Shown piece by piece: positions 1 through 64,000 of a stretch of 64,000 nt of DNA. The notes beneath the pieces were generated by a model. It was not told where the DNA came from. It was given only the letters and a program-made list of their open reading frames with translations, and did not search any database. Position 1 is the first letter of the stretch; every line of letters begins with the position of its first letter. Source of the stretch: Burkholderia pyrrocinia (lineage in GTDB: Bacteria; Pseudomonadota; Gammaproteobacteria; Burkholderiales; Burkholderiaceae); contig NZ_CP024902.1 of the NCBI RefSeq assembly GCF_003330765.1, positions 1,240,001 to 1,304,000 of the forward strand, in the 5' to 3' direction. The position numbers and the translations under genes are program-made.

Positions 1-1
1 C

Positions 2-79
2 TTTGCCGACGTGTTCGGCCAGCCAGCGGCCCGGCGCGGCGCGCAAGCGTCGCGCGCACCGGGAGTGCGGCCGTCATGA
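2..79 (+). CDS. C-terminal end of an upstream gene (partial)
   Basis: An open frame runs in from the left edge, gives about 25 residues ending in GVRPS and stops at TGA 77-79. Its stop overlaps the ATG of the next gene (ATGA at 76-79), the usual sign of translational coupling. Too little remains to identify the product. Because the next gene is HpnL-like, a hopanoid-locus protein is a reasonable guess, but nothing in these residues proves it. Confidence 0.5.
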   Translation, partial: FADVFGQPAARRGAQASRAPGVRPS

Positions 80-1125
80 CCAAGTGGATCAAGTGGCTCG
101 GCTGGCCGATCGGCATCGGCATCCTGCTCGCGCTGGGGCTGCACGAAGGCGTCGGCGACGTGTCGCAGATGCTCGCGCGCGCCGGTTACGCGCTGCTGTG
201 GCTCGTGCCGTTCCACGCGCTGCCGCTGCTGCTCGATGCGTATGCCTGGCACCTGCTGCTCGACCGGCGCAGTTCGCTGCCGTTCCTGTGGTGGATCGCG
301 ACCGTGCGCGAGGCCGTGAACCGGCTGCTGCCCGTGGTCGGGATCGGTGGCGAACTCGTCGGCATCCGGCTCGCGCGCTGGCAGGTGCCCGACGCGAGCC
401 GCGTGACGGCGTCGGTGATCGTCGAGGTGCTCGTGACGATCGTCGTCCAGTATGCGTTCGCCGCGCTCGGCCTCGTGCTGCTGCTCGCGACGACGGACAA
501 CATGGGCGGCGGCACGATCGGCCTCGCGCTGCTGCTGACGCTGCCGCTGCCGGTGCTCGGCGTCGTGCTGATGCGTCGCGGCGGCGTCTTTCACGCGATC
601 GAGCGTTTCGCGGGCCGCCTGCTCGGCGATTCGCACCGGCTGCTGCAGGGCGTCGACGGCCGCCGGTTCGACGCCGACATCGACGGGCTGATGTCGCGCA
701 CGGGCCTGCTGTTCAGCGCGTTCTTCTGGCAACTGGCCGGCTACGTGCTCGGCGCGCTCGAGATCTACTGGGCGCTTGCGCTGCTCGGCCATCCGGTGTC
801 GATCGGCGGCGCGATCGCGATCGAGGCGATGACGCAGGCCGTGCGGCATGCCGCGTTCATGGTGCCGGGAGGCCTTGGCGTGCAGGAGGCGACCGTCGTG
901 CTGCTCGCGCAGATGTTCGGCGTCGACCGCGAGACGGCGCTGTCGCTCGCGCTGGTCAAGCGCGGCCGCGAGGTGCTGTTCGGCTGCCTGGCGCTCGGTT
1001 CGTGGCAGCTCGCCGAACTCGTGCGCACGCGCCGCCGCATCCATGCGACGCCGGCCGTGCCGCGCGCGCCGCACGCGGCGAGCCGCGTGCCCGAACCCGA
1101 AACCCAAACCGAAACGACGCATTGA
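76..1125 (+). CDS. hpnL: HpnL-like lysylphosphatidylglycerol synthase TM-region membrane protein
   Basis: The 349-residue product is an integral inner-membrane protein with about eight hydrophobic segments. It has the pattern of the YbhN/HpnL family: a WLGWPIGIGILLAL opening, a VREAVNRLLPVVGIGGELVG segment and a MVPGGLGVQEA motif near residue 260. Family members with this layout occur in hopanoid gene clusters and are thought to help move or process membrane lipids; the exact activity is unknown. The start overlaps the stop of the preceding gene by four bases. The C-terminus (after residue 315) is a polar, Arg/Pro-rich cytoplasmic tail. The membrane family is fairly certain; the hopanoid role is inferred from family and context. 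Confidence 0.75.
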   Translation: MTKWIKWLGWPIGIGILLALGLHEGVGDVSQMLARAGYALLWLVPFHALPLLLDAYAWHLLLDRRSSLPFLWWIATVREAVNRLLPVVGIGGELVGIRLARWQVPDASRVTASVIVEVLVTIVVQYAFAALGLVLLLATTDNMGGGTIGLALLLTLPLPVLGVVLMRRGGVFHAIERFAGRLLGDSHRLLQGVDGRRFDADIDGLMSRTGLLFSAFFWQLAGYVLGALEIYWALALLGHPVSIGGAIAIEAMTQAVRHAAFMVPGGLGVQEATVVLLAQMFGVDRETALSLALVKRGREVLFGCLALGSWQLAELVRTRRRIHATPAVPRAPHAASRVPEPETQTETTH

Positions 1126-1212
1126 ACACGAGACGGGCCGCGCGCCCGTCTCGCACTTTTGGCGTCGTGCGGGTATCCTTGCCGCGTGTTTTCTCGACGC
1201 GTATTTCTTCCG

Positions 1213-1770
1213 ATGATTTTCCGTTTCCGGCTGCTTCCCGTAACGATGCTGGCCGCCGCGCTGGCGCTGACTGGCTGCGACGACAAGCAAAGCGAGCTCA
1301 ACGTGCAACGTATCAGGGACTTCTTCAATGCGATCAAGCCCGCGCCGCTGTTGCTGAAGGGGCTGAAGGTCGGCGAATCGACCGAGGCCGACGTGCGCGG
1401 CACGATGGGCAAGCCCGAGACCGAACGCGTGTTCACCGACGGCTCGAAGCGTCTCGAATATCCGCGCGGCCCGATGGGCAACCAGACATGGTTCGTCGAT
1501 CTCGATGCGAGCGGGCGCTACACGGGCGCGACGCAGGTGCTGACCGCCGAGAATTTTGCGAAGGTGGGCCCAGGGATGAACGAGGACGAGGTGCGGCGCC
1601 TGCTCGGCAAGCCCGGCGACATCGCGCAGTATCCGCTGAAGCCCGAGACGGTCTGGAGCTGGCGCTGGCTCGAGGACGGCGTCAACACCGACGCGTTCTT
1701 CAACGTCCATTTCGGCCCCGACGGGCTTGTCTATACGACTTCGCGCTCCGACATCCTGAAGGGACGGTAG
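1213..1770 (+). CDS. BamE/SmpA-like outer-membrane lipoprotein with two repeats
   Basis: The 185-residue product starts with a lipoprotein signal (hydrophobic run, then LTGC with the lipidated Cys near residue 22). ATG 1213 was chosen over an upstream in-frame ATG at 1159 because it places the basic residues and hydrophobic core correctly. The mature part has two copies of a BamE-type unit: KVGESTEADVRGTMGKP (about residues 54-70) and KVGPGMNEDEVRRLLGKPG (about 117-135), each followed by an aromatic-rich strand. BamE-fold lipoproteins assist outer-membrane protein assembly. A two-unit version is longer than classical BamE (about 110 residues), so this is probably a paralogue rather than the main BamE. 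Confidence 0.75.
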   Translation: MIFRFRLLPVTMLAAALALTGCDDKQSELNVQRIRDFFNAIKPAPLLLKGLKVGESTEADVRGTMGKPETERVFTDGSKRLEYPRGPMGNQTWFVDLDASGRYTGATQVLTAENFAKVGPGMNEDEVRRLLGKPGDIAQYPLKPETVWSWRWLEDGVNTDAFFNVHFGPDGLVYTTSRSDILKGR

Positions 1771-1812
1771 GTCATCTCCGGCGCTATATCGAAAAAGCGA
1801 CCGGAAAATTGC

Positions 1813-1863
1813 AAAAAGCCCGCTTCCCTGCACGTTATCCGCTTGTCAGGGAGCGGCTTTTTT
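1813..1863 (+). terminator. Rho-independent terminator after the BamE-like gene
   Basis: AAAAAGCCCGCTTCCCTG and CAGGGAGCGGCTTTTTT form a stem with two single-base bulges around a 15-base loop, ending in a run of T. It lies 43 bases after the stop at 1770 and before the next + strand operon, so it separates the two units. Confidence 0.7.
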
Positions 1864-1943
1864 CCTTTTGAAACAGCGGCGTAGGCCGCGGTTGCACATG
1901 GCGGGAAGGTTTGCTGCGCCGCAGCAAGCGCGCGCCAGGTGAT

Positions 1944-1972
1944 TTGAGCCAATCAATTTCGCTTGCGACTAT
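1944..1972 (+). promoter_or_regulatory. Candidate sigma70 promoter for the transporter operon
   Basis: TTGAGC (1944-1949) and GACTAT (1967-1972) are 17 bases apart, about 65 bases before the GTG start at 2036, in a locally AT-richer stretch. The match to consensus is moderate and rests on sequence alone. Confidence 0.35.
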
Positions 1973-2035
1973 CCGCGTCAACCCGGCGCGGGACACGCAT
2001 ACGCGCCGGCATCCATTCCATCTCTGGAGACGCGC

Positions 2036-2725
2036 GTGTTCCTTTACGGCTTTGGTCCTGTCCTCTGGGCCGGTACCGTGCAGACCATCGAGCTGTCGGT
2101 GCTGTCGCTCGCCACTGCGGTGGCGCTGGGGCTGATCGGCGCGGTGGCGAAGCTGTCGCCCAACCGGTTGCTGCGAGCGATCGCGACCGGTTATACGACG
2201 CTGATCCGCTCGGTGCCCGATCTTGTCCTGATGCTGCTGCTGTTCTACAGCATCCAGATCTGGCTGAACCAGTTCACCGACCTTGTCGGCTGGGACCAGA
2301 TCGACATCGACCCGTTCGTCGCCGGCGTGCTGACGCTCGGCTTCATCTACGGCGCGTACTTCACCGAGACCTTTCGCGGCGCGTTCCTGTCGGTGCCGCG
2401 CGGCCAGCTCGAAGCCGGTGCCGCGTACGGGATGAGCGGCGCGCGCGTGTTCGCGCGGATCATGTTTCCGCAGATGATGCGCTTTGCGCTGCCCGGGATC
2501 GGGAACAACTGGCAGGTGCTCGTGAAGGCGACCGCGCTGGTGTCGATCATCGGCCTCGCGGACGTCGTGAAGGCCGCGCAGGACGCCGGCAAGAGCACGT
2601 TCAACATGTTCTTCTTCATCCTCGTCGCGGCGCTGATCTATCTCGCGATCACGACCGTTTCCAACCTCGTGCTGATCCAGCTCGAGAAGCGTTATTCCAT
2701 GGGCGTGCGGCACGCAGAACTATGA
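2036..2725 (+). CDS. aotQ: Basic amino acid ABC transporter permease, HisQ/AotQ type
   Basis: The 229-residue inner-membrane protein has the HisMQ-family pattern: a hydrophobic N-terminus with TIELSVLSLATAVALGLIG, the TLIRSVPDLVLMLLLFY segment, and an EAA-type loop (YGMSGARVFARIMFPQMMRFALPG, about residues 130-155) that contacts the ATPase. Length fits HisQ (228). The start is GTG 2036, supported by a TCTGGAGA ribosome site at 2021-2030 region with normal spacing. Its stop overlaps the next start (ATGA 2722-2725). Gene order Q-M-P-regulator equals that of the Pseudomonas aot operon for arginine and ornithine uptake, and arginine catabolism genes follow, so arginine is the likely substrate. 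Confidence 0.88.
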   Translation: MFLYGFGPVLWAGTVQTIELSVLSLATAVALGLIGAVAKLSPNRLLRAIATGYTTLIRSVPDLVLMLLLFYSIQIWLNQFTDLVGWDQIDIDPFVAGVLTLGFIYGAYFTETFRGAFLSVPRGQLEAGAAYGMSGARVFARIMFPQMMRFALPGIGNNWQVLVKATALVSIIGLADVVKAAQDAGKSTFNMFFFILVAALIYLAITTVSNLVLIQLEKRYSMGVRHAEL

Positions 2726-3435
2726 TCGAGATCCTCCAGGAATTCGGCAAGGCGTTCCTTTACTGGGACGGCCAGCGCCTCTCCGGCCTCGCGGTGACGC
2801 TGTGGCTGCTCGTTGCGTCGATTTCGTTCGGCTTCGTGTGCGCGGTGCCGCTCGCGGTCGCGCGCGTGTCGAAGAAGAAGTGGGTGTCGATGCCCGTGCG
2901 GTTCTACACGTACGTGTTTCGCGGCACGCCGCTCTACGTGCAACTGCTGCTGATGTACACGGGCATGTACAGCCTCGAGTTCGTGCGTTCGCACTCGCTG
3001 CTCGACGCGTTCTTCCGCAGCGGCTTCAACTGCGCGATTCTCGCGTTCGCGCTGAACACCTGCGCGTACACGACCGAGATCTTCGCGGGTGCGATCCGCG
3101 CGATTCCGCACGGCGAGGTCGAGGCGGCGCGTGCGTACGGGATGACGCCGTTCACGATGTACTGCCGCGTGATCCTGCCGTCGGCGCTGCGCCGCGCGCT
3201 GCCGCTGTACAGCAACGAGGTGATCCTGATGCTGCATGCGACGACCGTGGCGTTCACGGCGACCGTGCCCGATATCCTGAAGGTCGCGCGCGACGCGAAT
3301 TCCGCGACCTACATGGCGTTCCAGTCGTTCGGAATCGCCGCGCTGATCTATCTTGCGGTATCTTTCGCACTCGTCGCGGCGTTTCGCCGCGCGGAGCGCC
3401 ACTGGCTTGCGTATCTCGCGGCCGCCCGTCATTGA
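2722..3435 (+). CDS. aotM: Basic amino acid ABC transporter permease, HisM/AotM type
   Basis: The 237-residue permease is the partner of the preceding one. It shows VTLWLLVASISFGFVCAVPLAVARVS, the FRGTPLYVQLLLMYTG motif common to polar amino acid permeases, and the EAA loop EVEAARAYGMTPFTMYCRVILPSALRRALP (about residues 132-160). Length equals that of HisM (238). It overlaps the upstream gene by four bases, so the two subunits are probably made in equal amounts. The heterodimer would form the channel of a histidine/arginine/ornithine-type importer. Confidence 0.88.
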   Translation: MIEILQEFGKAFLYWDGQRLSGLAVTLWLLVASISFGFVCAVPLAVARVSKKKWVSMPVRFYTYVFRGTPLYVQLLLMYTGMYSLEFVRSHSLLDAFFRSGFNCAILAFALNTCAYTTEIFAGAIRAIPHGEVEAARAYGMTPFTMYCRVILPSALRRALPLYSNEVILMLHATTVAFTATVPDILKVARDANSATYMAFQSFGIAALIYLAVSFALVAAFRRAERHWLAYLAAARH

Positions 3436-3456
3436 ATTCACTTCGAGGAGAGCCAG

Positions 3457-4251
3457 TTGGCCGAGATCACTCAAACGAGCGCTTCCACCAAGCTTGCGGC
3501 GCTCGACATCCACAAGCGCTATGGCGACAACGAGGTGCTCAAGGGCGTGTCGCTGAACGCGAAGGCCGGTGACGTCATCAGCATCATCGGCGCGAGCGGC
3601 TCGGGCAAGAGCACGTTCCTGCGCTGCATCAATTTCCTCGAGCGGCCGAATGCGGGGCAGATCGTCGTCGACGGCGAAGCCGTGCGCACGAAGGCCGACC
3701 GCGCCGGTGCGCTCGAAGTCGCCGATCACAAGCAGCTGCAGCGTATCCGCACGAAGCTTGCGATGGTGTTCCAGCACTTCAATCTGTGGGCGCACATGAA
3801 CGTGCTCGAGAACGTGATGGAAGCGCCCGTGCACGTGCTCGGCATTTCGAAGAAGGAAGCCGAGGATCGCGCGCGCGAGTATCTGGAGAAGGTCGGCCTT
3901 GCGCCGCGCGTCGAGAAGCAGTATCCGTCGCACCTGTCGGGCGGCCAGCAGCAGCGTGTTGCGATTGCGCGTGCGCTCGCGATGCATCCGGACGTGATGC
4001 TGTTCGACGAGCCGACGTCGGCGCTCGACCCGGAGCTGGTGGGCGAAGTGCTGAAGGTGATGCAGAAGCTCGCCGAGGAAGGCCGCACGATGATCGTCGT
4101 CACGCACGAGATGGGTTTCGCGCGCAACGTGTCGAACCACGTGATGTTCCTGCATCAGGGGCGGACCGAGGAAGAGGGCGATCCGAAGGAGGTGCTGGTG
4201 CGCCCGCAGAGCGAGCGGCTGAAGCAGTTCCTGTCGGGCAGTCTCAAGTAA
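3457..4251 (+). CDS. aotP: Basic amino acid ABC transporter ATP-binding protein, HisP/AotP type
   Basis: The 264-residue cytoplasmic ATPase has Walker A GASGSGKS (45-52), Q-loop (FQHFN, about 105-109), signature LSGGQ (160-164), Walker B VMLFDEP (180-186) and switch His 217. The insertion around residues 72-95 is typical of the HisP group. The start is TTG 3457 with GAGGAG at 3445-3450; no better start is available. It follows the permease gene by 21 bases and powers the QM permease pair. Confidence 0.9.
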
Positions 4252-4273
4252 CGCGACAGGGCGGGTTTCATAC

Positions 4274-5311
4274 GTGGTACCGGTGTCTCGTCCCGCAGGC
4301 GCCACCCGCACGACGCAGGTGGCGATCGTTGCATTGCCGCCCGTGTCGATGTCGGGCGTGGGCCCGATCGTCGATGCGCTGAATCTCGCGAACGAGATCG
4401 ACGGGCGGTTGCTGTATCGCTGGCAGGTGTGTTCGTGGGACGGGCGGCCCGTGCCGCTCGCGGGCGGTGCGCAGTGGCATGCCGATGCGGCGTTCAACGA
4501 TGCGATTGCGTGCGACTGGCTGATCGTCGTGTCCGAGCGATTCCAGCAGTTTGCCGATTACCGGCTGTTTCTCGCGAGTCTCGCGCGCGTCGGGCAGCGC
4601 ACGCCGGTCGTCACCGGCATTCACCACGGCGTGTGGTGGCTCGCGATGGCCGGGCAGCTTTCCGGTTATCGCGTGAGCGTGAACTGGGAGACGTATCAGC
4701 AGTTTGCCGAGCAGTTCGAGCGGTCGATCGTCACGCAGCAGGTCTTCGAGATCGATCGAGACCGCGCGACCTGCGCGGGCGGGCAGGCGACCGTTGATTT
4801 CATGCTGGCCATGATTGGCCGGGAACATGGGGTCGATCTCGCGGAGCGGATTGCCGATGCGCTCGGTACGGGGACTTTGCGGAGTGGCGAGGAGCGTCAG
4901 CGGATTCCCTTTGTCACCGCGCCCGGTGAGCGGCATCCTCAGTTGAACGATGCGTTGCAGCTCATGGAAGCCAATGTCGAGGATCCGCTGACGACCGATG
5001 AGATCGCCGGATTGGTCGGCGTTTCGCGCCGACAGTTGGAGCGGTTGTTTCGGCAGTATCTTGGGGCGATGCCTTCGAAGTACTACCTCAATCTTCGGTT
5101 GCTCAAGGCTCGTACGCAGTTGCAGCGGACCAGCAAGTCTGTTGTGCAGGTGAGTCTCGCTTGCGGGTTTTCTTCTGCTGCGCATTTTTCCAACGCGTAC
5201 CGCGAACGGTTTGGGGTCACGCCTCGGGAGGATCGGCGAGCCTGGCTCGAGAAGCAGACCGGGAGTGAGCCTCGCGGGGGCGCGCTTGTTGAGCGGGATC
5301 GGAAAGGGTGA
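4274..5311 (+). CDS. argR: ArgR-type AraC-family regulator with an N-terminal amidase-like domain
   Basis: The 345-residue protein has an N-terminal DJ-1/PfpI-like (GATase1-like) domain (about 15-195; VAIVALPPVSMSGVGPIVDALNLA at its start) and a C-terminal AraC pair of helix-turn-helix motifs (about 220-320; LTTDEIAGLVGVSRRQLERLF and VSLACGFSSAAHFSNAYRERFGVTP). This GlxA-like build matches Pseudomonas ArgR, the arginine-responsive activator of aot and aru genes, and its place directly after the transporter is the same. The GTG start at 4274 is 22 bases past the ATPase stop. Codon third positions become clearly less GC-biased after about 4740, unlike the neighbours. The role is inferred from domain build and synteny. 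Confidence 0.8.
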   Translation: MVPVSRPAGATRTTQVAIVALPPVSMSGVGPIVDALNLANEIDGRLLYRWQVCSWDGRPVPLAGGAQWHADAAFNDAIACDWLIVVSERFQQFADYRLFLASLARVGQRTPVVTGIHHGVWWLAMAGQLSGYRVSVNWETYQQFAEQFERSIVTQQVFEIDRDRATCAGGQATVDFMLAMIGREHGVDLAERIADALGTGTLRSGEERQRIPFVTAPGERHPQLNDALQLMEANVEDPLTTDEIAGLVGVSRRQLERLFRQYLGAMPSKYYLNLRLLKARTQLQRTSKSVVQVSLACGFSSAAHFSNAYRERFGVTPREDRRAWLEKQTGSEPRGGALVERDRKG

Positions 5312-5320
5312 ATTTTGTGT

Positions 5321-5609
5321 GGGTGGTTCGTTTGCGTTTTTCGTGAAGCACCTGTGATGTTGTCGGTCTATTAGCGTCGCCCCTGCGCGGGGCGGCGGTT
5401 ACTTTTCTTTGTCTTGCCAAAGAAAAGTAACCAAAAGAAAGGCGCCGTGAGAACGCATGACTTCCCGGTGCCGTGGCCATCTGAGTGGATCGCACCTAAG
5501 TGTCCGCGCCAGTCAGGAATCCGGAGTGGTTCGAGCAATGGTTCTGATGCATCGCACCACCCGACGGAGCGGTATACCGCCCGCTGGCTCCATCCTCGCT
5601 ACGCTCGGC
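5321..5609 (+). repeat. Left arm of a 289-bp inverted repeat
   Basis: This stretch is repeated in inverse orientation at 5898-6076 joined to 7429-7538. Both arms are 289 bp long once the insertion sequence and one target copy are removed. The outer about 120 bases are almost identical; the inner part differs more (for example ATCTGAGTGG against TTCTCGGAGTGG). It includes a GC-rich block at 5371-5397 and the 14-bp-stem hairpin at 5398-5431. No credible gene is present: the open frames are short and overlap both arms. The next gene upstream ends ten bases before it. Confidence 0.9.
5398..5431. repeat. Perfect hairpin inside the left arm
   Basis: GTTACTTTTCTTTG and CAAAGAAAAGTAAC form a perfect 14-bp stem with the six-base loop TCTTGC. 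The same unit recurs inverted at 7428-7461. The motif is AT-rich in a GC-rich setting and recurs in Burkholderia-type genomes to my knowledge; a terminator role for argR is possible but unproven. Confidence 0.85.
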
Positions 5610-5897
5610 TGCAAGGTGCTTCAGGTCGCACCGCTTACGCTCGGCACGCTTCCATCCGCGAAGCAGCGCCATGCCAGGCATTTCTGCTATTCACACCATT
5701 CGCGCTGACCGAGCCACTTGCCCGGTACCTGTTCGGCAATGTCGGGCAGGCGCATGTCTCCGCGTTTGTCGGCTGCGTCCCTTTTTTCTTGTGGGGCGAG
5801 GTGGCGGGATGGCTCATTTGCTGGACTCAAGGTGCGATCGGTCGTGATGGTTAGTGTCGATCGACGATTGCGTTGCTTGAGGGATGTGTACCTGTCG
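5610..5897. other. 288-bp spacer between the inverted arms, no gene supported
   Basis: The centre of the inverted repeat holds only short overlapping open frames on both strands, without ribosome sites or recognisable motifs. It contains lower-GC patches and no conserved domain that I can see. Confidence 0.6.
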
Positions 5898-6076
5898 GCC
5901 GAGCGTAGCGAGGGCGGCGCCAGCGGACGGTATACCGCTCCGTCGGGTGGTGCGGCGAGTCGGAACCATTGCTCGAACCACTCCGTGCTCGTGACTGGCG
6001 CGGACACTTAGGCGCGATCCACTCCGAGAACCACGGCACCGGGAAGTCATGCGTTTTCCGAGCGCCTTTCTTTTGG
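5898..6076 (-). repeat. Right arm of the inverted repeat, inner part
   Basis: This is the reverse complement of 5431-5609 with scattered differences. It ends at the insertion point of the IS element; the rest of the arm resumes at 7429. Confidence 0.88.
6068..6076. repeat. Target-site duplication, left copy (TTCTTTTGG)
   Basis: TTCTTTTGG at 6068-6076 recurs at 7420-7428 directly outside the other IS end. Removing one copy and the IS restores a sequence identical to the matching part of the left arm, which proves that this is the insertion scar. A size of 8-9 bp is normal for the IS256 family. Confidence 0.9.
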
Positions 6077-7419
6077 GGGGTGTCAGAATTTCCGTGTTCA
6101 AGGCGGGTGGAGTAATTACACGGAAGGCCGAGCGAATCGATCTGCGTAAAGGATAGCGAATTGGTTCATGGCCGTCTTCCAGTCATGAGCGGCACTTCCC
6201 CAATTCGCGGTGATGTTGCGCAAGGCCAGCCAGATGAGTTTGGTGGCTGCCTCGTCGGTCGGGAAGTGACCCCGGGTCTTGATGATCTTGCGCAGCTGCG
6301 AGTTGATATTTTCAATCGCGTTCGTCGTGTAGATGATCTTGCGCACACCCGGCGGAAACGCAAAGAACGGGATCACGCGATCCCAGGCGTTGCGCCACGC
6401 GCTACTGACGGTCGGGAATTTCTGACCCCACGGCCCATCCGCAAACGCATCGAGTTCGGCCTGAGCTGCTTCCGCGCTGGGAGCGGCGTAGATCGGCTTG
6501 ATCGCGGCGGCCAGTCCTCGGCGATCTTTCCAACTGGCGTAATCGAGGCTGTTGCGGATCAGATGGACGATACAGGTTTGCAGCGTAGTCGCCGGAAACA
6601 CCACCGCCAGAGCTTCGGGCATGCCCTTAAGACCGTCGGTGACGGCGATCAGGATGTCGTGAACGCCGCGCGTCTTCAGATCGTTGAACACCTTCATCCA
6701 GAACTTGGCACCCTCGGTATTCTCGATCCACAGGCCCAGGATCTCCCGGGTGCCGTCGGGCAGCACGCCCAGCGCCAGGTACACCGCCTTGTTGCGCACG
6801 ACGGCGTCTTCGCGAATCTTGACCCGCAGTGCGTCGAAAAACACGACCGGATACATCGGTTCAAGCGGTCGGGCCTGCCAGGCAGTCACTTCGGCCATGA
6901 CTTCGTCGGTGACCGAGCTGATGAAGTCGGGCGAGACCTCCGTACCGTACTGTTCCAGCAGGAAGCCCTGGATCTCGCGTACGGTCATGCCTCGGGCATA
7001 CATGGCGACGATCTTGTCGTCGAAGCCGGTGAAGCGCCTTTCGTGCTTGGGAATCAGGACGGGTTCGAAGCTGCCGTCGCGGTCACGCGGCACCTCGATG
7101 CGGATCGGACCGTCTTCGGTCAGAACCGTCTTGGCGCCTTTGCCGTTGCGCTGATTCGTGGCGTTGGCCGGCTTGGCAGCACCGAGAGGGTAGCCGAGAT
7201 GATGGTTCATCTCGCCGCCCAGCGCACGCTCGATCAGCGCCTTCTTGAGCGCCAGCGTCGCGGCATTGATGGCTTCAGCCGTCATCGGGCCGTTGCCGAA
7301 CTGCTCAAGCAGCTCGGCCGGAATCGCCGGCAGCGCCGCCGGCTGGGCTTTCGGTTTGCGAGGCATAAACTCTCCTTGAGAGCATGTTATGCCTTAAACA
7401 CAAAATTCCTGACAGGCCC
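6077..7419 (-). mobile_element. IS256-family insertion sequence, 1343 bp, intact
   Basis: The element is bounded by imperfect inverted ends: GGGGTGTCAGAATTTCCGTG at the left and, read inward, GGGCCTGTCAGGAATTTTGT at the right. The 9-bp duplication TTCTTTTGG flanks it. One full-length transposase gene occupies the minus strand. It sits in the right arm of a long inverted repeat between argR and the ast operon. Complete ends, target copies and open frame suggest recent or still competent transposition. Confidence 0.92.
6116..7366 (-). CDS. IS256-family transposase
   Basis: The 416-residue DDE transposase has the family's three catalytic acids in order: Asp178 (VVFFDALRVK), Asp244 (AVTDGLKGMPEA) and Glu352 (YTTNAIENINSQLRK). 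It also has the characteristic LQTCIVHLIRNSL segment (262-274), where IS256 enzymes carry the conserved Cys/His. The length is usual for the family (about 400). An AAGGAGAG ribosome site lies a few bases before the ATG at 7366. It would excise and join the ends of its own element; nothing indicates inactivation. Confidence 0.95.
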   Translation of the reverse strand: MPRKPKAQPAALPAIPAELLEQFGNGPMTAEAINAATLALKKALIERALGGEMNHHLGYPLGAAKPANATNQRNGKGAKTVLTEDGPIRIEVPRDRDGSFEPVLIPKHERRFTGFDDKIVAMYARGMTVREIQGFLLEQYGTEVSPDFISSVTDEVMAEVTAWQARPLEPMYPVVFFDALRVKIREDAVVRNKAVYLALGVLPDGTREILGLWIENTEGAKFWMKVFNDLKTRGVHDILIAVTDGLKGMPEALAVVFPATTLQTCIVHLIRNSLDYASWKDRRGLAAAIKPIYAAPSAEAAQAELDAFADGPWGQKFPTVSSAWRNAWDRVIPFFAFPPGVRKIIYTTNAIENINSQLRKIIKTRGHFPTDEAATKLIWLALRNITANWGSAAHDWKTAMNQFAILYADRFARPSV

Positions 7420-7428
7420 TTCTTTTGG
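7420..7428. repeat. Target-site duplication, right copy (TTCTTTTGG)
   Basis: Second copy of the 9-bp target sequence next to the right IS end; it matches 6068-6076 exactly while the next bases outward differ. Confidence 0.9.
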
Positions 7429-7538
7429 TTACTTTTCTTTGGCAAGACAAAGAAAAGTAACCGCCGCCCCGCGCAGGGGCGACGCTAATAGACCGACAAC
7501 ATCACAGGTGCTTCACGACAACAGCAAGCGAACCACCC
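7429..7538 (-). repeat. Right arm of the inverted repeat, outer part
   Basis: This is the near-perfect reverse complement of 5321-5430. With 5898-6076 it rebuilds a 289-bp arm. It contains the inverted copy of the 14-bp-stem hairpin (7428-7461) and ends about 135 bases before the astC start. Confidence 0.9.
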
Positions 7539-7589
7539 AAACCCCCCGGGACGGCAAAATAAAGCGCACTATCCGCTTCCGATAGAACC

Positions 7590-7629
7590 CGTCGCAATTC
7601 CGCAAGACGCTTGCGTCGCCCTTACCTAA
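7590..7629 (+). promoter_or_regulatory. Tandem ArgR-like boxes before astC
   Basis: Two direct repeats of CGTCGC-N8-AA lie at 7590-7605 and 7614-7629, 24 bases apart, 45 bases before the astC start. Pseudomonas ArgR half-sites have been described as TGTCGC-N8-AA in direct repeat, so each copy matches all but the first base. The site choice was made by eye. Confidence 0.45.
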
Positions 7630-7673
7630 ACTTGATCCTGTTGAACCCTCTTACGAAACCGAAAGGAACGACC

Positions 7674-8906
7674 ATGACGACCTCGACCGTGAACCGCCAG
7701 ACATTCGACGAAGTGATGGTGCCGGTATTTTCCCCCGCCCCGTTCGTGCCGGATCGCGCAGAGGGCTCCCGCGTGTGGGACACGGCCGGCCGCGAGTACA
7801 TCGATTTCGCCTGCGGCATCGCCGTGACGTCGCTCGGCCACGGCCACCCGGAACTGCTGAAGGTCCTGGACGAGCAAGGCCGCAAGCTCTGGCACATCGG
7901 CAACGGTTACACGAACGAGCCGGTGCTGCGCCTCGCGAAGCGCCTCGAATCGCTGACCTTTGCCGACCGCGCCTTCTTCGCGAACTCAGGCGCGGAAGCG
8001 AACGAAGCCGCACTGAAGCTCGCACGCCGCGTCGCGTTCGATCGCCACGGCGCCGATAAAACCGAAATCATCTCGTTCGTGCAGTCGTTCCACGGCCGCA
8101 CGTTCTTCACGGTCAGCGTCGGCGGCCAGCCGAAGTACTCGGAAGGCTTCGGCCCCGTGCCGGCGGGCATCACGCACCTGCCGTACAACGACATCGAAGC
8201 CGCAAAGGCAGCGATCGGCCCGCAAACCTGCGCGGTGATCGTCGAGCCCGTACAGGGCGAAGGCGGCGTGATCCCGGCCGATCCGGCGTTCCTGAAGGCG
8301 CTGCGCGAAGCCTGCGATGCCAACAACGCACTGCTGATCTTCGACGAAGTGCAAACGGGCGTCGGCCGCACGGGCCAGTTCTACGCCTACATGGACACGG
8401 GCGTCACGCCGGACATCCTGACGACCGCCAAGGCGCTCGGCAACGGCTTCCCGATCGGCGCGATGCTGACGACGAACGAACTGGCGGCGCACTTCAAGGT
8501 CGGCGTGCACGGCACGACGTACGGCGGCAACCCGCTCGCGTCGGCGATCGCGGACAAGGTCGTCGAACTGATCGGCGACCCGGCACTGCTCGAAGGCGTG
8601 CGCGAACGCAGCGTGCGCCTGAAGGGCGCGCTCGAACGCGTCAACGCGCGCTTCGGCATCTTCAAGGACATCCGCGGCAAGGGCCTGCTCGTCGGCGCCG
8701 AACTCACCGCCGCCTTCGACGGCCGCGCGAAGGACTTCGTCAATGCGGCAGCCGAGAACGGCCTGATCATGCTGATCGCCGGCCCGAACGTGCTGCGCTT
8801 CGTCCCGTCGCTGGTGATCCCGTTCGACCTGCTCGACGAAGGCGTCAAGCGCTTCGAGAAGGCAGTCGAACAGGTGCTCGCCGCACAGGAAGCCACCGCG
8901 CGCTGA
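7674..8906 (+). CDS. astC: Succinylornithine transaminase / acetylornithine aminotransferase
   Basis: The 410-residue PLP enzyme transfers the amino group of succinylornithine to 2-oxoglutarate, the third step of the succinyltransferase route. It has the class III pattern: [15 protein letters not shown] (about 105-119), the [12 protein letters not shown] motif (about 222-233) and the PLP Lys253 in [19 protein letters not shown] 7674 follows a GAAAGGAA ribosome site; an upstream in-frame ATG at 7611 would add a tail not seen in the family. It heads astC-aruF-aruG-astD-astB-astE, the order of the Pseudomonas aruCFGDBE operon. The family also acts on acetylornithine; context favours the catabolic role. 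Confidence 0.92.
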
Positions 8907-8937
8907 TCGGCGCACCCCATCGCAGACAGGAACGACG

Positions 8938-9986
8938 ATGCTATTTGTTCGCCCCGGCAAACTCACGGATCTCGATGCGCTCGCGCACATGGCGCGCACC
9001 GCGCAGCCGGTCCTGCACTCGCTGCCGCACGACCGCGCGGCGCTCGAAGCGCGCGTGGCGCTCTCCGAGGATTCGTTTCGCGCGGACGTCGACTTCGCCG
9101 GCGAGGAGTTCTACCTCTTCGTGCTCGAGGAATCGTCGACGGGCAAGCTGCTCGGCACGGCGAGCATCGTGGCCGCGGCCGGCTACTCGGAACCGTTCTA
9201 CGCGTTCCGCAACGACGCACTGATCCACGCGTCGCGCGAGCTGCACGTGAACCGCAAGATCCACGCGCTCACGATGTCGCACGAACTGACCGGCAAGAGC
9301 CGGCTCGCCGGCTTCTATGTCGATCCGTCGCTGCGCGGCGATGCGGCCGCGCACCTGATCTCGCGCGCACGGATGATGTACATCGCTGCGAACCGCCGCC
9401 GCTTCACGCCCGAAGTGTTCACGCTGCTGCTCGGCGTGAGCGACGGCAACGGCGCATCGCCGTTCTGGGAAGCCGTGGGCCGCAAATTCTTCGGCCGCGA
9501 CTTCACCGACGTCGACATCGCGTCGGGCGGCCGCAGCCGCACCTTCATCGCGGAAGTGATGCCGGCCTATCCGCTCTACGTGCCGCTGTTGCCGGAAGCC
9601 GCGCAGCGCGTGCTCGGCGAGCCGAACGAAACGGCACTGCTCGCGTACGACATCCATCTCGAGGAAGGCTTCGAGCCCGACCGCTTCGTCGACATCTTCG
9701 ATGCGGGCCCGGTGCTGACCGCGCAGGTCGACCGCACCGCGTGCGTGAAGCACGGCGCCGAGCGCATCGTGCGCGAAGCCGCACGCGAGCAGGGCGACGT
9801 CGCGTACATGGTGTCGACGGGCAGCGGCGAATCGTTCCGCTGCGTGCTGGCCGACCTGCCGGGCGATACGGCCCATGCGCCGCTGGCCGGCGACGTGCGC
9901 GCGGCGCTCGATGTGAAGGATGGCGATATCGTGCGCTGCGTGCCGCTGCACCGCCGCGACGATGAAGATTTGACGGGAGACGCAGC

Positions 9987-9990
<4 letters not shown>
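8938..9990 (+). CDS. aruF: Arginine N-succinyltransferase, alpha subunit
   Basis: The 350-residue protein belongs to the AstA family, which succinylates arginine with succinyl-CoA in the first step of the pathway. It contains the AstA-typical segments EPFYAFRNDALIHASREL, HELTGKSRLAGFYVDPSLRG and NGASPFWEAVGRKFFG, and a FDAGPVLTAQVDR stretch near residue 255. In Pseudomonas and Burkholderia the enzyme is a heteromer of two related chains, and the next gene encodes the other. The ATG at 8938 has AGGAACG upstream. It overlaps the next gene by four bases. Confidence 0.92.
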
Positions 9991-12489
<2,499 letters not shown>

Positions 12490-12503
12490 TCGAGGGAGCG
12501 ACG

Positions 12504-13844
12504 ATGAACGCACAAGAAGCCAATTTCGACGGGCTCGTCGGCCCGACCCACAACTACGCCGGGCTGTCGTTCGGCAACGTGGCGTCGCTCAACAACGAGA
12601 AGTCGGCCGCGAATCCGAAGGCCGCCGCGAAGCAGGGGCTGCGCAAGATGAAGCAGCTCGCGGATCTCGGTTTCGCGCAGGGCGTGCTGCCGCCGCAGGA
12701 GCGGCCGTCGCTGCGCCTGCTGCGGGAGCTCGGCTTCTCCGGCAAGGACGCGGACGTGATCGCGAAGGCCGCGAAGCAGGCGCCCGAACTGCTCGCCGCG
12801 GCGAGTTCGGCATCGGCGATGTGGACCGCGAACGCGGCCACCGTCAGCCCGTCGGCCGACACGAGCGACGGCCGCGTGCACTTCACGCCGGCGAACCTGT
12901 GCAGCAAGCTGCATCGCGCGATCGAGCACGAAGCGACGCGCCGCACGCTGTCGACGCTGTTCGCCGATCCCGCACATTTCGCGGTGCACGACGCGCTGAC
13001 AGGCACGCCGGCGCTCGGCGACGAAGGCGCGGCGAACCATACGCGCTTCTGCGCCGAATACGGCAAGCCGGGCATCGAGTTCTTCGTGTACGGCCGCGCG
13101 GAATACCGCCGCGGCCCCGAGCCGAAGCGCTTCCCGGCGCGCCAGACCTTCGAGGCGAGCCGCGCGGTCGCGCATCGCCACGGGCTCGCCGAAGAAGCGA
13201 CGGTCTACGCGCAGCAGGATCCGGACGTGATCGACGCCGGTGTGTTCCACAACGACGTGATCTCGGTCGGCAACCGCGACACGCTGTTCACGCACGAGCG
13301 CGCGTTCGTCAACAGGCAGGCGATCTACGACACGTTGACCGCCGCGCTCGACGCACGCGGCGCACGCCTGAACGTGATCGAGGTGCCCGACGCGGCCGTG
13401 AGCGTGAACGACGCGGTGACGTCGTATCTGTTCAACAGCCAGCTGCTGTCGCGCGCGGACGGCTCGCAGGTGCTCGTGGTGCCGCAGGAATGCCGCGAGA
13501 ACGCGAACGTCGCGGCCTATCTCGACCGTCTCGCGGCCGGCAACGGCCCGATTCACGACGTGCTCGTGTTCGACCTGCGCGAAAGCATGAAGAACGGCGG
13601 CGGCCCCGCCTGCCTGCGCTTGCGGGTGGTGCTGAACGAAGCGGAGCGCGCGGCCGTCACGTCGAACGTGTGGATCAACGACACGCTGTTCGCGTCGCTC
13701 GACGCATGGATCGACAAGCACTATCGCGATCGCCTTGCACCGGACGACCTCGCCGATCCGGTGCTGCTCGACGAATCGCGCACGGCGCTGGACGAGCTCA
13801 CGCAGATCCTGCGCGTCGGTTCGCTGTATGACTTCCAGCGCTGA
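12504..13844 (+). CDS. astB: N-succinylarginine dihydrolase
   Basis: The 446-residue enzyme of the arginine-deiminase fold releases two ammonia and CO2 from succinylarginine, the second step. The N-terminal [18 protein letters not shown] and [18 protein letters not shown] are AstB hallmarks. Cys370 in [11 protein letters not shown] is the expected nucleophile. ATG 12504 follows a GAGGGAG site; E. coli AstB has 447 residues. The end overlaps the start of astE. Confidence 0.94.
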
Positions 13845-14880
13845 CGCACCGATGGCCGCCGCCGCGTCGCTCGACGACTTTCTCGCGTTCACGCTGGCCG
13901 GCGGCGCGCCGGCCGTGACGGACGGCGCCTGCGCGGGAGGTGCAGTGCGCTGGCAATGGCTCGGCGACGGGCTGCTCGCGCTCGAACCGGCCGCGGCGGC
14001 CGACACGGCGCGGGCGAGCGTGCTCGTATCGGCCGGCGTACACGGCGACGAGACGGCGCCGATCGAGCTGCTGTCGATGCTCGTGCGCGATCTCGCGTCG
14101 GGCGCGCTGCCGCTCGCGTGCCGGCTGCTCGTCGTGCTCGGCAACGTGCCGGCGATGCGTGCCGGCGAGCGTTATCTCGACGACGACCTGAACCGCCTGT
14201 TCAGCGGCCGTCACGCGCAGGTGCCCGCGAGCCGCGAAGCGCCGCGCGCCGCGCAGCTCGAAGCGGCCGCTGCCGCGTTCTTTGCGGCTGCGCCGGCGGG
14301 CAGTGCGCGCTGGCACATCGACATGCACACGGCGATCCGTGCATCGGTGTTCGAGCAGTTCGCGCTGCTGCCGCATACGGGCACGCCGCCGACGCGCACG
14401 ATGGTCGAATGGCTCGGCGACGCGCGCATCGCGGCCGTGCTGCTGCATACCGCGAAGGGCAACACGTATTCGCATTTCACGGCCGAGCACTGCGGCGCGC
14501 TGGCATGCACGCTGGAACTCGGGAAGGTGCGGCCGTTCGGCCAGAACGACCTGACGCGCTTCGCGCCGGCCGACCGCGCGGTGCGCAAGCTCGTGTCGGG
14601 TGCCTCGCGCGATGCCGATGCCACGCTGCCGCGCGTATTCACGGTGATCGACCAGATCACGAAGCAGAGCGACGCGCTCGAATTGTTCGTCGCGGCCGAC
14701 GTCGCGAACTTCACCGCGTTTGCGCGCGGCACGGTGCTCGCGCAGGACGGCGACTACCGCTACACGGTGACGCACGACGAAGAACGGATCGTGTTTCCGA
14801 ACCCGGCCGTGAAGCCGGGCCTGCGCGCGGGCCTGCTGGTCGTCGACACGACGCGCGAGACGATCGCGGCGCTCGTCTGA
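13828..14880 (+). CDS. astE: Succinylglutamate desuccinylase
   Basis: The 350-residue zinc enzyme of the AspA/AstE family cleaves succinylglutamate to glutamate and succinate, the last step. Zinc ligands are visible: His72 and Glu75 in [14 protein letters not shown] and His167 in [12 protein letters not shown] 13828 lies inside the end of astB (17-base overlap); ATG 13852 is an alternative that would remove eight residues. Either start lacks a strong ribosome site, so coupling to astB is likely. Confidence 0.92.
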
Positions 14881-14915
14881 CCCCTCGGCGCGGCCGCGGC
14901 GCAGTGCGGCCGGCC

Positions 14916-14931
14916 TTGCGTATTTGCGACA
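14916..14931 (-). promoter_or_regulatory. ArgR-like half-site before the binding-protein gene
   Basis: The minus strand reads TGTCGC, eight bases, then AA, a full match to the half-site pattern described for Pseudomonas ArgR. It lies in the 278-bp gap between astE and the transporter binding protein. No clear second half-site is next to it. Confidence 0.3.
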
Positions 14932-15004
14932 TCGTCTTGCAAGTTCGGCGGCCGGCCCGGCTGGCGTCGTGAGCGCACCGCAGCATCGCGCGCCGACGGC
15001 CGCT

Positions 15005-15036
15005 TTGCCGTACCGGGCCGCGCGGATTGGTACAAT
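15005..15036 (+). promoter_or_regulatory. Possible promoter of the binding-protein gene
   Basis: TACAAT at 15031-15036 is a good -10 element in GC-rich surroundings, 123 bases before the ATG. TTGCCG at 15005-15010 could be the -35, but the 20-base spacing is long. Confidence 0.3.
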
Positions 15037-15158
15037 CGCGGCCTTGCGGCTGTTGCGCCGCATCAAGGCGCGGCAGCGGCATTGGCGTGGTTATCTGGCC
15101 CTGCAATGATGCATGCGCCCGTAGTTCCGGAACATTCGAGTATCGAGGAGAGCACCTG

Positions 15159-15953
15159 ATGAAGTTGGATTGGCGTAAAGTGGCCGCGCATGCGGTGGTG
15201 GCGGCATCGGCCGTGGCGGCAGGCAGCGCGTTTGCCGCGGATCTGAAAGAGATCCGGTTCGGCGTCGAGGCCTCGTACGCACCGTTCGAATACAAGACGC
15301 CCGACGGCAAGCTGACCGGCTTCGACATCGATATCGGCAACGCGGTGTGCGCGAAGCTGAAGACCAAGTGCGTGTGGGTCGAGAACGACTTCGACGGCCT
15401 GATCCCCGCGCTGCAGGCGCGCAAGTTCGACGCGATCAACTCGGACATGACGATCACCGACCAGCGCAAGCACGCGATCGCGTTTACCGATCCGATCTAC
15501 ACGATTCCGAACCAGCTGATCGCGAAGCAGGGCAGCGGCCTGCTGCCGACCCCGCAAGCGCTGAAGGGCAAGCGCGTCGGCGTGCTGCAGGGCACGATCC
15601 AGGAAGCGTACGCGAAGAAGAAGTGGGCGCCGGCAGGCGTCGAAGTCGTGCCGTACCAGACGCAGGATCTGGCCTATGCCGACCTGAAGTCGAGCCGTCT
15701 CGACGCGACGTTCCAGGATTCGGAAGCCGGTTCGAAGGGCTTCCTGACGAAGCCGCAGGGCCAGGGCTTCGCGTTCGCGGGCGGCACGGTCAGCGACACC
15801 GAGATCCTCGGCTCGGGCGTCGGCTTCGGCCTGCGCAAGAACGACGCGGCGCTGAAGACCGCGCTCGATCAGGCGCTGAAGGAACTGAAGGCCGACGGCA
15901 CGATCGACAACCTCGCGAAGAAGTACTTCAGCGTGCCCGTGACGCTCAAGTAA
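15159..15953 (+). CDS. aotJ: Periplasmic lysine/arginine/ornithine-type binding protein
   Basis: The 264-residue product is an SBP family 3 protein: signal peptide to about residue 25 (SAFAAD), then EIRFGVEASYAPFEYKTPDGKLTGFDIDIG at the start of lobe 1 and VGVLQGTIQE at the lobe switch. It resembles HisJ/ArgT/AotJ and binds a basic amino acid for delivery to the QMP transporter. ATG 15159 follows GAGGAG. In Pseudomonas aotJ leads the transporter operon; here it lies after the ast genes, about 11 kb from aotQMP. Substrate is inferred from the neighbours. Confidence 0.85.
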   Translation: MKLDWRKVAAHAVVAASAVAAGSAFAADLKEIRFGVEASYAPFEYKTPDGKLTGFDIDIGNAVCAKLKTKCVWVENDFDGLIPALQARKFDAINSDMTITDQRKHAIAFTDPIYTIPNQLIAKQGSGLLPTPQALKGKRVGVLQGTIQEAYAKKKWAPAGVEVVPYQTQDLAYADLKSSRLDATFQDSEAGSKGFLTKPQGQGFAFAGGTVSDTEILGSGVGFGLRKNDAALKTALDQALKELKADGTIDNLAKKYFSVPVTLK

Positions 15954-15979
15954 GCGTTTCGTTCGATCGCACGATGCAG

Positions 15980-16008
15980 CCGGCCGCTTATGCGGCCGGT
16001 TTGCTTTG
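15980..16008 (+). terminator. Terminator after the binding-protein gene
   Basis: CCGGCCGC, a TTAT loop and GCGGCCGG form a perfect 8-bp stem followed by TTTGCTTT, 27 bases after the stop. The facing gene ends at 16046, so it may serve both directions. Confidence 0.75.
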
Positions 16009-16045
16009 GGCGGCTGGAAACGGCGTGGTGTGGCCGTCGGCCGCG

Positions 16046-17548
16046 CTAGGCGGGGAAGAACCGGCCCAGTTCGCGCGCGAGCTCGTTGAGCACGCCCATC
16101 TCCTGCTGCGTGATCTTGCGCGCGGGTTGCGCGCCAGCCCAGTCGCCGTATAGCAGCGCGACGGTGGTCGCGCCGACGCGCACGGGCAGCAGCACGAACG
16201 CGCGCGTGTCGTCGAACGCGTCGAGATACCACGCGGGCAGGCGCTTGAGCATCTTCGGTTCCTGCGCCTGCTCGATGAAGATGCCGACCGAGTTCGAGAT
16301 CGCGAGGTGAAACACGTCCGGCTCGAAGCGCTCGTCGAAGCGCAGCCGGTAGAGCGCTTCATCGACGCCGGGGCCGAAGCCGAGGCGCGCGGCGAACATG
16401 CCGTCGTCGTGACGCACGAACATCACGGTGCGCGTAAACGCAAGGCCGGCAAGCAGGCTTTCCGACGCGAGCGCGAGCACCGGCGTCAGCACGTGCTCGG
16501 ACGGTAGCGCGCGCAGGTCCGCGAGGCCGGCTTCGAGGCATGCCTCGGGCTCGGCCTGCGCGCGTGCGATCGCATCGGCGTTCGCGCGCAGCTCGACGAT
16601 CTCGCGCATCACGGTGTCGCTCGCTTCCTCGCGTGCGAGCCGATCGGCGATCTCGACGAGCGCGTCGGCCTCCATGTCGAGTTCCGCGCCGTAGTGCTGC
16701 GCGAGCGCCGCGATGCGCGTGTCGCGCTGCAGGCTCGCGGGCATCACGAGCGCGCTCGCGACGTCGGTCGAGCAGCGACTCACCGCGCGCAGCCAGCGGA
16801 TGCGGTCGGCCGGGCCGTCATCGGTCGCATGGCCCGCGTTGGGTTCGTCGTCGTAGTCGTCGTCGAACGCGTCGGCGCGGGCCGCGTGGTCGTCGTTGGC
16901 TATCCCCGCGCGGATCACGTCGGGCAGCCGCCAGCGTGCGGCCGCCTCGAGCCCGATCTCGTCGAAGCCGACGCCGAGCACGTCGGCGCACGCAGCCGAT
17001 TCGTCGCCGTTCAGCTCGGCCGCGCGGCGGCGGATCCGGTCCCATTCGCTGTCGAGATAGCAGACCACGAGCAGCTTGCCGACCTGGCGCATCAGCGTGC
17101 AGACGACGGCTTCCTCGCCCGCGCGCAGTTCGACGTGCTCGGTGAGCTTGCGCGCGACGCAGCCGGACAGCAGCGCACGGTTCAGTTCGAGCTTCGCGTC
17201 GATGCGTCGCGGCGTGCTGTGGTGGAAATGGTCGACGAGCTTCAGCCCGACGACCAGATGGCCGACGGCGTCCATGCCGAGCACCATCAGTGCGCGGGTG
17301 ACGGTCGTGATGTTGCCGCCGAATGCCATGTACATCGCGGAGTTCGCGAGCCGCAGCACTTTCTGCGTGAGCGCGAAGTCCGACAGCACGACGCGCACGA
17401 GTGCGGTGAAGTCGAGGTCGTCGTTCTTCATCGCGGCCATCGTCGCGCGCAGCGATTCCGACAGCAGCGGGAAATCGCCCCGTTCGTTCATCCGGGCCCA
17501 CAGCTTGTCGAGCAGTGCGGTGCGGGGCAGGTGTTCGGTGATTGACAT
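16046..17548 (-). CDS. HDOD-domain signalling protein with GAF-like C-terminus
   Basis: The 500-residue cytoplasmic protein has an N-terminal HDOD domain (about 20-215): LLSESLRATMAAM, DFALTQKVLRLANSAMYMAFG and TVTRALMVLGMDAVGHLVV are typical. The HD residues of true phosphohydrolases are not kept, as usual for HDOD. A linker with acidic repeats follows, and residues about 345-495 look like a GAF-type sensor (TRTVMFVRHDDGMFAARLGFGPGVDEALYRLRF). Such proteins link c-di-GMP signalling to motility or gene control, mostly through protein contacts. It lies 27 bases after the GGDEF/EAL gene on the same strand, so the two probably form an operon. Its partner is unknown. Confidence 0.8.
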   Translation of the reverse strand: MSITEHLPRTALLDKLWARMNERGDFPLLSESLRATMAAMKNDDLDFTALVRVVLSDFALTQKVLRLANSAMYMAFGGNITTVTRALMVLGMDAVGHLVVGLKLVDHFHHSTPRRIDAKLELNRALLSGCVARKLTEHVELRAGEEAVVCTLMRQVGKLLVVCYLDSEWDRIRRRAAELNGDESAACADVLGVGFDEIGLEAAARWRLPDVIRAGIANDDHAARADAFDDDYDDEPNAGHATDDGPADRIRWLRAVSRCSTDVASALVMPASLQRDTRIAALAQHYGAELDMEADALVEIADRLAREEASDTVMREIVELRANADAIARAQAEPEACLEAGLADLRALPSEHVLTPVLALASESLLAGLAFTRTVMFVRHDDGMFAARLGFGPGVDEALYRLRFDERFEPDVFHLAISNSVGIFIEQAQEPKMLKRLPAWYLDAFDDTRAFVLLPVRVGATTVALLYGDWAGAQPARKITQQEMGVLNELARELGRFFPA

Positions 17549-17575
17549 ACGGATCTGTCCGGTTCGCCGCGCGCG

Positions 17576-19411
17576 TCAGGCGGCGGCGTGCAGGTGCAGC
17601 TGCTGCGCCTCGAAGCGCCGTGCGAGTTCCTCGGACGGCAGCGCCTGGCAGACGAGCCAGCCCTGGATATGATTGCAGCCCATCTCCGTCAGCAGCGCGC
17701 GCTGTGCCTCGGTCTCGACGCCTTCGGCGACGAGCTCGAGATCGAGCGTTTGCGCGAGGCCGACCACGGCCGACACGATCGCGCGGTCATTGCGCGAGGT
17801 CAGCAGGTTCTCGACGAAACTGCGGTCGATCTTCAGCTTCGCGAGCGGGAAGCGCTGCAGATACGCGAGGCTCGAATAGCCGGTGCCGAAATCGTCGATC
17901 GCGAAGCGGATGCCGAGATCGGTCAGCTCCTCGAGCAGCCCCTTCGCATGCGCGGGATCGTGCATCAGCAGGCTTTCGGTGATTTCGAGCACGATGCGGC
18001 GCGGGTCGATGCCCGTCAGCGCGATCGCCTCGCGCACGCTCTGCGTGAAGCGCGGGTCGCGGAACTGCTGCGGCGACACGTTGACCGCCACGTACTGCAG
18101 CGCGAGCCTCTGGCGATCCCACGCGACGAGCTGCATGCACGCGGCCTTGAGCACCCAGTTGCCGAGATAGTTGATCAGGCCGATCGATTCGGCGAGCGGA
18201 ATGAAGGTCGCCGGCGGCACGAGGCCGTGCACCGGATGGCGCCAGCGGATCAGCGCCTCGACGCCGACCACCGCGCCCGATTGGCTGCGCGTGATCGGCT
18301 GGAAATGGAGCGAAAACTCGCCGTTGCGCACGCCGTCGTACAGGTCGGCTTCGAGCTTCAGCCGCTCGGCGTCGGCCGGATCGTCGACGGGCGCATGGAA
18401 CGCGAGCGCGTTGCCGCCCGATGCCTTCGCCTGCGCGAGCGCGTGGTCGGCGCGGCGCAGCAGCGGGCTGTGGTGCTGCGCGCGATGGGGCAGCGCACGT
18501 TCGTCCGGGTAGAGCGCGATGCCGATGCTCGCGGACAGGTGCACGGTCTGCCCCTGGTACACATAGGGCTCGCGCACCGCGGCCTGCAGCCGGCGCGCGA
18601 GCGCATCGGCGGCGGCGCTCGCCCGCGTGCGGTCCGACGCGCCGAGCACGACCGCGAACTTGTCGCTCGCGACGCGCGCGAGCCGTTCGTTCGGCGTGAC
18701 GAGCGCCTTCAGCCGCTGCGCGGTCTCGCGCAGCAGCGTGTCGCCCGCGTCGTAGCCGAGCGCGCGGTTGATCCGCTGGTAGTCGTCGAGGTCGAGCAGC
18801 AGCAGCGCCGCGCAGGTGCCGTCCTCGTCGGCGGCCTGCTGCGCGCGCATCAGCGCGGGCACGAGCGCGGACAGGTTGTCGAGCCCCGTCATCGGATCGT
18901 GGTGCATTTCGTACGTCAGGCGCGCCTCGAGCGCGCGCCACGACGACACGTCGAACGCCGCGATCGCGAAGCCGTCGACCCCGTGGTGGCGGCTCTTGAA
19001 CGCGCGGACCTCGACGTCCAGCGGGTAGGTGAGCGACTTGACGATGCACATCGTCGCCTTCTCGACCTGGCCGGACCGCGCGGCGCGCGCAAGCAGGCCT
19101 TCGAGCGCCGAGGTATCCTGTTCGGCGATCAGGTCGCGCAGCGTCAGCGTGTGCAGGTAGTCGCGGTGGTAGCCGATGAAGCGCAGGCTCGCGTCGGACA
19201 CGTACAGAAAGCGCAGCTCGTGGTCGACATGGGCGAGGAAATCCACCGTGCCGACCGTCTGTTCCAGCCAGTTGCGCACGGAGTCGTCGCGGCGCGGCGC
19301 GCCGGCGCGCGCGGGCATCAGCGCGCCGCCCGACCAGGCGAAGCGGCGCAGCGTATGCAAGGCACTGCGCCAGGAGCCCTTGCGTGACGTCTGTTTCCTG
19401 TTGGCTTCCAT
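17576..19411 (-). CDS. PAS-GGDEF-EAL protein, probable c-di-GMP phosphodiesterase
   Basis: The 611-residue protein has a PAS domain (about 50-160), a GGDEF domain (171-335) and an EAL domain (about 350-600). The GGDEF signature has decayed to ASDKF (248-252), so cyclase activity is not expected. The EAL side keeps its set: EAL 385-387, VNVSPQQF, LEITES, DDFGTGYSS, LKIDRSF and AEGVE. It should therefore cleave c-di-GMP, with the GGDEF-like domain perhaps binding GTP as a regulator. No membrane segment is visible. It heads a two-gene unit with the HDOD protein. Confidence 0.88.
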   Translation of the reverse strand: MEANRKQTSRKGSWRSALHTLRRFAWSGGALMPARAGAPRRDDSVRNWLEQTVGTVDFLAHVDHELRFLYVSDASLRFIGYHRDYLHTLTLRDLIAEQDTSALEGLLARAARSGQVEKATMCIVKSLTYPLDVEVRAFKSRHHGVDGFAIAAFDVSSWRALEARLTYEMHHDPMTGLDNLSALVPALMRAQQAADEDGTCAALLLLDLDDYQRINRALGYDAGDTLLRETAQRLKALVTPNERLARVASDKFAVVLGASDRTRASAAADALARRLQAAVREPYVYQGQTVHLSASIGIALYPDERALPHRAQHHSPLLRRADHALAQAKASGGNALAFHAPVDDPADAERLKLEADLYDGVRNGEFSLHFQPITRSQSGAVVGVEALIRWRHPVHGLVPPATFIPLAESIGLINYLGNWVLKAACMQLVAWDRQRLALQYVAVNVSPQQFRDPRFTQSVREAIALTGIDPRRIVLEITESLLMHDPAHAKGLLEELTDLGIRFAIDDFGTGYSSLAYLQRFPLAKLKIDRSFVENLLTSRNDRAIVSAVVGLAQTLDLELVAEGVETEAQRALLTEMGCNHIQGWLVCQALPSEELARRFEAQQLHLHAAA

Positions 19412-19529
19412 GTTTCTCGCTGACGTGAAGGGCTGGAACCGGTTGTCCGGAAGGAATAACGGCAGACTGTGCGGAATCTTTAACGGGCCGGCCGCGGATG
19501 GCGCTGCCGCTGACCCGGATCGTACGCGG

Positions 19530-19550
19530 GGCGTTCGACAGGCGAACGCC
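19530..19550. repeat. Inverted repeat between divergent genes
   Basis: GGCGTTCG and CGAACGCC flank ACAGG. The repeat lies 47 bases before the peroxiredoxin start and 119 bases before the divergent GGDEF/EAL gene, where an operator could be expected. No regulator can be named. Confidence 0.45.
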
Positions 19551-19596
19551 GACGTGGCCTACATCGAGGCTGACTTTATAAGAAATGAGGACGCAG

Positions 19597-20148
19597 ATGA
19601 AGCGAAAACTGTTGCTGGGCGCCGCCGTGGCGGCGCTGGTGGCCGGCCATGCGCTGATGGCGCAGGCGGAGCTGAAGCCGGGCGCCGCGGCGCCCGACTT
19701 TACGACGCAGGCGTCGCTGGGCGGCAAGACTTACACGTACTCGCTCGCGGACGCGCTGAAGCAGGGGCCGGTGGTGCTGTATTTCTACCCGGCTGCGTTC
19801 ACGAAGGGCTGCACGATCGAGGCGCACGCGTTCGCCGATGCGGTCGACCGTTACAAGGCTTACGGCGCGACGGTGATCGGCGTGTCGGCAGACAATATCG
19901 ACACGCTGACGAAATTCTCGGTGAGCGAGTGCCGGAGCAAGTTCCCGGTCGCGGCCGATCCGGACGCGAAGATCATCCGTGAATACGACGCGAAGCTGCC
20001 GGCGCTCGACCGCGCGAACCGCGTGTCCTACGTGATTTCGCCGGAAGGGAAGATTCTCTACGAATACACGAGCATGTCGCCCGATAAGCACGTCGAGAAC
20101 ACGCTCGCCGCCGTGAAGGCGTGGGCCGACGCGCATCCGAAGCAGTAA
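19597..20148 (+). CDS. Exported peroxiredoxin (AhpC/TSA family, BCP-like)
   Basis: The 183-residue product has a signal peptide (residues 1-24, ending MAQA) and a peroxiredoxin fold: GAAAPDFTTQ, then YPAAFTKGC with the peroxidatic Cys72, and a possible resolving Cys in VSECRSKFPV. It would reduce peroxides in the periplasm. ATG 19597 is preferred to 19585 because GAGG at 19587-19590 is spaced for it. In place of the usual Pro-Gly before the Cys (TPGCT), this protein has Lys-Gly (TKGCT). The electron donor is unknown. Confidence 0.85.
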   Translation: MKRKLLLGAAVAALVAGHALMAQAELKPGAAAPDFTTQASLGGKTYTYSLADALKQGPVVLYFYPAAFTKGCTIEAHAFADAVDRYKAYGATVIGVSADNIDTLTKFSVSECRSKFPVAADPDAKIIREYDAKLPALDRANRVSYVISPEGKILYEYTSMSPDKHVENTLAAVKAWADAHPKQ

Positions 20149-20169
20149 ACGGGCGCCCGACGCGTCAAA

Positions 20170-20190
20170 GCGGCCCGTCGTGCGGGCCGC
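20170..20190. terminator. Hairpin between converging genes
   Basis: GCGGCCCG and CGGGCCGC pair around TCGTG. There is no T-run, but the position between the converging ends at 20148 and 20226 suits a two-way terminator. Confidence 0.4.
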
Positions 20191-20225
20191 GGGCACAGGA
20201 CAACGCGCCGCCGCGCGGCGGGCCG

Positions 20226-20855
20226 CTACGCGCGCAACGCCTGTTCGATCGGCACGCTGCCGCCGACGAAGCCGACGATCTTGCGTGTGATGCCGAGCTT
20301 GATCGCCTCGATCGCGGCCCATGCGACATCCTGGCGCGACACGGGCGGCGCGGGGTCGAGCCACGCGTCGGTCAGCGCGATCTTGCCGACGCCCGGATCG
20401 TCCGTGAGCGGGCCGGGGCGCAGGATTACGTAGTCGACACCCGACGCGATCACGCGCTCGTCGCCTTCGCGCTTCATCTGCGAATAGTGGCGCAGCGCGT
20501 CCGGGCTGTGCTCGGGCCGGTACGCGGACAGCGAACTGATCACCACGAGCTTCTGCGCGTTGTAGGCAAGCGCATATTCGGCCGCGCGCGCGACCGCGTC
20601 GCGGTCGACCTGTTCCTCTTCGGCTGCGCCATCCGTTTCGGCCGAGCCGGCCGCGTAGATCACATTCGTGATGCCCTGGAATGCGTGCGAGAAATCGTTC
20701 GTCAGATCGGCCTCGACGACCCGTGCGCCCGCCAGCGCATAGCCGTGCCGGCGCACGAGCGCCGTGACCTCGAACTCCGGCTGCTTGAGCAGCAGATCCG
20801 CGCAGGCCTGGCCCGTGCGGCCGGTCGCGCCAATCAGCAGTACCTTCGTCGTCAT
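20226..20855 (-). CDS. NAD(P)H-binding Rossmann-fold protein (atypical SDR)
   Basis: The 209-residue protein starts with KVLLIGATGRTGQ (dinucleotide-binding loop) and continues with the NmrA/YwnB-like pattern: VIYAAGSAETDG, LVVISSLSAYRP and VDYVILRPGPLTDDPG. It lacks the YxxxK pair of classical short-chain dehydrogenases, as do other proteins of this atypical group. ATG 20855 has AAGGAG upstream; a start at 20915 would add residues with no family match. The substrate is unknown. Confidence 0.8.
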   Translation of the reverse strand: MTTKVLLIGATGRTGQACADLLLKQPEFEVTALVRRHGYALAGARVVEADLTNDFSHAFQGITNVIYAAGSAETDGAAEEEQVDRDAVARAAEYALAYNAQKLVVISSLSAYRPEHSPDALRHYSQMKREGDERVIASGVDYVILRPGPLTDDPGVGKIALTDAWLDPAPPVSRQDVAWAAIEAIKLGITRKIVGFVGGSVPIEQALRA

Positions 20856-21132
20856 GACACCGCTCCTTGCTCGATGCGTCGTCCTTCCAGATAGGGACGG
20901 ACGACCGATACTCAAGTGTAATGTCGATTTGGCCCGGCGGCGGGTGTGTAATAAGGGGCATACCGGCGCGGGCGTACCGGCGAGGGTACGCGATCTCCGG
21001 CGGTGCGGCGGGCCTTCAGGCCGTCATTCAATCACACGGATTCGGGAATGACGCGCCGACCGGCTATCATGTGCGCGATGCTTTTTTCGCCGCTACGCCA
21101 TACAACGCGTCGGCCAACCGGTTGGAGTACAC

Positions 21133-22596
21133 ATGGCATTACCCCTGGACAACGTCAGCATGGCCGTGTTCTGCGACTTCGAGAACGTCGCGCTCGGCGT
21201 GCGCGACGCGAAGTACGAGAAATTCGACATCCAGCCCGTGCTGGAGCGGTTGCTGCTGAAGGGCAGCATCGTCGTGAAGAAGGCCTATTGCGACTGGGAT
21301 CGCTACAAGGGCTTCAAGGCGTCGATGCACGAGGCGAGCTTCGAGCTGATCGAGATTCCGCACGTGCGCCAGTCGGGCAAGAATTCGGCCGACATCCGGC
21401 TCGTCGTGGACGCGCTCGACCTGTGCTACACGAAGTCGCACGTCGATACGTTCGTGATCATCAGCGGCGACTCGGATTTTTCACCGCTCGTGTCGAAGTT
21501 GCGCGAGAACGCGAAGAAGGTGATCGGCGTCGGCGTGAAGAAATCGACGTCGGACCTGCTGGTCGCGAACTGCGACGAATTCATTTTCTACGACGATCTC
21601 GTGCGCGAGCAGCAGCGTGCGCTGGCGAAGCGCGAACAGCAGCGCACGGGCACCAGCGCCGCGAAGCGGCCGGACGAACCGTCGCGCAAGCACGAGATGG
21701 ACGCGCGCAAGGCCGAGGCGATCGCGCTGGCGGTCGAGACATTCGACGCGCTCGCGTCGGAGCGGGACGACGTCGGCAAGATCTGGGCGTCGGTGCTCAA
21801 GAGCGCGATCAAGCGCCGCAAGCCGGATTTCAACGAGTCGTACTACGGGTTCCGCGCGTTCGGCAACCTGCTCGACGAGGCGCAGGCGCGCGGCCTGCTC
21901 GAAGTGGGGCGCGACGACAAGTCGGGTGCGTTCGTGTCGCGGGCACGCCAGCAGGCGGCCGCGGAGCACGTCGCGACGGCCGGTGACGGCGGCGCCGCGC
22001 ACCACGGCACGCGCGCGGCGGAGCCGGCGCAGGCCGGGCGCGAGCCGCGCCGCCGCCGCGGGCAGCGGGCGGAAGCGGTCGTGCACGAAAGCGTGCAGGT
22101 CGAAGCGGAAGAGGCGGCCGTTGCCGAACTCGCCGACGCAGCGGCGGTCGTGCCGGCTGAAACGACCGAAGCGGCCGACGCGCACGGCGACGCGAAGGAT
22201 GGCCGCAAGCGGGCCCGCAAGAGCGCGGCGAAGAAGACCGGCGCGAAGAAGGGCGCCGCCGCGAAGAGCGCCGGCCGTCACGCGGCCGCGAATCCGGACG
22301 ACACCGCGCATGGCGCGGCGAAGCACGGTGGCGACAAGCATGCGCACGGCAAGCATGCCGACGACACGCATCGCGATGCGGAGCAGGGCGACGAGCGGCA
22401 CGCCGCGGTGAAGCACGCCGAGCCGCCGACGGCCGGCGATTTTGGCGGCGAGGTTGCTGCCGCGCAGCCGTCGCATGACGCCGTGCCGGCCGAAGCGGCT
22501 GTCGAAGCACCGGCCGACGCCAAGCCGAAGAAGCCGGCCCGCAAGGCGGCGCCGCGTGCGCGGCGCCCGCGCAAGACGGCGGCGGCCACCGAGTGA
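21133..22596 (+). CDS. NYN-domain (PIN-like) nuclease with LOTUS domain and low-complexity tail
   Basis: The 487-residue protein has an N-terminal NYN/LabA-type domain (1-160) with the expected acids: Asp15 in FCDFENV, Asp87 in SADIRLVVDAL, and Asp113/Asp115 in SGDSDFSPLV. These proteins are thought to cut RNA. An OST-HTH/LOTUS-like segment follows (about 190-275; KIWASVLKSAIKRRKPDFNESYYGFRAFGNLL), likely for RNA binding. From about 280 on the chain is disordered, rich in Ala, Lys, His and Asp, with AKK-type repeats that may bind nucleic acid. ATG 21133 has TTGGAG upstream, within the palindrome CCAACCGGTTGG (21114-21125). The target is unknown. Confidence 0.82.
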   Translation: MALPLDNVSMAVFCDFENVALGVRDAKYEKFDIQPVLERLLLKGSIVVKKAYCDWDRYKGFKASMHEASFELIEIPHVRQSGKNSADIRLVVDALDLCYTKSHVDTFVIISGDSDFSPLVSKLRENAKKVIGVGVKKSTSDLLVANCDEFIFYDDLVREQQRALAKREQQRTGTSAAKRPDEPSRKHEMDARKAEAIALAVETFDALASERDDVGKIWASVLKSAIKRRKPDFNESYYGFRAFGNLLDEAQARGLLEVGRDDKSGAFVSRARQQAAAEHVATAGDGGAAHHGTRAAEPAQAGREPRRRRGQRAEAVVHESVQVEAEEAAVAELADAAAVVPAETTEAADAHGDAKDGRKRARKSAAKKTGAKKGAAAKSAGRHAAANPDDTAHGAAKHGGDKHAHGKHADDTHRDAEQGDERHAAVKHAEPPTAGDFGGEVAAAQPSHDAVPAEAAVEAPADAKPKKPARKAAPRARRPRKTAAATE

Positions 22597-22651
22597 CGGC
22601 AGCCGGCCGGGTGTCGTCCGAAACAGGTCGGCACCCGCGCTGCGCAATACC

Positions 22652-22670
22652 GGCCGGCGCAACGCCGGCC
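22652..22670. terminator. Hairpin between converging genes
   Basis: GGCCGGCG, CAA and CGCCGGCC form a perfect 8-bp stem between the ends of the NYN gene (22596) and the VOC gene (22682). It has no T-run. Confidence 0.4.
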
Positions 22671-22681
22671 TGCCTGCCCGG

Positions 22682-23065
22682 CTAGCCGTTCAGCACATAC
22701 GGCCGCGTCATCACTTCGAGGAAGTGGCCGTCCGGATCGTCGAAATACACGCCGCGGCCGCCGTTGTGGCGATAGATGTCATCGGGTTGCCGCTTTGCCG
22801 GATCGGCCCAGTGCGGCAGCCCGCGCTCGCGAATGCGCGCGTACACGCGATCGAAACCGGCTTCGTCGGTCAGGAACGCGTAATGCTGCGCCGTGATCTC
22901 CCCCGCCTTTTCGTAAAAATCGAGCGATACGCCGTTGTCGAGCGGAACGACCAGCATCGCGCCGAACGGCGTCGGCGGCGGCAGTTCCAGAAGTTCGGTG
23001 AGGAAGCGGCTCGATGCGCGCTTGTCGCGGCACCAGACGATCGTGTGGTTGAGCTGGACGTTCAT
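22682..23065 (-). CDS. VOC-family (glyoxalase-fold) protein
   Basis: The 127-residue protein has the two beta-alpha-beta-beta-beta units of the VOC fold: VQLNHTIVWCRDKRASSRFLTELLEL near the start, then AQHYAFLTDEAGFDRVYARIRERG and GRGVYFDDPDGHFLEVMTRPY at the end. His, His and Glu near residues 7, 66 and 118 could bind a metal. Members include lyases, dioxygenases and resistance proteins, so the reaction cannot be named. ATG 23065 was chosen for the family-typical N-terminus. The 306-bp gap to the next, divergent gene should hold both promoters; I see only the small inverted repeat CCTTGCCGGCAAGG in it. Confidence 0.78.
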   Translation of the reverse strand: MNVQLNHTIVWCRDKRASSRFLTELLELPPPTPFGAMLVVPLDNGVSLDFYEKAGEITAQHYAFLTDEAGFDRVYARIRERGLPHWADPAKRQPDDIYRHNGGRGVYFDDPDGHFLEVMTRPYVLNG

Positions 23066-23371
23066 GGCGTGTCCCCGTGAAGGGCACCGCAGTGGGCATG
23101 GACTCACGATAGCCGATTGCCGCCGGTGTTCAAGACGGGATCGTTCGCCGCACTGCCGCCACCGCGCCTGCCATTCCCCTGCACCGCGGACACGCCCTTG
23201 CCGGCAAGGCACCCGCGGCGAATCGTCAGCGGAAACGATCTGGACGATCGGTGCCTTTTTCGGGAACAAAGGTCATTGGCGTGGCTTTTTGCGCCGCGAA
23301 GAATCTCCCTCAATCCATCGCCGCCATCCGCCGGGTGGCGAACAGGCGATGCGGAACATGGGAGACCGACA

Positions 23372-23812
23372 ATGCGCTTCACGCTGAATGGGCAGCCGTT
23401 CGATTTCGACGGCGATCCCGATACGCCGCTTCTGTGGGTTATTCGCGACGCCGCGAAACTGACCGGCACCAAATACGGCTGCGGGATCGGCGCATGTGGC
23501 GCCTGCACCGTGCACCTCGACGGAGACGCAACGCGTGCGTGCGTGCTGCCGGCCGCGAGCGTCGCGGGCCGGTCGATCACGACGATCGAGGGGCTGTCGC
23601 ACGACCGCTCGCATCCGGTGCAGCGTGCGTGGATCGAAAAAGACGTACCGCAGTGCGGCTACTGCCAGTCGGGCATGGTGATGGCGGCCGCCGCGCTGCT
23701 CGCGCAGCACCGCAAGCCGACCGACGCGCAGATCGACCAGGCCGTCACGAACCTGTGCCGCTGCGCGACCTATCAACGCATTCGCGAGGCGATCCATGTC
23801 GCGGCGGGCTGA
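23372..23812 (+). CDS. IorA-type [2Fe-2S] subunit of a molybdenum hydroxylase
   Basis: The 146-residue protein has both iron-sulphur sites of the xanthine oxidase family small subunit: a ferredoxin-like cluster with Cys37, Cys42, Cys45 and Cys57 ([17 protein letters not shown]), and an alpha-helical cluster with Cys95, Cys98, Cys129 and Cys131 ([14 protein letters not shown]). It carries electrons from the molybdopterin subunit. ATG 23372 follows GGGAGA; it overlaps the next gene by 17 bases. Together they resemble isoquinoline 1-oxidoreductase IorAB, but the substrate is not proven. Confidence 0.9.
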
Positions 23813-26000
23813 CGCGGTGCGGGCCGAACGCGTGCCGAATGCGTCGCGGCGGGTGTTCCTGAAGGGTGGCGCCGCGCTGGCGGGCAGCCTGCTGCTGCCG
23901 CTGGCGATCAGCGACGTCGTGCAGGCGGCCGGCGACGGCGCGCGCTTTCGCGAGATCAACGACTGGGTGCGCGTCGACACCGACGGCCGGACGATCATCG
24001 GCCTGTCGCAGGCGGAGGTCGGGCAGGGCGTGTACACCGGGCTGCCGCAGGTGCTGGCCGACGAGATGGACGCGGACTGGCGCAGCGTGACGGTCGAGTT
24101 CGTCACCGGGCGCGACGCGTACCGGATCCACGCGGCGAACGAGCCGCCGCAGCAGTTCGTCGGCGCGTCGATGTCGGCAACGATGTTCTACACCCGGCTG
24201 CGGATCGCCGGCGCGCAGGCGCGCGCGGCGTTCCTGAAGGCGGGCGCCGCGCGGCTCGGCGTGCGGGTGACGCAATGCATGACGCGCGACGGCCACGTGA
24301 TTCACCCGCAGAGCGGCCGCTCGCTGCCGTACGGCGCACTCGTCGACGATGCGGCGAAGTTGCCGCCCGAACCGAATCCCCGTCTGAAGCCCGCATCCGC
24401 GCATACGCTGATCGGCCAGTCGCTGCACAAGCTCGACGTGCCGGCGAAGGTCGACGGCAGCGCGATCTACGGCATCGACGTGCAGGTACCCGACATGCTG
24501 ATCGGCGCACTGACGATGGCGCCGACACTGAACGGCAAGCCCGCGGCCGTGAAGAACCGCGACGCGGTGCGCGCGATGCCGGGCGTTGTCGACATCGTGC
24601 TCGCGAAGGACGCGGTGATCGTCGTCGCGCAGAGCTACTGGCAAGCGAAGAAGGCATGCGACGCGGCCGACATCGCATGGGACGCAGGCCCGACGGCGGC
24701 ATTCGACAGCGCGACGATCCTCGCGCAGCGCAAAGGTGCGCTGCAGGCGGCGCACGCGGTCGTCGCGACGACGATCGGCGAGCCCGAGCGCCGTCTCGCC
24801 GAGGCCGGCACGGTCGTCGAAGCCGACTACCACACGCCGTACATCGTCCACGCGACGATGGAGCCGGTGAACGCGACCGTGCACGTGCGGGCGAGCGACA
24901 TCGAGGTGTGGGGGCCGATCCAGGGGCAGGACAAGGTGCGCTGGACGCTGTCGTCGCTGTTCGGCGTGCCGGCGGACCGGGTCGTCGTCAACACGACGTT
25001 TCTCGGCGGCAGCTTCGGCCGCAAGTACGTGCCCGACTTCGTCGTGCATGCGGCGGTCGCGTCGAAGGCGGTCGGGCGGCCCGTGAAGGTGATCCGCTCG
25101 CGCGAGGACGACATCCGGCACGGCTTCTACCGGCCGTGCGCGTCCGCACGCCTGCGTGCCGCGCTCGGCGGCGACGGGCTGCCGGTCGCGCTGCATGCGC
25201 GCGTCGCCGGGCATTCGCTATACGCGGCGATCAAGCGCGACATGTACGAGAAGGCCGGCGGCTGGGACGAGACGATGCTCGACGGTCTCTACGACCTTTG
25301 CTACGACGTGCCGAACCTGCTCGTCGATTCGGTCACGGTGATGCAGCCGATTCCGGTCAGCTTCATGCGCAGTGTCGGGAGTACGTCGAGCGTGTTCTTC
25401 CTCGAAAGCTTCGTGAACGAACTCGCGCACACGGCGCGGGCTGATCCGGTGCGATACCGGCGCGCGCTGCTGAGGCACGACCCGCTCGCGCTGCGCGTGC
25501 TCGATGCGACGGCCGCGCACGCGAACTGGTTCGGCCGCGCGCCGGCGGGCATCTCGCGCGGCGTCGCGTATTCGCTGTACACGGGGCGCGGCGGTGCGTT
25601 TGCCACGCACGTCGCGACCGTCGCGGACGTGCGCGTGACGGGCGGCAAGGTGAAGCTCGAGCGGATCGTATGCGGGATCGACTGCGGTCGCGCGATCAAT
25701 CCGTTGCTGATCCGCGAGATGGTCGAAGGCGGGATCGGCTTCGCGCTGACCAATACGTTCCGGAGCGAGATCACGTTCGCGAACGGTGCGGTCGTGCAGG
25801 GCAATTTTGCCGACTACCCGCTGTTGGGCCTGGCCGACATGCCGAAGGTCGAGGTCGTGATCGTCGATAGCGACCGCGAACCGCAAGGCTGCGGCGAAGT
25901 TGCGCTGCCGCCCGTCGCGCCGGCAGTCGCCGACGCGATCTGGCGCGCGACGGGCGAGCGCCCGCGTTCGATGCCGTTCACTGTGCCGCTCGCATCCTGA
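23796..26000 (+). CDS. IorB-type molybdopterin subunit with Tat signal
   Basis: The 734-residue large subunit belongs to the aldehyde oxidase/xanthine dehydrogenase family of the single-chain IorB kind. The N-terminus has a twin-arginine signal ([22 protein letters not shown], with RR near residue 17-18), so the folded heterodimer is probably exported, IorA being carried along. [19 protein letters not shown] (residues 69-85), [14 protein letters not shown] (about 405-418) and a C-terminal [20 protein letters not shown], with the catalytic Glu region, are typical. No cytochrome c, FAD subunit or XdhC-type helper gene is nearby. It hydroxylates N-heterocycles or aldehydes in known relatives; the substrate here is open. 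Confidence 0.88.
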
Positions 26001-26120
26001 GGACACCCGGATGCTCGCCGACTGGATCCTGGTCGGCGCAAACCGGGCAGCACGGCTGCCCGACGCAGCGGGCAGCCGATCAATATCAAGCATAACTACA
26101 CGACAGGTCTGGAGAGTCCC

Positions 26121-27212
26121 ATGAAACAGTTCCGCACGGCCGCAACGGCCGTTTCGCTCGCGGCAGCCGCCGTCGCATCGCCGCACGCACACGCGCAGAG
26201 CAGCGTGACGCTGTACGGCATCGTCGACACCGGCGTTCAGTACTACAACCACGCGGCAGGCGGCGGATCGGTCGCCGGCATGCCGGCGCTGACGGGCGAG
26301 GTGCCGTCGCGCTTCGGTCTGCGCGGCGTCGAGGATCTCGGCGGTGGCTACCGTGCGTTCTTCGTGCTCGAGAGCGGTTTCGCGATGAATTCCGGCGCGC
26401 TGAACTACGGGGGCCGGATGTTCGGCCGCCAGGCGAACGCAGGCATCGATTCGCCGTATGGGGCCGTCACGCTCGGGCGCCAGATGAACATGTCGATGCT
26501 CGTGCTGCTCAACGCGGACGTGATCGGTCCGTCGATCCACTCGATGGCGAGCTTCGACAGCTATCTGCCGAACGCGCGCAGCGACAGCGCGGTCGGCTAT
26601 CTCGGCCGCTTCGGCGGGGTGACGGTCGGCGGCACTTACAGCACGGGCCGCGACGGCGCGGGCCCGGCCGGCCCGTCGGCGACGAATTGCGCGGGCAACG
26701 TGCCGGGCGATCCCGTCGCGTGTCGGCAATACACGATGATGGTTGCGTACGACGCGCCGCAGTTCGGCGCGGCCGCCTCCTACGACGTCATGCACGGCGG
26801 CACGGGTGCGTCGGCGCCGCTGTCGAGTCCCGGGTACACGGACACGCGCACGATCGTCGACGCGTACGTGAAATTCGGCGCCGCCAAGCTCGGTGCGGGC
26901 TGGATCCGCCGCAATACGGCAGCCGCGGTCCACAGCCAGTCCGACATCTTCTTTGCCGGCGGCACGTACGCCGCGACGCCAGCGTTATCATTCGACGCAC
27001 AGGCGCTGCGTTACCTGCTGCGCGGCCGCTACGATTCGAACCTGTTCGTGGCGCGCGCGAACTACCTGCTGTCCAAGCGCACGATGGTGTACACGTCGGT
27101 CGGCTACATGACGAACAGCGCGCTCGGCACGTCGGCAGTCGCTGCCGGCGGCACCGTCGGCGCGGGGCAGAACCAGGTCGGCGTGATGGCCGGCATCCAG
27201 CAGCGCTTCTGA
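26121..27212 (+). CDS. Gram-negative porin (Burkholderia OmpC-like)
   Basis: The 363-residue protein has a signal peptide (about 25 residues, ending AHA) followed by QSSVTLYGIVDTGVQYYN, the standard first strand of betaproteobacterial trimeric porins. PSRFGLRGVEDLGGGYRAFFVLESGF and GRQANAGIDSPYGAVTLGRQ follow, and it ends in F (IQQRF), the sorting signal for BamA. It should form a 16-stranded outer-membrane barrel. It lies 120 bases after iorB and before an AraC gene, so it may import the hydroxylase substrate. Confidence 0.93.
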   Translation: MKQFRTAATAVSLAAAAVASPHAHAQSSVTLYGIVDTGVQYYNHAAGGGSVAGMPALTGEVPSRFGLRGVEDLGGGYRAFFVLESGFAMNSGALNYGGRMFGRQANAGIDSPYGAVTLGRQMNMSMLVLLNADVIGPSIHSMASFDSYLPNARSDSAVGYLGRFGGVTVGGTYSTGRDGAGPAGPSATNCAGNVPGDPVACRQYTMMVAYDAPQFGAAASYDVMHGGTGASAPLSSPGYTDTRTIVDAYVKFGAAKLGAGWIRRNTAAAVHSQSDIFFAGGTYAATPALSFDAQALRYLLRGRYDSNLFVARANYLLSKRTMVYTSVGYMTNSALGTSAVAAGGTVGAGQNQVGVMAGIQQRF

Positions 27213-27243
27213 CGCGGCGGCGCGAACCCCGGAGACACCGACG

Positions 27244-28206
27244 ATGGCGACCGATCTTCTCAGCGACGTCCTGACGGATCTGCGGGCCGACGCGGTCGTC
27301 ACGGGGCGCTTCACGTTGAGCGCGCCGTGGGCGATCCGCAAGCCGGCTGTCGCGGGCGCGCCGTTTCGCACGTGCGCGGGCAGCCCGTTCTTCCTGTCGG
27401 TCGACGGCGCGGCGCCCGTGCACATCGAACCGGGCGACTTCGTGCTGCTGCCGCATGGCGACGAGCACGTGATGGCCTCGTCGCTTGACGAGCCGCCCGT
27501 GCCATTCGATGTGCTGATGGCCGACAAGGGCATCAGCCCGCGCTTCGATACGCCGCTCGAATTCGTCGCGGGCGGCGGCGGTGCGACGAGCGAGCTTTAC
27601 ACCGGCATCGTCGTCTATCGCGACATCGTGCGCAGCCCGCTGTTCTCCGTGCTGCCGCCGCTGATCCACGTGCGCGCGAACGATACGGCCGTCGCGCCAT
27701 GGCTCGCGAGCACGCTGCAGAGCTTCATCGAGGAATCGATGGCGTGCCAGCCTGGCTGGGCGGTCGCCGCGACGCGTCTCGCGGACGTGCTGTTCGTGCA
27801 GTTGCTGCGCGCGCATCTGCAATCGTCGGCGAATCACACGGGCTGGCTGCGCGGCCTGACCGACCCGCAGATCGGTCGGGTGATGGCACTGATGCATCGC
27901 GACCCGCGCCGCGACTGGCACCTGGCGAGCCTCGCCGCGGAGGCCGGCATGTCGCGCTCGCGTTTTTGCGCGCGTTTCGCCGAACTGGTCGGCGAAACGC
28001 CGATTGTCCACCTGACCGCCTACCGGATGTATCTCGCCAGCGGCGACCTTGCGCAGGGCAAGCGCCGGCTGATCGAGATCGCCGAGCGGGTCGGCTATAC
28101 GTCCGAGAAGGCGTTCGCGCGTGCGTTCCACCGCTGGTCGGGCATGGCCCCGCGCCGCTATGCGCGCAATGCGCAGGATCTGTACGACCTCGCGAAACAT
28201 GGATGA
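27244..28206 (+). CDS. AraC-family regulator with N-terminal cupin domain
   Basis: The 320-residue protein has an N-terminal cupin-type sensor (about 1-190; GSPFFLSVDGAAPVHIEPGDFVLLPHGDEH) and C-terminal AraC helix-turn-helix motifs (about 215-315; WHLASLAAEAGMSRSRFCARFAELVGETP and LIEIAERVGYTSEKAFARAFHRWSGMAPRRY). It starts 31 bases after the porin stop, in line with iorAB and the porin, and so probably controls that group. The effector is unknown. Confidence 0.88.
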   Translation: MATDLLSDVLTDLRADAVVTGRFTLSAPWAIRKPAVAGAPFRTCAGSPFFLSVDGAAPVHIEPGDFVLLPHGDEHVMASSLDEPPVPFDVLMADKGISPRFDTPLEFVAGGGGATSELYTGIVVYRDIVRSPLFSVLPPLIHVRANDTAVAPWLASTLQSFIEESMACQPGWAVAATRLADVLFVQLLRAHLQSSANHTGWLRGLTDPQIGRVMALMHRDPRRDWHLASLAAEAGMSRSRFCARFAELVGETPIVHLTAYRMYLASGDLAQGKRRLIEIAERVGYTSEKAFARAFHRWSGMAPRRYARNAQDLYDLAKHG

Positions 28207-28309
28207 CGGTGCGGCGCGCTGGCCGGGCCTGCCGACAAGGTCTGATCGTGCGTGCGCCGATGCGCGCCGCTGGCGCGTGCCGTGGTTTCGCCGTGGCGTC
28301 AGCCGGCAA

Positions 28310-28342
28310 GCGGGGCAGGGTAGCCCACCCCGTTCGCCCCGC
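28310..28342. terminator. Hairpin between converging araC and mdtC
   Basis: GCGGGGC and GCCCCGC enclose an inner GGGT/ACCC pair. It lies between the converging genes ending at 28206 and 28370 and lacks a T-run, so the terminator role is tentative. Confidence 0.35.
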
Positions 28343-28369
28343 GCCGGTCCGGCGGTCGACGCCGCACCA

Positions 28370-31300
28370 TCACTCCCCGGCGACGGCCGGCCCGCCGGAA
28401 TTCCCGCGGCGGTTGCGCCGCTTCTCGGCCCAGACGCGCAGCCGGTCCATGTACAGGTACACGACCGGCGTCGTATAGAGCGTCAGCACTTGCGACACGA
28501 TCAGGCCGCCGGCGATCGCGATCCCGAGCGGCGCGCGCAGCTCGGCGCCGTCACCGTTGCCGAACGCGAGCGGCAGCGCGCCGAGCAGCGCCGCCATCGT
28601 CGTCATCATGATCGGGCGGAAGCGCAGCAGGCACGCCTCGTGGATCGCGTCGAACGACGACTTGTGGTTGTTGCGCGTCTGGTCGATCGCGAAGTCGACC
28701 ATCATGATCGCGTTCTTCTTCACGATGCCGATCAGCAGGATCACGCCGATCAGCGCGATGATGCTGAACTCGGTCTTGAACAGCAGCAGCGCGAGCAGCG
28801 CGCCGACGCCGGCCGACGGCAGCGTCGACAGGATCGTGATCGGGTGGATGTAGCTCTCGTACAGGATCCCGAGCACGATATAGACGGCCAGCAGCGCGGT
28901 GAGGATCAGGATCGGCTGGTCGTTCAGCGATTGCTGGAACGCCTGCGCGGTGCCCTGGAAGCTGCCGACGATCGTCGGCGGGACGCCGATCTGCGCCATC
29001 GTCTGGTAGATCACCTGCGTCGCCTGCGACAGCGACACGCCAGGCGGCAGGTTGAACGAGATCGTCGTCGCGACGAACAGCCCCTGGTGGTTGACCGATA
29101 GCGGCGTCGTGCTCGGCCCGAACGTTGCGATTGCAGACAACGGGATCATCGTCGACTTCGACGTCGACACCGACGCGCCCGACGATGCGCTCGACTTGCC
29201 GCTGGCCGCGATCGCGTTGAGCGCCTGGTTGCGCGCGGAATCGGACGCGATTGCCGCGGCGCTCTGCGTGGCCGTGCCGGCACTCGACGTGCCGGCCGAC
29301 GTCGCGACGTAGGTGCCGGCGGCCGCGTTGGTGGTCTGCGCGCCGTTCGCGCTGCCGCCCGACGTGCTGACCCACACCTGGCTCAGTATCTCGGGGCTTT
29401 GCCAGTATTTCGGCGCGACTTCCATCACGACGTGGTACTGGTTCAGCGGGTTGTAGATCGTCGAGACCTGGCGCTGGCCGAACGCGTCGTACAGCGTGTT
29501 GTCGATCTGCGCGGGCTTGATGCCGAACCGCGCGGCCGTCGCGCGGTCGATCGTCACCATCGCCTCCATGCCGCCTTGCTGCTGGTCGGAGTTCACGTCG
29601 GTCAGCTCGGGGCGCTTCTGCAGCGCCTCGGTCAGGATCGGCCCCCACTTGTACAGGTCGGCGCTCGAATCGCCGAGCAGCGTGAACTGGTACTGCGCGT
29701 TGCTCTGCCGACCGCCCACGCGAATGTCCTGCGCGGCCTGCAGGAACGTGGTCGCGCCTGCCACGTCCGCCAGCCGCGGGCGCAGCTGCTGGATCACCTG
29801 GTCGGCCGACAGCTTGCGTTCGGTGCGGTCCTTCAGCGTGACGAACATGAAGCCGGAGTTGGTCTGCGTGCCGCCGGTGAAGCCCGCGACGCTCTTCACG
29901 TTGGGGTTGGCCTGCACGATCCGCATCATCTCGGAGAACTTCAGCTTCATCGCCTGGAACGACGTGGACTGGTCGGCCCGAATGCCGCCGATCATCAGTC
30001 CGGTGTCTTGCTGCGGGAAGAAGCCCTTCGGCACGACGATGTACAGGTAGACGTTCAGCCCGATCGTGGCGAACAGGGTCAGCAGGATCAGCAGCGGCCG
30101 GCGCAGCGCCCACGACAGCGAGCGCTCGTAGCCGCGCTGCATGCGCGTGAAGCAGCGCTCGAGGAAGCGCCCGAAGCGGCCTTCGCTTTGCGGTTCGTGC
30201 GACTCGGGCAGCAGGCGCGCGCACATCATCGGCGTGACGGTGAGCGACACCGCGAGCGACACGGCGATCGCGAGCGACAGCGTCAGCGCGAATTCGCGGA
30301 ACAGGCGCCCGACGATGCCGCCCATCAGCAGGATCGGCAGGAACACCGCGACGAGCGAGAGGCTCATCGACAGCACCGTGAAGCCGACCTCGCGCGCGCC
30401 GTCGAACGCGGCCTGCATGCGCGATTTGCCGTTCTCGATGTGCCGCGAGATGTTCTCGAGCACGACGATCGCATCGTCGACGACGAAGCCGGTCGCGACG
30501 ATCAGCGCCATCAGCGACAGGTTGTCGATCGAGAAGCCGAGCAGGTACATCGCGCCGAACGTGCCGATGATCGAGATCGGCACCGCGACGCTCGGGATCA
30601 GCGTCGCGCGCCAGTTGCGCAGGAACAGGAACACGACCATCACGACGAGGCTGACCGCGATCAGCAGCGTGCGCTCGGTATCCTTCAGCGACGCGCGGAT
30701 CGTCGTCGAGCGGTCGAGCACGGGCGTGACCGTGATGTCGGCCGGCAGCGACGCGGTGAGTTGCGGCAGCGCCGTGCGCACGCGGTCGATCGTCTCGATG
30801 ATGTTCGCGCCGGGCGAGCGGTAGAGGATCACGAGCACCGCGCGCTTGCCGTTCGACAGGCCGAGGTTGCGCAGGTCTTCGACGCCGTCGACGACGTCGG
30901 ACAGGTCGGACAGCCGTACGGCCGCGCCGTTGCGGTACGCAACGACGAGATCGCGGTATTGCGACGCCTGCGATGCCTGGTCGTTCGTATAGAGCTGGTA
31001 GTGCTGCGGGCCGAATTCGATCGCGCCCTTCGGCGCGTTGGCGTTCGCGGACGCGAGTGCGGCGCGCACGTCCTCGAGGCCGATCCCGTAGTGGAACAGC
31101 GCCTGCGGTTCGAGCTCGACGCGCACGGCCGGGTTCGCGGAGCCGCTGACCGTCACCTGGCCGATCCCGTCGATCTGCGACAGCGACTGCTGCAGCACCG
31201 TCGACGCGGAGTCGTACAGCTTCGCGGGCGACGAGGTCTCCGACGTCAGCGACACGATCATGATCGGCGAGTCGGCCGGGTTGACCTTTTTGTAGGTCGG

Positions 31301-31678
31301 GTTGCTCTTCAGCGACGCGGGCAGGTCGGCGCGCGCCGCGTTGATCGCCGCCTGCACGTCGCGCGCAGCGCCGTCGATGTCGCGGTTCAGGCCGAACTGC
31401 AGGATGATCCGCGCATTGCCGACCGTGCTCGTCGACGTCATCTCGGAGACGTCCGCGATCGAGCCGAGGTGCCGCTCGAGCGGGCTCGTCACGCTGGTCG
31501 CGACGGTCTCCGGGCTTGCGCCCGGCAGCGACGCCTGCACCGAGATGGTCGGGAAGTCGACTTGCGGCAGCGGCGACACCGGCAGCTTGATGAACGCGAA
31601 CAGGCCCGCGAGCGCGACGCCGAGCGCGAGCAGCGTCGTCGCGACGGGGCGGGTGATGAAGGGGCGCGACAGGTTCAT
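28370..31678 (-). CDS. mdtC: RND multidrug efflux transporter, MdtC type, with periplasmic insertion
   Basis: The 1102-residue inner-membrane pump subunit has 12 membrane segments and two large periplasmic loops: [20 protein letters not shown] at TM1, [18 protein letters not shown] with the proton-relay Asp pair in TM4, and [27 protein letters not shown] in the second half. It is about 75 residues longer than E. coli MdtC (1025). The excess is a Ser/Ala/Thr/Gly-rich stretch at about 768-842, in the second periplasmic loop. It starts three bases after mdtB. MdtB and MdtC work as a mixed trimer with MdtA; no outer-membrane factor gene is present here. Confidence 0.92.
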
Positions 31679-31681
31679 GGA

Positions 31682-34600
31682 TTACGCATCCGTGCGCGTG
31701 CCGGCATCGGGGCCGCGGCGTTCGAACCAGCCGCGCACGCGGCGCGCGAGCGAGTCGAAGCCGAGGTAGATCACGGGCGTCGTGAACAGCGTCAGCACCT
31801 GCGACACGATCAGGCCGCCGGCGATCGCGATCCCGAGCGGCTGGCGCAGCTCGGAGCCCGCGCCGGAGCCGACGATCAGCGGCACCGCGGCGAGCAGCGC
31901 GGCCAGCGTCGTCATCAGGATCGGCCGGAAGCGCAGCAGGCACGCCTGGTAGATCGCCTCGCGCGGCGGCTTGCCTTCGACGCGTTCGGCCTCGAGCGCG
32001 AAGTCGATCATCATGATCGCGTTCTTCTTCACGATGCCGATCAGCAGCACGATGCCGATGATCCCGATGATGTCGAGGTCGTGCCCGGTGATCATCAGCG
32101 CGAGCAGTGCGCCGACGCCGGCCGACGGCAGCGTCGACAGGATCGTGATCGGGTGGATGTAGCTCTCGTACAGCACGCCGAGCACGATGTACATCGTGAT
32201 GACCGCCGCGAGGATCAGGAACAGCTGGTTCGACAGCGATGCCTGGAACGCGAGCGCCGCGCCCTGGAAGCGCGTCTGGAACGACGCGGGCAGGCCGATG
32301 TCCTTCTCGGCGGCCTCGATCGCCTTGACGGCCTCGCCGAGCGACGCGCCGGGCGCGAGGTTGAACGAGATCGTCGTCGACGGGAACTGCGACAGGTGCG
32401 CGACCAGCAGCGGCGACGGCCGCTCGTGGAACGACGCGATCGACGACAGCGGCACCTGGCCGCCGCCGGCCGACGGCAGGTAGATGTCGTTCAGCGATAG
32501 CGCGTAGTGCTGCTCCTTCGGCTCGGACTCGAGAATCACACGGTACTGGTTCGACTGCGTGAAGATGGTCGACACGATGCGCTGGCCGAACGCGTCGTAC
32601 AGCGCGTTGTCGACGGTCGCCGGCGTGATGCCGAAGCGCGCGGCGCTCGCGCGGTCGATCTCGATGTAGACGGACTGGCCGCCGTTCTGCAGGTCGGTCG
32701 CGACGTCGGCGAGCGACGGCTCCTGCTGCAGCCGCGCGACGAGCTTCGGCACCCAGGTCGTGAACTCGCCGGGATTCGGGCTCGTCAGCATGAACTGGTA
32801 CTGCGTCGGGCTGACGGTCGAGTCGATCGTCAGATCCTGCACCGACTGCATGAACAGCGAGATGCCCGTGATGTTCGCGACGCGGTGCTGCAGGTCGCGG
32901 ATGATCTCGCTCGCGGTTTCCTTGCGGTCGTCGCGCGCCTTCAGGTTGATCAGCATCCGGCCGCTGTTCAGCGTGATGTTGCTGCCGTCGACGCCGATGA
33001 ACGACGTGAGGCTCTCGACGTTCGGATCCTTCAGGATCTCGGCCGCGAGCGCCTGCTGGCGCTCGGCCATCGCGCCGTACGAGATCGACTGCGGCGCCTG
33101 CGTGATCGCCTGGATCACGCCCGTGTCCTGCGCGGGGAAGAAGCCCTTCGGCACGTACACGTACAGCAGGCCCGTCAGAAAGAGCGTGAGCAGCGCGACG
33201 ACGAGCGTCGAGCGCTGGCGGTTCAGCACCCATTCGAGCGCGACCGCGTAGCGCGCGATCACCCAGTCGATCGCCCGGTGCACGCGCGCCTCGAAGCGGT
33301 GGCTCTCGGGCGGCGGCGAATGGCGCAGCAGCTTCGCGCACATCATCGGCACGAGCGTGAGCGACACGATCGCGGAGATCACGATCGTCACCGCGAGCGT
33401 GATCGCGAATTCATGGAACAGGCGCCCGACCACATCGCCCATGAACAGCAGCGGAATCAGCACCGCGATCAGCGATACCGTCAGCGAGATGATCGTGAAA
33501 CCGATCTGCCGCGAGCCTTTCAGCGCGGCCTCGAGCGGCGCCTCACCTTCCTCGACGTAGCGCGCGATGTTCTCGATCATCACGATCGCGTCGTCGACGA
33601 CGAAGCCGGTCGCGATGGTGAGCGCCATCAGCGACAGGTTGTTCAGCGAGAAGCCGGCCATGTACATCACCGCGAGCGTGCCGATCAGCGACAGCGGCAC
33701 CGACAGGCTCGGGATGATCGTCGCGTAGATGTTCGCGAGGAACAGGTACATCACCAGCACGACGAGCCCGACCGAGAGCAGCAGCTCGAACTGCACGTCG
33801 CGCACGGCGGCGCGGATCATCGTCGTGCGGTCGGTGACGATCTGCACGTCGAGCGCGGCCGGCAGCGTTTCCTGGAGCTTCGGCAACTGCGCCTTGATCG
33901 CGTCCACCGTCTGGATCACGTTCGCGCCGGGCTGGCGCTGCACGTTCAGGATGATCGCGGGCTCCGAATTCACCCACGCGCCGAGCTTGGTGTTCTCCGA
34001 GCCGGCGACGACCGTCGCGACGTCGGTCAGCATCACCGGGCGGCCGCCCTTGTACGCGACGACGGCGCTGTTGTACTGGTCGGCGCTCGTGAGCTGGTCG
34101 TTCGCGTTGATCGTGTACGCGCGCGTCGGGCCGTCGAAGTTGCCCTTCGGCGTGTTCACGTTCAGGTTCGAGATCGTCGTGCGCAGGTCGTCGAGGTTCA
34201 TCCCGTACTGCGCGAGCGCGGTCGGGTTGGCCTGGATGCGTACGGCCGGGCGGTTGCCGCCCGACAGGCTGACGAGGCCGACGCCCGCGATCTGCGAGAT
34301 CTTCATCGCGAGGCGCGTGTCGGCCAGGTCCTGCACCTGCGTGAGCGGCAGCGTCTTCGACTTGACGGCGAGCGTCAGCACCGGCGCGTCGGCCGGGTTG
34401 ACCTTCGCGTAGATCGGCGGGGCAGGGAGGTCGGACGGCAGCAGGTTGCCGGCCGCGTTGATCGCGGCCTGCACTTCCTGTTCGGCGATGTCGAGCGGCA
34501 GGTCGAGCGAGAACTGCAGCGTGATCACCGACGCGCCGGCCGAGCTTTGCGACGACATCTGGTTCAGCGACGGCATCTGCCCGAACTGCCGTTCGAGCGG

Positions 34601-34795
34601 TGCGGTGACCGACGAGGTCATCACCTCCGGGCTCGCGCCCGGGTAGAAGGTCTGGACCTGGATCGTCGGATAGTCGACTTCGGGCAGCGCGGCGAGCGGC
34701 AGGAAGCGCAGCGCGACGAGACCGGCCAGCATGATCGCCGCCATCAGGAGGGCGGTACCGACCGGCCGGAGAATGAAGAGGCGGGATGGGTTCAT
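31682..34795 (-). CDS. mdtB: RND multidrug efflux transporter, MdtB type
   Basis: The 1037-residue pump subunit is a paralogue of the next gene: [23 protein letters not shown] at TM1, [43 protein letters not shown] with the paired Asp residues of TM4, and VPMMCAKLL at TM6. Length matches E. coli MdtB (1040), with no insertion. It follows mdtA by 15 bases. The MdtBC heterotrimer exports bile salts, novobiocin and similar compounds in E. coli; the substrate range here is unknown. Confidence 0.93.
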
Positions 34796-34810
34796 CGAGC
34801 GGCCCGCGCG

Positions 34811-36169
34811 TTATTGGGCCGCTGCTTGCGACGCGCCGTGCTGGTGCCCGCCGCGATGGCCGGCGGTGCCCGATGCACCCGACGCGGCGCCGGCGCCGTG
34901 CGCGCCCGATGCGCCTTTCGGCTTGTCGGCCGGAATCGAGATCTTCGCGCCTTCGCGCAGGCGGTCGGAGCCGTCGGTCACCACGCGCTCGCCGAGCGCA
35001 ATGCCGCTGACGATGCTCGTGCGTTCGCCGTCGACCGGGCCGGGCGTGACCTTGCGTACCGTCACCGTGTTGTCGGGTTTCACGACGTAGACGAACTGGC
35101 CGATCGAGCCCGTCAGCACGGCGGAGGTCGGCACGATCGTCGCATTGCGCATCACGTCGACGAGCAGCCGCGTGTTGACGAACTGATTCGGGAACAGCAG
35201 GCCGTCCTTGTTATCGAAGCTCGCGCGCAGCTTGACCGTGCCCGTGCTCGTGTCGATCTGGTTGTCGAGCGTCGCGAGCGAGCCCGTCTCGAGCGGCACC
35301 GTGTTGTTGCGGTTGTACGCGGTGACCGACAGCTTCTGGCCCGCGTTCACCTGCTTGAGGATCTGCGACAGGTTGTCTTCCGACGTCGTGAAGATCACGC
35401 TCATCGGCTGCAACTGCGTGATCACGACGATGCCGTTGGTATCGCCCGGCGTCACGTAGTTGCCGGGGTCGACCTGGCGCAGGCCGACGCGGCCCGATAC
35501 CGGCGCCGTGATGCGCGCATACGTGAGGTTCAGCTTCGCGGAATCGATCGCGGCCTGGTCGGTCTTCACCGCCCCTTCGTATTGCTTGACGAGCGACGCC
35601 TGCGTATCGACGGTTTGCGACGCGATCGAGTCCTGCGACAGCAGCGTCTGGTAGCGCTTCAGGTCGAGGCGGGCCGTCGCGAGCAACGCCGAGTCGCGCG
35701 CGTGCGTGCCTTCTGCGTTCTCGAGCGACACCTGGTACGGGCGCGGGTCGATCTGCGCGAGCACGTCGCCTTTCTTGACGATCTGGCCTTCCTGGAACGA
35801 GACCGACTGCAGGTAGCCCGACAGTTGCGTCTTGACCGTCACGTTCGCGAGCGGTGTCACGGTGCCGAGCGCAGACAGCACGATCGGCATTTCGCCCTGC
35901 GTCGCGGCCGCGACCTGCACGGGCTGCGGAACGTTCGCCATCGCGGCGGGGCCGCCGCGGCCGCGATGGCCGCCGGTGCCGCCGCTGGCACCACCGACGG
36001 CGCTTGCGCCGGTCGCAGCGCTGCCTGCCGCCGGCGTGCGGTTCCACGGGTGCCACCACAGCAGGCCGCCAATGACGACGACCGCGAGCGTCCCGACCAG
36101 CAGCGTGCGACGCGGGCGCCGTGCGGCAGGGTCCTTCGAAGGGGGCGTGGGCTTTTGTTGGTTGTCCAT
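34811..36169 (-). CDS. mdtA: Membrane fusion protein, MdtA type
   Basis: The 452-residue periplasmic adaptor has an N-terminal membrane anchor (about 22-42; TLLVGTLAVVVIGGLLWW), a lipoyl half (TVTPLANVTVKTQLSGYLQSVSFQEGQIVKKGDVLAQIDP), a coiled hairpin (about 150-210) and beta-barrel/membrane-proximal parts (ITAPVSGRVGLRQVDPGNYV). Both ends are unusual: a Gly/His/Arg-rich spacer at about 60-80 and a Gly/Ala/His-rich tail after 415 with HRGGHQHG. The gene leads mdtABC on the minus strand, 255 bases after an IclR-family gene. It should link MdtBC to an outer-membrane channel encoded elsewhere. Confidence 0.92.
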   Translation of the reverse strand: MDNQQKPTPPSKDPAARRPRRTLLVGTLAVVVIGGLLWWHPWNRTPAAGSAATGASAVGGASGGTGGHRGRGGPAAMANVPQPVQVAAATQGEMPIVLSALGTVTPLANVTVKTQLSGYLQSVSFQEGQIVKKGDVLAQIDPRPYQVSLENAEGTHARDSALLATARLDLKRYQTLLSQDSIASQTVDTQASLVKQYEGAVKTDQAAIDSAKLNLTYARITAPVSGRVGLRQVDPGNYVTPGDTNGIVVITQLQPMSVIFTTSEDNLSQILKQVNAGQKLSVTAYNRNNTVPLETGSLATLDNQIDTSTGTVKLRASFDNKDGLLFPNQFVNTRLLVDVMRNATIVPTSAVLTGSIGQFVYVVKPDNTVTVRKVTPGPVDGERTSIVSGIALGERVVTDGSDRLREGAKISIPADKPKGASGAHGAGAASGASGTAGHRGGHQHGASQAAAQ

Positions 36170-36236
36170 CGTGTTTTGTCTGGAAGGCGGCGCGGCGGGC
36201 CGTTAAACAACGGGCTGCGGGGCTGCGCGTGGGCAT

Positions 36237-36285
36237 GCGTGTCGGGCCGGCCGGGCCGGCTCGGCCCGGCGGCCTCCCGACACGC
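36237..36285 (-). promoter_or_regulatory. Very stable hairpin in the iclR-mdtA gap
   Basis: GCGTGTCGGG at 36237 pairs with CCCGACACGC ending at 36285, and inner GGCCGGGCC-type arms extend the stem to about 20 bp around GGCTC. It is 68 bases before the mdtA start on the minus strand. With no T-run it may be a leader structure or a terminator for the upstream gene. Confidence 0.5.
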
Positions 36286-36424
36286 GCGGGAAAAGAGCGG
36301 TGCGCACCGCGAATGCGGCGCGACGATGGGCATGATCCTACGTCCCGTCCCCGTTACAGTCCAGTGCTCTATCTTTCAACGAGTTACGGTCGTTACAGAA
36401 CGCGGCAGGACGATGACGGAACGA

Positions 36425-37249
36425 TTACATGCTGACGCGCCGGGCCGGTGCGCCGCCGATCTCGCGGGTGATTTTCGCGATGCATTCGTGCAGCGCGGGC
36501 ACGACGTGTTCCTGCAGCCATTCGGGCGGGCACTGGTGCGACGCGCCGCCGCAATTCACCGAATAGCGCTGGCCCGACGGGCCGACGAAACCGGCCGCGA
36601 CCGCATTCAGGCCCTCGCGCCATTCGCCGATCGCGATCGCGTGGCCTTCGCGCATCGCGTCATCCAGCGCGGGGTTCAGGCGCGCGGACACATGCGGCCA
36701 GTCGTCGCCCGCCGTGGTGCGCAGCGATTCGAGCAGCAGGCGGCGCTCGTCGTCCTCGAGTGCGGCGAGATAGGCGCGGCCGACGGCCGTGCGCGCGATA
36801 TCCATCCGCGAGCCGATTTCGAGGCGCGTCACCAGCACGGCCGAGCGTGGCCGGATCACGTCGATCGCGACCATGTCGAGCCGGTCGCGCACCGCGAGGT
36901 GCACGGACAGCGACGTGCGTTCGGCCAGCTCGATCATGAATGGCCGCGAACGCGCGCGGATGTCGAAGTTGCGCAGGAAGCCGTGGCTCAGTTCGAGCAC
37001 CGATGCGGTGAGCACGAAACGCTCGCTGTCGGGCAACTGGAACAGGAAGCCGGCGCTGACGAGCGTCGCGGTGATGCGCGAGACGGTCGGCTTCGGGATG
37101 CCGGTCAATTCGGTCAGCTCGCGGTTGCTGACAGGCGCGTCGGCAGCTGCGATGCGGCGCAGCACAGCGAGGCCGCGGGCGAGCGCGGTGATCTCGTCGG
37201 GCGATGATTCGCGTTCCCGCGGCACGGGAGGAGTTACAGTGGTCGACAC
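36425..37249 (-). CDS. IclR-family transcriptional regulator
   Basis: The 274-residue protein has an N-terminal winged helix-turn-helix (about 20-80; ALARGLAVLRRIAAADAPVSNRELTELTGIPKPTVSRITATLVSAGFL) and a C-terminal effector domain (about 90-265; ERTSLSVHLAVRDRLDMVAIDV, ARTAVGRAYLAAL, GEWREGLNAVAAGFVGPSG). It lies upstream of mdtABC in the same direction. It could repress the pump, but IclR proteins usually act on catabolic genes and the target is not proven. The minus strand before it has TTGACA at 37304-37309 with no good -10, and an imperfect palindrome (CGAAACTCGATTTCAG, 37268-37283) that could be an autoregulatory site. Confidence 0.88.
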   Translation of the reverse strand: MSTTVTPPVPRERESSPDEITALARGLAVLRRIAAADAPVSNRELTELTGIPKPTVSRITATLVSAGFLFQLPDSERFVLTASVLELSHGFLRNFDIRARSRPFMIELAERTSLSVHLAVRDRLDMVAIDVIRPRSAVLVTRLEIGSRMDIARTAVGRAYLAALEDDERRLLLESLRTTAGDDWPHVSARLNPALDDAMREGHAIAIGEWREGLNAVAAGFVGPSGQRYSVNCGGASHQCPPEWLQEHVVPALHECIAKITREIGGAPARRVSM

Positions 37250-37435
37250 GAAGGATTCTCTCTATTTCCGAAACTCGATTTCAGTTTTGTTGGTATTGTA
37301 GGACTATTGTCAAAAGATGCATGTTCCGCGGGAGAACCGGTCATTCGATGAGATTTTGCGGGTTCACCCTTGGTTTATTAGGAAAACCCTCAAATGAGCG
37401 TTGCCAGAAAGTGCATGGGCCGGTGCAAATACCGC

Positions 37436-37464
37436 TTGACTTGTCGGGCGGAAACGGAAAGAAT
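37436..37464 (+). promoter_or_regulatory. Strong sigma70-type promoter of a candidate small RNA
   Basis: TTGACT (37436-37441, five of six) and AAGAAT (37459-37464, four of six) are 17 bases apart. No + strand gene follows for 4.4 kb, but a structured region with two terminators begins seven bases later, so a short transcript from about 37471 is predicted. Confidence 0.55.
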
Positions 37465-37530
37465 GTCTCACGTTTTCGAAACATCGTTTCAGGAGTTTAA
37501 CCGGCAACGATGTTTCGCGCAGTCTCTCAG

Positions 37531-37567
37531 GTTCTAGCACGGCCCTCGGAATGGCTAGAACTTTTTT
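37531..37567 (+). terminator. First terminator of the candidate small RNA
   Basis: An 8-bp perfect stem (GTTCTAGC/GCTAGAAC) with a 15-base loop is followed directly by six T. Confidence 0.65.
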
Positions 37568-37568
37568 A

Positions 37569-37599
37569 GCGCCACGGTCTCCGTGGCGCTTTTTTTTTT
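37569..37599 (+). terminator. Second, very strong terminator of the candidate small RNA
   Basis: GCGCCACGG, TCT and CCGTGGCGC form a perfect 9-bp GC-rich stem with a three-base loop, followed by ten T. It is a textbook intrinsic terminator on the + strand. Confidence 0.9.
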
Positions 37600-37720
37600 G
37601 CCCGCCTTTTGCCCGTCCGCCCGGACGTGTCAGTCCCGTATTATCACCCGACCGTTGAAAACGCCCGTCCGACCCTCGGCGGAGTATGCATCGCGCGCGA
37701 TACGCGAGATTCGTACGCGC

Positions 37721-37755
37721 AAAAAAAGGCGCGACGCCCGCACTGGGCATCGCGC
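37721..37755 (-). terminator. Terminator downstream of the PhoX-family gene
   Basis: On the minus strand GCGCGATGCCC pairs with GGGCGTCGCGC (one G-T pair) around AGTGC and is followed by CC and seven T. It is about 100 bases past the stop at 37857. Between the two, only GC-rich imperfect repeats of GGGGCGCC type are seen. Confidence 0.7.
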
Positions 37756-37856
37756 ATAAACCGGCGTGGAGCGCCGACGAATGAACGGTGATGAAGACAG
37801 GGGCGCCCGGCTAGGGACGCCCGGCCAGGGGCGCGAGCCCCCCTCGCGTGACCCGG

Positions 37857-39821
37857 TCAGGCCTTCGCGAGCTTGATGCTGGTCTGCTCGGCCGTCAGGT
37901 AGCCGACGCTTGCGCCGAAGCGGTCCTTGAAGTTCGCGCGCACGAGCGGATCGAGCGTCGGCTTGACCTTGTCGTGCAGCGGCGATTCCCAGTCGCCCGC
38001 ATGCTGGAAGTTGCTCATGATGTACGTCCAGCCGTTGATCTCGTCGACCGCGTGCAGGCCCGTCGATTCGGCGCCGGCCGGGCACGACAGCACGCGCACG
38101 AGCGACTTCGTGTCGACGTTGTAGGCCCACAGGAAGTTGTTCACGTGCATGCCCGAGTCCTCGCCGATGAACAGCGTGCGCAGCTTCTCGGAGAACTTCA
38201 GGTTGTCGGGGTTCGCGATCTTGTCCGGGTTCGCGAGGTTGCCGAGCCCGTCGGCCGCGGCGAGATCCTCGCCGACGAGCGCGGCCGGCGCACCCATGTC
38301 GACCGGCACCCATTCGCTGTCGATCGCGCCGCCCGTCGTGTCGCGCTGGCTGCCCTTCAGGTTCAGCGCGTAGACGGCGCCCGCGGCGATCTTCTTGTCG
38401 ACCGCGACGTCGCGCGACACCGCGTTGCCCTTGACCATCGACGTCTCGATCCGCGACATCGCCGTGTAGACGATCTTGTCCTTCGCGTTCACGGTCGTGC
38501 CTTCGAGCTTCGTGAAGCCCATGCTGCCGCCGAGCAGCGCCGCGTAGCGGTGCGTCTCGAGGAACGCGGCCGCTTTTTCCATCCCCGGCTTCACGCGCAT
38601 CCAGTTGAACTTGCCGCCGAAGTGGATCTTCGCGTAGCTCGCATCGTTCGGGTCGGTGGTCGTCAGGTCCATGATGTCCGACGCCTTCAGCGTGTTCGCG
38701 AGCGCTTCGATCTCGCTGCTCGTCGCGTGGCCGATCCTGATCCACGTGAGCGTCGCGGTGCCCGCACCGGCCGACGACGTCTGGGCCCACTTCGCGACGT
38801 ACAGCGTGCCGGCCGACAGGTCGGCTGCCTTGTCGGCGACGAACATGAACAGGCCGCCGTTGGTTGCGTCGTCACCCATCATCACGGTGCGCTGGTCCGG
38901 CATCACCTGGATCAGCTCGTGCGAGATGCGGCCGAGGCAGTAGTGCTTCTTCACGGTGCCGGTGCCGTCCGCGTTCACGGTGATCTCGGGCAGGTGGCCG
39001 TAGTGGTAGGGGTTCGCCTTCGTCTCGTCGCCGAACGTGTTCTTGCTGAACGCCTTGAACTGCGCGTCGGTCGCGACCTTCGTCGCGTCCGGCTCGTACT
39101 CCTCGCTCGACAGGTGCGTGCCCCACGGCGACAGGCTCGCGCCACAGGTGATCCACAGACCGTGTGCCTTCGACGTATCGACGTTGTGGTACTTGACGAC
39201 CTTCAACGCGCCGTTGGCCGGATCCTGGTCGAGCGTGAGCACCGCGATCGGCGACGGCAGCTGGCCGTACTGCGATGCGCTGGCCTGGTCGCGCGTCGTG
39301 TATTCGAACTGCACGACCGCGAACACCGTGTTGCCCTTCACGCCGGGCACGTTCGCGTTCTTCAGCGTGAGCAGCGAGCTGCCGTCCGGGCAGTCGGAAT
39401 AGAACTGGCGTTCCTTGCCGGCTACCGAACGGTCGATGATCGGCTGGTTGTTGATGTCGTAGTAGCCGCCCGCGAGCGTCGTGCCGCCCTTGCCGTCCGG
39501 CACCATGTCGCCCGTCACGAAGAACGGCCGGTACGCCAGCTTGAAGTTGCGCGCCGAGCCGTCCGAGAACGACACCGACAGCGTCGAGCCAACCGTCGTC
39601 GTGGCCATCGCGGCCGCATTGTCGAGCGTGGGCGCGGCCATCGCCGAGAACGTCGCCGACGTATACGCGGCGGCAACCGGGGCCGGCGTCGATGCCGGAC
39701 TGTCGTCGCCGCCGCAACCCGTCAGCAGGGCCGGCAGCGCGAGGCCGGAAAGGGGAAGCATCGGCGCACCGGCGAGGAACTTCAGGGCCTGACGACGGGA
39801 AGCATTGGGCAACGCGGGCAT
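37857..39821 (-). CDS. PhoX-family (DUF839) exported phosphatase-like protein
   Basis: The 654-residue product starts with a twin-arginine signal (ASRRQALKFLAGAPMLPLSGLALPALLTGCGG). The LTGC at its end makes it a possible lipoprotein as well. The body has the beta-propeller pattern of PhoX/DUF839 proteins: GLWITCGASLSPWGTHLSSEEY, HYGHLPEITVNADG, HYCLGRISHELIQVMPDQRTVMMGDD and IGEDSGMHVNNFLWAYNVD. PhoX enzymes use calcium and iron and remove phosphate from esters; whether this one is an active phosphatase is open. ATG 39821 was chosen to fit the Tat signal (39878 would add 19 unlikely residues). The gene is single, with its own terminator. Confidence 0.85.
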   Translation of the reverse strand: MPALPNASRRQALKFLAGAPMLPLSGLALPALLTGCGGDDSPASTPAPVAAAYTSATFSAMAAPTLDNAAAMATTTVGSTLSVSFSDGSARNFKLAYRPFFVTGDMVPDGKGGTTLAGGYYDINNQPIIDRSVAGKERQFYSDCPDGSSLLTLKNANVPGVKGNTVFAVVQFEYTTRDQASASQYGQLPSPIAVLTLDQDPANGALKVVKYHNVDTSKAHGLWITCGASLSPWGTHLSSEEYEPDATKVATDAQFKAFSKNTFGDETKANPYHYGHLPEITVNADGTGTVKKHYCLGRISHELIQVMPDQRTVMMGDDATNGGLFMFVADKAADLSAGTLYVAKWAQTSSAGAGTATLTWIRIGHATSSEIEALANTLKASDIMDLTTTDPNDASYAKIHFGGKFNWMRVKPGMEKAAAFLETHRYAALLGGSMGFTKLEGTTVNAKDKIVYTAMSRIETSMVKGNAVSRDVAVDKKIAAGAVYALNLKGSQRDTTGGAIDSEWVPVDMGAPAALVGEDLAAADGLGNLANPDKIANPDNLKFSEKLRTLFIGEDSGMHVNNFLWAYNVDTKSLVRVLSCPAGAESTGLHAVDEINGWTYIMSNFQHAGDWESPLHDKVKPTLDPLVRANFKDRFGASVGYLTAEQTSIKLAKA

Positions 39822-39980
39822 GTGGAGTCCAGTTTCAGTTGTTGGAAGAATGGCCTTCGCGAAGCAGGCGGTCGGCAAGCTTCACGAAGGCAAATTGAAA
39901 ACTGAACGGAAGTGTAAGGACGCCAGATGAAAGTTTTTTGAATCGAAAACGTAATGTCAGGTCGGATGTCCGTCAGGTGC

Positions 39981-41174
39981 TCAATCGCGTTCGGGCGTCG
40001 CCGAGATGCGATGGATCGACAGGTCGGCGCCGTCGAATTCGGCTTCGCGGTCGAGGCGCAACCCGACGGTCGCTTTCAGCGCGCCGTAGACGAGCGTGCC
40101 GCCAGCGGTGGCGATCGCGATGCCGCCGAGCGTGCCGACGAGCTGCGACATGAACGACACGCCACCGAGACCGCCCAGCGCGGGCAAGCCGAATACGCCG
40201 GCCGCGAGGCCGCCGAGCGCGCCGCACATCCCGTGCAGCGGCCACACGCCGAGCACGTCGTCGATGCGCCACCTGTTCTGCACACAGGTGAACATCGCGA
40301 CGAACAGCGCGCCGGCCGCCGCGCCCGTGACGAGCGCGCCGATCGGGTGCATCACGTCGGAGCCCGCGCACACCGCGACGAGGCCTGCGAGCGGCCCGTT
40401 GTACGTGAAGCCCGGGTCGTTGCGGCCCGCCATCCACGCGGCGAGCGTGCCGCCGACCATCGCCATCAGCGAGTTCACGGCGACCAGGCCGCTGATCTTG
40501 TCGAGCGTCTGCGCGCTCATCACGTTGAAGCCGAACCAGCCGACCGCGAGCACCCACGCGCCGAGCGCGAGGAACGGGATGTTCGACGGCGGGTGCGCGG
40601 CGATCCGGCCGTCCTTCGCATAGCGACCGTGGCGCGCGCCGAGCAGCAGCACGGCCGGCAGCGCGACCCAGCCGCCGAACGCATGCACGACGACCGAGCC
40701 CGCGAAATCGTGGAACGGCGCACCGAACGCGTGCGTGAGCCACGCCTGCACGCCGAAGCGTTCGTTCCACGCGATCCCTTCGAAGAACGGATAGATGAAG
40801 CCGACGATGATCAGCGTCGCGACGAGCTGCGGGTTGAACTTCGCGCGCTCGGCGATGCCGCCGGACACGATCGCCGGGATCGCCGCCGCGAAGGTCAGCA
40901 GGAAGAAGAAACGCACGAGCGCGTAGCCGTTGTGCTGCGACAGCGTGCCGATGTCGTCGAAGAACTCGACGCCGTACGCGATCGTGTAGCCGATGAAGAA
41001 ATACGCGAGCGTCGACACCGAGAAGTCGACCAGGATCTTCACCAGCGCGTTGACCTGGTTCTTCTTGCGGACCGTGCCGAGTTCGAGAAATGCGAAGCCC
41101 GCGTGCATCGCGAGCACCATGACGGCGCCGATCAACAGGAACAGTGTGTCGACGCCAGATTTCAGACCAACCAT
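39981..41174 (-). CDS. amtB: Ammonium transporter (AmtB/Rh family)
   Basis: The 397-residue protein has 11 predicted membrane segments. It keeps the pore histidines His164 (VVVHAFGG) and His314 (WPLHGMCG), Asp156 (HDFAGS) and the signature GFNVMSAQTLDKISGLVAVNSLMAMVGG. It moves ammonium or ammonia into the cell. AAGGAAG precedes the ATG. Unlike the common glnK-amtB pair, no PII gene adjoins it. The upstream 260 bases hold many GGTGCG copies (see findings). Confidence 0.93.
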   Translation of the reverse strand: MVGLKSGVDTLFLLIGAVMVLAMHAGFAFLELGTVRKKNQVNALVKILVDFSVSTLAYFFIGYTIAYGVEFFDDIGTLSQHNGYALVRFFFLLTFAAAIPAIVSGGIAERAKFNPQLVATLIIVGFIYPFFEGIAWNERFGVQAWLTHAFGAPFHDFAGSVVVHAFGGWVALPAVLLLGARHGRYAKDGRIAAHPPSNIPFLALGAWVLAVGWFGFNVMSAQTLDKISGLVAVNSLMAMVGGTLAAWMAGRNDPGFTYNGPLAGLVAVCAGSDVMHPIGALVTGAAAGALFVAMFTCVQNRWRIDDVLGVWPLHGMCGALGGLAAGVFGLPALGGLGGVSFMSQLVGTLGGIAIATAGGTLVYGALKATVGLRLDREAEFDGADLSIHRISATPERD

Positions 41175-41438
41175 GCCGTGGCTTCCTTGCGCAAAAAACG
41201 GGCAAGGAACGCAAATATCGAGCCAACGTGGTGAACGATTGCGTGAAATTGGTGCTCAGGCACCGCGCGGTGCGGCATTCCGGTGAATCGTGCACGGTAT
41301 GGGGGCGCCGTCGGCAGGGGGCGGCGGTCGTATTGGATGCACGCGCGTGGTGCGGTGCGTGCGGAACTGGTGCGTACGACGGGCGGTGCGGTGCGATGTG
41401 GTGCGCAATGGTGCGTCTCCACGCACCGAACCGGCGCG

Positions 41439-41774
41439 TCAGTGCCGCGCGAACAGCGCGCGCGGCCGGCGCAGCCGCAGCGCGCACGCCGACCAGTACG
41501 CGGCGACGGTCGCCAGCCCGAGCGCGGCGAACGCGAGCGCCGCGAAGCCCGCGAGCGACTGGCCGTCGCCGTCGGGGCCGAGGATGCCTTGCGCGACGAT
41601 CAGCGCAGCCGTCCAGAAGCCGATCACGGCCTGCGTGAGCAGGCGCGCGGACGCGACGCGGCGCGTGCGTCCGGCCTCGGCCAGGCGGCGCGCCGATGGC
41701 CGGCGCAGGCACAGGAACAGGGTGGCGGCGAGCAGTGCGGCCAGGGTGATGAACCAGTCGACGAGGAAAGCCAT
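41439..41774 (-). CDS. Small hydrophobic membrane protein, unknown
   Basis: The 111-residue product has three hydrophobic segments (about 5-24, 46-64 and 74-96) joined by Arg-rich loops (RRPSARRLAEAGRTRRVASAR), with a basic C-terminus. Codon third positions are almost all G or C, as in real genes here. No clear ribosome site precedes ATG 41774. It lies 264 bases before amtB on the same strand; no family is recognised and no function can be given. Confidence 0.65.
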   Translation of the reverse strand: MAFLVDWFITLAALLAATLFLCLRRPSARRLAEAGRTRRVASARLLTQAVIGFWTAALIVAQGILGPDGDGQSLAGFAALAFAALGLATVAAYWSACALRLRRPRALFARH

Positions 41775-41968
41775 GAGGAAAAAAGGGACACGTACGAAAC
41801 GGATTGAAGCGTGCTCACTTTAGTGGTGTGGCGCCTGCGATTGAATCAGACGAATCCGAAATTGAAAGGCATTTTTAATGACGGGTGGTTATTGGGCCTG
41901 TTCCACAGGCGGTATCATCGACGTCGGTCCAACCACGAGGCCGTGCGACGCACGGCCGGAGATTGCTG

Positions 41969-42397
41969 ATGAACATGAAGACATCGCGGGCGCGTCGCGT
42001 GCCCGGGTCCGTGCTGGCGGCTGTGGCCGTCGGTGCGCTGCTGTTGCTCGCCGGCTGCGAGAAGTCCGGCGCGCCGGCCACGCAACCCGATACGGCCGCG
42101 AGCGCGGCCGCCGATGCCGCGAACAATGCGGCCAAGGCGCTCGACCAGGTGGCGAGCACCGTCAACCAGCAGCTCAACGCCGCGAAGGCCGGCATCGCGT
42201 CTGCGGCGTCGGCCGTGCCGCCGCTGTCCGCAAGCGGCCTCGCATCTGCCGCGCAGGCGCAGTTCGACGCGGCGGCTTCCGCGGTCGTCGCGCATGCGGC
42301 TTCCGAGGCGGGCGCGAAGATCGCGGAAGCCGGCAAGAAGCTGCAGCAGTGGAGCCAGCAGAACGCGTCGGGCGCCAAGCCAGCCAGCGGAGAATGA
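41969..42397 (+). CDS. Small alanine-rich lipoprotein, unknown
   Basis: The 142-residue product has a lipoprotein signal (VGALLLLAGC, Cys near residue 30) and an Ala-rich, probably helical body with regular Asn/Gln/Lys spacing, suggesting a coiled coil. GGAG at 41958-41961 supports ATG 41969. It is followed by an Rrf2 regulator. The 194-bp gap before it has TATCAT at 41913 and the small palindrome GCCTGTTCCACAGGC. The function is not known. Confidence 0.75.
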   Translation: MNMKTSRARRVPGSVLAAVAVGALLLLAGCEKSGAPATQPDTAASAAADAANNAAKALDQVASTVNQQLNAAKAGIASAASAVPPLSASGLASAAQAQFDAAASAVVAHAASEAGAKIAEAGKKLQQWSQQNASGAKPASGE

Positions 42398-42421
42398 CGC
42401 GGGCTTGCACGATCCTCAAAA

Positions 42422-42440
42422 TGTAAGTATTATGGTTACA
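42422..42440. promoter_or_regulatory. Operator TGTAA-N9-TTACA before the Rrf2 gene
   Basis: TGTAA (42422-42426) and TTACA (42436-42440) are nine bases apart, in an AT-rich patch 48 bases before the Rrf2 start. The same half-sites with the same spacing recur before the next gene. Confidence 0.6.
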
Positions 42441-42487
42441 CATGTCGCCGGCCGCGGTCCGGGCCGGCGTCGCCGAGTGAGTGAGGA

Positions 42488-42943
42488 ATGAATACCAGCA
42501 GCCGGTTCGCGTTTGCCGTTCACGTGCTCGCCTTGCTGTCGATGCAGGAAGGCGTGCCGCTGTCGTCCGACATCATCGCGGGCAGCGTGAACACGAATCC
42601 GGCATTGATCCGCCGGTTGCTGTCGATGCTGGCGGCCGCGGGGCTGACCACGTCGCAACTCGGCGCGGGCGGCGGTGCGCTGCTGGCGCGCGAGCCCGGC
42701 GAGATCACGCTGCTCGACGTGTATCGCGCGGTCGACGATGCGCAACTGTTCGCGCTGCACCGCGAGGCGCCGAATCCCGCGTGTCTCGTCGGGCGGCACA
42801 TCCAGGGCGTGCTGACCGACTACATCGGCGATGCGCAGCGCGCGATGGAGGCATCGCTCGCCACGCGCACGCTGGTCGACGTAACGGCCGACATGCTGGA
42901 CCTGGAGCAGCGCACGCAACACGCAGGGCGCGCCGGCGGGTGA
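42488..42943 (+). CDS. Rrf2-family regulator, YwnA-like, without iron-sulphur cysteines
   Basis: The 151-residue protein has the Rrf2 winged helix (about 1-75; RFAFAVHVLALLSMQEGVPLSSDIIAGSVNTNPALIRRLLSMLAAAGL) with its wing (GAGGGALLAREPGEITLLDVYRAV). IscR and NsrR hold a cluster through three cysteines; here only one Cys (PACLVG) is present, so a cluster is unlikely. The next gene encodes a YwnB-like NAD(P)-binding protein, the same pairing as ywnA-ywnB in Bacillus. The shared operator suggests that it represses itself and that gene. Confidence 0.85.
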   Translation: MNTSSRFAFAVHVLALLSMQEGVPLSSDIIAGSVNTNPALIRRLLSMLAAAGLTTSQLGAGGGALLAREPGEITLLDVYRAVDDAQLFALHREAPNPACLVGRHIQGVLTDYIGDAQRAMEASLATRTLVDVTADMLDLEQRTQHAGRAGG

Positions 42944-43031
42944 CCGGCGGCAGGCAGGGCAGGAAGCCGGGCGGCGCGCAGGTGCGCGCGATCGGCGCAA
43001 CGGAGCGTTCACTCCGTTTTTTTTCGGTCTT

Positions 43032-43056
43032 ATATGTAATTAAATAAGTTACATAT
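43032..43056. promoter_or_regulatory. Operator ATATGTAA-N9-TTACATAT before the NAD(P)-binding gene
   Basis: A perfect 8-base inverted repeat, ATATGTAA and TTACATAT, encloses nine bases, 22 bases before the ATG. It contains TGTAA-N9-TTACA, identical in half-sites and spacing to the site before the Rrf2 gene. Confidence 0.7.
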
Positions 43057-43077
43057 TTTTCTTTCTGGAGAATCGAT

Positions 43078-43719
43078 ATGACGCAACGAACCTTGAATAT
43101 CGCGCTGTTCGGCGCCACCGGCATGATCGGCTCGCGCATCGCCGCGGAAGCCGCGCGACGCGGCCATCGCGTGACCGCGCTGTCGCGCAATCCCGGCGCG
43201 GCCGGCGAGGGCATCACCGCGAAGGCGGCCGACCTGTTCGACGCGGCCAGCATCGCGGCCGCGCTGCCGGGTCATGACGTCGTCGCGAGCGCGTACGGTC
43301 CGAAGCAGGAAGATGCGGCGAAGGTCGTCGCAGTCGCGAAGGCGCTGGTCGCCGGCACGCGTCAGGCGGGCCTGAAGCGGCTCGTCGTGGTGGGCGGCGC
43401 CGGTTCGCTCGAAGTCGCGCCCGGCAAGCAGCTCGTCGACAGCGAAGGCTTCCCGGACGCGTACAAGGCGGTCGCGCTCGCGCACCGCGACGCGCTCGAC
43501 TACCTGAAGACGGTCGGCGACCTCGACTGGACGTTCTTCGCGCCGGCCGCGGTGATCGCACCGGGCGAGCGGACGGGCACGTTCCGCACGGGTGTCGGCA
43601 AGCTGATCGCGGACGCGCAAGGCAACAGCAAGATCTCGGCGGAAGACTACGCGGTCGCGTTCGTCGACGCGCTCGAGCAAGACAGCTTCGTGCACGAGAT
43701 CGCGACGGTCGCGTATTGA
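43078..43719 (+). CDS. NAD(P)H-binding protein, YwnB-like
   Basis: The 213-residue Rossmann-fold protein has the cofactor loop LFGATGMIGSRIA (10-22), GHDVVASAYGP, a LKRLVVVGGAGSLEV strand and DLDWTFFAPAAVIAPGERTG near the C-terminus. Relatives of this NmrA-like group bind NAD(P)H and may act as quinone-type reductases or redox sensors. TCTGGAG precedes the ATG. It is probably under the Rrf2 protein next door. Confidence 0.85.
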   Translation: MTQRTLNIALFGATGMIGSRIAAEAARRGHRVTALSRNPGAAGEGITAKAADLFDAASIAAALPGHDVVASAYGPKQEDAAKVVAVAKALVAGTRQAGLKRLVVVGGAGSLEVAPGKQLVDSEGFPDAYKAVALAHRDALDYLKTVGDLDWTFFAPAAVIAPGERTGTFRTGVGKLIADAQGNSKISAEDYAVAFVDALEQDSFVHEIATVAY

Positions 43720-43760
43720 GCGCAGTGCCCGACGGCGCGAGCCGCGACGGGCAGGGCTTC

Positions 43761-43796
43761 AGGCGATTCCACCTTGACGGGCGGAGTCGCCTTTTT
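43761..43796 (+). terminator. Possible terminator after the NAD(P)-binding gene
   Basis: AGGCGA and TCGCCT pair across a 20-base loop with inner CC/GG pairs and are followed by five T, 41 bases after the stop. Confidence 0.45.
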
Positions 43797-43846
43797 CGTT
43801 TGGCCGGTCGCTGCCGACGGAACCCGCCGCGGGCGTCGCCCGTCGT

Positions 43847-44107
43847 TCAGGCCGACGCGGGCGCCGCGACGCGAACGAGATCGTTGATGTGCGTCGCGAT
43901 CTGCTCGCCAGCCACGCCGTAGACGTGCAGCGAGATCGCGGGCGCCGCGCCTGGCTCGCCGTCGTGGCCGAGCCGATGGATACCGTGCGGGCCGGCTCGC
44001 ACGAACGACACGGCACCGGTGTCGCGCGGATGGCGGCGCGACACCGGTCGCGTGGCCGGCGACGGGATCCTGGTCGTACAGCGTTTCGGTGAGCGTGCCG
44101 TCGCCTG
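43847..44107 (-). pseudogene. Remnant of a cysteine-dioxygenase-like cupin gene
   Basis: The minus strand carries about 60 residues with a cupin/CDO-like C-terminus: RDTGAVSFVRAGPHGIHRLGHDG and AISLHVYG, ending ATHINDLVRVA. Upstream in another frame comes GDGTLTETLYDQDPVAG, which looks like the preceding part of the same protein. A one-base shift near 44045 separates them, and the first half of the gene is absent. Relatives with the whole fold have about 200 residues. It is therefore a decayed gene between the YwnB-like and Lrp-like genes. The identification is by eye. Confidence 0.5.
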
Positions 44108-44155
44108 TGCCTGATTGGTATTTATACCGGTCGACGCGGAGAAGCGGTTTTCATA

Positions 44156-44194
44156 TTGTTCCCCGTCGTGCAGGATGCATAGAATAAATTTCTA
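44156..44194 (+). promoter_or_regulatory. Promoter overlapped by an Lrp-box (TAGAATAAATTTCTA)
   Basis: TTGTTC (44156-44161) and TAGAAT (44180-44185) form a promoter with 18-base spacing. TAGAATAAATTTCTA (44180-44194) agrees with the E. coli Lrp consensus YAGHAWATTWTDCTR at 13 of 15 positions and covers the -10. Binding would block transcription, so the gene next to it probably represses itself. Confidence 0.6.
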
Positions 44195-44213
44195 TCTACG
44201 AGGGACTGGGGAA

Positions 44214-44684
44214 ATGGACGCCATCGATCGCAAGCTGCTGGAGCTGTTGCAGGCGGATGCCACGTTGCCGATCGCGGAGCTGGCACAGCGCGTGAACCTG
44301 TCGCAAACGCCGTGCTGGAAGCGCGTGCAGCGGCTCAAGGAAACCGGCGCGATTCGCGCGCAGGTCGCGCTGTGCGATCCGCGCAAGCTCGGGGTCGGCA
44401 CGACCGTGTTCGTCGCGATCCGCACGAACCAGCACACCGAAGAATGGGCGCAGCGTTTCACGCAGGCCGTGCGCGACATGCCGGAAGTGGTCGAGGTCTA
44501 CCGGATGAGCGGCGAGACCGATTACCTGCTGCGTGTCGTGGTGGCCGGCATCGACGATTACGACCGTGTCTACAAGCAACTGATTCGCACGGTGCCGCTG
44601 TTCGACGTCAGCTCGTCGTTCGCGATGGAGCAGATCAAGTACTCGACCGCGCTGCCCGTGCGCGATCTTTCCGTGCCGGCTTGA
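44214..44684 (+). CDS. Lrp/AsnC-family regulator
   Basis: The 156-residue protein has an N-terminal helix-turn-helix (MDAIDRKLLELLQADATLPIAELAQRVNLSQTPCWKRVQRLKETGAI) and a C-terminal RAM domain (about 65-145; VVEVYRMSGETDYLLRVVVAGIDDYDRVYKQLIRTVPLFDVSSSFAMEQIKYSTALPV) that binds amino acids. ATG 44214 is chosen for the family N-terminus; 44115 would add 33 residues. An Lrp-box lies 20 bases before it. The regulated genes are unknown; the neighbours are an iron transporter and a cupin remnant. Confidence 0.9.
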   Translation: MDAIDRKLLELLQADATLPIAELAQRVNLSQTPCWKRVQRLKETGAIRAQVALCDPRKLGVGTTVFVAIRTNQHTEEWAQRFTQAVRDMPEVVEVYRMSGETDYLLRVVVAGIDDYDRVYKQLIRTVPLFDVSSSFAMEQIKYSTALPVRDLSVPA

Positions 44685-44718
44685 CGCGGCACGGAAAGAT
44701 CGCGCCGGCAGCACGGGT

Positions 44719-45492
44719 TCAGCGGCCGCGCGCCAGTGCGCGTGCGCGTTCGTCGGCCAGCGCGTCGCGGCGCACGAAATCCGCGACGAACGGGCTGGCC
44801 GGATGATGGTGCAGCGCGTACGGCGTGTCCCATTGCGCGAGTTGGCCGTCCTTCATCACGCCGATCCGGTCGGCAATCGCGAACGCTTCGGCCTGGTTGT
44901 GCGTGACGAGGATCGCGGTGTGGCCCGTGCGTTTCAGGATGTCGCGCAGCTCGAACGCGAGCCGCTCGCGCGTATCGACGTCGAGATTCGAGAACGGTTC
45001 GTCGAGCAGCAGCAGTTCCGGCGACGGCGCGAGCGCGCGCGCGAGTGCGACACGCTGCTGCTGGCCGCCCGACAGTTCGTGCGGATAGGCGCCGCCGGAA
45101 TCGGCGAGGCCGACGAGTTCGAGCATCTCCGCGACGCGCGTGCGCCGTTCGGCCTTCGGCATGCGCCGCAGGCCGAACGCGACATTGTCGGCCGTGCTCA
45201 GGTGCGGGAACAGCGCATAGTCCTGGAACATCATGCCGATGCGCCGCCGCTCGGGCGGCACGTCGAGCGACGGTGCCGCGACCGGCGTGCCGTCCAGCAC
45301 GATGCGCCCCATGCGCACGGGTTCGAAGCCGGCGATCGCGCGCAGCACGGTGGTTTTTCCGCAGCCCGACGCGCCGAGCAGGCAGCCGATGTCGCCGCGC
45401 GGCAGCGCGAGGCTCAGCCCGTCGACCACCGTGCGGCGGCCTTGCGGCGTGTCGTAGGCGACGCAGAGGTCATCGAGTTCGAGCAGGTTCAC
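44719..45492 (-). CDS. fbpC: Ferric iron ABC transporter ATP-binding protein, FbpC type
   Basis: The 257-residue ATPase has Walker A GASGCGKTT (about 38-46), signature [15 protein letters not shown] (about 139-153), Walker B LLLLDEPFSNLD and the switch His in VTHNQAEA. The C-terminal regulatory domain of longer FbpC proteins (about 350) is missing, so it is a short form. It starts four bases after fbpB. Confidence 0.85.
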   Translation of the reverse strand: MNLLELDDLCVAYDTPQGRRTVVDGLSLALPRGDIGCLLGASGCGKTTVLRAIAGFEPVRMGRIVLDGTPVAAPSLDVPPERRRIGMMFQDYALFPHLSTADNVAFGLRRMPKAERRTRVAEMLELVGLADSGGAYPHELSGGQQQRVALARALAPSPELLLLDEPFSNLDVDTRERLAFELRDILKRTGHTAILVTHNQAEAFAIADRIGVMKDGQLAQWDTPYALHHHPASPFVADFVRRDALADERARALARGR

Positions 45493-45496
45493 GGTG

Positions 45497-47185
45497 TCAG
45501 GCTCCGATCTTGTGGCGGGTGCGGGCGAGCAGGATCACGGGCACGAGCCCGGCCAGCACGATCGCGAGCGCGGCGACCGCGCCTTCCTCGTAGGTGCCGC
45601 GCGCGGCTTCCGCATACAGCCAGGTCGCGAGCGTGTCGAAGTTCAGCGGACGCAGCAGCAGCGTCGCCGGCAATTCCTTCATCGCGTCGACGAACACCAG
45701 CAGCGCGCTGGTCGTGAGCGCGGGCCGCAGCAGCGGCAGGTGCACGCGGCGCAGCGTCCCGCCGGCCGTTTCGCCGAGCGAGCGCGCCGCCTGTTCGAGC
45801 GACGGCGGAATGCGCGCGAGGCCGGCCTCGATGCTGCCGGCCGGGATCGCGAGAAAGCGCACGGTATAGGCGATCACGAGCGCGGCCGCCGAACCCATCA
45901 GCAGCAAGCCGTCACGGCCTAGCGCCGCGCCGAACAGCCGGTCGGCCGCCGCGAACGGGATCAGCAGGCCGATCGCGAGCACGGTGCCCGGCACCGCATA
46001 ACCGAGGCTCGCGATCCGTGCACACACGCGGGCAGGGCCCGCGCGGGCGCTGTCGCGTTGCGCGCGCGCGGCCCATGCGACGACGAGCCCGCACGCGAGC
46101 GTCGCGACGGTGGCGGCGGTGGCGATCGTCAGCGTGTTCGCGAGCCCCGTCATCAGCTGGGCGGACACGCCGCCGACGAGATGCAGCCGCTTGCCGGTCT
46201 CGACCGCGAGGTACGCGGCCGGCGCGCCGAAGCCGAGCAGCACGGGCAGCCAGCCGAGCACGGCGGCGCTCGACGCGGCGGCACCGGTCAGGCGGCGCGG
46301 CGCGATCGGCCGCATGCGCCGGCCATGCGCGTAGCGCTGGCGGCGGCGCCCGTAGCGTTCGAGCACGATCATGCCGACGACGATCGCGAGCATCGCGAGC
46401 GCGATCTGTGCGGCGCCGGCGAGATCGGAACGCGTGATCCACGTCGTATAGACGGACACGGTCAGCGTTTGCACGCCGAGGAATTCCGACGCACCGATGT
46501 CGTTCAGCGTTTCGAGCAGCGCGAGGCTCACGCCGACGGCGATCGCGGGCCGCGCGAGCGGTACGACGACGCGCCAGAACGTCGCGACGCGTCCCGCGCC
46601 GAGCGTGCGCGCGGCTTCGAGCAGGCTCGCGGACTGCGTGACGAACATCGCGCGCGTGCTCAGGTACACATACGGATACAGCACGAAGCCGAGCACGAAG
46701 ATCGCGCCGGGCAGCGAGCGCAGGTCGGGCAGGCGGAACTGGCGCGGGCTGTCGAAGCCGAGCAGCCAGCGGATCGCGCCCTGGACGGGGCCGATCGGGT
46801 GCAGCAGGTCGAGATACGCGAACGCGACGATGTAGGTGGGGACCGCGAGCGGCAGCAGCAGCGCCCACGTTAGCATCCTGCGGCCGGGAAAATCGTACGC
46901 GGTGACGAGCCACGCGCAGCCCGTGCCGACGACCGACACGATCGCGCCGACGCCCGCGAGCAGCAGCAGCGTATTGACGAGCGCCTGCGGCAGCACGAAT
47001 TCGGCGAGATGGCGCCAGTGCGCGAGATCGGCGCCAACCGCGGCGGCCACGAGTACCGCGAGCGGCGCCGCGACCGCCGCGGCGATCGCCAGCGCCGCGA
47101 TCAGCCACAGGCTGCCCGCGCGCGGCCGCAGGCGCGGCCGACATGGCTGGCGGCGCGCGCCGGCGAACGATGCGTCAGTTGTCAA
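45497..47185 (-). CDS. fbpB: Ferric iron ABC transporter permease, FbpB type (fused)
   Basis: The 562-residue protein has 12 membrane segments in two homologous halves, each with an EAA-type loop (EAARTLGAGRVATFWRVVVPLARPA and EQAARSLGETAGGTLRRVHLPLLRPA). This double permease is normal for FbpB. The start codon is TTG 47185, 11 bases inside the end of fbpA, with AAGGTCGG before it; there is no closer ATG. Confidence 0.88.
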   Translation of the reverse strand: MTTDASFAGARRQPCRPRLRPRAGSLWLIAALAIAAAVAAPLAVLVAAAVGADLAHWRHLAEFVLPQALVNTLLLLAGVGAIVSVVGTGCAWLVTAYDFPGRRMLTWALLLPLAVPTYIVAFAYLDLLHPIGPVQGAIRWLLGFDSPRQFRLPDLRSLPGAIFVLGFVLYPYVYLSTRAMFVTQSASLLEAARTLGAGRVATFWRVVVPLARPAIAVGVSLALLETLNDIGASEFLGVQTLTVSVYTTWITRSDLAGAAQIALAMLAIVVGMIVLERYGRRRQRYAHGRRMRPIAPRRLTGAAASSAAVLGWLPVLLGFGAPAAYLAVETGKRLHLVGGVSAQLMTGLANTLTIATAATVATLACGLVVAWAARAQRDSARAGPARVCARIASLGYAVPGTVLAIGLLIPFAAADRLFGAALGRDGLLLMGSAAALVIAYTVRFLAIPAGSIEAGLARIPPSLEQAARSLGETAGGTLRRVHLPLLRPALTTSALLVFVDAMKELPATLLLRPLNFDTLATWLYAEAARGTYEEGAVAALAIVLAGLVPVILLARTRHKIGA

Positions 47186-48218
47186 AACCGACCTTGTCGA
47201 CGAGCTGGCTCGCCTGCTTGCGATGCTTCGCGATGTCCGTCATCGGCAGCGGATCGACCTTCAGCGCGCCGAAGCTTGCGATCACCGGGTCGAGCTTCAC
47301 GTTCGCGCGCACCGGGTATTCGTAGTTCGCCTGCGCATACAGCGCCTGCGCTTCCGGCGACACGAGGTATTCGAGCAGTTTCACCGCGTTGGCCTTGTGC
47401 GGCGCGTGCTTCGCAACCGTCGCGCCGCTGATGTTCACGTGTGTGCCGCCGCTCTTCGCATTCGCGAACGTCGGCCGCACGACCTTGATCGCGTCGCCCC
47501 ACTTGCGCGCATCGCTGCCCGGCTCCGCGTTCTTCATGTGACCCACGTAGTATGCGTTCGCGAGGCCGACGTCGCAGATGCCGCCGAGGATGTCGCGCGC
47601 GACGTCGCGGTCGCCGCCCGTCGCCTTGCGCGCGAGGTTCGCCTTCACGCCGCGCAGCCATTTCTCGGTCGCGGCTTCGCCGTCGTGCGCGATCATCGCC
47701 GCGACGAGCGCGGTGTTGTACGGATGCTGTCCCGAGCGGATGCAGACCTTGCCTTTCCATTTCGGATCGGCGAGATCTTCGTAGCGGAACGTGTCGACCT
47801 TCAGGTCCTTTTCGACGTACAGCACGCGGTCGCGCAGCGACAGCGCGTACCAGTCGCCGTTCGCGCCTCGCAGGTTCGCGGGAATCGCGTCGTCGAGCGC
47901 CTTCGAGCGCACCGGCTGCGTGACGCCGCCATCGACGAGATCGAGCAGGTTGCCGACGTCGACCGTCATCAGCACGTCGGCCGGCGACTGCGCGCCTTCC
48001 GCCTTCACGCGCTCGAGCAGGCCGTCCTTCACGAACACCGTGTTGACCTTGACGCCGCTCTGCTTCGTGAACGCGTCGATGAGCGGCTGGATCAGCTTCG
48101 GCTCGCGGGTGGTGTACAGGCTCACTTCCTCGGCCGCATGGGCAAGCGGCGCGAATGCGGCCGCGGCAAGGACGAGGGCGCCGGTGAGCGGCAGCAGGCG
48201 GGTGCGCGGATTCGACAT
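47175..48218 (-). CDS. fbpA: Periplasmic ferric iron-binding protein, FbpA type
   Basis: The 347-residue binding protein has a signal peptide (to about residue 28, AHAAEEV) and the mature start VSLYTTREPKLIQPLIDAFTKQSGVKVNTVF. The NAYYVGH stretch (about 233-239) has the tandem tyrosines that hold Fe(III) in this family. ATG 48218 has GGAG upstream. It leads fbpABC and lies 107 bases after a Fur-box-like site. Confidence 0.9.
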   Translation of the reverse strand: MSNPRTRLLPLTGALVLAAAAFAPLAHAAEEVSLYTTREPKLIQPLIDAFTKQSGVKVNTVFVKDGLLERVKAEGAQSPADVLMTVDVGNLLDLVDGGVTQPVRSKALDDAIPANLRGANGDWYALSLRDRVLYVEKDLKVDTFRYEDLADPKWKGKVCIRSGQHPYNTALVAAMIAHDGEAATEKWLRGVKANLARKATGGDRDVARDILGGICDVGLANAYYVGHMKNAEPGSDARKWGDAIKVVRPTFANAKSGGTHVNISGATVAKHAPHKANAVKLLEYLVSPEAQALYAQANYEYPVRANVKLDPVIASFGALKVDPLPMTDIAKHRKQASQLVDKVGFDN

Positions 48219-48324
48219 GAAGACTCCGGTGGGGCAGGTGGGCGAGGGGGTGTTCCGGGGCGCGCCTGCCCCCCGAGCGATCCGGAACATTACAAAACGA
48301 AAGACTTCGGATTCTAGATCGAAA

Positions 48325-48339
48325 TGGGAACGATTATCA
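48325..48339 (-). promoter_or_regulatory. Fur-box-like site before fbpA
   Basis: The minus strand reads TGATAATCGTTCCCA, agreeing with the palindromic Fur core TGATAATCATTATCA at 12 of 15 positions; the left half is perfect. Iron-dependent repression of fbpABC is expected. It also lies between fbpA and the divergent 53-residue gene. Confidence 0.6.
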
Positions 48340-48460
48340 AATGAAAGCTTGCGGCAAGCGACCGGGAAGGCGGGGAAGGGGATCGGAAACGGGGCGTCGC
48401 AGCGGGGGCGCAAGCGCGTAGAATGCCCGCTTCGATGAATTTGACGGAGACGCACCGACC

Positions 48461-48622
48461 ATGAACGATCAGCGCAAGAAGAATCCTGTCCGCAACGTGA
48501 GCATCCTGATCGTCGTGGCCGTGCTGCTCGTGATCGGGACGATCCTGTACAACGCGATTTCGCAGAAGCGCGCGTACGACGAGGCCCATCCGGCCGAGGC
48601 CGCGAGCGCGGCATCGCACTGA
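48461..48622 (+). CDS. 53-residue single-pass membrane protein, unknown
   Basis: The product has a basic start (MNDQRKKNPVRN), one membrane helix (about 13-30, VSILIVVAVLLVIGTILY) and a polar Ala/Glu-rich end. GGAGA at 48446-48450 is spaced for ATG 48461, and codon use fits the genome. It is divergent from fbpA across the region with the Fur-box-like site. No family is recognised. Confidence 0.7.
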   Translation: MNDQRKKNPVRNVSILIVVAVLLVIGTILYNAISQKRAYDEAHPAEAASAASH

Positions 48623-48629
48623 CGTGCCG

Positions 48630-48655
48630 GTGCGCGGCCCGGTCGGGCCGCGCAC
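48630..48655. terminator. Strong hairpin after the 53-residue gene
   Basis: GTGCGCGGCCC, GGTC and GGGCCGCGCAC form a perfect 11-bp stem seven bases after the stop. There is no T-run. It may stop transcription from both sides, since the facing permease gene ends at 48770. Confidence 0.5.
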
Positions 48656-48769
48656 GTCGTGCATGCGGAGGGCGGGAGCCCGCGGCTTCCGGCGCGGCAG
48701 GCGCCGCGCAGAGCCGGGAAAGAAGCGGGCGCCGAAGCCGGCGCGCCGCGTAGGCAGGTCAGTCGTGCG

Positions 48770-50137
48770 TCAACGTGACGCAGGTGCGAACTTCGGGCGG
48801 ATCCGTGCGTAGAACACGACCGCGAGCAGCGCGAGCCAGGCCGCGCCGACATACAGCGCGACGCGCGTATCGTCGAACCAGCCGAGCATCACGATCACGA
48901 AACCCATGAACGCGATCGTCAGTGCCGGCGCGACCGGCCACAGCGGCACCTTGAACTTCAGCGCCGCGACTTCGGCGCTCGACAGGCGGCGGCGCATCGC
49001 GACCTGCGACAGCAGGATCATCAGCCATACCCACACGGTCGCGAACGTCGCGATTGCGGCGACCACCAGGAACACGTCCTTCGGCATCAGGTAGTTGAGC
49101 ACCACGCCGACCAGCAGCGCGCCCGCCATCACGAGCACGGTGACCCACGGCACGCCGTGCCGCGACGTCGTCATCAGCACGCGCGGCGCCTGGCCTTGTC
49201 GCGCCATCCCGAACATCATCCGGCCCGCGCCGAAGATGTCGCTGTTGATCGCCGAGATCGCCGCGCTGATCACCACCAGGTTGAGGATCGTCGCGGCCGA
49301 CTTCACGCCGAGCGCCGAGAAGATCTGCACGAACGGGCTGCCGTCGCCGCCGACACCCGTCCACGGGCTGATCGACATCAGCACGACCATCGTCAGCACG
49401 TAGAACAGCAGGATGCGCGCGGGCACCGCATTGATCGCGCGCGGAATCACCCGCTCCGGGTCCTTCGCCTCGCCGGCGCTCATCCCGATCACCTCGATCC
49501 CGCCGTACGCGAAGATCACGACCGACAGCGACGCGATCAGCCCGCCGATGCCGTTCGGCAGGAAGCCGCCGTGGTTCCACAGGTTCGCGAACGTCGGCAC
49601 GTCGGCCGAATGGCCGAAGTGCATGCCGGTCACCAGAATTGCAACGCCGCCGCCGATCATCGCGACGATCGCGCCGACCTTGATGATCGACAGCCAGAAC
49701 TCGAGCTCGCCGAACACCTTCACGTGGCACAGGTTCAGCCCGCAGATGATCGCGACGACCCCGAGCACCCAGATCCATTGCGGGACATCCGGAAACCAGA
49801 AGCCCATGTAGATGCCGAACGCGGTGATGTCGGCGATCGCGACGATCACCATTTCGAGCGTGTAGGTCCAGCCAGTGACGAATCCCGCGAACGGGCCGAG
49901 GTTCTCGGTCGCGTAGTGGCCGAACGAGCCGGCGACGGGTTCGCGCACGGCCATCTCGCCGAGCGCGCGCATCACCATGTAGACGGCCATGCCGCCGAGG
50001 ATGTACGCCAGGATCACGGCCGGGCCCGCGAGCTGGATCGCGGACGCCGAACCGTAGAACAGGCCCGTGCCGATCGCCGAACCCAGCGCGAGAAAGCGGA
50101 TGTGCCGCGCGCTCAGGTGGCGCTGCAAGTTTTTCAT
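48770..50137 (-). CDS. Amino acid permease (APC family, proline/GABA type)
   Basis: The 455-residue protein has 12 membrane segments and the APC pattern: [31 protein letters not shown] at the start, [29 protein letters not shown], and [31 protein letters not shown]. These are typical of the ProY/GabP/AroP group of amino acid:proton symporters. ATG 50137 with GGAG upstream is preferred over 50197 because it fits the family start. An 18-bp palindrome lies 59 bases before it. The exact amino acid is unknown. Confidence 0.88.
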
Positions 50138-50195
50138 CGAGTCTCCGATATCGTTATGCGACGGACCGGGCGAGCGGGACCGGTCCGATTGGCTC

Positions 50196-50213
50196 AAGTT
50201 GTATATACAACTT
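50196..50213. promoter_or_regulatory. Perfect 18-bp palindrome before the permease gene
   Basis: AAGTTGTATATACAACTT is a perfect palindrome in an AT-rich patch 59 bases before the permease ATG. The TTGTATATACAA core is of the kind bound by GntR-family repressors. No such regulator is encoded nearby, so the binding protein is open. Confidence 0.6.
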
Positions 50214-50374
50214 AAATGTGAACGAATGATAACAAGCCGGGACGGGTGACCGGAATCGGGTATTCCCTGACTGGCGCGACGGGTGAAATAGGGGGTGGGG
50301 CGGTCGCGCGACGTGCGGGCGGGCCGCGCGGAGCGAGTGGGTCATGCTTCGGGAGATCGCTGAATCGGGGCGCG

Positions 50375-50413
50375 CCGGTGGCCGGTCCGCAGCGTGCGCG
50401 GGCCGGCCACCGG
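50375..50413. terminator. Long hairpin after the FUSC-family gene
   Basis: CCGGTGGCCGGTCCGC pairs with GCGGGCCGGCCACCGG (one mismatch) 16 bases beyond the stop at 50429 on the minus strand. No T-run is present. Confidence 0.45.
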
Positions 50414-50428
50414 CGGGGAAAATCGGGG

Positions 50429-52720
50429 TCAGCCGGGCAGGCGAATCACGCTTGCGTCCTTGCGGATCAGCAGCGACGACGCGAGCATCTGCTTGCACTG
50501 GTGCGCGAGCACCTTCAGGTCATGCGTGAGCTCGGCGCCCACCGCATCGGATTTTTCCGCGGACACGACCATCGCGTCGAGGTCGCGCGTGATTTGCTTC
50601 GACGCGTCGAGCTGATCGGCGGGCGGCGGCTCGCCGGCCTCGGCCTTCTCGAGATTGTCGAGCACGGCGGCGAGCCCGCGCTGCAGCGCGTCGTCGTGGA
50701 CGAGGGCGCCGTCGGCCGCGCACGCGCTGCGGATCAGCGGCGCGGCGGCCGTGATCTGCGCGCCGAGCACGTGCGTCTGCACGAGCAGGTCGTTCAGCTC
50801 GGGCACGAAGCGCTGGTGCGCCTTCGGCTCGATCATCATCCGCTGGAACGCCTGCCCGAGGTTCGCGAACGCGATGTTCACGTCCTTGCGCGCGAGCCGG
50901 TAGCGGTAGTCGTCGTCGAGGCTGGCGGCAGGCGTCTCGATCGCGGCGGCTACGCCCGCGACGACGGCCGCGCCGTCAGCAACTGGCACGGGTGGCGGCG
51001 ACATGCCGCGCCCGGCGCGCCATACGGCCTCGAAATACTTGCGGCTCGCCGTGAGCATGTCGGCGACCTGCTTGCCCATCAGCCGGTATTCCCAGTACGG
51101 GAACAGCCGGCTCGCGGCGATCGCGATCATGCAGCCGACCACGGTGTCGATCGCGCGCTCGCCGATGATCCGCATGCTGCCCGGCGCGAGCAGGTGGAAC
51201 ATCAGCAGCACGTACGACGACGTGAACACGACGCTCGCTGCATAGTTGAACAGCAGCAGGCTGTAGCTCATCACCATCGACCCGAACATGATCGCGATCA
51301 GCAGGTGCGGCTCCTTCACCGTATAGATCAGTGCGATGCTGGCCGCGCAGCCGATCAGCGTGCCGATGATCCGCTGCGCGTTGCGCTGCTTGGTCAGCGA
51401 GTAGCCGGGCTTCAGGATGATGATGGTCGTCATCACGATCCAGTACGCGTTCGTGAGCGGCAGCAACCGGCCGAGCCAGAAGCCGATCGCCACCGCGATC
51501 GTCACGCGCAGCGCATGGCGGAAGCTCGGCGAGCGCATGTTCAGGTTCGAGAAGATCAGCAGCGGCGACATCCGGCGGCGCTGCAGGAAGCGCGTGAGCG
51601 CCTTGTCGATCTTCAGTTCGGTTTGCTGCGGGTCGGCGCGGCCGGACAGGTTGCGCCGCATCCGGTCGATCAGGCGCGTGGCGCTCCAGATCCGCCTGAA
51701 GGTGGCCAGCACGGCCGCGTATGCTTCCGCGTTGGTGGCCGCGAAGTTCTTCTTGCGCATCAGCTCGATCTCGTACTCGATCGCGCGCAGTTCGGCCTTG
51801 ACGCTGACGTGCGAATGCGGCGCGCGGTTCTCGAGCACCGCGAGGCCGATCTCCTCGAGATCGGCGGCCGCCTTGCGGATCAGGTCGCGGTAGAAAATGA
51901 TGAGATCCGAGCCGCCGAACGTGTTGCGCACCAGCGGGTAATCGGTGTGCGCGCCGACGAACAGCTCGTGCAGGTCGACGCTGTTGATGAACAGGTTGTA
52001 CATCGTCGTGCGGCCGGGATCGAGCTTGCCGCGCCGCAGCTTCGGCAGGTTGCGCAGCACGATGTCGCGCGCGGTTTCCTGCGTCTCGACCGCGGTGATC
52101 TGCTTCGCGACGAGATTGCGGTAGCACTCGTCGAGATCGGCGTCGAGATCGTAGAACTGCGCGCGCGCGAGCAGGTAGTCGGCGCACGCGAACAGGCTCT
52201 CGGCAAGCGCTTGCTGCTCGATCCGGCGCGCCTGCCATTGCGACACGAGCGTGGCCCAGTACGTATACCAGAGGCCGCCCGCGAGAATCCAGCCGGCGTT
52301 GATGAACGCCTGCAGCGGCGTGAATTTCTCCTCGAGCGTCATCACCATCATGAACAGCGTCGCGAAGCTGATCTGCGGCCAGCGGTTGCCGTAGACGACG
52401 ATCAGCGACAGCACGAACGTGAGCGGCACGATCGTGAGCCACAGCGCGAAGATGTTCGGTGTCGCGAGGCCGGTCGCGAGCGCGGCCAGAAAGCCGATCA
52501 CGCTGCACGCGAGCATTTCGTTGTGCTTGTACTTGAGCGGGCCCGGCATGTCGACGACGCATGCGCCGAGCGCGCCCGTCGAGATCGTGAAGCCGAGCTC
52601 CCGGTTGTGAAACACGATCAGGCACAGCACGGCCGGCAGCGAGACGCCGACCGCGATCCGCAGGCCGCCGAAAAAGTACTGGCTGTAGAAAAACTTTCTG
52701 ATTTCGACCGAATAGCGCAT
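50429..52720 (-). CDS. FUSC/YccS-family inner-membrane protein
   Basis: The 763-residue protein has two sets of membrane segments (about 20-165 and 415-560), each followed by a long cytoplasmic helical region. This is the layout of FUSC/YccS/AaeB-like proteins, which include aromatic acid exporters. Typical segments are GFTISTGALGACVVDMPGP, TLIGCAASIALIY and WEYRLMGKQVADMLTASRKYFEAVW. ATG 52720 was chosen because MRYSVEIRKFFYS gives a natural start before TM1. It is divergent from recC over 182 bases, which hold the promoters of both. The substrate is unknown. Confidence 0.82.
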   Translation of the reverse strand: MRYSVEIRKFFYSQYFFGGLRIAVGVSLPAVLCLIVFHNRELGFTISTGALGACVVDMPGPLKYKHNEMLACSVIGFLAALATGLATPNIFALWLTIVPLTFVLSLIVVYGNRWPQISFATLFMMVMTLEEKFTPLQAFINAGWILAGGLWYTYWATLVSQWQARRIEQQALAESLFACADYLLARAQFYDLDADLDECYRNLVAKQITAVETQETARDIVLRNLPKLRRGKLDPGRTTMYNLFINSVDLHELFVGAHTDYPLVRNTFGGSDLIIFYRDLIRKAAADLEEIGLAVLENRAPHSHVSVKAELRAIEYEIELMRKKNFAATNAEAYAAVLATFRRIWSATRLIDRMRRNLSGRADPQQTELKIDKALTRFLQRRRMSPLLIFSNLNMRSPSFRHALRVTIAVAIGFWLGRLLPLTNAYWIVMTTIIILKPGYSLTKQRNAQRIIGTLIGCAASIALIYTVKEPHLLIAIMFGSMVMSYSLLLFNYAASVVFTSSYVLLMFHLLAPGSMRIIGERAIDTVVGCMIAIAASRLFPYWEYRLMGKQVADMLTASRKYFEAVWRAGRGMSPPPVPVADGAAVVAGVAAAIETPAASLDDDYRYRLARKDVNIAFANLGQAFQRMMIEPKAHQRFVPELNDLLVQTHVLGAQITAAAPLIRSACAADGALVHDDALQRGLAAVLDNLEKAEAGEPPPADQLDASKQITRDLDAMVVSAEKSDAVGAELTHDLKVLAHQCKQMLASSLLIRKDASVIRLPG

Positions 52721-52902
52721 CGATGGGCTGAATGGCAGACGAAGAGGCCCGGGGGCGGCGTATTGACTGGCGACGAGTCTATCGTATTTCGCTCTCCGCA
52801 AAACCTGGCTTTCCGGACGATGCTCGCGGCGGCGGTCCATTTGCTATCCTTGGTGATCCTGTTCGCCCGGCCCGGCCGGCGCGAGGTTCCGACACCTGCT
52901 TC

Positions 52903-55900
52903 ATGCTCCATCTCTTCTATTCGAATCGTCACGAAACGCTGGCCGACGCGCTGCTCGAGGATCTGGCCGCGTTCCCTGCCCGCAACGGCCCGTGGGCGCC
53001 GCAACAGGTCATCGTGCCGAGCGCGGCGCTGCGCCGCCGTCTCGAGCTCGACATCGCTGCGCGCAACGGCGTGTGTGCGAACGTCGAGTTCACGTATCTC
53101 GCGCAATGGCTGTGGGCGCAGATCGGCCGCGTGCTGACGGTGCCCGCGCGTTCGCCGTTCGCACCCGATCGCCTCGTGTGGCGCTGCTACCGGCTGTTCG
53201 CGCAGGCGGCCGACGGCGCGCCGTGGCTCGCGTCGCCGCGGCTTGCCGCGTATCTGTCCGCGTCCGACGACGCGATGCGCTACGAGCTCGCGCACCGCGT
53301 CGCGGCCGTGCTCGATCATTACCTGACCTATCGCCCCGAATGGCTGGCCGCATGGCAGGCTGGCGAGTCCGTGCTCGCGGGCGACGGCGCGCCGCGCGGA
53401 ATCAGCGACGCCGCGCGCGACGACGAGCGCTGGCAGGCCGCGCTGTGGCGCGCGCTGCTCGCCGAACTGAGCGACAGCGGCACGCCGCCCGCGCACCGTT
53501 TCCTGATCGAGGCGCGCCATCTCGATCCTGAGGCGGTCGTGCGCGCAGACTGGCCGGAATCGGTCAGCGTGTTCGCGCTGCCGACGATGCCGCCGCTGCA
53601 CATCGCGCTGTTGCGCGAGCTGTCGCGCTGGATCGACGTGCGCGTCTATGCGCTGAACCCGTGCCGCGAATTCTGGTTCGATATCGTGACCGCCGCGCAT
53701 GCCGAGGCGCTCGACGCGGCCGGGCGGCTCGACTACCAGGAAGTCGGCCATCCGCTGCTCGCCGAATGGGGCAGGCAGACGCAGGCGCAACTTCACATGC
53801 TGCACGAACTGACTGAAAGCGCCGCATCGGGCGATGCGTCGCGTTTCGTCGAGAATCCCGCGCCGACCTGGCTCGCGCGCGTGCAGAACGCGATCCTCGA
53901 ACTGCAGCCGGAGGCCGAAGCCTGCGACCCGCCGGCCGAGCGCGGGATCGAGGTGCACGTGTGCCACAGCCTCGCGCGCCAGCTCGAGGTGCTGCACGAC
54001 CGGCTGCTCGCGTGGTTCGACGCCGACGCGAGCCTGCAGCCGTCCGACGTGCTCGTCGCGGTGGCCGACCTCGCGGCGGCCGGGCCGCTGATCGACGCCG
54101 TGTTCGGCACGGCCGGCGCCGGCGGCGCGCGCGTGCCTTACCGGATCACTGGCCTGCCGCCGTCGCAGGCGAACCCGGTCGCGCGCGTGCTGCTCGACTG
54201 GCTCGCGCTGCCGGAGCGGCAGGTCGGCGCGCCGGAGCTGGTCGAATGGCTGCGCGTCGACGCGGTGGCTGCGCGCTACGGCATCGATGCGGCCGCGCTC
54301 GAGACGGTGCAGACCTGGCTCGCGGCCGCCGGCGCGCGGCGCGGGCTGTCGCCGCTCGCGAGCGGCGACGCGGCCGTGCCTGCGCTGCGCCATACGTTCT
54401 CCGATGCGCTCGCGCGGCTCTTTCTCGGCTATGCGATGCCGGAAGGCGCGGCACCGGTCGGCGCGTGGCTGCCGATCGAGGCGGCCACGGGCAGCGAGGC
54501 CGAACTGCTCGGCCGGCTCGCGCGCTTTACCGACGATCTCGACGGTTTCGCGCGGCGGCTGGCCGAATCGCACACGCCGCGTGGCTGGAGCGAGCTGTTC
54601 GCCGACACGCTCGCGCGTTTCTTCGATTCGGGCGCCGCGTATGCGGACGCGCTCGCGGGCGTGCGCGATGCGCTCGACGCGATGCTGGCCGCGATGACGG
54701 AGGGCGCGCCCGACGAAGCGTTGCCGGCGGCCGTCGTCCGCGCGGGGCTGGCCGCGGCGCTCGACGATCCGGCGCGCGGCGGGGTGCCGTGGGGCGGTGT
54801 CACGTTCTCGTCGCTGACGAGCCTGCGCGGCCTGCCGTACCGTGTCGTCTGCCTGCTCGGGATGGATGACGGCGTGCTGCCGAGCCTCGCACGCGCGGAC
54901 GAATTCGACCTGATGGCCGTGTTGCCGAAGCTCGGCGACCGGCAGCGCCGCGACGACGAGCGCAACCTGTTTCTCGACCTGCTGCTCGCCGCACGCGACC
55001 GATTGCTGATTGCCTACACGGGCCGCAGCATTCGCGACAACGCGCCGTTGCCGCCCGCGGCACTCGTCGACGAACTGCTCGATCATCTCGCACTCGTCAC
55101 GGCCGGCCTCGACGCTGCGCCGGACGCCGTCGATGCCGCGCGGCGCGCGTTCATCGTCGAGCATCCGCTGCAACCGTTCGCGGCCGCGTATTTCCGGCCC
55201 GGCAGCGAACTCGTTTCCTATGACGCCGAGCGCGCGACGCTCGCGTCGCTGCTGGCCGCCGATGCGTCGCGCGACGGGCCGCGCGAGCTGCCGTTCTTCG
55301 CGCAGCCGCTGCCGGCCGAGCCGGTCGAACCCGTCGCGTTCAGCGAATTCGAACGATTCTGGCGGCATCCCGCGCGGGCGTTGTTGCGCGCGCGGCTTGG
55401 CATCGTGCTCGCCGACGCGCAGGCCGAACTGCTCGACACGGAGCCGTTCGCGCTCGACTTCGCCGGCAGCGACGCGCTCGCCGGGCGTGTGCTGCCGCTG
55501 CTGATCGAATCGGGCGACGGGGCCGTGCATGATCATGCGCTGCGCATCGCGGACGCGAGCCCCGAACTGCCGGGCGGCGCAACGGGCGCCGTGTGGCGCG
55601 ACCAGGCGCTCGGCTCGATGACGCAGCTTGCGTCGAACGTGCGCCGCGCGCTGGCCGACGGCATGGAGCGGCGGCCGTTCTCGCTCGTCGTCGTGCCGGC
55701 CTGGCCCGACACGGAGCAGGCGCTGTTCGGCGCCGACGACGCCATGCTGTCGGCCGACGCGGTGAGCGCGCCGCTCGAACTGCACGGCACGCTGAACCGG
55801 CTGACGCCGGCCGGGCAGATCATCTACCGCTATGCGCGGGCGAGTGCGCGCGACTACCTGTCCGCGTGGCTCGCGCATCTCGTCTACTGCGCGGTCGAGC

Positions 55901-56241
55901 CGGGCGGCCCGCGCCGCACGCTGTGGTTCGGCAGCGGCGGCGCGTTCGAGCTGACGCCCGTCGCCGCGCCGCTCGAGCGGCTCGCGCCGCTTGCCGCGCT
56001 GTTTCGCGCAGGGCGGCGCATGCCGCTGCGGTTTTTCCCGCGCAGCGCATGGGCGAGGGTGTCCGACGGCGAGGCCAAGGCCGCGAGCGTCTGGATCAAC
56101 GAACGCGTCGTGAGCGAAGCCGACGATCCTGCCATCGCGATCGCATGGCGCGGCGCGCATGCGTCGCTCGACGAGCCGTTCGGCACGCTCGCGCGGCTCG
56201 TGTTCGAGCCGCTCGTCGAACATCTGAAGGAGGTCGCATGA
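52903..56241 (+). CDS. recC: Exonuclease V (RecBCD) subunit RecC
   Basis: The 1112-residue subunit starts with MLHLFYSNRHETLADALLEDL, the usual RecC opening; ATG 52903 gives this start, while longer frames give unrelated residues. Segments such as RGIEVHVCHSLARQLEVLHDRLLAWF, RITGLPPSQANPVARVLLDWL and GGVTFSSLTSLRGLPYRVVCLLGMDDG are RecC-typical. The protein has a helicase fold without active motifs and reads Chi in E. coli (1122 residues there). It ends in an ATGA overlap with recB. Confidence 0.93.
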   Translation: MLHLFYSNRHETLADALLEDLAAFPARNGPWAPQQVIVPSAALRRRLELDIAARNGVCANVEFTYLAQWLWAQIGRVLTVPARSPFAPDRLVWRCYRLFAQAADGAPWLASPRLAAYLSASDDAMRYELAHRVAAVLDHYLTYRPEWLAAWQAGESVLAGDGAPRGISDAARDDERWQAALWRALLAELSDSGTPPAHRFLIEARHLDPEAVVRADWPESVSVFALPTMPPLHIALLRELSRWIDVRVYALNPCREFWFDIVTAAHAEALDAAGRLDYQEVGHPLLAEWGRQTQAQLHMLHELTESAASGDASRFVENPAPTWLARVQNAILELQPEAEACDPPAERGIEVHVCHSLARQLEVLHDRLLAWFDADASLQPSDVLVAVADLAAAGPLIDAVFGTAGAGGARVPYRITGLPPSQANPVARVLLDWLALPERQVGAPELVEWLRVDAVAARYGIDAAALETVQTWLAAAGARRGLSPLASGDAAVPALRHTFSDALARLFLGYAMPEGAAPVGAWLPIEAATGSEAELLGRLARFTDDLDGFARRLAESHTPRGWSELFADTLARFFDSGAAYADALAGVRDALDAMLAAMTEGAPDEALPAAVVRAGLAAALDDPARGGVPWGGVTFSSLTSLRGLPYRVVCLLGMDDGVLPSLARADEFDLMAVLPKLGDRQRRDDERNLFLDLLLAARDRLLIAYTGRSIRDNAPLPPAALVDELLDHLALVTAGLDAAPDAVDAARRAFIVEHPLQPFAAAYFRPGSELVSYDAERATLASLLAADASRDGPRELPFFAQPLPAEPVEPVAFSEFERFWRHPARALLRARLGIVLADAQAELLDTEPFALDFAGSDALAGRVLPLLIESGDGAVHDHALRIADASPELPGGATGAVWRDQALGSMTQLASNVRRALADGMERRPFSLVVVPAWPDTEQALFGADDAMLSADAVSAPLELHGTLNRLTPAGQIIYRYARASARDYLSAWLAHLVYCAVEPGGPRRTLWFGSGGAFELTPVAAPLERLAPLAALFRAGRRMPLRFFPRSAWARVSDGEAKAASVWINERVVSEADDPAIAIAWRGAHASLDEPFGTLARLVFEPLVEHLKEVA

Positions 56242-59200
56242 GCGCCGTGTCGCAGCCGCAGCCGGCGCTCGAACTCGACGTGTTCGCGTGCCCGCTCGAT
56301 GGCGTCAACCAGATCGAGGCGTCGGCCGGCACCGGCAAGACCTGGAACATCTGCGCGCTGTATGTGCGCCTGCTGCTCGAAAAGGATCTCGGCGCGGACG
56401 AAATCCTCGTCGTGACCTTCACGAAGGCGGCGACGGCCGAACTGCACGAGCGGATTCGCGGCCGGCTCGCGCAGCTCGCGCATGCGCTCGACACGGGCGA
56501 CGACGGCGGCGATCCGTTCATTGCTCGCCTGCTCGACACGACGCTTGGCGAAGACGGCGCGCTCGATCCCGAAACGGCCGCGAAGCGGATCCGGCGCGCG
56601 CTGCGCGCATTCGACCAGGCCGCGATCCATACGATCCACGCGTTCTGCCAGCGCGCGTTGCAGGAAGCGCCGTTTGCGGCCGCGATGCCGTTCGCGTTCG
56701 ACATGGAGGCCGACGACGCGTCGCTGCGCTTCGAGCTCGCGGCGGACTTCTGGCGCACGCGCGTCGAACCGGCGGCCGCGCGCTGGCCGGGTTTCGCGAT
56801 CTGGCTCGTCGAATCGGGCGCCGGCCCGGCCGCGCTCGATGCGCAGCTCGCGCGCCGGCTGAAGAAGCCGCTCGCCGCGCTGCGCTGGGACGGCGTGACC
56901 GAGCCGGACGAATCGGCCGAGGCCGCCGCGGCCGAATGCTTCGCCGAGGCGGCGCGGATGTGGGCAGCCGAGCGCGATGCGATCGATGCGTTGCTGCGCA
57001 CCGCGCAGCCCGCGCTCAACCAGCGCTCGCACAAGCCCGACGCGGTCGCCGATGCGCTCGACGCGTGGGCCGCGCATTTCGCGCAGGGCGATGCGACGGC
57101 TGCACTGCCGAAGGCCGCACTGAAGCTCACGCGCACCGCGCTGGCGAAGGCGACGAAAAAAGGCGGCGCGACCCCCGAACACGCGTTCTTCGACGTGGCC
57201 GATGCGCTCGAAGCGGCCGTGGCGGCGGCCGAGGCCACGCAGCGCGCGCGCTGGCTCGCGCTGATCGCCGAATGGCTCGACATGGCGCCGGGCGAGCTGG
57301 CCGAGCGCAAGCGCACGCGGCGCGTCGTCTCGTTCGACGATCTGCTCACGAACCTGTACCGCGCGCTGCATGCGCACCCGTGGCTCGCGGAGACGCTGCG
57401 CGCGCGCTATCCGGCCGCGCTGATCGACGAGTTCCAGGATACCGATCCGCTGCAGTTCGCGATCTTCGACCGGATCTTCGCGCCGCGCGGCCCGCTGTTT
57501 CTCGTCGGCGATCCGAAGCAGGCGATCTACAGCTTCCGCGCGGCCGATCTGCATACCTATCTTGCCGCACGTGCGCGGGCGAGCGCGTGCTACACGCTCG
57601 CGGTCAACCAGCGCTCGACGCCCGCGATCGTCGATGCGTGCAACCGCTTCTTCATGTCGAACCCGCACGCATTCGTGCTCGACGGACTCGACTATTACGC
57701 GGTACGAGCCGGCACGCGCGTGCGCGCGCCGTTCGTCGACGAAACCGATCCGGGCCCGGCCGGCGACTTCCGGGTCTGGGCGTTGCCGGGCGGCGAAGGC
57801 ACGCTGCTCAAGCGCGATGCCCAGGCCCAGGCTGCACAGGCTTGCGCGGCCGAGATCGCGCGGCTGATGCGCGGTGCGCGCGAAGGGCGCGTGCGGCTGG
57901 GCGGCACGCCGCTGTCGCCGGGCGACATCGCGGTGCTCGTGCAGACGCACCGGCAGGGCAGCCTCGTGAAGCGTGTGCTCGCGACATGGGGCATCGGCAG
58001 CGTCGAACTGGCGCAGGCATCGGTGTTCTCGACCGGCGACGCCGAGCAGCTCGAACGCGTGCTGGCGGCGATCGATGCGCCGGGAGACCTGCGGCGTCTG
58101 CGCGCGGCGCTCGCGTCCGACTGGTTCGGCCTCGATGCCGGTGCGCTGTGGCGGATGGAGCAGGGCGACGGCGATGCGCAACGCGAAGCGTCGGCGGCCG
58201 ACAGTATCGATGCGATGAGCTGGGTCGAGCGCTTCTCGCGGTATCGGCTGTTGTGGCGCGAACGCGGTTTCGCGGTGATGTGGCGCACGTTTACGCGTGA
58301 GCTGCGGATTGCCGAGCGGTTGATGGCCGGTGCGGACGGCGAGCGCCGCGTGACCGACATCAACCATCTGGCCGAACTGACGCAGGCCCGCGCATCCGCG
58401 CAGCCGGGCATCGCACCGACGCTGCGCTGGCTCGCCGCGCAACGGCTCGACGGTGGCGGCGAGGAAGCGCAACTGCGGCTCGAGTCCGATCGCAACCTCG
58501 TGCAGATCGTGACCGTGCACAAGTCGAAAGGCCTTGAATACGCGATCGTGTTCTGCCCGTTCCTGAACGACGGCGGATTGCGCGAGCCGCCCGCGTCCGC
58601 GCTGCCCGATGCGCGCGAGTATCACGACGACGCGGGCGACGCGGTGCTGCATTACGGGTGCGACGACGAGGCGGCCGCGCACGCGGCGCGGCAGGCGATG
58701 CGCGAGCAGGCCGCGGAACGCGCGCGGCTCGTCTACGTGGCGCTCACGCGCGCGGTCTATCGCTGCTACGTCGTCGCCGGGCCGTACCTGTCGTCGCGCT
58801 CGACGCGCGAAGCGCGGCGCAGCGTGCTCAACTGGCTCGTCGCGGGCGCCGGCCAGTCGTTCGATGCGTGGCTCGACGAGCCGCCCGATGAAGCCGCGCT
58901 CGATGCGGCGTGGCGCGCGCTCGCCGGCGGCCCCGTAAGCGTCGCGCCGCTGCCGGTGCCTGCGCGCCGCGAGCGTCTCGCGGCCGGGCACGACGCATCG
59001 GAGGTACTCGCGGCGCGCCATGCGACACGCGTGCTGCGCGATGCGTGGCGGATGGCGAGCTTCAGTTCGCTGACCGCGTCGATGGCGCGCGAGGAGGCGG
59101 GCGTCGCGGCCGTGCCCGACGACGAGCTGCGGCCCGATCACGATGCGCTTGCCGCGGCAGCGCCGGACGGCGAGTCGATACTGGCCGATACGGTTGCGCC

Positions 59201-59948
59201 CGAACCGCCGGACGACGACATCCTCGTATTTCCGCGCGGCGCGGCGGCCGGCGAGTGCCTGCACCGCCTGTTCGAACTCAGCCGGTTCACCGAGCCCGAG
59301 TCGTGGCACAAGGCCGCGCTCGGCGCGCTGCACGATCGGCCGGTCGAGGCTGCGCCCGAACTTGCTACCCGGCTGCCGGCGATGATGGCGCGGCTGGTCG
59401 ACGATGTCGTGCGCACCGAGCTCGTGCCGGGCATGCGGCTCGCCGATCTCGATCCCGCGAAGCGGCTCGACGAAATGGGTTTCCTGTTCCCGGCGCCGTC
59501 GCTCGACCTGATGGCGCTGCGCCGGCTGCTGGTCGCGCACGGCTATCCGGACGTTGCACTGGAGGCGGGCATGCTCGCCGGTTTCATCAAGGGTTTCATC
59601 GACATGATCGTCGAACACGACGGCCGCTTCTGGATCGTCGACTGGAAGTCGAACCATCTCGGCACGACGCCGGACGCCTACGGCCCGCGCGCGCTCGACG
59701 TCGCGATGGCCGATCACGCGTATCACCTGCAGGCGCTGCTCTACACGGTCGCGCTGCATCGCTACCTGCGCGGGCGGCTGCCCGACTACGACTACGACAC
59801 GCACATCGCGGGCTACCTGTACCTGTTCGTACGCGGCGTGCGGCCCGACTGGCGCAGCGGCGGCGAGCCGGCCGGCGTGCATGCGCGGCGGCCGGCGCGC
59901 ACGCTCGTCGACGTGCTCGACCGGATGATGGAAGGGGGCCGCGCATGA
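56238..59948 (+). CDS. recB: Exonuclease V (RecBCD) subunit RecB, helicase and nuclease
   Basis: The 1236-residue protein has Walker A ASAGTGKT (28-35), helicase motif II LIDEFQDTDPLQF (about 395-407), QNLVQIVTVHKSKGLEY-type motif V (about 752-768) and a C-terminal nuclease domain with GFIKGFIDMIVEHDGRFWIVDWKSN (about 1114-1140), holding the catalytic Asp and Lys. It moves 3' to 5' and cuts DNA at double-strand breaks. A good GAAGGAGG site precedes the ATG inside the end of recC. It is about 55 residues longer than the E. coli protein, mostly from Ala-rich spacers. Confidence 0.94.
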   Translation: MSAVSQPQPALELDVFACPLDGVNQIEASAGTGKTWNICALYVRLLLEKDLGADEILVVTFTKAATAELHERIRGRLAQLAHALDTGDDGGDPFIARLLDTTLGEDGALDPETAAKRIRRALRAFDQAAIHTIHAFCQRALQEAPFAAAMPFAFDMEADDASLRFELAADFWRTRVEPAAARWPGFAIWLVESGAGPAALDAQLARRLKKPLAALRWDGVTEPDESAEAAAAECFAEAARMWAAERDAIDALLRTAQPALNQRSHKPDAVADALDAWAAHFAQGDATAALPKAALKLTRTALAKATKKGGATPEHAFFDVADALEAAVAAAEATQRARWLALIAEWLDMAPGELAERKRTRRVVSFDDLLTNLYRALHAHPWLAETLRARYPAALIDEFQDTDPLQFAIFDRIFAPRGPLFLVGDPKQAIYSFRAADLHTYLAARARASACYTLAVNQRSTPAIVDACNRFFMSNPHAFVLDGLDYYAVRAGTRVRAPFVDETDPGPAGDFRVWALPGGEGTLLKRDAQAQAAQACAAEIARLMRGAREGRVRLGGTPLSPGDIAVLVQTHRQGSLVKRVLATWGIGSVELAQASVFSTGDAEQLERVLAAIDAPGDLRRLRAALASDWFGLDAGALWRMEQGDGDAQREASAADSIDAMSWVERFSRYRLLWRERGFAVMWRTFTRELRIAERLMAGADGERRVTDINHLAELTQARASAQPGIAPTLRWLAAQRLDGGGEEAQLRLESDRNLVQIVTVHKSKGLEYAIVFCPFLNDGGLREPPASALPDAREYHDDAGDAVLHYGCDDEAAAHAARQAMREQAAERARLVYVALTRAVYRCYVVAGPYLSSRSTREARRSVLNWLVAGAGQSFDAWLDEPPDEAALDAAWRALAGGPVSVAPLPVPARRERLAAGHDASEVLAARHATRVLRDAWRMASFSSLTASMAREEAGVAAVPDDELRPDHDALAAAAPDGESILADTVAPEPPDDDILVFPRGAAAGECLHRLFELSRFTEPESWHKAALGALHDRPVEAAPELATRLPAMMARLVDDVVRTELVPGMRLADLDPAKRLDEMGFLFPAPSLDLMALRRLLVAHGYPDVALEAGMLAGFIKGFIDMIVEHDGRFWIVDWKSNHLGTTPDAYGPRALDVAMADHAYHLQALLYTVALHRYLRGRLPDYDYDTHIAGYLYLFVRGVRPDWRSGGEPAGVHARRPARTLVDVLDRMMEGGRA

Positions 59949-62221
59949 ACGCGCCAGACGACACGCTCGAATTTACCGGCGGCCTCGTCGCGCGCCTGCC
60001 CGAGCCCGCCGATTTCGGCATCGCGCTCGCGGAAGGCTTCGCGCGTCGCATCGGCGACCTCGCGCGGCGCGCCGGTGCGCCGTCCGTGTCCGCGCGCTGG
60101 GCGGCACGCGCCGCGTTCGCGACGAGCCGCGCGACCGCGGGCGGCCACGTGTGCGTCGCGCTTGGCGCGCTCGCACAGCGCTACGAAGCGCCGCTCGACG
60201 AGGTACGCGCGGCGCTCGCCGCGAGCGGCGTGGTCGCGTTCGGCACGCTCGCGCGCGGCGACGAGCGGCCGCTGATCGTCGACCGGCACGACCACCTGTA
60301 CCTGTCGCGCTATTTCGATTACGAGCGGCGGCTGGCCGATGCGCTCGTTGCGCAGGCCGGTGCTGCCGCGCCGGACGAAGGCCTGTCGCCCGACCGGTTG
60401 CGCGACAGCCTCGCGCGTTACTTCGGACCGGCGACCGGCGAAGTCGACTGGCAGCGCGTCGCGGCGATCGTCGCGCTGACAGGCCGCGTGACGATCGTCA
60501 GCGGCGGCCCCGGCACGGGCAAGACGACGACGGTCGTCGGCGTGCTGGCCTGTTTGCTCGACGCGCACCCGGGGCTGCGCATTGCGCTGGCCGCACCGAC
60601 CGGCAAAGCCGCGCAGCGGATGCAGGAAGCGCTGCATGCACGGGCCGGCGACCTGCCGCCCGCACTCGCGGCGCGCCTGCCCGACACGTCGTACACGCTG
60701 CATCGGCTGCTGGGCGGCGGCGGGGCGGCCGGCTTCCGGCATCATCGCGACAATCCGCTGCCGTACGACCTGATCGTCGTCGACGAGGCGTCGATGATCG
60801 ACGTCGCGCTCGCCGCACATCTGCTCGACGCACTCGCGCCGGGTGCACGGCTCGTGCTGCTCGGCGACAAGGATCAACTGGCCGCGGTCGAGGCGGGCGC
60901 CGTGTTCGCGGAGCTGAGCGCACGGCCGGCGTTTACCGCCGCGGCGCGCACGCACATCGCGCGGGCGCTCGGCATCGACGAGGCAGCGTTCGTCGCGGCG
61001 TTGCCGGTGCCGGACGCCGTCGCGACGGCGACGGTTCCTGCTGCGAATCCGGTTCCCGCGGCGGCTCCGGCGTCGCCATCTGCCGCCGCGTCACGCAAAC
61101 CGGTGTCAAGGCCGCGAGCCGATGCGCGACAGGCATCGCTCTTCGACGACGAACCGCAGGACGACGCGGTGTCCTCGGCCGACGTCGTGTTGCCGCCAGC
61201 CGGTCCGGCGCTGACCGATACCGTTGATGCAGGTAAAGCGAGCGCCGGCCCTGCGTGGATCGAGGTCGACGAACTCGCGTGGCTCGACGCCGTCGAGCTG
61301 CCGCCGTTCGATGCAGGCGACGCGGCGCTCGCGTCGACATTGCCCGGCGAAACCGCCGCCCCGTTCGCAACGCCGGCCCCGGCGCCGCTCGCAGATTGCG
61401 TCGTATGGCTCGAACGCAATTACCGCTTTGGTCTCGATTCGCCGATCGGGCAGCTGTCGCTCGCGATCCGCCGCGGCGACGTGCAGGCCGCGCTCGACGC
61501 GTTGCCCGCGGACGACGCGGCCGCCGCGTCGTTCCACGACGATGCGGGCGAGTCGCTTGCGTCGTCGACGGTCGAGCGGCTCGCGCGGCAGTTCGGTGCT
61601 TACCTCGACGCATTGCGCGACGCGCTGGCCGCGCCGGTGCCCGATCCGCTGCCGCTGTTCGACGCGCTCAACCGGTTCCGGATCCTGTGTGCGACCCGCA
61701 GCGGCTTGCGCGGCGCGGAGCACGTCAATGCGCTCGTGGCTGCGCGTGTACGGCACGCAGCGGGCGTGCCGCTCGCGGTCGGCGCGCACTGGTTCACCGG
61801 ACGACCGATCATGGTGACGCGCAACGACTATGCGTTCGGATTGTTCAACGGCGATATCGGCATTGCGTTACCCGACGCACACGGCGTGCTGCGCGTGTGG
61901 TTCAGGCGCGCGGACGGCACCGCGCGCGCCGTGTCGCCGGCGGCGCTGCCGCCGCACGAAACGGCATTCGCGCTGACGGTCCACAAATCGCAGGGCTCGG
62001 AATTCGACGAAGCCGCGCTCGTGCTGCCGGCATCGTTCGGCCGTGTGCTCACGCGCGAACTCGTCTATACGGCCGTCACGCGTGCACGCACGCGTGTGCA
62101 GGTGATCGGGCCGCGGCGCGTGCTGGCGCAGGCGGTCGCGACGCGCACGCAGCGCGATTCGGGGCTCGCCGCACGCGTCGACGAGGCGCTCGCACGGCGC
62201 CGCACGGAGCCTTCGCGATGA
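59945..62221 (+). CDS. recD: Exonuclease V (RecBCD) subunit RecD with long disordered insert
   Basis: The 758-residue helicase has Walker [11 protein letters not shown] (about 186-195), [21 protein letters not shown] (about 277-297), [20 protein letters not shown] and the C-terminal [16 protein letters not shown] and [13 protein letters not shown] motifs. It moves 5' to 3'. E. coli RecD has 608 residues. Most of the excess is a low-complexity, Ala/Pro/Asp-rich segment at about 345-480, between motif III and the C-terminal core, which includes QASLF (396-400). It overlaps recB and arfB by ATGA. Confidence 0.93.
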
Positions 62222-62622
62222 TGATCCGCTATACGCTCGATCCGGCCGAAGTCGAATGGACGGCCGTGCGCGCGCAGGGCGCGGGCGGGCAGAACGTGAA
62301 CAAGGTGTCGAGCGCGATTCACCTGCGCTTCGATATCCGTGCGTCGTCGCTGCCGCCTGTCATCAAGGAGCGGCTCCTCGCCCTGTCCGACCAGCGCATC
62401 ACGCGCGACGGCATCGTCGTGATCAAGTCGCAGGAATATCGCACCCAGGAGAAGAACCGCGAGGCCGCGCTGGCGCGACTCGATACGTTGATCGGCAGCG
62501 TCGCGTTCACGCCGCGCGCGCGGGTCGCGACGCGGCCGACGCGTGCGTCGAAGGAACGGCGGCTCGAGCACAAGTCGCGCCGCAGCGCGGTGAAGTCGGG
62601 AAGAGGGAGGGTGGACGACTGA
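62218..62622 (+). CDS. arfB: Alternative ribosome-rescue factor ArfB (YaeJ)
   Basis: The 134-residue hydrolase has the GGQ motif (residues 23-25, [19 protein letters not shown]), which frees the chain on stalled ribosomes, and an Arg/Lys-rich C-terminal tail (after 105) that enters the mRNA channel. It lacks stop-codon reading domains, like E. coli ArfB (140). ATG 62218 overlaps the recD stop by four bases; ATG 62221 is an equally possible start one codon later. Co-transcription with recBCD is likely. Confidence 0.93.
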
Positions 62623-62688
62623 CGAGCGGATGGCCGGAGGGTCGGACATCCGGCGGGCATGGCAGGCGAACGTCCGCCGCCGCGCCGG

Positions 62689-63969
62689 TTAGCGCATCAC
62701 GGTCCCCGCGCTGTCGAGCACGAAGTCGACGCAGAACACCACGAGCCGGCTCTGCGCGCGGATCGCGACGGCGGCCGTATAGCAGTCGCGGCCTTCCGTC
62801 AGCGAGAAGTGCGGGCCCATCAGCGCGACGCGTCCGGGCGCGGCGATCGCGCGCTGGAAGTACGGGCGCCGCGACCAGTTGCTGTGGGTTTCCGGGAAGA
62901 GCGGCGCGAGGCGGGTGGCGCCCGCCTGGCCGTCGTCGGGGCGTGCGCCGATCGACGGCAGAAACTGCTCGCCGATCTCGTCGGTGACGAACACGCGGCG
63001 CGCGGCCGGCACCGCGAACACGCGTTGCGCGGCGTCCTGCAGGTTGCCGCTCGCGGAAAATGCGGCCGCGCCGGTGAGCACGAGCCGCTCGATCGCGTCG
63101 AAGCCCGGCTGCTCGGCGGCGACGGGCGTGTGCCGGCGGGCGATGAAGCGCTGCCACGCGGCGTCGAGCATCGCGGGCGCTGCCGCGCTCGCGTGCGCGA
63201 TCGACGTATCGGGCTGGCCGAACTGGAAGCCCTGTACGAAATCGATGTCGGCTTCCATCAGCACCTGCAGCGCGTCGTCGCTTTCGACGCCCTCGGCAAG
63301 CACCATCGCGCCGGCCTGGTGCAGCATCGACACGAGGTGATGCATGATGCGGCGATCGTCGGTCGACCCGGTCGAGCGCTCGACGAGCGAGCGATCGAGC
63401 TTGACGATGTCGGGCCGTGCGCGCCACACGCGGTCGAAGTTCGAGAATCCCGTGCCGAAATCGTCGATCGCGATCAGGAAGTCGCGATGCTGGATCATGT
63501 CGATCGTGCGGGCGAGCGCGGCTTCGTCGCGCGACGGCTGTTCGACGACTTCCAGCACGATGCGGTTCGGCGGCAGCGCGAAATGCCGGCACAGCGCCTC
63601 GACGAACTCGCGCTGCACGAGGCCCGAATCGAGCACACGTGGCGTCACGTTCAGGAACAGCCAGCCGTCGCCGATACCTTGGGTGACGAAGTTGGCCGTG
63701 TGCAGGCAGCGCGCGAGCCGGTCGAGCAGCAGCGCGTCGGCGTCGCCGCGCGTCTTGTCGAAGAGGGCAGTGGGCGAGACCAGCGTGCCGTTCGCGTCGA
63801 CGACGCGCAGCAGCGCCTCATAACCGACGACGCGCTTGTGTGTGATCGACAGCACGGGCTGGAACACGCTGCGCAGCGTCGTGGTGCGATAGGTGGCGAA
63901 CCAGCCGCTGGGCGTCGGCGTAAGGCGTTCGAGCAGGGAGTCGAGCGACAGGTCGCGGGCGGGCTTCAT
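62689..63969 (-). CDS. EAL-domain c-di-GMP phosphodiesterase with C-terminal sensor-like region
   Basis: The 426-residue protein starts with an EAL domain (about 25-255): EAL 51-53 in VVGYEALLR, FLNVTPRV, LEVVEQ, AIDDFGTGFSNFDRV, IVKLDRSLVE and LAEGVES keep the metal- and substrate-binding residues, so it should cleave c-di-GMP. Residues about 290-426 resemble a PAS/Cache-like domain (RVALMGPHFSLTEGRDCYTAAVAIR). An EAL domain before its sensor is the less common order. It converges on arfB, 66 bases apart, so transcripts may meet. Confidence 0.85.
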   Translation of the reverse strand: MKPARDLSLDSLLERLTPTPSGWFATYRTTTLRSVFQPVLSITHKRVVGYEALLRVVDANGTLVSPTALFDKTRGDADALLLDRLARCLHTANFVTQGIGDGWLFLNVTPRVLDSGLVQREFVEALCRHFALPPNRIVLEVVEQPSRDEAALARTIDMIQHRDFLIAIDDFGTGFSNFDRVWRARPDIVKLDRSLVERSTGSTDDRRIMHHLVSMLHQAGAMVLAEGVESDDALQVLMEADIDFVQGFQFGQPDTSIAHASAAAPAMLDAAWQRFIARRHTPVAAEQPGFDAIERLVLTGAAAFSASGNLQDAAQRVFAVPAARRVFVTDEIGEQFLPSIGARPDDGQAGATRLAPLFPETHSNWSRRPYFQRAIAAPGRVALMGPHFSLTEGRDCYTAAVAIRAQSRLVVFCVDFVLDSAGTVMR

Positions 63970-64000
63970 GTCAGCGGTGCCCGGAGGCGAACGGCGGGGC

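What the first reader, a model, noticed from the sequence alone, without database searches (positions are those of the whole stretch)
37436..37599. Unannotated structured small RNA with own promoter and tandem terminators
Seen: TTGACT-17-AAGAAT, then a 12-bp perfect hairpin with an AGGAG-bearing loop, then two intrinsic terminators with T6 and T10. All signals point to the + strand, while the genes on both sides lie on the minus strand and no + strand gene is near (previous end 28206, next start 41969). Two terminators with nothing coding before them are best explained by a short non-coding transcript of about 97-129 bases. The loop GGA could bind CsrA/RsmA or an mRNA; that is speculation. I do not recognise the family.
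Basis: partly seen in the sequence, partly recalled or inferred. Interest (0 to 1): 0.8.

Follow-up and report, generated by a model that had tools for sequence, protein, structure and literature searches.

The report
Known small RNA ncS54, IclR-linked
This stretch encodes ncS54, a small regulatory RNA already known from Burkholderia; comparing many relatives shows that it is paired with a neighbouring regulator gene and that its front end is held shut by an RNA stem, which suggests what switches it on and which part of it acts.

Summary
Window 37520-37597(+) is Rfam RF02871, ncS54 (110.5 bits, cut-off 43). New here: (1) An IclR-family gene stands head-to-head with ncS54 in 112 of 119 primary loci read. 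A palindrome of IclR group-2 type sits at the RNA's start in 143 of 148 loci with that gene and 0 of 8 without. (3) The AGGAG loop is not conserved, so CsrA/RsmA binding is unsupported; CUCUCAG and the loop GCCCUCGGA are, and both survive a wholly different stem in one distant copy. The IclR gene is probably bapR, a published biofilm regulator, suggesting, untested, that BapR acts partly through ncS54. Targets remain unresolved.

The parts
37471..37598 (+). ncS54 primary transcript, 128 nt (start and end inferred from the published J2315 length and the sequence)
   Evidence: Published length 128 nt; -10 ends at 37464; fold z -5.9
37520..37597 (+). match to Rfam RF02871 ncS54 (conserved core)
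   Evidence: 110.5 bits, gathering 43, E 1e-25; only match in its genome at E<=0.001, 150 of 1507 candidates scored
37436..37464 (+). sigma-70 type promoter TTGACT-17-AAGAAT
   Evidence: a promoter of this form recognised in 160 non-redundant loci and not in 5 others
37478..37490 (.). IclR-type operator GAAAC-N3-GTTTC, +8 to +20 of the transcript; also most of the 5' arm of the hairpin
   Evidence: fits group-2 IclR consensus (PMC8222616)
37270..37282 (.). second operator, upstream of the IclR gene (GAAAC-N3-ATTTC)
   Evidence: motif within 80 bp of the iclR start in 145 of 164 distinct loci, reversed control 0
36425..37249 (-). divergent IclR-family regulator, probably BapR
   Evidence: PF09339 and PF01614; upstream of ncS54 in 112 of 119 primary loci read
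37477..37488 (+).
37506..37517 (+). 3' arm of the clamp stem
37518..37528 (+). single-stranded linker ending in CUCUC, proposed seed 1
   Evidence: Mean unpaired probability of the 6-nt seed 0.99 in Burkholderia; CUCUCAG exact in 19 of 25 aligned copies (my count)
37529..37563 (+). core hairpin with conserved loop
   Evidence: stem sequence replaced but pairing kept in L404 and L429
37542..37550 (+). loop motif GCCCUCGGA, proposed seed 2
   Evidence: CCCYCG in 25 of 25 aligned copies, GCCCUCGGA exact in 20 of 25 (my count)
37568..37599 (+). intrinsic terminator with T10
   Evidence: published 3' end

Best explanation
The element is ncS54, a trans-acting, probably Hfq-type small RNA. Shown by comparison: it has its own conserved promoter; an IclR-family gene is divergently linked to it in five GTDB genera; an IclR-type palindrome sits at the RNA's start and near the regulator's own start; the RNA's 5' end pairs with the bases just before the seed, so that the transcript is a closed 5' clamp, a single-stranded CUCUC linker, a hairpin with a GCCCUCGGA loop and a terminator with a U-tail. 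Inferred: the IclR protein represses ncS54 by binding over its start; the clamp protects the 5' end and keeps the seed exposed; the two C/U-rich elements pair with Shine-Dalgarno regions of mRNAs and lower their translation. The IclR protein is probably BapR.
For: RF02871 110.5 bits. Published 128-nt RNA, more than one Northern band put down to alternative TSS, 3.1-fold up in biofilm and 2.0-fold in starvation. IclR adjacent in 112 of 119 primary loci read, in 0 of 11 second copies. Of 20 genomes searched, the seven with an orthologue (E 3e-110 or better) all have it beside ncS54; the six with ncS54 but no adjacent gene have no such match anywhere (best E 4e-9 to 3e-44). Operator 143 of 148 with iclR, 0 of 8 without; in those eight GRAAY is gone from all, while TTTCG of the transcribed half, which forms the clamp, stays in 7. 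Clamp: mean duplex energy -10.35 against -7.43 kcal/mol for swapped partners over 160 loci, 0 of 2000 permutations as good; within Paraburkholderia and Caballeronia 0 of 5000 each; energy peaks at the core boundary (4-nt steps). Loop and CUCUCAG survive a wholly different stem in L429.
Against: No expression, binding or target data could be produced here. BapR was reported not to regulate its own promoter, which does not sit easily with an operator there. 5 of 148 loci with iclR lack the strict motif, each by one substitution. In Burkholderia alone the clamp stem does not covary and in Trinickia the permutation result is weak (87 of 5000). In 27 of 84 Paraburkholderia and 9 of 39 Caballeronia loci the clamp has fewer than 5 pairs in the MFE fold. 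In 22 of 87 long leaders a terminator-like hairpin lies between promoter and core, so there the core may need a second promoter. L404 and L410 lack CUCUCAG. Seed-complement counts do not settle targets. Permutation and Fisher tests treat related loci as independent.
Confidence: 0.72

Rival explanations
1. The 12-bp inverted repeat is a DNA element only: two IclR operators 26 bp apart bound by a tetramer; the RNA hairpin is incidental.
For: The 5' arm is a perfect, nearly invariant palindrome while the 3' arm drifts, with mismatches in some species; the 3' arm is itself one change from the motif; IclR proteins often bind tandem sites (PMC8222616 passages).
Against: The published preferred spacing is 18-22 bp between centres, about three or four turns less often. 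Outside Burkholderia the leader is 49-263 nt and the two arms covary as an antiparallel RNA stem within genus. Loci without iclR keep the pairing (L051, L055-L057, L071, L127, L180, L208: -8.0 to -14.7 kcal/mol).
Confidence: 0.12
2. The IclR gene and ncS54 are neighbours by descent only; the operator serves iclR autoregulation and has no effect on ncS54.
For: Linkage can persist without regulation; IclR proteins may control their own genes (cited in PMC3962473).
Against: A separate operator overlaps the ncS54 start and is missing from the 8 loci without iclR although their promoter is kept; autoregulation of bapR was tested and not seen in H111.
Confidence: 0.12
3. The loop GGA is a CsrA/RsmA binding site and the RNA titrates that protein.
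For: GGA is present in the window's loop and in 13 of 24 distinct Burkholderia leaders.
Against: The other 11 of 24 lack it, and leaders of other genera share no such loop. A single GGA would be a weak sponge (general knowledge).
Confidence: 0.02
4. The region is a 5' leader or attenuator of a + strand gene rather than a free RNA.
For: Tandem hairpins with U-runs resemble attenuators.
Against: The next gene is on the minus strand; the published RNA ends at the terminator; the PhoX-like gene beyond the terminator was found within 1.5 kb in 27 of 41 Burkholderia loci and in none of the other genera.
Confidence: 0.01

Closest known systems
ncS54 (Rfam RF02871), B. cenocepacia J2315 (Sass et al. 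2017, PMC5688073)
   Same: Sequence and structure of the core, strand, length and 3' end; the window's RNA is this RNA in another strain or species.
   Different: Rfam models only the last 79 nt; the IclR operator, the covarying clamp and the second copies are not in the sections of the paper read.
BapR, IclR-family regulator of B. cenocepacia H111 (PMC3962473)
   Same: IclR family, Bcc-wide; of 17 IclR-family matches in this genome with a readable start (18 in all), only the window's gene is compatible with the published early-stop position in J2315; biofilm theme shared with ncS54.
   Different: Identity not proved by sequence here; no operator and no small RNA in the passages and section part seen.
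Double-hairpin RNAs ncS03/05/27/62 (RF02278)
   Same: May work alike: two hairpins, C/U-rich stretches complementary to ribosome binding sites, several copies per genome.
   Different: No match to this family; different seeds.
ncS25 (RF02869) and mmgR/suhB (RF00519)
   Same: Weak matches, mostly to the terminator and U-run.
   Different: 24.4 and 22.7 bits, below the cut-offs 46 and 41.

Membership tests
ncS54 RF02871 | covariance-model score above the gathering score over the full model | tested here: met
   110.5 bits vs 43, model 1-79 of 79
ncS54 RF02871 | length and 3' end of the published RNA | tested here: met
   37471-37598 is 128 nt and ends in the U-run, as published; J2315 DNA itself was not at hand
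ncS54 RF02871 | expression as a free small RNA in this strain | not testable with these tools
   no RNA data for the window's strain
IclR group-2 operator (TGRAACAN1-2TGTTYCA) | palindromic half-sites with the stated arrangement | tested here: met
   GAAACATCGTTTC and GAAACTCGATTTC against the consensus in PMC8222616; outer T and central bases deviate
IclR group-2 operator | bound by the IclR protein | not testable with these tools
   only co-occurrence: 143/148 with and 0/8 without the gene
BapR | same gene as CCE51534 of H111 | tested here: inconclusive
   no H111 or J2315 sequence at hand; the published early-stop position fits 1 of 17 readable IclR-family matches of this genome, the window's gene
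Double-hairpin RNAs RF02278 | match to the family model | tested here: not met
   no match up to E 1 in 37200-37900
CsrA/RsmA-binding RNA | conserved GGA in the loop of the 5' hairpin | tested here: not met
   GGA in 13 of 24 distinct Burkholderia leaders (AGGA 11, GGA 2), 11 lack it

The most novel reading that the evidence does not exclude
ncS54 is the effector arm of BapR: an IclR-family repressor devoted mainly to one small RNA, so that the published biofilm, motility, protease and persister phenotypes of bapR mutants run in part through derepressed ncS54. The RNA is an older Burkholderiales regulator defined by two anti-SD elements (CUCUCAG and a GCCCUCGGA loop) on a freely changing scaffold, to which a covarying 5' clamp that doubles as half of the repressor's operator was added in the lineage of Burkholderia and its closest genera.
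Probability: 0.3. Interest if true: 0.65.

Novelty: already known. Interest (0 to 1): 0.42.

Why it matters
The RNA is catalogued, but in what I could read nothing was said of what controls it or which parts act. The comparison names a regulator, an operator, a structural clamp and two conserved pairing elements, each testable with one experiment. If the regulator is BapR, a published transcriptome of its mutant already exists in which ncS54 can be looked up, and J2315, where ncS54 was discovered, carries an early stop in bapR, so its ncS54 level may not be typical. One short sequence, TTTCG, serves at once in the DNA operator and in the RNA stem; loci that lost the regulator separate the two roles.

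Tried and rejected
Consensus scans as evidence: not above chance. Wider regulon of the operator: GAAACNNNRTTTC has 21 distinct sites in the own genome (14 forward and 16 reverse matches, control 3 and 4); gene contexts showed no clear further regulon. Targets: CCTGAGAG-N3..11-ATG gives 12 sites against 1 for the reversed pattern in the own genome, but 11/4, 9/10 and 6/5 in three others. GAACCTGAGAG occurs 65 times in 14 genomes against 10 for the reversed pattern and 9 for a matched pattern keeping GAGAG, whose own reversed form gives 3. Of 63 distinct contexts read, 14 were flagged as ncS54-like genes (one, L383, doubtfully) and one of the other 49 (L360) proved to be a further copy. Markov models expect 8-17 for it; for the three controls they expect 4-6, 2-3 and 9-18 against 9, 10 and 3 seen, so the models miss both ways. 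The excess may be real, but I claim no target. Candidate leaders seen: in the own genome a YqiJ-type membrane protein, a 167-aa protein without Pfam match and a transporter that looks like MFS by eye; elsewhere a porin, a KDPG aldolase and a short-chain dehydrogenase. Weak family matches outside the group: of 16 order-level genomes outside the family with a match, 8 places were read and only L429 has seed and loop; the five g3 and g11 places read are terminators without seed or loop. Covariation inside Burkholderia: none significant. The MAFFT alignment A1 misplaces L404 and L429 by one base in the 3' arm, so pairing was read from the sequences one by one. Parts used: 119 primary loci were fetched of 131 genomes over the cut-off (12 not fetched). 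Rows dropped: 5 loci without a recognised promoter (L060, L088, L161, L192, L239), 4 too close to a contig end for the iclR test, L118 from the core set because the helper found no 9-pair arm, and L126, near-identical to its neighbours, from alignment A1 (25 of 26 used). Genus labels rest partly on leader features. The inferred start of L051 is doubtful.

Full report
What is there. Consensus scans alone are at chance level (1 promoter against 0.7 +/- 0.8, 10 terminators against 7.0 +/- 2.8), but the 128-nt strand folds far better than its shuffles (-51.2 kcal/mol, z -5.9, 0 of 200).

It is a known RNA. Rfam places RF02871 ncS54 at 37520-37597(+), 110.5 bits with a gathering score of 43, the only match in the genome at E<=0.001. 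That the window's RNA has the same ends is inference, since J2315 DNA was not at hand. A full-text search for ncS54 found 8 papers, of which only this one, by its listed title, is about the RNA; a search for RF02871 found none.

Distribution. At family level 144 of 299 genomes match at E<=0.001, 131 above the family's cut-off, in 8 of 25 genera. At order level 20 of 300 match, 5 above the cut-off: four belong to this family and one (G489, locus L429) to another. Several genomes have two to four matches; the own genome has one.

What is conserved. Primary copies share CUCUCAGGUUCUAGCACGGCCCUCGGAAUGGCUAGAAC almost without change (whose printout was cut in the middle). Second copies and distant copies change the stem and keep the pairing (GGUUCUAGC/GCUAGAAC, GGUUCUGGC/GCCAGAAC, GUUCGUCGU/GCGACGAAC in L404, AGCCUACCGUC/GACGGUAGGUU in L429). 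In 25 aligned copies, 8 of them primary, CUCUCAG is exact in 19, GCCCUCGGA in 20 and CCCYCG in all 25 (my count). L404 and L410 have lost CUCUCAG. So the unpaired elements, the loop above all, look functional rather than the stem letters. The U-run after this hairpin is six in 23 of 24 distinct Burkholderia loci but in only 2 of 136 others, so this is probably not a first terminator.

A linked regulator. The minus-strand gene at 36425-37249 is an IclR-family regulator (PF09339, PF01614), below the cut-off of all 8 NCBIfam models listed. Its homologue stands divergently upstream in 112 of 119 primary loci (my count of the list), in 0 of 11 second copies; the PhoX-like gene beyond the terminator was found within 1.5 kb in 27 of 41 Burkholderia loci and in no other genus. 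In 20 genomes searched, seven have an orthologue (65-95% identity, E 3e-110 or better) and all seven lie beside ncS54; six have ncS54 without an adjacent gene and no such match elsewhere (best E 4e-9 to 3e-44); the seven others have neither an orthologue nor an ncS54 match above the cut-off. The match list was capped, but the best E per genome was given.

An operator. Across genera the ncS54 promoter reads TTGACTT-(about 17)-AAAAAT followed at once by GRAAY-N3-RTTTC. In Burkholderia the perfect palindrome GAAACATCGTTTC lies about 13 bp further on, at +8 to +20. The motif lies within 80 bp of the iclR start in 145 of 164 distinct loci; the reversed motif there, and the motif in the 90 bp beyond the RNA, give 0. 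It fits the group-2 IclR consensus TGRAACAN1-2TGTTYCA of PMC8222616 (abstract and passages). Among 160 non-redundant promoter-bearing loci 4 were undecidable; of the rest 143 of 148 with iclR have the strict motif and 0 of 8 without it (Fisher 1.8e-10). The five exceptions each differ by one base. The eight span at least two genera and need not be independent losses. In them GRAAY, the untranscribed half, is gone from all, while TTTCG of the transcribed half stays in 7 of 8 and strict RTTTC in 3, which points to a second, RNA-level duty of that half.

The clamp. That duty is the stem. In each locus I took the first 16 nt of the inferred transcript and the 18 nt ending two bases into the core. 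Own partners bind at -10.35 kcal/mol on average, swapped partners at -7.43, 0 of 2000 permutations as good. Within Paraburkholderia (84 loci) and Caballeronia (39) 0 of 5000 permutations reach the own value; Trinickia (13) 87 of 5000; Burkholderia (24) 1068 of 5000, being nearly invariant. In 4-nt steps the energy peaks at the core boundary (-10.4), is -5.8 at 8 nt and about -5 from 16 nt upstream. Examples: TTCGACC with GGTCGAA (L055), TTCGGC with GCCGAA (L061), CGATTG with CAGTCG (L195). The leader between the start and the core ranges from 47 to 263 nt. In the MFE fold the clamp has at least 5 pairs in 24 of 24, 57 of 84, 13 of 13 and 30 of 39 loci of Burkholderia, Paraburkholderia, Trinickia and Caballeronia; the 6-nt seed is unpaired with mean probability 0.79-0.99. 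Within Burkholderia its own pair counts are no better than shuffled, and the AGGAG of its loop is not conserved.

Probable identity of the regulator. BapR of B. cenocepacia H111 is an IclR-family protein found throughout the Bcc, needed for maximal bapA expression and biofilm, and affecting motility, protease and persisters; 253 genes changed in its mutant, its promoter was not autoregulated, and J2315 carries an early stop (PMC3962473: passages, and part 1 of 2 of the Results and Discussion). The published stop position fits the window's gene and none of the 16 other IclR-family matches in this genome whose start could be read (18 matches in all, one unreadable); the 66 Burkholderia-like copies read, partly duplicates, agree at that residue. 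This is suggestive, not proof. If right, ncS54 was discovered in a strain without working BapR. Searches for IclR with Burkholderia, small RNA and operator (3 papers), for IclR/KdgR with sRNA-promoter terms (26 papers, 15 listed) and for BapR (5 papers) showed, in their listings, none that joins the two; all searches here were limited to open-licence papers.

Mechanism proposed. IclR/BapR binds over the start of ncS54 and represses it (inferred). When released, the RNA is made; its 5' end is sealed by the clamp, leaving CUCUC single-stranded before the loop hairpin and a U-tail suited to Hfq (inferred from general knowledge of such RNAs). CUCUC and CCCUCGG are complementary to Shine-Dalgarno-like GAGAG and GAGGG, so repression of translation is the likeliest action. 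Attempts to name targets were inconclusive.

Noticed in passing
window 5321-5408 (-) and 7451-7547 (+): Two matches to Rfam RF02421 (Bp1_684, Burkholderia sRNA), 59.2 and 58.2 bits, on opposite strands about 2 kb apart.
   Followed up: no
L055-L058, L061-L068, L071, L162, L178, L180, L208, L209, L253, L266 among others (leaders): 22 of 87 leaders of 90 nt or more carry a terminator-like hairpin (often ACCCCGCAAAATTGCGGGGT then TTTAAT) between the IclR-type promoter and the ncS54 core: a possible attenuator, with a second promoter feeding the core.
   Followed up: partly
   Followed up: partly
L036 and L109: The linked IclR gene has an early stop in these two relatives (codon 212 and codon 78 as read).
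   Followed up: no
L042-L050, L129, L130, L360, L399, L400, L402, L404, L410: Second copies of ncS54 in other genomes, with seed and loop kept in most; no IclR neighbour in the eleven tested (L042-L050, L129, L130).
   Followed up: partly
window 31682-36169 (-): An RND efflux cluster (ACR_tran and HlyD-type proteins) follows the IclR gene on the same strand; whether the IclR protein controls it was not tested.
   Followed up: no
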